Virus record (IMG/VR): IMGVR_UViG_3300029893_000042 | Span: 12,156-34,393 of that record | From: a virus | DNA: 22,238 nucleotides | Reading direction: 5' to 3' (one strand) | Part shown: positions 1 through 22,238 of the stretch, piece after piece | How the letters are laid out: the number at the start of each line of letters is the position of its first letter | Numbering within the stretch: position 1 is the stretch's first letter | The notes under the pieces: generated by a model | The model's database searches: none | Seen by the model: the letters and a program-made list of their open reading frames with translations, nothing else | Told to the model about the DNA's origin: nothing | Translations under genes and position numbers: made by a program

Positions 1-77
1 GGCCTAAAAGCAATATATTGCGGGACGCCATCTCGTCCCTGTCTGCTACATACCCGCAGTTTGTGCAGATATGCGTT
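1..77. repeat. 77-bp exact repeat of 15363-15439 (3' part of tnpB)
   Basis: Bases 1-77 are identical to 15363-15439 by direct reading. They encode the second half of the TnpB zinc ribbon and the DRD...NIL segment. Identity stops abruptly after 77/15439; on the left it probably continues outside the window into the right end. Confidence 0.95.
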
Positions 78-1045
78 CTGACGCTTAGGGATTTTTGTAT
101 CAATTCCCCGCAGTTACTGCATTTTTGTGTAGTATAGCGAGGATTGACTTTCACCAAATGACCTCCAAGCATTCGCAGCTTGTAAGAAGCCATATTGGTA
201 AATACCCCCCAACTGGCGTCATAAATACTTTTTGCAAGATGTTTATTTTTTGTCATTCCCTTGATATTCAAATCTTCTACGCAAACTAAATCATAATTAC
301 TCGCATATTTATAACTTAGTTTGTGCAGAAAATCCTTTCTTTGGTTAGCTATTTTTTCGTGTGTCTTAGCTACCAGCTGTCTTGATTTTTCTCTATTCTT
401 TCCACCCCTTTTCTTTTTTGAAAGCAATCTTTGTTGGACTGCTAGTTTCTTTTCGGTTTTTCTAAAGAATTTTGGTGGCTTTATTTTGTTTCCATCAGTA
501 TCAACAATAAAATGTTTTAGCCCAAAATCTATTCCCACCACTTTCTTTACTCTTTTCGGTTTGGCTTCGGATATTTCATCAATTACCTGTAAATACCACC
601 CGCTTGCTCTTTTTACGAGTCTTGCCGTTTTGGGATTGTTTAGCTTCTGCAACCCTCTGGTTTTTATGCCATTAAGTCCATATTTTTTCCACGCTATGAG
701 ATATTTACCATCTATCTTATAATCCGTTCCGTATTGTCTAAGTGGTATGCTCCTGTATCTGTTTTTACTCTTAAATCGTGGGAAGCCCCCCCTTCTAAAA
801 AAATGTTCATAAGCATTGTTGAGCCGATACACTACCATCTGACGCAAGGAGGCGGGCATATCTCCATATTCTTTTACTTTCTTTTGCAGGTCAAATCTTG
901 AAAGTGTTTTATTTTTCTCTTTATATTCCTTTATTTTCATCTCCAAACAATAGTTATAAAGATTTCTCGACTCCTCCAACAATCTTTCTATTTCAACAAG
1001 TTGTTTTTTGGATGAATAGATTTTAGCCTCTCTTACCAGTTGCAT
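1..1045 (-). CDS. tnpB: TnpB RNA-guided nuclease of an IS200/IS605 element, 3' end cut by window edge
   Basis: I translated this frame by hand: it is open for 348 codons from ATG at 1045 to the window edge. It shows the TnpB RuvC-like layout: GIDFG with Asp173, CVEDLN with Glu257, a zinc ribbon with Cys309/Cys312 and Cys327/Cys330, and DRDEMASRNIL with the third acidic site at about 335-337. Family knowledge: TnpB proteins of about 350-400 residues use an omega RNA from the element's right end to cut DNA next to a TAM and help the element persist. The remnant at 15295-15516 suggests about 20 more residues beyond the edge, ending in EPHTL, so the copy appears intact. A consensus-like promoter lies 6 nt upstream of the ATG and there is no Shine-Dalgarno, so a leaderless mRNA is likely. 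Its closest relatives cannot be determined here. Confidence 0.93.
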   Translation of the reverse strand, partial: MQLVREAKIYSSKKQLVEIERLLEESRNLYNYCLEMKIKEYKEKNKTLSRFDLQKKVKEYGDMPASLRQMVVYRLNNAYEHFFRRGGFPRFKSKNRYRSIPLRQYGTDYKIDGKYLIAWKKYGLNGIKTRGLQKLNNPKTARLVKRASGWYLQVIDEISEAKPKRVKKVVGIDFGLKHFIVDTDGNKIKPPKFFRKTEKKLAVQQRLLSKKKRGGKNREKSRQLVAKTHEKIANQRKDFLHKLSYKYASNYDLVCVEDLNIKGMTKNKHLAKSIYDASWGVFTNMASYKLRMLGGHLVKVNPRYTTQKCSNCGELIQKSLSVRTHICTNCGYVADRDEMASRNILLLG

Positions 1046-1051
1046 ACTACT

Positions 1052-1080
1052 ATTTTATCAACTGATAATTATATTGTCAA
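1052..1080 (-). promoter_or_regulatory. Promoter of tnpB (TTGACA-17-TAAAAT), leaderless geometry
   Basis: On the minus strand TTGACA (1075-1080) is followed after 17 bp by TAAAAT (1052-1057). The tnpB ATG begins 6 nt after the -10. Transcription would start at or next to the ATG, and no ribosome binding site is present. The promoter lies within the element's left end, so the element brings its own promoter. Confidence 0.65.
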
Positions 1081-1101
1081 TGTACAATTAGACGCTTTCA
1101 T

Positions 1102-1122
1102 CCCACCGCTAAAGCAGGTGGG
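1102..1122. repeat. Left-end subterminal hairpin of the IS element
   Basis: Read on the minus strand, CCCACC...GGTGGG arms surround TGCTTTAGC. It matches the layout of the right-end hairpin at 15288-15308. The CTTTAG in the loop supplies the TAG stop (1109-1111) of the upstream methyltransferase gene. Confidence 0.8.
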
Positions 1123-1618
1123 ATTTCCCGCTTATTGTCTTAATTATTAAAACTGCTCCATTATTGTGTCCCTCAATTGGTTTAATGGTAAATCCATGTT
1201 TCTCACAAAACTCATCAACTGCCTGTGTTACACCAAAAGGATTTCCATAATCATCACAGGCAATAACACTTTTACTTAGTGGTAATACTCCTTCAAGGTC
1301 AGCCCTTGCGCTTTCGTATGAATGGTCGCCGTCCACATATACCCAATCATACTTATCCAGTCCCTTAAGCACATAAGGGCTTCTGCCGTATAAAATGTTC
1401 CACCTGTCGCCATATCTTTTTTTAAACAAATCCGCTTTATCCTTTTCATCATCCAGATCAATAGACAACAAATTACCTTTACACGCCTCAAGATAAGCAT
1501 AAGCGCTCATACCCCAACAAAAGCCTATTTCAAGCCCTGTTTTGGGTTTTAGTTTTTTAATAACCGCCATTAGTGGTGGTATATACTGGTCAGAATTTAA
1601 GTCGTCTGCGAATTTCAT
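1109..1618 (-). CDS. Class I SAM-dependent methyltransferase, 3' end overwritten by IS left end
   Basis: A small methyltransferase of 169 residues with a Rossmann-type SAM fold. Motif I is LEIGFCWG (29-36), the acidic end of strand 2 is SIDLDD (52-57), and VDGDHSYE (95-102) is typical of Methyltransf_24/FkbM-like sugar and natural-product methylases. The start chosen is ATG at 1618 (MKFADD), with GAGGTG about 8 nt upstream; a longer in-frame start at 1639 has no better signal. It overlaps the upstream glycosyltransferase by 29 bp and closes the glycan operon, so a glycan methyl cap is the likely job (inference). The last codons (SGKSHLL) and the stop are read from the IS left end. The final strand of the fold (AVLIIK, 155-160) is present, so activity may be kept. 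Confidence 0.8.
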   Translation of the reverse strand: MKFADDLNSDQYIPPLMAVIKKLKPKTGLEIGFCWGMSAYAYLEACKGNLLSIDLDDEKDKADLFKKRYGDRWNILYGRSPYVLKGLDKYDWVYVDGDHSYESARADLEGVLPLSKSVIACDDYGNPFGVTQAVDEFCEKHGFTIKPIEGHNNGAVLIIKTISGKSHLL

Positions 1619-2312
1619 ACGGCAACACCTCAACCACACTTTTATAAAAAATATTAGGCTCAGTCGGGTGGAAGTTCATCATCTCAGGAGTCCACTTAAG
1701 CCATACATTCTCATACCACCCTGGGGTAATCTCATGGCTATGTCCCCATGAGCCAATCTTTTTAAGTAGCTCCTCATTTGTGCGTATATAACTTAAATGG
1801 TAAAGCGTAGTTTCGGGTATAAAATAATCAGGATAGTCAATATCTCTAATGTGCCTAAAACGCACGTGGGGTCGCATAGCAATAACCGGCGGACCGTGGT
1901 GGCCGTCATAGCGTAAGGCTATATAGTCTGGATCTTTAAAATACACATACATACGCTCGCTTTTGTAAACATCTTTGTCTGCTTTTTTCAAATACTTAAG
2001 TATTTTTTCAATATCTACCTTTGTATAAAACTCATCAGCATCAACAATAAGGCACCAGTCAAACCCTTTTTTCTCAAAATACTCAAGCCCAACGTGTCGC
2101 TGTCCCTCATCCGGTGGAAAATTATCAACCATAACAGTTGCCCCTTTTTGTCTTGCTATCCGCTCGGTTCCATCAGGAGTCAAAGCCTCACCGGCCCACG
2201 GCTTTTTACTTACAAGCACCAAATGCTCCACCTCAAACCCCCTAAACTGGTCTATACAAGCCCCAATAAAGCGCTCCTCGTTATATGCTGGTGTTATTAC
2301 TCCTACTTTCAT
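1590..2312 (-). CDS. Family 2-like (GT-A) glycosyltransferase
   Basis: A 240-residue GT-A enzyme. The N-terminus KVGVITPAYNEERFI is the classic nucleotide-sugar-binding first strand. VDADEF (90-95) is the DxD-type metal/nucleotide motif. No membrane segment is seen, so the enzyme is likely cytoplasmic. Donor and acceptor are unknown. The start ATG at 2312 overlaps the stop of the cytidylyltransferase gene as ATGA, with AAGGA upstream, which indicates translational coupling. It is the fifth gene of the six-gene glycan cassette. Confidence 0.85.
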   Translation of the reverse strand: MKVGVITPAYNEERFIGACIDQFRGFEVEHLVLVSKKPWAGEALTPDGTERIARQKGATVMVDNFPPDEGQRHVGLEYFEKKGFDWCLIVDADEFYTKVDIEKILKYLKKADKDVYKSERMYVYFKDPDYIALRYDGHHGPPVIAMRPHVRFRHIRDIDYPDYFIPETTLYHLSYIRTNEELLKKIGSWGHSHEITPGWYENVWLKWTPEMMNFHPTEPNIFYKSVVEVLPYEIRRRLKF

Positions 2313-2725
2313 AGCTTTTCCTTGATAAGGCTGGTACTAATACCCTTGGTATAGGGTACATAGCAAAGCACAATTCCTCTCTCATCCAACCAATCTTGGG
2401 TGAATTGCATTTGGGTGTAGTAATCCTTTTTAGCCCAATCAGAACCGATAACCAAAAGGTCTGGCCTTACCGCGTCTATCACGGCCTTTCCGTTCTCATC
2501 GCCAAAATTAGGGACAACCTCATCCACATATTTAAAGGCAAGTATTGTTTTGGCTCTTGCCTCATAATCCATAACAGGCAAACTTCCCTTGTAACTTTTA
2601 ACAAACTCGTCAGTATTAAGTGATACAACAACCCTGCCACCGTTTGATAATATTTTGCACCACTTGAATATATTGCCATGTCCAAAGTGGGGTAAATCAA
2701 AAGTGCCAACGGTTAGTGCAACCAT
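2309..2725 (-). CDS. Cytidylyltransferase-like nucleotidyltransferase (glycerol-3-phosphate cytidylyltransferase/TagD type)
   Basis: 138 residues, the usual size for TagD-like single-domain enzymes. GTFDLPHFGH (7-16) holds the HxGH nucleotidyl-transfer motif (His13, His16), and the C-terminus ISTSLIKEKL (129-138) is the conserved signature of the superfamily. Family members transfer CMP (or AMP) from a nucleoside triphosphate to a phosphorylated alcohol or sugar, giving for example CDP-glycerol. In this operon it would make an activated donor for a neighbouring transferase (inference). The substrate could instead be another polyol- or heptose-phosphate. The start at 2725 is supported by AGGAGGG 5 nt upstream. 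It overlaps the upstream gene by 13 bp. Confidence 0.85.
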   Translation of the reverse strand: MVALTVGTFDLPHFGHGNIFKWCKILSNGGRVVVSLNTDEFVKSYKGSLPVMDYEARAKTILAFKYVDEVVPNFGDENGKAVIDAVRPDLLVIGSDWAKKDYYTQMQFTQDWLDERGIVLCYVPYTKGISTSLIKEKL

Positions 2726-3348
2726 TTTTCCCTCCTATTGTTGTAAAGCTCCTCATCCTCTTTAAAATACTTTTTTCCCTTTTCGTATGTTTCGTCGTTT
2801 GGCGATAAATTATAAATCCAGTGGATGTGCTCAACAATCATTTTAGGCTCGTATGCCAATACCCCCCTTGCTTTTGCGGTTTCATAAAACTCGGTATCGG
2901 TGAAGTTGTGCTTGTATGGGTATAGAACAGGATATTGCCGGTCTACACAACCTCCCCAGGTTTCAATGTATTCTCTTTTAACCAAAAAGAATGTACCGGC
3001 TTCACCCTTCATAACCGATTGGCTGTGCATATCGTTTGCAACCACAACACCCTCTTGTCGCGACATTCCCGCTTCAAGCCATCCGTCGTGAAAGACTACA
3101 TCATCCGCTCCGATAAAAAATCTTTCATTGTTTGTTTTTGTAAACGCTGTATTTATTGCCGTGGCGTAACTGCCACCGTCGAATATGATGTTGACACCAA
3201 GCTTTTGTGCTACATCTATGCTTTCTTTGTCATCCCTTTCCAATATGAACCAAACCTTATTAATTATGTTTGTGGAATTTTTAACATTTTCCATAAGTAC
3301 TCCAATCTTTCGCGCTCTTTTGTATGTGGGTATAAATATATCAACCAT
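2713..3348 (-). CDS. Small GT-A-like glycosyltransferase, paralogue of the upstream gene
   Basis: 211 residues. VDIFIPTYKRARKI at the N-terminus and GADDVVFHDGW (80-90, Asp82-Asp83) fit a GT-A fold with a DD motif. The C-terminal block IVEHIHWIYNLSPNDETY mirrors VVEHMHWKFGLSDHDSTY in the upstream gene, so the two arose by duplication and divergence. The start is taken at ATG 3348, an 8-bp overlap with the upstream stop that puts the first strand at the N-terminus. ATG 3369 (MSYISKEM...) is an alternative, and the longest open frame (from 3483) is mostly inside the neighbour. The sugar donor is unknown. Confidence 0.8.
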   Translation of the reverse strand: MVDIFIPTYKRARKIGVLMENVKNSTNIINKVWFILERDDKESIDVAQKLGVNIIFDGGSYATAINTAFTKTNNERFFIGADDVVFHDGWLEAGMSRQEGVVVANDMHSQSVMKGEAGTFFLVKREYIETWGGCVDRQYPVLYPYKHNFTDTEFYETAKARGVLAYEPKMIVEHIHWIYNLSPNDETYEKGKKYFKEDEELYNNRREKWLH

Positions 3349-3970
3349 TTCTTTTGATATATAGCTCATAGTCCGACCCGCCTTCTTCTTCGTGTTCAAT
3401 ATAAGTGCTATCATGATCTGAAAGGCCAAACTTCCAATGCATATGCTCAACAACTGACTTAGGTTCATATACAAACTCCCCACCGGCTCTTTTAATAAGC
3501 TCTACATCCCCCCAGGCATGGCGATAGCCCTCGTGGAAAATCTCCCCTAGCTTGTCGGCAAGACTTCTTTTAACAATAAATGCTGAGCCACTTTTTTCTC
3601 CGAACGGATACTCCGGCGGATAAAGCGCGTGGTGAACATCGTTTACACCAACAAGCCCCTTGTCGTGCCTCAAGGCTTTTGTGTCCCACCCATCGTAAAA
3701 CAAATAGTCATCCGAGGCTGTAAACATATATTCTTCCGTGGTTAGCCGGTAAAGCTCGTTAATCTTTTTGTAATAAGTATCGAGCATGCTTTCGATATAG
3801 TGATATCCATTATCGTCGCACACTTTTTTTGTACTCTCGTCACAGATCGCAAAATATAGCCTGTACGGAGTCTTTGTGGTAGCTTTAATATTCTCAACCA
3901 AAGGTTTAATTTTGTGCGACCTATTTCTGGTTGGCAATAGAATAGCCAACACTACATTACTTTTACCCAT
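3341..3970 (-). CDS. Small GT-A-like glycosyltransferase
   Basis: 209 residues. LAILLPTRNRSHKI starts the fold, ASDDYLFYDGW (85-95) gives the DD metal-binding pair, and VVEHMHW (173-179) has an H-x-H-W motif shared with the downstream paralogue. No transmembrane helix is seen. Its ATG overlaps the end of the 763-residue gene by 19 bp and has no clear Shine-Dalgarno, so translation is probably coupled. The role inferred from context is sequential sugar addition with its paralogue on a phage or host-surface glycan. Confidence 0.8.
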   Translation of the reverse strand: MGKSNVVLAILLPTRNRSHKIKPLVENIKATTKTPYRLYFAICDESTKKVCDDNGYHYIESMLDTYYKKINELYRLTTEEYMFTASDDYLFYDGWDTKALRHDKGLVGVNDVHHALYPPEYPFGEKSGSAFIVKRSLADKLGEIFHEGYRHAWGDVELIKRAGGEFVYEPKSVVEHMHWKFGLSDHDSTYIEHEEEGGSDYELYIKRNG

Positions 3971-6243
3971 TGTTTTGCTATTTCACCCCACGTTTCCTTT
4001 TTAGCTTTCTTTTGGCAATCGGCTCTTAGCTTTTCAACTTCACCGGATTTAATGAGTCGCACAATCTCACGGGCAACCGCTTCTTGGGTTTCGCGGGCAT
4101 TTGGATCACCCTTAACACGCACGCCATAGTCTTTTTCTTTTAGGGCTGCGTAATCTGTCATTACGGGCACGCAACCCACCAAAGCAGATTCACGAACCGA
4201 AATACAATCAATCTCCTCAAAGTCAGTAGCATAGTAGTGTATTGAAGCCTCAGCCTTCTTTTTAAGAAGCTCCTTGTGCCCAATCCTGCCGTGTTCAGTT
4301 ACCCCTTTTTGATTCATCATATGCACCAGCTCCTCTTTCCACTTCATACGCTCAGGGTTTCCCCTGTGAACTGTGTCAAATAAATTCCAACCGTAATAAA
4401 TATCAAGTGTGGCTTCCGGTATCTCACGTTTAATAATCGGCCAACCCCAATGAAGCATCCAAAAAAGCCCCCTGTCATAACTTGAGGCATATATCAATTT
4501 ATAAGGATCGCGCGTCCCCTTAATCTTAATAAAACGCTTATCAACTCCGTTTGTGATAATTTCAATCTTCTCATCTGGTACATGGGGTATTAAATTTCTG
4601 TGGTAGCGTGACTTAACCATGATCTTATCCACGTTTTTAAGCCTTTCGGGTGTAAATTCTTTAGGATTTGGTACGTCGTGAAGGTCCAATAATACCCTTT
4701 TTGCGCTCCACTTATTATCAAGCTCCCACGGTGCTCTCCAAATAATAAGCGTGTTAAAGTTGTCGTTTCTATTAAACCTGTAAAAATTAAGATACTCAAC
4801 GCCTCCATAATCACCCTCAATCGCCCCTGGATTTCCATATACGGTAACGTTGTAACCCATTGCCCTCCAATTCTTGGCCAATTGCACAATTGCCGTTTCG
4901 CTTCCCCCAAGACCGGTCTTAAGGCTATCAGGCGACCACTCCTCAAAACTACGCCCTGCCCAGATAACAATAGATTTATCATTCCAGTTTTTGGGTGGGT
5001 TAAACTTTTGTCTTATTTGCTCAACATAAGCATTGCCTTCAATTGAAGAAGGCAGAGCATTAAGTAGGGTGCTAATCTTTTCAAGTTCATTTGTTTTGAG
5101 AAGTTCCTTTTGCAACGTTTCAACTGCACGGGTTGCCTCTATAAGCTCCTCCAGCCTTTTTGCCCCCATAAGTTTGGTTTTGAACTCCTCGCTTTGCGGT
5201 ACAATCTTCACAAGCTCCTCCAAAGCCTCAATTGCAAGCTTGGTCTTTTTTCTTCCCATAGCAATCATATACATCGTTTCAAAGTAATGAATCTCGTCAT
5301 CTATAGGTACTTGGACAATTCCGCTTTTGTGCTCAGGCATTTGTACAAATATGCGCGCATACACCTCAGCATCATCATACTTTTCCTGCAAGGCTAGAGT
5401 GTAGGCGAGGTTGATATAAACAGTTCTAATACGCTTAAACTCACCCAGTGCCCTTAAAAATTCTTCCTCTGCACCTTTTGTGTCACCCTCAAACAACTTA
5501 ATAAGCCCCATATAGTTACGGGCTAAACAACGCTCCTCATCCCAACCAGAGTGCTTTAAATAATCTTTAAAAATCTTGTATGCTTTGTCGTAATCCTCTA
5601 CATCAAAATAGTTACGAGCTAGGTAGTATTCAGTTCGTGGGTCGTGCTTGTCACCCTCGTTTTTGTAAGTTTCCTCAAGTATCTCAAGATTTCTGGTATT
5701 GTTGCGCTCAAATGACTCCTTGGGTGGAAAATGATTTACCTTAACGTCTTTAAAATAGCCATTATTTGCTTCTCTAGTTGGAATTAACGTTTCGTGAAGG
5801 TGCCCTTTCCATTCATAATATCCGCGTCTAACTATACGTTCTCTAGGATGAACAATCTCAACCTTTCCGGTTTGTGGGTTAATTTGATAGTTGTAGTCAA
5901 AAAATATTGAAGTAAGTTTTTGCGCATCCATCACCTTAACCATTTCAGGTAGAAGCTCAGCGTTTTGCCATATATCATCCGTGTCACACCAGACAATGTA
6001 ATCATACTCCTCAGGTACTTGTTTTAAAGCGTAGTTTCTTGCCTTCTCAAAGCTTTTGTCCCATTTATAAAAACTAGTAACTCCTCCATAGTTTTTAATT
6101 ATTTTTTTAATTTGAGTGTCAGGCTTGTTGGTAGTGGTTACAAATATACCGTCAACGTATTTAGCTATTGAATTTAAACAACGAACTAAAAGCTCTTTTT
6201 CCGTATCATCTTTAACAATCATATTGAGCGCAAGTTTGCTCAT
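3952..6243 (-). CDS. Large fused glycosyltransferase: GT2 (GT-A) + TPR-like region + GT4-like (GT-B)
   Basis: 763 residues. Residues 1-170 are a GT2 domain: LALNMIVKDD, then CDTDD (86-90) as the DxD motif, and KGHLHETL (146-153). Residues 180-400 are helical and TPR-like, with acidic A/Y/L-spaced repeats such as YLARNYFDVEDYDKAYKIF (207-225). Residues 424-763 are a GT-B domain: GLGGSETA (444-451) as the N-lobe glycine loop, YASSYDRGL (585-593), and E-x7-E (677/685) for nucleotide-sugar binding. Two unlike catalytic domains on one chain could build a disaccharide or a heteropolymer; TPRs commonly bind protein or peptide acceptors (inference). The start ATGA overlaps the upstream stop, with AAAGGGA upstream. 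It is the first and largest gene of the glycan cassette. Confidence 0.85.
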   Translation of the reverse strand: MSKLALNMIVKDDTEKELLVRCLNSIAKYVDGIFVTTTNKPDTQIKKIIKNYGGVTSFYKWDKSFEKARNYALKQVPEEYDYIVWCDTDDIWQNAELLPEMVKVMDAQKLTSIFFDYNYQINPQTGKVEIVHPRERIVRRGYYEWKGHLHETLIPTREANNGYFKDVKVNHFPPKESFERNNTRNLEILEETYKNEGDKHDPRTEYYLARNYFDVEDYDKAYKIFKDYLKHSGWDEERCLARNYMGLIKLFEGDTKGAEEEFLRALGEFKRIRTVYINLAYTLALQEKYDDAEVYARIFVQMPEHKSGIVQVPIDDEIHYFETMYMIAMGRKKTKLAIEALEELVKIVPQSEEFKTKLMGAKRLEELIEATRAVETLQKELLKTNELEKISTLLNALPSSIEGNAYVEQIRQKFNPPKNWNDKSIVIWAGRSFEEWSPDSLKTGLGGSETAIVQLAKNWRAMGYNVTVYGNPGAIEGDYGGVEYLNFYRFNRNDNFNTLIIWRAPWELDNKWSAKRVLLDLHDVPNPKEFTPERLKNVDKIMVKSRYHRNLIPHVPDEKIEIITNGVDKRFIKIKGTRDPYKLIYASSYDRGLFWMLHWGWPIIKREIPEATLDIYYGWNLFDTVHRGNPERMKWKEELVHMMNQKGVTEHGRIGHKELLKKKAEASIHYYATDFEEIDCISVRESALVGCVPVMTDYAALKEKDYGVRVKGDPNARETQEAVAREIVRLIKSGEVEKLRADCQKKAKKETWGEIAKQWVKVM

Positions 6244-6617
6244 ATGTTTTCCCTTTCCGGCACACTATATTGAGGATAGCGTTTTGCAAATTGCCTCCAA
6301 AAATCCACATTATCAAAGTCTGTTAAAAAAAATGACATTAAATCTTTAAGGTCTGCTGGAATTGATACAAGGTGGCGCATGTCTTTACGCTTGTTTGCTC
6401 CCCAACGGTTTTTAAGATTTTTTCTTCTTTGAGCCATGGCTTCTTGCCGTTTTTTAGTACCCTCGGGATCACGTTTTTCATAAATCTCTACTAAAAAACT
6501 AACTACTTCCCACATGTTTTTGCTACGAATCTTTTGAAGTAGTTTTTCCACGGCCTCATATGCCCATGCTGGATAAACCTTACCATTTGGTCTCACTGCT
6601 ACTAATTGATCGTCCAT
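6240..6617 (-). CDS. Unknown basic phage protein between capsid gene and glycan cassette
   Basis: 125 residues, not recognised. It is rich in Lys and Arg in the middle (residues 49-80, with KKRQEAMAQRRKNLKNRW), and the C-terminal third is aromatic and mixed. There is no signal peptide or membrane segment. It follows the capsid gene after a strong hairpin, has no obvious Shine-Dalgarno at ATG 6617, and is joined by an ATGA overlap to the large glycosyltransferase. By position it could be a head completion or connector protein or a partner of the glycosylation enzymes; neither is shown by sequence. Confidence 0.65.
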   Translation of the reverse strand: MDDQLVAVRPNGKVYPAWAYEAVEKLLQKIRSKNMWEVVSFLVEIYEKRDPEGTKKRQEAMAQRRKNLKNRWGANKRKDMRHLVSIPADLKDLMSFFLTDFDNVDFWRQFAKRYPQYSVPERENI

Positions 6618-6632
6618 TGTTTCAAATTATGC

Positions 6633-6662
6633 GGGCCAACCCCAGGGGGTAGGGGTTGGCCC
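6633..6662 (-). terminator. 11-bp perfect GC-rich hairpin after the capsid gene (terminator or mRNA 3'-end/processing structure)
   Basis: Arms GGGCCAACCCC (6633-6643) and GGGGTTGGCCC (6652-6662) pair perfectly around an 8-nt loop. On the minus strand it lies 37 nt beyond the capsid stop and is followed by GCATAATTTG rather than a clean U-run, so it may be a leaky terminator or an mRNA-stabilising end. It would lower transcription of the glycan cassette relative to capsid. Confidence 0.6.
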
Positions 6663-6698
6663 AATTAGCTACCTTAACCCCCATTTGTACTAATTTAC

Positions 6699-7622
6699 TT
6701 ACGCCGTTGCTGCGTAAGAGCGTAGTACCATTCCGCGTGCAGTATCAACTTGTACCGTAGCCTCACCCACAATGTGACCTTTTTGGCTATCGCCTGTCAC
6801 ACCATTAGGTACGTGCTTTGGTCGCCTCAAGTAACCAATCTTACAAAGGTTCTTTCTAATACCCAGAACCTCGCCTCCGTTTCCGTCTGTTGGCATATCT
6901 TTGTGTGCACGAACCTCAACCATGGTTCCATAGTCAGATTCAATAACATCCAAAGCTTGCACTAACCGTTTGTCGTCGGCTGGGATTGTTCTTGGGCTAG
7001 AAGTTGTAAAGAATGCGGCAACATCACCTTTCCTGCGTCCAGTCATTAAAACAAGATCAACTAAGAACTCGTCTGTCTGGTTCCAAGATTCGGTCATAAT
7101 GTCGCGAAACTCCTGCTCAGAGAAAGAAGAGGCAGAGGTGCGCGCTGTATAGCGCCCATCAGTTGCCACTATGTTTCTAATACCATCCATCTCACGAGCC
7201 ACGCCGGATGATCCAGAAGCTTTTGTGCCGCGAAGGATCGCGTACTCAAGTTTGTTTTTCCAACGTCGCATAGCCCAACCCATTTCACGAGCATAAGCGT
7301 CTTTAGGAGAAACTTTATTTACCACAACATCAGTTTCAGAGACCGCAAAGACCTCTTTAATGATCTGGGTGATATTGTTTTTCTTTGTTGGAACGCTCAA
7401 GTCAGAAAAAGTGTTGTCATCTCCTTCTACTGACGCGCTGTTTGAAGTTGGTCGTGACTGATAGTATTCAGTCCACTCATGGAGTGTTTGACTCACAGGA
7501 ACATTACCCAAAACAGTGGAAAGATAATTCTGGTCAGGGCTGATGTCAGCTATTCTGTCCAAAAGATCCTCCCTTCGGGTGGTATCCATATAAGTCTGGT
7601 GTACTCCTGCTAATTGTGCCAT
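6699..7622 (-). CDS. Major capsid protein, SU10/DUF5309-like HK97 fold
   Basis: 307 residues, a normal size for this capsid family. The pattern KKNNITQIIKEVFAVSETD (79-97), then an Arg/Lys- and Glu-rich helix (WAMRRWKNKLEYAILRG) and a C-terminal region of short strands, resembles DUF5309 (SU10 major capsid) proteins. Its place directly after a scaffold-like gene and downstream of portal and terminase agrees. The start at 7622 is preceded by a near-perfect Shine-Dalgarno, GGGAGGTGA, the strongest in the head module, as expected for the most abundant virion protein. There is no N-terminal prohead-protease-type extension. Family assignment is from remembered pattern, not a search. Confidence 0.85.
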   Translation of the reverse strand: MAQLAGVHQTYMDTTRREDLLDRIADISPDQNYLSTVLGNVPVSQTLHEWTEYYQSRPTSNSASVEGDDNTFSDLSVPTKKNNITQIIKEVFAVSETDVVVNKVSPKDAYAREMGWAMRRWKNKLEYAILRGTKASGSSGVAREMDGIRNIVATDGRYTARTSASSFSEQEFRDIMTESWNQTDEFLVDLVLMTGRRKGDVAAFFTTSSPRTIPADDKRLVQALDVIESDYGTMVEVRAHKDMPTDGNGGEVLGIRKNLCKIGYLRRPKHVPNGVTGDSQKGHIVGEATVQVDTARGMVLRSYAATA

Positions 7623-7646
7623 TAATAATCACCTCCCAGCGACGGA

Positions 7647-8498
7647 TTATTCTTCCCAGTTTGAGATAAAGGGGTCTGTAAGTTTGTTAAGCTCGGTTAA
7701 AGCGTCCTCATCGCCGCGCCTTGCCCTAGCTCTTAGCTCCTCTACGCGGTCAGGCTCTACATTCATAGTGCCCACCGTTGTTCCCCTTGACTCAATGGTG
7801 GCTGCTTCCTTCTGAGCTTGGATAGCTCGCTCTTCAGTTGCACCCTGTTCCTTGGCTTGTGCACGAATTTCGTCGTATCTTTTTTGCACTTTGTCTGCAA
7901 CATCTACCAATCTTGGTAAATTCTTGCCCGTAGCAATGGCTCTGTTTCGCTCTAAAACATACTGCGCTTGTACATCTGCGATAAAGCCTTTGTCACGGTT
8001 GGTTGATTTAGGATTGAGTGCCGGATATTTCGACCAAGCTTCTAAATCTTCCTGTTGTGCTTTGGCGGCCAGTGCCTCCCGTCTTGCGGCCTGTGCTTCA
8101 TATCTCGCCTGTTGCACCTCTTGCAAAAAAGCTTGAGTTGCCGGATCAGATTCATCAAACTGTCCTTGCTGTGTCTGCGCTATATATCCGCTTGGGATTT
8201 GAGTTTCAGTGACACCTCTTGCAATATTGAGAAAATCAATGTCCTCATCTTGCTCTTCGGCGCGTCTTTCTAACTCCTCTATTTTTTTGCGCATAGCATA
8301 GAATGCCTGCTTCTGCTTTTCCGGTTCCTCAGGAAATTCGTCTCCCGAAACGTCTACAGGTTTTTCCTGTGTGTCCTGTGTCTGGTCTTGCTGTTTCGGC
8401 TCTTGCGAAGCTTCATTTTCAGATCCTTCAACTTCTGCAGCGGGTTGTTCTGCTGAGGGTTGGACATTCTCCTCTACTCCCTTTTGGTTTTCGTCCAT
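7647..8498 (-). CDS. Scaffold-like head assembly protein
   Basis: 283 residues, strongly acidic and Gln/Glu-rich. Residues 1-65 are low-complexity and disordered-looking (E, Q, P, D). Residues 66-90 form a charged coiled-coil candidate (AMRKKIEELERRAEEQDEDI). A second helical Ala/Gln/Arg stretch follows at about 125-155, and a basic/acidic helical tail near 250. This composition, together with the position between portal and major capsid, is typical of phage scaffolds. It is the first gene after the promoter/leader at 8570-8658. ATG 8498 lacks a clear Shine-Dalgarno. A protease domain is not evident. Confidence 0.72.
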   Translation of the reverse strand: MDENQKGVEENVQPSAEQPAAEVEGSENEASQEPKQQDQTQDTQEKPVDVSGDEFPEEPEKQKQAFYAMRKKIEELERRAEEQDEDIDFLNIARGVTETQIPSGYIAQTQQGQFDESDPATQAFLQEVQQARYEAQAARREALAAKAQQEDLEAWSKYPALNPKSTNRDKGFIADVQAQYVLERNRAIATGKNLPRLVDVADKVQKRYDEIRAQAKEQGATEERAIQAQKEAATIESRGTTVGTMNVEPDRVEELRARARRGDEDALTELNKLTDPFISNWEE

Positions 8499-8569
8499 AT
8501 TTTTAAGAAAGGTATATACACCCCCTCTCTCTGCCCGATACTAGCGGCGTCCTAGCGTCTTTGCCCACT

Positions 8570-8620
8570 AAAAAAGGCGACGGCGCAACCCACGAATTAT
8601 CGTGAACTGTAACCGTCGCC
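8570..8620 (-). terminator. Intrinsic terminator or attenuator hairpin in the leader of the scaffold gene
   Basis: On the minus strand GGCGACGG and CCGTCGCC (8613-8620 and 8576-8583) form an 8-bp GC-rich stem enclosing a second hairpin, CACG/CGTG (8591-8604). Six U residues follow (8570-8575). It lies downstream of the extended -10 at 8650-8658, so it is either an attenuator or the terminator of the portal transcription unit. Confidence 0.75.
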
Positions 8621-8649
8621 TCTAAGTTCTTTAGTAGGTGACTTAACGT

Positions 8650-8658
8650 ATTATATCA
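8650..8658 (-). promoter_or_regulatory. Extended -10 promoter (TGATATAAT) overlapping a stop codon
   Basis: On the minus strand TATGATATAAT contains a perfect extended -10, and the TGA is the stop codon (8656-8658) of the preceding gene. No -35 is recognisable. The same 11-mer, a following TTAAG and AAAGAACTT recur in the unit at 11222-11257, which argues against chance. Confidence 0.6.
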
Positions 8659-8883
8659 TAATTGGCTTTTTACCTTCTTTTTAGCCAAATCTTCAACTGT
8701 TACACCTAAAAGTCCAAGACCGCATTTTCTACACTCAACACTTGTTGCTGTCTTTTGTATAAACTCATGGTTACAACCGACGGTATTGTATAAAACATCA
8801 CTATTTAGCCTTAACACCGCTTCTTTACCCTCTCTTGACTTATTAAAAGCTTCGTCTACGCTTTTTACATCCTCACGCTTCAT
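8656..8883 (-). CDS. Small putative zinc-binding protein, unknown function
   Basis: 75 residues from ATG 8883; AAGGGAG lies 7 nt upstream, and an in-frame TTG just before it is less likely. GCNHEFIQKTATSVECRKCG carries Cys, His and a CxxC pair that could bind one zinc. It overlaps the upstream gene by 11 bp. It sits between portal and scaffold genes. Small Zn proteins are found in many head operons, but no function can be assigned. Confidence 0.7.
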   Translation of the reverse strand: MKREDVKSVDEAFNKSREGKEAVLRLNSDVLYNTVGCNHEFIQKTATSVECRKCGLGLLGVTVEDLAKKKVKSQL

Positions 8884-9163
8884 CAATAGCTCCCTTCAAA
8901 AACTTATCTACCGCTTTTTGATATTCTTTTTTATTGCTTAAATTGCTTAATGTGTTTATAAGCATAGATAGACAACTAGCCAGTGCGTGAGCATAAACAT
9001 AACGCTCTTGCCATCCTTTTTCACTGGGCTTGGGAAGTTCCCCTTGTACTGATTGATTTATTAAGGGTAAGGCGTATTCACGCCAGGCATCGGAGTTAAA
9101 AAACCCCCTTATTTCAGCTAAATAACGCTCTTCTGTATTTTTTTCAGATTGTTTGCTGGACAT
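8873..9163 (-). CDS. Unknown helical protein following the portal gene
   Basis: 96 residues, mainly helical with an acidic N-terminus (EKNTEERYLAEIRGFF). It resembles the small helical proteins encoded after portal genes in several phages, but I do not recognise a family. The start at 9163 overlaps the portal gene end by 20 bp. No cysteine motif or membrane helix stands out. Confidence 0.65.
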   Translation of the reverse strand: MSSKQSEKNTEERYLAEIRGFFNSDAWREYALPLINQSVQGELPKPSEKGWQERYVYAHALASCLSMLINTLSNLSNKKEYQKAVDKFLKGAIDEA

Positions 9164-11183
9164 TACCTACACCCCCCAAAAATTGATTCGGTGTTGCTTG
9201 TTGTTGCATTGATTGTGGACCTTGCACACCAGGCATTTGTGGCATTCCCATGCCCTGTTGTGCAGCCAGTTCTTCTGGCTCAATAGCTTCAAATAATTGG
9301 TCTGCATTTTTAATCTTCAACTTGTCTGCCATAAGCTCAAGGATTTCTTTGGATTTAAGCCGATATCCCTGCGTTTGCAAATCCTGTTTGTTTTTCTCTG
9401 CCATTGCAAAAAAGGTTGCCATCGCCTGCACCTCATCTTGCTCATTTAGTACACCCAGGGTATTAAGATCAACTACAAAGCGATATTGACCAGTTAAGTC
9501 TTTTCTGTCTACACTTAAAAAGCCTGTTTTTCCATCGTCATTTAAATTAAGCTTTGGTAACACCTCACCGGCCATATTAACTGGATATAATGGCTTTGCA
9601 TACTCATCAAGCGCACCGGATTCACGCAATAACTCATAAACCTCTTCAAAAGACACTTCGTAACCCTGTTCCGTCAACTCGTTCATAATAGTTTCAATAT
9701 AACCATAGCCGTCGCTGGTTAATTCCCACCCGTTTAACCCTTCTTCAATGAAGTGCTCAATTGCGTCACGCCCCGCTACTCTAATTACCTTTTTGTCTGT
9801 CAGAAACTGCTGATCCATACTCCACCACAATGAATAAACCTTTTGAATTGCTGCTGCTAGAAATATCTTGTTTAAGTTGTCGCGCGATCCGCGCTGAAGA
9901 GCCAAATCTTTTATTTCTGTGGCGGTTTTATTTGTAGCCAATGCCGCTAAATTGCTTGAATCTGCTGCTGTGTCGCCCATAGACTCATTAAACGTGGTAT
10001 TGAGTAGTTTATATGCCTCTACAAAGTTTCTGGTAAATGTAATTGCTCCCTCAAGCCTTACCATGTCGGTTTGTGGATTATTCATAATCCAGGCGGCTCT
10101 AGGTTTAAACTCAATTGTTTTCCAATCAATATTGGTGGGGTGGGCTTTCATAATCGGGTAAAGCTCTGTGCTTACCGCCTCAATAAAGCCGGAGGTAAGA
10201 GCGTTTATTGCTTTTTGGCTACTTCTTCCTGGCTCAAGCTCGCTAACACCGTATATGTCATCATCAATTGGAATATAGACAAGCCTTACAATTGGTAAAA
10301 GTCCATGTTTATATGGGTTTTTAGTTACACGGATAACTAAACCAAGCCCCGCCTCATCATCTCCTCCCACATCAGGAAGCCACGTAATCCATTTGTCTCT
10401 CATGTATGTAGTAACAACCCTAAACGGTGTTTGCTTGCCTGAACCGCTTCTTTTGTTATCTAACCCACGAAGCGTGGCGTTTCTTGAATCGTAATTGTCT
10501 GTTACTGTATTTTGCTTAATACCTCGAAGCTTGTCCAAACCCATATATGCCGGTTTGCCGCTATTGGCCTCACTTACTTCATTTATGGTTTCTAGCTCCT
10601 CTAAAGTAATTTCGCGCTCAAGGTGAAAATAATCTGAATCACCAATAGATACCGCCCCAGGCTGCGTGTAACATTTTCTATTGTCTAGGGTTTCAAAAAT
10701 AGGCCCATCAAACACTATTTTTCCGTTTTTGACCTCTTTGCGCCAGGCCACAAGCCCAAATCCCGCTCCATATTTCCTGGCGTTTTGAGATAATCTAAAA
10801 AACTTGGCAATCAAAGGTTCTTCAAAATACTCATCGTGCTCATCATACTGGCTGCTCAAAAGCTCCGTACCTATTCGTGCCCCCAGAGGGTTGCCATATT
10901 GCCCCTCAACCAATTTTCCCTTAACTTTTCCGGTAATAAGGCGTGTATCCTTGCCGTAAATAGACTTAAATGCCAGAGGAATGAAAATTTTTGTGTTAAA
11001 AGGCCATTTACTGGAATCTATATGGCTTCTATATAAATTGTCATACTCATCAAAGCCCTGTGTTTTGTGAGTAACCCGCTGGTTTTGCTCTGATTTTGCT
11101 TCGTCAAAAGCTGTGCGTACTCTTTTTAAGAGGGCACTATAATCTTGAGTTTTTTCTTTTTTATTTTTCTTTGCTTTTGCCAT
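9144..11183 (-). CDS. Portal protein
   Basis: 679 residues, in the size range of large tailed-phage portals. Recognisable features are an N-terminal clamp and wing region with YDNLYRSHIDSSKWPFNTKIFIPLAF, a central segment ending in PIVRLVYIPIDDDIYGVSELEPGRSSQKAINAL (stem-entry type, about 300-330), then TFNESMGD...LAALATNKTATEIKDLALQRG (long helix), and a Gln/Met/Pro-rich, disordered C-terminus. Its place between terminase and scaffold/capsid supports the call. The start at 11183 follows the promoter/terminator leader at 11194-11257. The protein would form the dodecameric DNA gate of the head and dock the terminase. Confidence 0.9.
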   Translation of the reverse strand: MAKAKKNKKEKTQDYSALLKRVRTAFDEAKSEQNQRVTHKTQGFDEYDNLYRSHIDSSKWPFNTKIFIPLAFKSIYGKDTRLITGKVKGKLVEGQYGNPLGARIGTELLSSQYDEHDEYFEEPLIAKFFRLSQNARKYGAGFGLVAWRKEVKNGKIVFDGPIFETLDNRKCYTQPGAVSIGDSDYFHLEREITLEELETINEVSEANSGKPAYMGLDKLRGIKQNTVTDNYDSRNATLRGLDNKRSGSGKQTPFRVVTTYMRDKWITWLPDVGGDDEAGLGLVIRVTKNPYKHGLLPIVRLVYIPIDDDIYGVSELEPGRSSQKAINALTSGFIEAVSTELYPIMKAHPTNIDWKTIEFKPRAAWIMNNPQTDMVRLEGAITFTRNFVEAYKLLNTTFNESMGDTAADSSNLAALATNKTATEIKDLALQRGSRDNLNKIFLAAAIQKVYSLWWSMDQQFLTDKKVIRVAGRDAIEHFIEEGLNGWELTSDGYGYIETIMNELTEQGYEVSFEEVYELLRESGALDEYAKPLYPVNMAGEVLPKLNLNDDGKTGFLSVDRKDLTGQYRFVVDLNTLGVLNEQDEVQAMATFFAMAEKNKQDLQTQGYRLKSKEILELMADKLKIKNADQLFEAIEPEELAAQQGMGMPQMPGVQGPQSMQQQATPNQFLGGVGNVQQTI

Positions 11184-11193
11184 TATTTACCAC

Positions 11194-11221
11194 AAAAAAA
11201 GACCGTCCAAACATAGGACGG
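11194..11221 (-). terminator. Intrinsic terminator or attenuator in the leader of the portal gene
   Basis: On the minus strand CCGTCC (11216-11221), a 7-nt loop and GGACGG (11203-11208) are followed by TC and seven T (11194-11200). The hairpin is only about 30 nt after the predicted start from the extended -10 at 11249-11257, and 10 nt before the portal ATG. It matches the layout of the unit at 8570-8658. Confidence 0.75.
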
Positions 11222-11248
11222 CCGAAAGTTCTTTTCTTGCCTTAATGC

Positions 11249-11257
11249 ATTATATCA
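11249..11257 (-). promoter_or_regulatory. Extended -10 promoter (TGATATAAT) overlapping a stop codon, upstream of portal
   Basis: TATGATATAAT is present on the minus strand, and its TGA is the stop of the preceding gene (11255-11257). The downstream TTAAG and AAAGAACTT are shared with the unit at 8650. No -35 is evident, so an activator or a phage sigma-like factor may be needed (inference). Confidence 0.6.
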
Positions 11258-11578
11258 TACCCGCACTTTTGGTAAAGTCTTACTAATTTCAGTTTCTTTA
11301 ATTGTTCTCAATACACTCTCAATTTTAGTAAGCTTTCCCTCAAACACTGATATTTGCACATTTCCATATCCATGTCTTTTGACTGCACGCAGGTTATATA
11401 CCATATCAACAACGTCATCCATATCAATATTAAATTTTTCAAGCATATCCATAAACTGAGACATTTCAGGAAATACCGTTTCCAACCATTGTTGGGCAAG
11501 GTCTTTATTGTGCTTTGCTTCCTCTAAATAATTATATTCCGAGGTCTTGGTCTTGGATGTTTTTTGTCTTTTGGACAT
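11255..11578 (-). CDS. Unknown small protein between terminase and portal
   Basis: 107 residues with a basic N-terminus (MSKRQKTSKTKTS) and an acidic, Met-rich helical middle (FMDMLEKFNIDMDDVVDMVYNL). A perfect AAAGGAGG lies 11 nt upstream of ATG 11578, inside the end of the terminase nuclease gene, with a 47-bp overlap. No family recognised. Similar small genes sit between terminase and portal in other phages. Confidence 0.68.
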   Translation of the reverse strand: MSKRQKTSKTKTSEYNYLEEAKHNKDLAQQWLETVFPEMSQFMDMLEKFNIDMDDVVDMVYNLRAVKRHGYGNVQISVFEGKLTKIESVLRTIKETEISKTLPKVRV

Positions 11579-12188
11579 AGGACAGGTAACCTCCTTTCTC
11601 TCCTAATGGCTCGTTTGCTTGTTGATAAAGTTGCCAAACAATAGCAAGGCTCATTACAAGATCGTCATGCGTTCCAGATTCCGCTTGGGCTTTAACCGAG
11701 GCGGTGGTTCTTACCACCACAAATGAATACAACTCTTCAATCGTGGGTTTATCATATATGGTTAAAACCATATTATCTATTGCCTCTTTAAGCTGTGATA
11801 GCATTGCTGGGCGCGTAGCTGTATTTGTGTTCCATCCATATTGTACCGACTCTGGTGGATTCTCACGTCCCACGGTTGGCATTTTAAAAAGTTCAAACTT
11901 CCCCAACCGGTTCATTGAAGCTAGCCTGTCCATTTCAAATGTACCACCAGCATTTCTTTCATATGCAACGACGGGTCTTTTACCTGTAATATCATTAATT
12001 TTTTCAAGGACCGGATAAAGCGCATTGGTCATCTCTGTTGCTATGGTTTTACTGTGATACACAAGCGGTACGTCAAGGTTTGTTTTTGATAAAAATTGTG
12101 CTGCTGAATAATCCCCAAGCCCGCTTGAAGTATCAGCTGCCACCAATATGAATTCACCTGGTTGAAAATCCCTATACTTGCGCCACAT
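11532..12188 (-). CDS. terL: Terminase large subunit, nuclease (RNase H-like) part, separate frame
   Basis: The nuclease half of a large terminase. With the start at ATG 12188, catalytic acids are VAADTSSGLGD (Asp19 and Asp26), AYERNAGG (Glu77) and GTHDDLVMSLAI (Asp175/Asp176). The frame is +1 to that of the ATPase half and the two overlap by about 17-32 bp. ATG 12188 has GAGAGG just upstream, which could allow separate translation; ATG 12203 is a weaker start without one. In most phages both halves are one polypeptide, so this is a natural split, a programmed +1 frameshift or a one-base error. The continuous protein would be about 480 residues, a normal TerL length. Confidence 0.88.
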   Translation of the reverse strand: MWRKYRDFQPGEFILVAADTSSGLGDYSAAQFLSKTNLDVPLVYHSKTIATEMTNALYPVLEKINDITGKRPVVAYERNAGGTFEMDRLASMNRLGKFELFKMPTVGRENPPESVQYGWNTNTATRPAMLSQLKEAIDNMVLTIYDKPTIEELYSFVVVRTTASVKAQAESGTHDDLVMSLAIVWQLYQQANEPLGEKGGYLSYVQKTKNIQDQDLGI

Positions 12189-12975
12189 AATCCTCTCTTG
12201 CATTGTCTAAATACCACTTTAGTGCGTCTGCGCTAAAAAACATTTCACCGGATGATAAAAAAGCCTCTGTGTCTGTTTCTGGATACTCTTGAGGGAACAT
12301 CTCACGTAATTCTTTTTTCTTTTCTTCCAAAAATTCTTTGGGATAAAAATCACTTGCTTTATAAAACAAGGGCTTGAAATTACGCTCACCAAGCTTGCAC
12401 TCATCCCAAAAGGTTTTAAAGTAACCATAACCATTAGCTGTAGTTTCAATAATAACTCTACCCACAGGCACAACGGCTTGCATTGCGCCCGCAATTAACT
12501 TGTCAAAATGAAGATAAAATGCCGCCTCCGAAAAATGAAGGTTTGTAATGGTTTTACTTCTTCCAAAATCCGTATTGTCTGCTGTTCCTATGGTGTAGCG
12601 TGAATTAGTCGCCTCGTTAAAAAGCTCATACTTGCTATTATATTTTAGCGGCACCGGCGTACCAACCACATCCTCATAACTTTTAATATAAAACTTAACC
12701 CGATCAAGCAGTTCCGTTGCATTATCTGATATATCAGCCACGATCACGTTTCTTTGGTTTTCTTTAAGCAAAAAGTCTGCCGTAAAAAGTGCAAGGATAA
12801 GGCTAGAAAATCCTTGCTGTCTTGCCTTCAAAATTACATCTCGCCCTGTAGCGTCATCAAGTAAATATTTATTTTGTATATCATTTAATATGAAGGGTGC
12901 AATCTCGCTTTCCTTGTTGACAAGTTTAAGCCTACCCTCTATAAACTTTTTATATCCCAAATTCTTTTCGTTCAT
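12172..12975 (-). CDS. terL: Terminase large subunit, ATPase part
   Basis: 267 residues forming the packaging ATPase domain. ARQQGFSSL (51-59) is the variant Walker A common in TerL, TNLHFSEAAF (144-153) holds Walker B with catalytic Glu150, and ETTANG (177-182) is the coupling motif. It ends with a TAG stop in YVAQV just where the linker to the nuclease would begin. It overlaps the small-terminase gene by 26 bp. ATG 12975 lacks a clear ribosome binding site, so coupling to terS is likely. The motor would translocate DNA through the portal using ATP. Confidence 0.9.
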   Translation of the reverse strand: MNEKNLGYKKFIEGRLKLVNKESEIAPFILNDIQNKYLLDDATGRDVILKARQQGFSSLILALFTADFLLKENQRNVIVADISDNATELLDRVKFYIKSYEDVVGTPVPLKYNSKYELFNEATNSRYTIGTADNTDFGRSKTITNLHFSEAAFYLHFDKLIAGAMQAVVPVGRVIIETTANGYGYFKTFWDECKLGERNFKPLFYKASDFYPKEFLEEKKKELREMFPQEYPETDTEAFLSSGEMFFSADALKWYLDNAREDYVAQV

Positions 12976-13345
12976 TTTCTACAACTTTATTAAAATTTAT
13001 CTGCACGGCAGTATCCACACGACCCTTCCTTGAATCCTTTAGCTTTATATACCAATCAGCAAGCTCTTTAAACTCAGCTTGTGGTATCTTATGTTCTAGT
13101 TGTGAAAGCGTCTTGGCTGATAAATTTAACTCCTTTTGATCTATAAGCACCTTTACATCCTGGACAAATTTTTCCCATGTTTCTGGGGTTTCTTTGTTTG
13201 TATATCTCCAGGCTGTTTTGTAAGATATTCCCAGCATGTCGGCAATTTCTTCTAATTTATAATCTAATTGTTTTAACGCCTTAGCCGTAGCCACCTTAAC
13301 AGGCAGCTTCATTTCTTTTTTTTGCGGTTTAGTTTTTTTACTCAT
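12950..13345 (-). CDS. terS: Terminase small subunit-like DNA-binding protein
   Basis: 131 residues. A helix-turn-helix is visible at about 29-52 (YKLEEIADMLGISYKTAWRY), followed by helical oligomerisation-type sequence and a basic N-terminus. It sits directly before the large terminase in the same strand and overlaps both neighbours, which is the usual terS position. It would recognise the packaging start site on phage DNA. A generic HTH regulator is the alternative, made less likely by the location. Confidence 0.75.
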   Translation of the reverse strand: MSKKTKPQKKEMKLPVKVATAKALKQLDYKLEEIADMLGISYKTAWRYTNKETPETWEKFVQDVKVLIDQKELNLSAKTLSQLEHKIPQAEFKELADWYIKLKDSRKGRVDTAVQINFNKVVENERKEFGI

Positions 13346-13592
13346 TCCAGCTTATCCTTCCAAAATTCAATAAACCTTTCTGTTTGCCGTTTTGGTTGAC
13401 GTATTCTTCTACTAAGTTTTTTGTCATATATTCGAAGCTGTCTTGCATTGTTGTATATTTTCCATCATGTGGTAAGTTCCAACTGCCACTATGGGAATAA
13501 TTTACAACTATGTCTCTATGAAACCTACAAACACTCCTGCCAGCAGTAGTGTTACAGGTTGGACAACCTAAAATTGGTAAATTATTATTCAT
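13338..13592 (-). CDS. Unknown small protein with possible zinc site
   Basis: 84 residues. CPTCNTTAGRSVCRFHRD near the N-terminus (10-27) offers three Cys and one His, possibly a zinc knuckle or HNH-like start, but no HNH catalytic pattern can be confirmed. The ATG overlaps the previous stop as ATGA, and the gene overlaps terS by 8 bp. Small HNH or Zn proteins next to terminases are common, so a packaging accessory is possible. Confidence 0.65.
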   Translation of the reverse strand: MNNNLPILGCPTCNTTAGRSVCRFHRDIVVNYSHSGSWNLPHDGKYTTMQDSFEYMTKNLVEEYVNQNGKQKGLLNFGRISWNE

Positions 13593-13825
13593 AGTTTGTC
13601 TAAATTATCATTAATAAATTCCCCATAAGTTTTATTACCTTCATATTTCTTCCAAGCATTTTTTTGGGAAAGGACTCGGTCTATATGCCATTTAACCAAA
13701 CTATCCAACTCTTTTTTGATAAGTGTATAGGTTGTTTTTTCATCCGCACCAATAAGTTCTTGAAGTAGTCTAACTACTCTAGCAACCGCATTTTTATTAA
13801 CCATTTCTTCTTTTTCTTTTTTCAT
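13589..13825 (-). CDS. Unknown small helical protein
   Basis: 78 residues from ATG 13825, chosen because that ATG overlaps the stop of a 17-codon ORF as ATGA; ATG 13804 is a possible later start. The open frame extends further upstream (to 14044), but that part overlaps other genes. The sequence is helical and mixed-charge (NAVARVVRLLQELIGADEKT), with no known motif. It is coupled by ATGA to the gene at 13338-13592. Confidence 0.6.
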   Translation of the reverse strand: MKKEKEEMVNKNAVARVVRLLQELIGADEKTTYTLIKKELDSLVKWHIDRVLSQKNAWKKYEGNKTYGEFINDNLDKL

Positions 13826-13875
13826 ATGGCTTTTTCTAATTCCTCTAATATTTTTTCTTTTGGTTTGTTTATCAT
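13822..13875 (-). CDS. 17-residue micro-ORF, translationally coupled
   Basis: MINKPKEKILEELEKAI, an amphipathic acidic/basic helix. It has a very good ribosome binding site (GAGGAGAAG before ATG 13875), and its TGA overlaps the next ATG. The start region duplicates the one at 14070-14090 exactly over 21 bp. It could be a leader peptide that feeds ribosomes to the downstream gene or a functional microprotein. Confidence 0.45.
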   Translation of the reverse strand: MINKPKEKILEELEKAI

Positions 13876-13893
13876 CTTCTCCTCTTTTGGTTT
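13873..13893. repeat. 21-bp repeat of a translation-initiation region (second copy 14070-14090)
   Basis: Bases 13873-13893 and 14070-14090 are identical. Each covers an ATG and its GAGGAGAAG ribosome binding site on the minus strand, so an initiation region was duplicated in front of two small genes. Confidence 0.85.
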
Positions 13894-13895
13894 GT

Positions 13896-14072
13896 CTATA
13901 AATTCTTCCAAATACTAAAGCGATATTTACCCAAAGAAAATTCCCAAATAAGTTGTTCGCCTTTCCCGCCAAACCAACTACCAAGTGTATGCGAACTACT
14001 AAAATAAACTTTCTTCGTACCGAAGCCCCTACTTGTTTTACCAAGTATTTGTATTTTGTCTTTGTATCTCAT
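13896..14072 (-). CDS. Unknown 58-residue aromatic- and Gly-rich protein
   Basis: Starts MRYKDKIQILGKTSRGF at ATG 14072, which has GAGGAGAAG immediately upstream. The same frame opens at ATG 14114, which overlaps the previous micro-ORF stop as ATGA and would add 14 Lys/Glu-rich residues; either start is possible. The sequence is rich in Gly, Ser, Phe and Trp (SSSHTLGSWFGGKGEQLIWEF), suggesting a small beta-rich fold. No family recognised. Confidence 0.55.
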   Translation of the reverse strand: MRYKDKIQILGKTSRGFGTKKVYFSSSHTLGSWFGGKGEQLIWEFSLGKYRFSIWKNL

Positions 14073-14110
14073 CTTCTCCTCTTTTGGTTTAGTCATTTTG
14101 GTTTCTTTTT

Positions 14111-14185
14111 TCATCTTGTATATTCTTTATAGCTTTTTTTAAGCTTACTAAAATCTTTGTCGTTTTTAATTGTTATTGTGTTCAT
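14111..14185 (-). CDS. 24-residue micro-ORF, paralogue of the neighbouring microprotein
   Basis: Begins MNTITIKNDKDFSKLKK. Its ATG 14185 lies inside the preceding micro-ORF, and its TGA overlaps ATG 14114 of the next frame. The pattern TIKNDKDFSKL matches IIKNSKELAKL of the ORFs at 14166-14228 and 20325-20471, which supports a shared origin. Short length makes it uncertain. Confidence 0.4.
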   Translation of the reverse strand: MNTITIKNDKDFSKLKKSYKEYTR

Positions 14186-14228
14186 TTACAAGTTTGGCTA
14201 GTTCTTTACTGTTTTTTATAATTATCAT
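14166..14228 (-). CDS. 20-residue micro-ORF, truncated copy of the 48-residue gene at 20325-20471
   Basis: The first 14 residues (MIIIKNSKELAKLV) are identical at DNA level to the start of the gene at 20325-20471 through a 45-bp exact repeat. It then diverges and stops after NEHNNN. No Shine-Dalgarno is seen. It follows the lysozyme-like gene by 20 nt. It may be a decayed duplicate or a genuine microprotein. Confidence 0.4.
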   Translation of the reverse strand: MIIIKNSKELAKLVNEHNNN

Positions 14229-14231
14229 GTT
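14187..14231. repeat. 45-bp direct repeat, copy 1 (copy 2 at 20430-20474)
   Basis: Exact identity over 45 bp with 20430-20474 in the same orientation, 6.2 kb apart. It includes the ATG and first 14 codons of a microprotein but not the sequence upstream of the start. Confidence 0.93.
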
Positions 14232-14248
14232 AGGTTGTTATAAATGCC

Positions 14249-14815
14249 TTATATATCCAGCCCCTCCTTTGCATACACCTTGCCACACGTCCAGCGTTTA
14301 CCAAAGGTCTGTCCGTCATTATCATACATGCGCTTGGCATAATCGACATTAGCCTTCCAGTCTGTGTGAAGGTTAAGCTCGGCTACGGGGTGGTACACAT
14401 CATTTACTTGAAAAATGCCCCAGTCTCGCCCTACCCCTCCCCAGGCGGTATTATCATTTACCGCGCTAGGGCTTAAGCCTCGGTTTTCTGCACAAGTATC
14501 AGGGCCATTGCCTTTTAAAAGAAGCATCGCCCGTTTGTATCCAGTATCCCCAAACACTTGATAGATATACTCCTCGACCTCATTGTTAAAAGTAGGCTTA
14601 AAGCTTGATGGGGTTGGTATGGTAACCTCCGCCCGGGGTGCCAATTCCTCATCAAGCTTTTGAGCCACGTCTTGTTTACTATCGTTTTGATTTTCAGCGT
14701 ATATTACAAAAGTTTCACTTTTGCTTAAATATCCACGAATCGGCGCAAATATTGCCGTCACTATCATGGCAAACAGATAAAGCTTGTATAGTAATTTTTT
14801 GTGATATTTACTCAT
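14249..14815 (-). CDS. Membrane-anchored lysozyme/lytic-transglycosylase-like protein
   Basis: 188 residues. A positively charged N-terminus and a hydrophobic segment at 9-30 (LLYKLYLFAMIVTAIFAPIRG) form a signal anchor. Residues 35-75 are a polar linker. The C-terminal domain has CAENRG with a candidate catalytic Glu110 and RDWGIFQVND (130-139), the G-x-F/W-Q pattern of lysozyme-like (SLT) folds, plus Cys108 and Cys177 that could form a disulfide. It would cleave peptidoglycan outside the cytoplasm, either as a signal-anchor endolysin or an entry/egress enzyme. It overlaps the upstream gene by 8 bp. No holin pair is obvious next to it. Confidence 0.8.
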   Translation of the reverse strand: MSKYHKKLLYKLYLFAMIVTAIFAPIRGYLSKSETFVIYAENQNDSKQDVAQKLDEELAPRAEVTIPTPSSFKPTFNNEVEEYIYQVFGDTGYKRAMLLLKGNGPDTCAENRGLSPSAVNDNTAWGGVGRDWGIFQVNDVYHPVAELNLHTDWKANVDYAKRMYDNDGQTFGKRWTCGKVYAKEGLDI

Positions 14816-15128
14816 TATTTAAATGTTTTCTAATAAACGGTGTTCCTTTTTTGACAAAAATTGAGATTGGCCTTCTGTGGCTGGTTTTTCTTTTAGTCAG
14901 CGTGTGCCCCACCTTTTCCCACTCTTTTCCGTTAAATACAGCACCATACACCCTGGGGTCTACACCTTTTGGAGTTGTTACTTGCTCCCTTACATCATCG
15001 ATGGTGACGTGGCCTTTTTCTTTAAAAATACGCTCAGCCACCCACCGGCAGTGGGCAAGAAATTCGCCTCTTGTATCCTCAAATAGGTCAAAAGCTTGTT
15101 GTTTTGTTTGTACTGGCAGTTTATCCAT
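14808..15128 (-). CDS. Unknown protein of the replication module, possible winged-helix
   Basis: 106 residues. An N-terminal helical region (FLAHCRWVAERIFKEKGHVTIDDVRE) is followed by a basic strand-rich end (GHTLTKRKTSHRRPISIFVKK), a pattern compatible with a winged-helix DNA-binding fold. I do not recognise the family. ATG 15128 has no good ribosome binding site. It lies just downstream of the IS remnant, which probably separated it from the upstream replication genes. Confidence 0.6.
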   Translation of the reverse strand: MDKLPVQTKQQAFDLFEDTRGEFLAHCRWVAERIFKEKGHVTIDDVREQVTTPKGVDPRVYGAVFNGKEWEKVGHTLTKRKTSHRRPISIFVKKGTPFIRKHLNNE

Positions 15129-15287
15129 TTACTTTTTTCTTACTAAAAACACATTTTTATCTTTTGAAGGTTTTGTAGAGTAGATTATGGTGAGTAACCG
15201 TGCTCCACCTTCTAGCGATCTTTAAAGGCGGGGTTAGGTAAGAAGGTGATAGAAATGAAAAGTTATGAAAAGTTTTTCTGACATCCT
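15129..15287. other. Gene-free stretch with inverted and tandem repeats beside the IS right end
   Basis: No coding frame is supported. It holds an 8-bp inverted repeat, CACCTTCT (15206-15213) and AGAAGGTG (15241-15248), and a tandem 10-bp repeat ATGAAAAGTT at 15255-15264 and 15265-15274, directly next to the IS right end. If the right end acts as an omega-RNA source, its guide would be read from the minus strand just below 15282. Confidence 0.6.
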
Positions 15288-15439
15288 CCCACCCCTAAAG
15301 GGTGTGGGGTTCCTGGTTCATAGGGCTCTCTATTGAGATACCCTCCCCAGTGGCCTTGTCCAGGCCTAAAAGCAATATATTGCGGGACGCCATCTCGTCC
15401 CTGTCTGCTACATACCCGCAGTTTGTGCAGATATGCGTT
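15282..15439 (-). mobile_element. Remnant of the same IS200/IS605-type element: right end plus 3' tnpB
   Basis: Bases 15363-15439 equal window bases 1-77 exactly. The segment continues to the end of tnpB and a right-end palindrome at 15288-15308 (CCCAC...GTGGG arms around CCTTTAGG on the minus strand) that resembles the left-end hairpin at 1102-1122. The left end and the 5' two-thirds of tnpB are missing. The right boundary of homology is sharp at 15439; the outer end near 15282 is estimated. Confidence 0.82.
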
Positions 15440-15516
15440 TTAAAAGCCTGCTCCTTTAACCAATTTTTCCCTAACCCTGCCAAGTACGGCATCCAGAGGG
15501 CAGATTCTACTCGCAT
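15295..15516 (-). pseudogene. tnpB: Truncated tnpB (C-terminal zinc ribbon and tail only)
   Basis: The open frame has 73 codons. About 26 non-homologous residues precede THICTNCGYVADRDEMASRNIL, then LDKATGEG...EPHTL. Half of the zinc ribbon and the first two catalytic acids are absent, so it cannot be a nuclease. It shows what the C-terminus of the full copy probably looks like. The stop TAG lies inside the right-end hairpin. In IS200/IS605 elements this region is also the template for the omega RNA. Confidence 0.8.
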
Positions 15517-15537
15517 AAAACCTGTTCCAGGCCGCCT

Positions 15538-16011
15538 TCAAAAACCGCTTATTTTTTTAAAGTACTTATCAATCAAACGTGCCTTTTTGTTTTTTATTGA
15601 AACTAAAATATCGTCTGTAAAACTTTCGCTTTTAACAGCTTTTGTAACTTTGTATTTTGTATCAAGGCCGGTTCCATTTCGTGTAACAATCACATCAAAT
15701 TTTTGTGGATCATCTCCGAACTCACACAGTTGGTTTCCAAGCATTGGGCCTGCGTCTAAAAGCTTTACATCACGATTTGCGTAATCAAACACAATCCACT
15801 TCCACACCCTTTTGGGTTCATTGCCTTTTTTACAATGAGGACAGTCCGGTTTTTCCGTACAAAACCCAAGATTCACATATCTATTTGCCGTTTTAAGACC
15901 ATGTTGCATTGCAATAACTCCTTCGCTTACAACCCTTATGCGGTTTTCGCCTTGCTCAAATTTCATAAAGTCAGATGGCCTTTTATAGTTTTGATAATTA
16001 ATTTTTTTCAT
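15538..16011 (-). CDS. Putative gp32-like single-stranded DNA-binding protein with zinc site
   Basis: 157 residues. It has FMKFEQGENRIRVVSEG (15-31), His37, then Cys51-x5-Cys57-x2-Cys60 (GFCTEKPDCPHC), and an aromatic strand VWKWIVFDYANRDVKLL. This order of His and three Cys followed by OB-fold-like strands recalls T4 gp32-type zinc-containing SSBs, but it is much shorter than gp32 (about 300). It overlaps the RecB-type nuclease gene by 14 bp, which fits a replication/recombination role. Moderately sure of ssDNA binding, not of the exact family. Confidence 0.6.
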   Translation of the reverse strand: MKKINYQNYKRPSDFMKFEQGENRIRVVSEGVIAMQHGLKTANRYVNLGFCTEKPDCPHCKKGNEPKRVWKWIVFDYANRDVKLLDAGPMLGNQLCEFGDDPQKFDVIVTRNGTGLDTKYKVTKAVKSESFTDDILVSIKNKKARLIDKYFKKISGF

Positions 16012-16735
16012 ATAAACTCAATTCTTCGGGATAAACTACCACTTCGGGTGGTTGTGGGATTTTTCCGTCATTCATGGCAAGGTAAACCTGATAGATATTT
16101 AAGAAAGCGTCTTTGTGATTTTCTTCTATTTCTTTAAACTCATAACCTGCTTTGTGTTTTGAGCCGGTTCTAAGGATCGCCACCTTATCTACCTTTTGGC
16201 CTGTGTATTCTTCATAGGCTATTTTGTAGGCTGCAAGTTGCATTTTGTGGCTAAGATAAATTCCGCTTGAAGTTTTAAAATCTATAATCCAAGCCTTACC
16301 GTCTTTTTTGCAGTAAAGATCAACCGTTCCGCCGAATTTGTATTTTTTACTACCAACCACCTGTTCGGTTTTTATGCTGTTAAGGTCTGGTTTAAAAGCA
16401 TGAAACCAGTCGTAAAAGCTCATCATGTGTTTTTTAAAGTCTTTTTTGTAAAAAGGCATGGTGCTGCTTAGAGCTTCCAGGTTAATGGTGTCGCCTAAAA
16501 GAAGCCTTTCAATGGAGTTGTGAACCAAGCTGCCAAACTCTTTTGCCTGTTCAACTATCGTGTTGGCGTCGGAAGCTGAATTGTTTTGCCAAAAGCTACG
16601 AAGTCCATACTCTACAGGCCCAGCAACTCCCAGTATTTCAGTTGTAGCCGGTACAAACTCGTCATCAATCCAGTAAAAATGAGAGTCGTCTATTTCTTTT
16701 CTAACAACTTGGTATTTAGATAATGTTTTGCTCAT
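15998..16735 (-). CDS. RecB/Cas4-type PD-(D/E)XK exonuclease
   Basis: 245 residues. Visible motifs are EFGSLVHNSIE (His72), FGGTVDLY (Asp139), IIDFKTSSG (Asp152, Lys154) and QLAAYKIAYEE (Gln166, Tyr170), the ordered signature of RecB-family nucleases. The four cysteines of Cas4 iron-sulfur clusters are not seen. It likely processes DNA ends or recombination intermediates with the adjacent SSB candidate. It overlaps the upstream gene by 20 bp and belongs to the operon started by the promoter at 17230-17258. Confidence 0.87.
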   Translation of the reverse strand: MSKTLSKYQVVRKEIDDSHFYWIDDEFVPATTEILGVAGPVEYGLRSFWQNNSASDANTIVEQAKEFGSLVHNSIERLLLGDTINLEALSSTMPFYKKDFKKHMMSFYDWFHAFKPDLNSIKTEQVVGSKKYKFGGTVDLYCKKDGKAWIIDFKTSSGIYLSHKMQLAAYKIAYEEYTGQKVDKVAILRTGSKHKAGYEFKEIEENHKDAFLNIYQVYLAMNDGKIPQPPEVVVYPEELSLYEKN

Positions 16736-16997
16736 CTTGTGCCTCCATAAGCTCCTGCTCTAAAACTTCCCCATAAACATGTTCGTCTCGTAGCTCTTGT
16801 TCTGACAAAGAATTTGTATCCACGGCTTGTGGTTTAAAATAATCTTCTTCGATTTTTGCGTTCATCAAATCCTGGTCAAACTTTTCAATAAGCTTTTGCA
16901 ATTTCTTTTTATTAAACTTGGGCGTACCCAGCTTTGATAATCCGCAAAGCGCGTATATTCTGCCCCAGGTAATAAACATTGGTTCATTTTTATTCAT
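16716..16997 (-). CDS. Unknown acidic protein of the replication operon
   Basis: 93 residues from ATG 16997 (MNKNEPMFITWGRIYALCG), which overlaps the DUF5659-like stop by 8 bp; an upstream in-frame start at 17027 is less likely. The C-terminal third is very acidic (SEQELRDEHVYGEVLEQELMEAQDEQ), like SSB-type tails. No catalytic motif. Function unknown. Confidence 0.62.
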   Translation of the reverse strand: MNKNEPMFITWGRIYALCGLSKLGTPKFNKKKLQKLIEKFDQDLMNAKIEEDYFKPQAVDTNSLSEQELRDEHVYGEVLEQELMEAQDEQNII

Positions 16998-17223
16998 ATA
17001 TTCTTGTTTTAATATTTTTAAGCTCATTAGAATAACTTAGTGGATCAACCAACAACTCTTTACGCCAAAATTTATTAACGTAGTCTTGTAGTTTTTTGGA
17101 GTTTCTAAATATAAATTCAGGCTGGCTTCTATTTGTTTTATCAATGCTACGTGCTGGTTCGTATACAACTTGAAGTGCTGTGGCAAGTGCCAAATCATTT
17201 GTTTTGTAATATTTATCATTCAT
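16990..17223 (-). CDS. DUF5659-like protein
   Basis: 77 residues. YYKTNDLALATALQVV at the start, FIFRNSKKLQDYVNKFWRKE in the middle and LKNIKTRIYE at the end match the remembered layout of DUF5659 (phage and bacterial, unknown function). It is the first gene of the replication operon. Its ATG lies 6 nt beyond a -10 box, so its mRNA is predicted to be leaderless. Confidence 0.7.
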   Translation of the reverse strand: MNDKYYKTNDLALATALQVVYEPARSIDKTNRSQPEFIFRNSKKLQDYVNKFWRKELLVDPLSYSNELKNIKTRIYE

Positions 17224-17229
17224 ATTTTT

Positions 17230-17258
17230 AAGATATAGCCTATTCTATATCTTGTCAA
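17230..17258 (-). promoter_or_regulatory. Promoter with palindromic operator for the replication operon
   Basis: On the minus strand a perfect TTGACA (17253-17258), 17 bp, then TATCTT (17230-17235), and ATG 6 nt later. A perfect 9-bp inverted repeat, AAGATATAG/CTATATCTT (17230-17238 and 17245-17253), fills the spacer and -10, a typical operator position. The 8-mer TAGAATAG in the spacer recurs in the promoter at 17583-17611. Confidence 0.72.
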
Positions 17259-17576
17259 GAGGTAATTTAGACATCTTTTTTTTAAAATTTTTCCAATTAT
17301 CCTCTTCTATTGTCTTATCTTTAACTCTCCGTTTTCTTAAAATATATGAAACACTTCCTGCACCAATCTTTAAAGCATCCGCTATTGACCTAATCCCCAT
17401 TCCTTTACGCCTAAGCTTTACTACAGCTTTTTCTCATAAGAATCCTTTATTTGATAAATTCTTGCTTGAGATATTTTATATTTAGCTATAAGTTCGGAGA
17501 TTTGATATTTGCCAGATTGAAGATCCTTAATTAACTTGTCGTTTCTTTCCTTTTTAGGTAATACTTTCTGTCCCAT
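17245..17576 (-). pseudogene. Two-HTH DNA-binding regulator, split by a frameshift (mutation or programmed -1)
   Basis: Frame 1 runs from ATG 17576 for 51 codons and contains a first HTH (KLIKDLQSGKYQISELIAKY), stopping at TAG 17421-17423. A second frame, open from about 17435 to TAG 17245-17247, encodes a second HTH (RRKGMGIRSIADALKIG...VSYILRKRR). A -1 shift in GAGAAAAAGC joins them into one protein of about 110 residues. Adding one A to the A5 run would restore the frame. Two palindromes containing TATTCTA flank the gene, so it may repress itself and the replication operon. It could be an error, a pseudogene, or recoding at G-AAA-AAG. Confidence 0.65.
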
Positions 17577-17582
17577 ATCTAT

Positions 17583-17611
17583 AGAATATCACTATTCTAC
17601 TTATTTTTCAA
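17583..17611 (-). promoter_or_regulatory. Promoter with palindromic operator for the two-HTH regulator
   Basis: On the minus strand TTGAAA (17606-17611), 17 bp, TATTCT (17583-17588), and ATG 6 nt later. The inverted repeat TAGAATA-GTGA-TATTCTA (17582-17599) overlaps the -10. No Shine-Dalgarno is present. Geometry is the same as the promoter at 17230-17258. Confidence 0.65.
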
Positions 17612-17780
17612 TACCAAAAACTTCCTTTGCCACCGAAATTTGTGCTTCTTCACGCTTCTTTTTCTTCCAGGCATAATATCTTTTAAGTGTGGATGCTATT
17701 TCTTTTCCATTACCTCTTAAAAACACTTCTTTAATGTATTCCTTAACTTCTTTTTCGGTTGTTAGTTTTTTTGCGCGCAT
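17601..17780 (-). CDS. Small basic unknown protein
   Basis: 59 residues (MRAKKLTTEKEVKEYIKEVF...), Lys/Glu-rich and helical, with ISVAKEVFGIEK at the end. ATG 17780 has AAAAGGG about 6 nt upstream, and that GGG is the last tract of the G-rich leader. The gene lies between the intergenic region and the two-HTH regulator; its stop is next to the regulator's -35. It may be an early regulatory or antihost peptide; nothing identifies it. Confidence 0.6.
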   Translation of the reverse strand: MRAKKLTTEKEVKEYIKEVFLRGNGKEIASTLKRYYAWKKKKREEAQISVAKEVFGIEK

Positions 17781-17784
17781 ATAA

Positions 17785-17833
17785 CCCTTTTATCCCATAC
17801 CCCCATTCTCCCCTAGGCCCTACCTTCCCTCCC
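17785..17833 (-). promoter_or_regulatory. Tandem G-quadruplex-like G-tracts in the leader of the 59-residue gene
   Basis: Seven runs of three or more G on the minus strand (17831-17833, 17827-17829, 17818-17820, 17810-17813, 17800-17804, 17794-17796, 17785-17787) lie in 49 bp. Loops are 1-6 nt, with a GG at 17824-17825 inside the longest. This fits two adjacent four-tract arrangements sharing one run. The last GGG doubles as the ribosome binding site. Confidence 0.6.
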
Positions 17834-18060
17834 TCTGGAAATATTATTATCTATATCTACTACTACTTGTTTTATTAGCCTTGTCCTTGCCTTTATATTC
17901 GGCGCGGGCTGTTTTAAAAAAACATTTCCGTCGGTCGGTCGGTTCTTGCTAGGTAGTTACTGCTTTTAAAACTAATTTAGTTTTTTCGCACCTACTACTT
18001 GGGGATAGCTAGTCTTTTTTCTTCGGAAACCACCCCTATTGGTGGCAAAAGCGGCCGCTA
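17834..18060. other. Intergenic region with several short repeats, no gene
   Basis: No convincing ORF on either strand. It contains TCGG three times in tandem (17931-17942), an A+T inverted repeat AAAACTAA-t-TTAGTTTT (17968-17984), a weak hairpin CCACC/GGTGG (18030-18045) just after the 18061 gene stop, and GCGGCCGC at 18051-18058. Together with the G-tracts it makes the largest gene-free block inside the window, placed between the recombination genes. A replication origin or control region is possible but not shown. Confidence 0.5.
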
Positions 18061-18570
18061 TCAGGTCTCCAGATATTCATAACTTCTAGTATTTAATTTC
18101 TTTATAGATAAAACAGTTTTGGCGTCTAAAATTGCAATTTTTTTCATTCGTTCAAGTGGAAAGTATATTATTCCTTTTTGTTTTAATGGGTATTCTATGC
18201 CGTCGTTAGTTTTTACCCTTTCTTCTAAAAAACTAAGTTTGTTTCCATAAATTAGTGCCATCATTTCATCAACAAAAAATAAAAATATCGGTAAATTGTA
18301 TTTTTCTGATAATGTTTTATATTCCATATAATGCCTTATGTCTATGCCTGTATCGGGATAGAAATTTCGCCTAGCTTTAGTTTTAACTTCTAAAAGCGCC
18401 ATTTTGTTTTTATCTTTAATAGCTACCTTATCAAATGCATGTGCGCAATCGGTTTGCGGTTCATAAATTACCCAGCCACGTTTTTCAAGATATTGGCGCA
18501 CAATATTTTCGCCAACCTTACCCTTACAGGTAGTTTTTCGATCCTTAAAACTTATCCGGTTCGTTGCCAT
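18061..18570 (-). CDS. PD-(D/E)XK nuclease-like protein
   Basis: 169 residues from ATG 18570; a TTG three codons earlier is an alternative. KGKVGENIVRQYLEKRGWVI (17-36), AFDKVAIKDK (Asp47) and LLEVKTKARR (Glu61-Val-Lys63) follow the GE...D...ExK order of Holliday-junction-resolvase/restriction-like nucleases. The remainder is beta/helix of unknown role. It follows the adenine methyltransferase with a 26-bp overlap, so it could be a resolvase-like DNA repair enzyme or, less likely, a restriction partner. Confidence 0.7.
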   Translation of the reverse strand: MATNRISFKDRKTTCKGKVGENIVRQYLEKRGWVIYEPQTDCAHAFDKVAIKDKNKMALLEVKTKARRNFYPDTGIDIRHYMEYKTLSEKYNLPIFLFFVDEMMALIYGNKLSFLEERVKTNDGIEYPLKQKGIIYFPLERMKKIAILDAKTVLSIKKLNTRSYEYLET

Positions 18571-19549
18571 ATTGTTCAAAACCTTCCCTTTTTTCTCGGC
18601 TGAATATATCTATACGCTTGGTATCTGGGGATAGTTTCTTAACCATCTCGTAAAACTCGTCCGGTTTTCTTGAGTGTTCTTTTCTCGCTATTGCTAAAAC
18701 ATCTCTCTCGTTTTCTAAATACCATGTTGGTTTTCCTTTTATCCCCAATAAACAAAACTCGGCCTGCATACGAAGCCAATATCCCATTCCCATTTTTTGT
18801 TTGTCCCAAACCATCGTGGCTTTGTATTCATAGCCCCAAGAAGATAATAAATCAAAGCTGTGCGGTAAAAATTTATGGGTAGTCCAAAGCCATACAATAG
18901 AATTATCTGCCGATATGTCAGAGATATTTTTCTCACCTAGCGTGCTATTTTTTATCTCGTCAAGTTCCATCTCCGGATATGGATTACCTACACGGCGGTA
19001 CTCTGGATCATAAACTGTACCGTATGGCCAAGGTGGATCTATAACTATTACTTCATACTTATCTTGTGGCACTTCGGGTTTAGGCAAGCTCTTAAACTTT
19101 TCTTCTTGGATTTCTTTTCTAAGGTCGCTCCTGGAAAGTTCTTTTGCTTTAGTTAAGAGTTCATTAACGTTCTCTTCGTTTACAAAAGGTTTTATTACCT
19201 GAAGTTTCGACCAGTCCGTCAATATTAGTCCAGCCGGCTGGACTTTTAACTCTAGTACAAACTTTTCGTAAATGGATATAAATTCAAAAACTGAAGAACG
19301 ATTAAAGGACAACTCGGGTTGGGCTATATATTCCTCAAAAGTATCATAATTAAGTGTTTTGTATAACTGCATATCTCTGACTGTTTTTAATTTCTCCGCA
19401 AGCAATAAAAACCCTCCATTTAGGTTATTCTTTAGTTGTTTTATCTCGGTATCTAAATTAAAAGCTTGCTCTGAAGTGAACTCTTCTGAAGAAACTTGTA
19501 CTTCCTTGCTTTTCTGTGGTATAATTGAATCGTTATTCATTGATAACAT
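18545..19549 (-). CDS. MT-A70 family DNA N6-adenine methyltransferase with N-terminal helical domain
   Basis: 334 residues from ATG 19549 (ATG 19540 is also possible). Residues 25-150 are helical and resemble DUF3102/ParB-like segments (LAEKLKTVRDM..YDTFEEYI...RSSVFEFISIYEKF). The MT-A70 domain follows: VIVIDPPWPYG (167-177) with the catalytic DPPW at 171-174, then NSIVWLWTT and the C-terminal EKREGFEQYGNE. It would transfer a methyl group from SAM to adenine N6 in phage or host DNA, for protection from restriction or for control. A promoter (19551-19579) and a possible antisense RNA overlap its start. Confidence 0.9.
   Translation of the reverse strand: MLSMNNDSIIPQKSKEVQVSSEEFTSEQAFNLDTEIKQLKNNLNGGFLLLAEKLKTVRDMQLYKTLNYDTFEEYIAQPELSFNRSSVFEFISIYEKFVLELKVQPAGLILTDWSKLQVIKPFVNEENVNELLTKAKELSRSDLRKEIQEEKFKSLPKPEVPQDKYEVIVIDPPWPYGTVYDPEYRRVGNPYPEMELDEIKNSTLGEKNISDISADNSIVWLWTTHKFLPHSFDLLSSWGYEYKATMVWDKQKMGMGYWLRMQAEFCLLGIKGKPTWYLENERDVLAIARKEHSRKPDEFYEMVKKLSPDTKRIDIFSREKREGFEQYGNEPDKF
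19496..19525 (+). promoter_or_regulatory. Plus-strand promoter inside the methyltransferase start, antisense direction
   Basis: TTGTAC (19496-19501), 18 bp, then TGG-TATAAT with a consensus extended -10 (TATAAT at 19520-19525). It points against all surrounding genes, and an intrinsic terminator on the same strand follows 36 nt after the -10. Confidence 0.55.
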
Positions 19550-19550
19550 A

Positions 19551-19579
19551 ATCCTAAACTAGCCGTTGGCTTTTGTCAA
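19551..19579 (-). promoter_or_regulatory. Promoter of the MT-A70 gene (TTGACA-17-TAGGAT)
   Basis: On the minus strand a perfect TTGACA (19574-19579), 17 bp, TAGGAT (19551-19556); ATG follows after 1 nt (19549) or 10 nt (19540). AGGA may alternatively serve as a ribosome binding site in a longer transcript. It overlaps the antisense terminator hairpin. Confidence 0.45.
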
Positions 19580-19589
19580 CGGCTTTTTT
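19561..19589 (+). terminator. Intrinsic terminator, plus strand
   Basis: AGCCGTTG (19561-19568), 8-nt loop, CAACGGCT (19577-19584), ending in six T (19584-19589). The U-tract is on the plus strand only, whereas no plus-strand gene lies upstream; this fits a short antisense RNA. Confidence 0.75.
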
Positions 19590-19597
19590 AGTGGTTT

Positions 19598-19951
19598 TTA
19601 AACACTTGTTATCTCCACCTCTGTTATCCACTCTTTGTGTCCACCTTCTTTTGCTGCTGTTAAACTAACCACATTTTTATCATTGTCTATAATTCCGGCC
19701 TTCTCCAGTAGATCAGAAATAGCGGATATTGCATTGTCTATATCAGAATCTAAGCGGCCTTTCATCTTAAAGTAGTAGGTGATATCAACTTTACCACTAA
19801 AGCGGGCTCTAGTGCCCTCTAATTGCGCCAAAACATCCTTTTCAAAGGCACGCCATGCTTTAGTTTTGTAAGTGAAGCCACGGGAGTAGCGGACATTGTT
19901 CTTTTTGGAGATAACCCGCCCCTTAATTATTAGTGCTGCGTGTTTGCTCAT
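19598..19951 (-). CDS. rusA: RusA-family Holliday junction resolvase
   Basis: 117 residues, the usual RusA size. GRLDSDIDNAISAISDLL (65-82) and IIDNDKNVV (87-95) give the acidic residues Asp70, Asp72 and Asp91 of the RusA active site. The lysine found at the position of E. coli Lys76 appears to be Ser76 here, which may lower activity or be compensated. It would cleave four-way junctions in replicating phage DNA. The ATG at 19951 lies within the preceding small gene (29-bp overlap), with AAGG close upstream. It is encoded next to the methyltransferase and upstream of the other nucleases. Confidence 0.88.
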   Translation of the reverse strand: MSKHAALIIKGRVISKKNNVRYSRGFTYKTKAWRAFEKDVLAQLEGTRARFSGKVDITYYFKMKGRLDSDIDNAISAISDLLEKAGIIDNDKNVVSLTAAKEGGHKEWITEVEITSV

Positions 19952-20084
19952 ACCTTATTATCCTATCAACCCACAAGCTTTGCTCCACTTGCCTGTTGGC
20001 AGTTGAAATAACACTAATAACTAAAAACACAAAAGCTAGTAAAAGTAGGACTATGGTGGCTATGGCTAGGGTTAGTTTATTCAT
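19923..20084 (-). CDS. Small single-pass membrane protein
   Basis: 53 residues. MNKLTLAIATIVLLLLAFVF and following residues to about 26 form one transmembrane helix, followed by a polar tail with VEQSLWVDRIIRYEQ. The ATG overlaps the upstream stop as ATGA, and the end overlaps rusA by 29 bp. It could be a phage membrane regulator or exclusion-type protein, or a holin-like peptide, but it is distant from the lysozyme-like gene. Function unknown. Confidence 0.62.
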   Translation of the reverse strand: MNKLTLAIATIVLLLLAFVFLVISVISTANRQVEQSLWVDRIIRYEQTRSTNN

Positions 20085-20350
20085 TTATTTACCTCGTCAA
20101 TTATTTCGTTAATCTTGGCAATCAACACATTAAAGTAATGTTGAGTAGACGACCAATCCCCAAGCCTTACCCCCTGTTCGGTATCCTCCAGTTTTTCAAT
20201 CTCTCTTGTATCCGCATTTTTACTTTCAATAATCAAATATTCCGGCACATCAACCCATCTAACCATTTCTTCTTCACCTAGTTTATAAGTTCCTTTTTTA
20301 ACAAAGTAATCTTTTAAGCTTTTTTTATGTATTTGTATTTTCTTTTTCAT
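20081..20350 (-). CDS. Unknown small protein
   Basis: 89 residues from ATG 20350, which is preceded by AAAGGAG; the longer frame from 20380 lacks such a site. It starts KKKIQIHKKSLKDYFVKKG and continues with EYLIIESKNADTREIEKLED. Its start resembles loosely the MIIIKNSKELAKLV microproteins. It overlaps the preceding gene by 26 bp and is coupled to the small membrane protein by ATGA. Confidence 0.6.
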   Translation of the reverse strand: MKKKIQIHKKSLKDYFVKKGTYKLGEEEMVRWVDVPEYLIIESKNADTREIEKLEDTEQGVRLGDWSSTQHYFNVLIAKINEIIDEVNK

Positions 20351-20471
20351 CTTCTCCTTTCTCGTCGCTTGAAGGTTCAAATTCTATACGCACATCATCA
20401 TCGGGAAGAATTAAGTTTTTATTTTCGTCTACAAGTTTGGCTAGTTCTTTACTGTTTTTTATAATTATCAT
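20325..20471 (-). CDS. 48-residue acidic microprotein with MIIIKNSKELAKLV start
   Basis: Residues 1-14 are shared exactly with the micro-ORF at 14166-14228. The tail is acidic and disordered (LPDDDVRIEFEP, then Glu/Asp/Lys-rich). No Shine-Dalgarno at ATG 20471; it follows the structured region 20490-20559. The end overlaps the next gene. The complete reading frame and overlap with a gene with a good start favour a real gene. Confidence 0.55.
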   Translation of the reverse strand: MIIIKNSKELAKLVDENKNLILPDDDVRIEFEPSSDEKGEDEKENTNT

Positions 20472-20474
20472 GTT
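20430..20474. repeat. 45-bp direct repeat, copy 2 (copy 1 at 14187-14231)
   Basis: Identical to 14187-14231; covers the first 14 codons of the 48-residue gene and three bases before its ATG. Confidence 0.93.
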
Positions 20475-20489
20475 TTTATTTAATGTGTA

Positions 20490-20559
20490 AGGTTGCTTTG
20501 GGCAGCCCTTCGTTTAGGAAACTTTGGTTTCGGTCACCAAGGGCAGTCCGAAACAACCT
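20490..20559 (-). ncRNA. Structured intergenic RNA candidate (21-bp imperfect stem with inner hairpin)
   Basis: Arms 20539-20559 and 20490-20510 pair at 18 of 21 positions including one G-U. The 28-nt apical region contains a further perfect hairpin GAAAC-CAAA-GTTTC (20531-20518). No U-tract follows, so it is not a standard terminator. It lies between the excisionase-like gene (its stop touches the stem) and the 48-residue microprotein. It could be a cis-regulatory element, a processing site or a protein-binding RNA. Confidence 0.5.
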
Positions 20560-20752
20560 ACTCTTCTTGTCCGCTTCTTAAAAAAGTCGGAATACTTAAC
20601 TTGTTTATATACCAGCGACCCATTTTGTTGTCAGGAAACTTCCGGCCCTCTAGTATTCCCCTTTTTATATACTTTTTAACGGTTTGTGAAGTTACCCTTA
20701 AAAGTTGAGCCGCGTCTTTAACAGTTATATATTCTTCGGTATTTTTTATCAT
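20558..20752 (-). CDS. Excisionase/MerR-like HTH DNA-binding protein
   Basis: 64 residues. YITVKDAAQLLRVTSQTVKKYIKRGIL (8-34) is the winged-HTH signature of the excisionase (HTH_17) group, followed by FPDNKMGRWYINKLSIPTFL. Such proteins act as excisionases or small repressors. No integrase is in the window. It is the first gene behind a consensus promoter (20762-20790) whose -10 is 9 nt from the ATG. Confidence 0.8.
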   Translation of the reverse strand: MIKNTEEYITVKDAAQLLRVTSQTVKKYIKRGILEGRKFPDNKMGRWYINKLSIPTFLRSGQEE

Positions 20753-20761
20753 TCTTAACTA

Positions 20762-20790
20762 TTTATAACCTTTTTATATACCTGTGTCAA
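20762..20790 (-). promoter_or_regulatory. Consensus promoter TTGACA-17-TATAAA
   Basis: On the minus strand TTGACA (20785-20790) and TATAAA (20762-20767) with a 17-bp spacer. ATG 20752 starts 9 nt beyond the -10 and lacks a ribosome binding site, so the transcript would have almost no leader. It drives the excisionase-like gene and probably the downstream early genes. Confidence 0.75.
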
Positions 20791-20806
20791 CAAGCAATTT
20801 TGAAGC

Positions 20807-21079
20807 TCACTTAATATATTTTTCTTTGTAGCGCTTTTCTGTCATGGCGGTAACGCCGCCCTGTTCCCAAACTAATAATTGCTTTGGTGGTTTGAACCCT
20901 TGGTCATTAGGTAACATGAAGCTGCTATTGTGTCCTACTACCATACCGTCATATAGCTCACTTTCCGGCAAGTTCTCAAAAAACTGGTCAAAAACAAAAT
21001 TGGCTTGATACTCAACACCCCTAAAAATAACAGGTGCTATTTCACCCCTGAAATTATCGGGTTGGCTTCTCTCCTTCAT
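20807..21079 (-). CDS. Unknown early protein
   Basis: 90 residues, mixed composition with NFRGEIAPVIFRGVEYQANFVFDQFF and a Lys-rich end (TEKRYKEKYIK). No recognised motif. The ATG at 21079 overlaps the previous gene by 26 bp and has no upstream Shine-Dalgarno. Confidence 0.58.
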   Translation of the reverse strand: MKERSQPDNFRGEIAPVIFRGVEYQANFVFDQFFENLPESELYDGMVVGHNSSFMLPNDQGFKPPKQLLVWEQGGVTAMTEKRYKEKYIK

Positions 21080-21281
21080 AAACAGTTATTGTTACTACTG
21101 GGGTTATCGACTGGGTGTGAACTTCAGTTTCATGTCCCGTTAGACCGTTGCCATATACAACCTTAGCGCCCTGGGGAAACTTACTTTTGGGAACATGGCC
21201 CTCATAATATTCAATGCGTTTTTGAATGACTCCAGCTTGGCTTACGCTTTCACCTAGCCAAACAGGTTTATTTTCCTTCAT
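21054..21281 (-). CDS. Unknown early protein
   Basis: 75 residues from ATG 21281 (MKENKPVWLGESVSQAG), chosen because it overlaps the upstream gene by only 14 bp; the longer frame from 21353 would overlap by 86 bp. The sequence is beta-rich (AKVVYGNGLTGHETEVHTQSITPVVTITVYEG). No known domain. Confidence 0.58.
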   Translation of the reverse strand: MKENKPVWLGESVSQAGVIQKRIEYYEGHVPKSKFPQGAKVVYGNGLTGHETEVHTQSITPVVTITVYEGEKPTR

Positions 21282-21567
21282 CTGGTAAGTTGTCCTCTCC
21301 CCAAACAAACACAGGGTAGCTTCCTGTAAATCTCCAATAACCTTCGTGGTCAATCATTGCTTGATATCCCTCCGGGTCTATGCGAGCCATCTCGCACGCT
21401 ATACGGTCAAGTATCTCGTCACACATGGGGTCTATCCCCTCCTCAAGTACAAGCTCGCGGTTAAGTTCTTGGCTTCGCCTTGCCAGTGCGCTCCACAGTC
21501 CTTTTCGGTATTCTTCTTCTATACTGGCTATTTCTTTGTCCCAATCAATCCCCTTATCTCGCTCCAT
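21268..21567 (-). CDS. Unknown acidic early protein
   Basis: 99 residues. The N-terminal half is an acidic helix (DWDKEIASIEEEYRKGLWSAL), the middle has CDEILDRIACEMARIDPEGY, and the end is aromatic (GYWRFTGSYPVFVWGEDN). ATG 21567 has AAGGGGGGG upstream and starts 2 nt after the phosphoesterase stop, so the two are likely in one operon. Function unknown. Confidence 0.65.
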   Translation of the reverse strand: MERDKGIDWDKEIASIEEEYRKGLWSALARRSQELNRELVLEEGIDPMCDEILDRIACEMARIDPEGYQAMIDHEGYWRFTGSYPVFVWGEDNLPDEGK

Positions 21568-21569
21568 TT

Positions 21570-22238
21570 TCAGCCCCCCCTTCTTTCATCTAACCTTTTA
21601 ATCATTTCACTATATGGGTCAAGATCATCGTTGTTCATATAATGCTCCTGGATTAACCCTCGCATTACTTCTTTTGCGATAACAGGATCACGATATATTT
21701 GCATCCTTTTTTGGTCTGGGTAAAACATAACGGTAAAACCACCAGGGCCACCCTGATGTCCCCATTTATTGCCAAAGGAGTCGTTTAATAAATAAGTACC
21801 CCCAACGATTGCAACCTTTTCTTCTCCTCCAACGTGATACATTTCAGCCGATGCCCTATGCGTATGCCCAACAAACCCAAAATCTAACTGCTTGGATTTA
21901 TCTATTAAACGCTTGGGTGAGTTTGTGGGATTTAGCGTGCTACTAAATGGATAAGAATGTCGTATGCCACCTCTATAGTGAACCCCACCAACCATAAGGT
22001 TCATTACCCCTCCACCATCCTCATAAATAGGGCAACTAATTTCACGGCAAAAACTTCTGTAAAAAGATAATCCAGCAACTTCTGAAAAACCCTCGTGATT
22101 ACCCCAAACAATAGCCCCAAGCTTGCTTTTTCTGTCTAATTTTAAAAGTAAATCTGCTACGGCTTCTGCTTGTTCTTGTGGAGATAGTGGGGTGCTATTC
22201 ATAGCTGTTGGATATTTATTGGGATTAAAGTTACTAAA
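21570..22238 (-). CDS. Calcineurin-like metallophosphoesterase, 5' end cut by window edge
   Basis: The frame is open to the window edge (12 codons before the first internal ATG at 22202). GNHEG (34-38 from that ATG) and GHTHR (112-116) are the third and last metal-binding motifs of calcineurin-like phosphoesterases. The N-terminal D-x-H and GDxxD motifs must lie outside the window, so ATG 22202 is not the true start. Such phage enzymes act on phosphomonoesters or phosphodiesters, in some cases nucleotides or DNA ends; the substrate is unknown. It is followed directly by the 99-residue gene. Confidence 0.85.
   Translation of the reverse strand, partial: FSNFNPNKYPTAMNSTPLSPQEQAEAVADLLLKLDRKSKLGAIVWGNHEGFSEVAGLSFYRSFCREISCPIYEDGGGVMNLMVGGVHYRGGIRHSYPFSSTLNPTNSPKRLIDKSKQLDFGFVGHTHRASAEMYHVGGEEKVAIVGGTYLLNDSFGNKWGHQGGPGGFTVMFYPDQKRMQIYRDPVIAKEVMRGLIQEHYMNNDDLDPYSEMIKRLDERRGG

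Follow-up and report, generated by a model that had tools for sequence, protein, structure and literature searches.

The window analysed here, 22,238 nucleotides of a phage (positions 12156-34393 of the 34,393-bp viral record IMGVR_UViG_3300029893_000042), contains a complete tnpB-only element of the IS200/IS605 group and, about 15 kb from it, an orphan remnant corresponding to the end of that element, and the remnant is probably the scar of a faulty excision by the Y1 transposase TnpA rather than a random fragment (Table 1). On the minus strand the remnant reads ...GGCTTTTAA|AACGCATATC...GATGTCAG|AAAAACTTTTC, and it contains the omega-RNA scaffold region, the C-terminal codons of tnpB (...CTNCGYVADRDEMASRNILLLGLDKATGEGISIESPMNQEPHTL*), and the right-end (RE) hairpin, without the rest of tnpB and without a left end (LE). 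An earlier note on this DNA had described these contents accurately but had set the limit of the right end at 15282, whereas the RE ends at 15278, and it had missed that the edges of the remnant match TnpA cleavage signals.

Table 1. Features of the complete element and of the remnant (window positions unless marked as record positions)
Feature	Position	Strand	Comment
Complete element	window 1139 to record 12070		about 1,225 bp; sole gene is tnpB
tnpB of complete element	2..1045	-	348 aa visible; 3' end lies outside the window, on the other side of a 10-N gap
Left end of complete element	1102..1139	-	GACAATAAGCGGG-AAAT(GL)-hairpin CCCACC..GGTGGG; GL rule from IS608 (PMC5934647)
TTAA target/TAM flanking the left end	1140..1143	.	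five other phage contigs have the empty site
Internal TCAG in tnpB (plus strand CTGA)	78..81	-	proposed pseudo right-cleavage site
Remnant	15278..15439	-	162 bp, matching the final 162 bp of the complete element save 9 nt facing the N gap
TTAA abutting the remnant on its left	15440..15443	.	where LE would have stood
GR guide tetranucleotide GAAC	15309..15312	-	immediately 5' of the RE hairpin; partner of TCAG under the GR/CR rule
RE subterminal hairpin CCCACACCCTTTAGGGGTGGG	15288..15308	-	
CR cleavage site TCAG	15278..15281	-	final 4 bases of the element, where scaffold meets guide
Putative 20-nt remnant guide AAAAACTTTTCATAACTTTT	15258..15277	-	function predicted only

The TnpB of the complete element contains OrfB_IS605 (94.8 bits) and Cas12f1-like_TNB (76.3 bits) domains and retains all of the RuvC acidic D/E/D motifs (GIDFG, VEDLN, and DRDEMASRN), which bears out its earlier description as intact-looking; within the collections searched, its best relatives share about 34-38% identity with it across the full length. 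A Y1 TnpA (PF01797) was not found in the 34-kb record by a search that gave matches in 5 of 14 control genomes, and the element is therefore classed as tnpB-only rather than as an autonomous IS605, which would require a TnpA of its own, as the tnpB-only group does not. Along with the OrfB_IS605 and TNB zinc-ribbon domains, the complete copy displays the other features of the tnpB-only (IS1341-like) group, namely both subterminal hairpins and insertion on the 3' side of a short fixed motif with no target duplication. On the minus strand its left end reads TTAA|GACAATAAGCGGG-AAAT-hairpin and its right end GAAC-hairpin-AGGATG-TCAG|, giving TTAA as the target and TCAG as the end; two TTAA motifs lie near the left end, and the choice of one rests on homologous junctions in other phages.

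The comparator is IS608, in which GL AAAG pairs with CL TTAC and GR GAAT pairs with CR TCAA (PMC5934647). In the complete element the first three letters of the tetranucleotides are equal to those of IS608 and the fourth co-varies (AAAT/TTAA and GAAC/TCAG), with position 4 of GR complementary to position 4 of CR, and the right ends of relatives obey the same rule, with GAAT:TCAA in cyanobacteria and GAAG:TCAC in Streptococcus and Enterococcus phages. GAAC, 27 intervening nucleotides, and TCAG together form a 35-nt right end from GR to CR, in agreement with the length that the name of the RE35 substrate in PMC5934647 implies. By analogy, the GL and GR pairing of IS608 supports the prediction of a TTAA target and a TCAG end. 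The element thus resembles IS608/IS605 in its GL/CL and GR/CR logic, in its 35-nt right end, and in insertion, with no duplication, on the 3' side of a fixed motif; it differs in carrying tnpB only, without TnpA, in having TTAA and TCAG in place of TTAC and TCAA, and in being accompanied by a remnant copy without a left end.

Removal of the complete element predicts an empty site, TTAA|ATGAAAATAATTTATAG, at a point where a methyltransferase gene ends on a stop codon that overlaps the ATG of its downstream neighbour (MKIIYRIS...). This 21-mer is found exactly in five IMG/VR contigs, each time at the junction between an upstream gene and the MKIIYRIS gene; the downstream protein is 26-28% identical to that of the phage studied here in four of the five (E 1e-15 to 3e-18), and in the fifth the downstream gene is truncated by the end of the locus. 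Outside data thus support TTAA as the target, TCAG as the end, and the way in which the assembly pairs the flanks. A degenerate search for the start of the MKIIYRIS gene gave 15 contigs, of which seven match the 20-nt guide of the complete copy without mismatch, four of these matches adjoining TTAA and the others TAAA or TCAA. It is the guide of the complete element, rather than that of the remnant, that matches other phages beside a TAM, which had also escaped the earlier note, and judging from these matches TnpB with this guide could act as a phage-to-phage drive. Such a drive would resemble the plasmid TnpB gene drive (PMC11870625), in which the guide keeps a record of the insertion site and is directed against homologues that lack the insertion, with the differences that the uninserted homologues are here phages and that cleavage is here only predicted; the exact match of the guide, with a TAM, to a conserved gene start in other phages makes an inter-phage TnpB drive testable. 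Matches of this guide to the MKIIYRIS gene start, mostly exact and with or near a TAM, occur in loci L097-L101, L111-L113, and L115 of the set examined.

The identity between the two copies had been reported by the earlier note as 77 bp (window 1-77 and 15363-15439), and this match is exact but was under-measured. Window base 1 comes right after 10 Ns (record 12146-12155) inside tnpB, and it is for this reason that the visible identity stops at 77 bp; the window start is accordingly an internal scaffold gap, and we rejected the reading of it as a plain contig end. Beyond the gap a further 76-77 bp are identical between the complete element and the remnant, and the true shared block is the whole 162 bp, with the 9 nt that face the gap seen in the remnant only. 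In the record, tnpB and the gene after it come out of ORF finding as one fused frame, solely because nine bases are represented by ten Ns. The arrangement of 77 bp, gap, and 77 bp may be the residue left when a k=77 assembly graph collapses a repeat of 163 bp, assigns it to one copy, and scaffolds the other. The 77-bp overlaps and the 10-N gap at the other copy raise the possibility that the assembler joined the wrong flanks and that the remnant is an artefact, but five phages show the very gene junction that the assembly assigns to the complete copy, and the other flank pair therefore belongs to the remnant. On the basis of these empty sites a wrong pairing of the repeat flanks appears unlikely, and an artefact of assembly is the explanation that we regard as very improbable.

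The argument for a scar rests on the edges of the remnant. Its junctions are TTAA|AACGC...TCAG|flank, and those of the complete copy TCAG|AACGC...TCAG|flank, with the same bases standing directly after an internal TCAG of tnpB in the complete copy (CCCTAAGCGTCAG|AACGC), where the segment common to the remnant begins (base 77 downwards). We propose that the phage once carried a second copy of the element, inserted 3' of a TTAA, and that TnpA, supplied in trans, cut this copy correctly at the TTAA|left end boundary, whereas the right cut would have been misplaced, falling after the internal TCAG, 162 bp before the true end. Excision would then have sealed TTAA to AACGC, so that most of tnpB was lost together with the left end and the last 162 bp, comprising the omega-RNA scaffold and the right end, stayed behind. 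As the record holds no TnpA, the transposase must have come from elsewhere. The resulting scar would be immune to renewed cutting by TnpB, because TTAA no longer adjoins the guide. The TTAA and TCAG motifs were fixed independently, three internal TCAG are present in the 1,225-bp element, and TTAA has a frequency of 0.0088; the joint chance of finding both edges on the motifs is about 2e-5, a figure to be read with the caution that the match of the edges was both first seen and evaluated at one and the same locus, in a single case. Upstream of the internal TCAG, the pseudo right end also resembles a true end only weakly, having a weak hairpin and a GAAT that involves a G:T wobble, and hairpin statistics over all TCAG sites do not single out the internal site.

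If, instead, a second full copy had inserted and an unrelated deletion had taken its left part, the position of the edges would be accidental. Decayed IS200/IS605 copies are common, with 23 loci decayed to differing degrees in Halanaerobium (PMC7290912) and an internally deleted copy in a Crocosphaera MAG (L074), but ordinary decay needs both edges to have matched TTAA and TCAG by chance, and the compared bases are identical, so the deletion must have followed soon after insertion; we consider this origin rather unlikely. The Crocosphaera copy, a miniature derivative at about 1475-1603 in which about 30 nt of left end are joined to 103 nt of right end, was rejected as a comparable scar, being an internal deletion that keeps LE and RE. 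One-ended transposition, in which TnpA would have cut at the internal and the terminal TCAG of the complete copy and the 162-nt segment would have inserted at a second TTAA as a mini-element, yields identical final junctions and needs no prior second copy; as there is no left end there is, however, no GL to pick the TTAA target, and IS608 targets via GL, which makes this route improbable. The remnant also shares with PATEs and other ends-only derivatives (Haloquadratum and Halanaerobium) the character of short non-coding IS200/IS605 remains. PATEs and MITE-like elements retain both palindromic ends, for mobilization by TnpA, whereas no left end is found from 15440 onwards, and identification as a PATE was rejected (compare PMC7290912).

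Relatives of the remnant locus that might show an intact or empty site were sought. No relative was found, the neighbouring proteins at 15538 and 15998 had no relatives among viral contigs, and the RE core searched as a DNA pattern gave no viral match. Neighbours of TerL were tried as a source of empty sites and set aside, as the genomes concerned share TerL with this phage but show no synteny elsewhere. The large terminase subunit of the phage is itself split into two overlapping genes (window 11532-12203 and 12172-12975), a split conserved in relatives (L007-L013), with about 450 nt between the halves in L011 and L012.

The earlier note had proposed that the remnant supplies a second guide in trans. 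As an omega-RNA, the remnant has what is expected, a structured scaffold of about 100-150 nt that ends at the RE, with the variable flank as guide; with 20 nt of flank it folds at -72.5 kcal/mol, compared with -49.1 for shuffles (z -6.6). Near the 3' end of the predicted fold GACA pairs with UGUC, a modelled pairing that recalls the pseudoknot of ISDra2. A scaffold of 116 nt is enough in ISDra2, where sequence farther 5' can be dispensed with (PMC10097598), and TnpB itself trims the 5' end of its own RNA (PMC10278001). Comparison with Rfam gave no family at threshold, and a sub-threshold match to enod40 was taken as chance. No promoter stands out for the region; read-through transcription is plausible because the remnant lies between genes (preceding stop at 15538, next start at 15128) and on their strand.

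A working trans-acting locus would mean that the TnpB of the complete copy loads the remnant's RNA and cuts at TTAA plus AAAAACTTTTCATAAC. What stands of this proposal is the complete-looking 162-nt scaffold with its strong fold, an RNA on the coding strand of the phage, an intact-looking TnpB, the trimming of 5' ends by TnpB itself (PMC10278001), and an orphan omega-RNA/right end in Enterococcus phage EF1, in whose record no TnpB was found. Against it, the predicted target TTAAAAAAACTTTTCATAAC (TAM and guide), a single AT-rich query, has one exact match among 2.9 million viral contigs, and this match lies outside any homologous context; moreover the guide is low-complexity, no promoter was seen, the locus has no relative among those searched, and there is no sign of selection beyond identity, which recency explains. 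We therefore regard a working trans-acting guide as doubtful, although such a role is compatible with a scar origin, and read-through RNA loaded by the phage's TnpB as a second guide is possible. More generally, though with similarly low expectation, mis-excision by TnpA might yield guide-only scars that TnpB does not cut and that arm it with a second target beside a first guide directed against a gene start common to diverse phages.

Orphan TnpB guide loci are usually regarded as products of random decay, and edges on the transposase's own cut motifs would point to a specific route to them. Precise excision recreates the TnpB target and would be destroyed, whereas a mis-cut scar does not recreate it and could persist, and this route is directly testable with a TnpA/TnpB pair. 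The system resembles the ISDra2 TnpB-reRNA/omega-RNA in that the RuvC nuclease gene overlaps the scaffold, the guide comes from the flank, and the TAM is the insertion motif, and it differs in the orphan scaffold and in that TnpB activity is here only predicted. For IscB, trans-acting orphan omega-RNAs were reportedly described by Altae-Tran et al. in 2021. Enterococcus phages EF1 and EF5 likewise have an orphan omega-RNA/right end between genes of a phage genome, of another sequence family; in EF1 (L106, MF001358.1) it is an unannotated region at 2501-2614, the record has no TNB-domain protein, and EF1 is a phage precedent for orphan guide regions. In the window studied here there is also a 60-nt repeat, 92% identical between its copies at 14172-14231 and 20415-20474, one of which (minus strand) starts MIIIKNSKELAKLVNEHNN.
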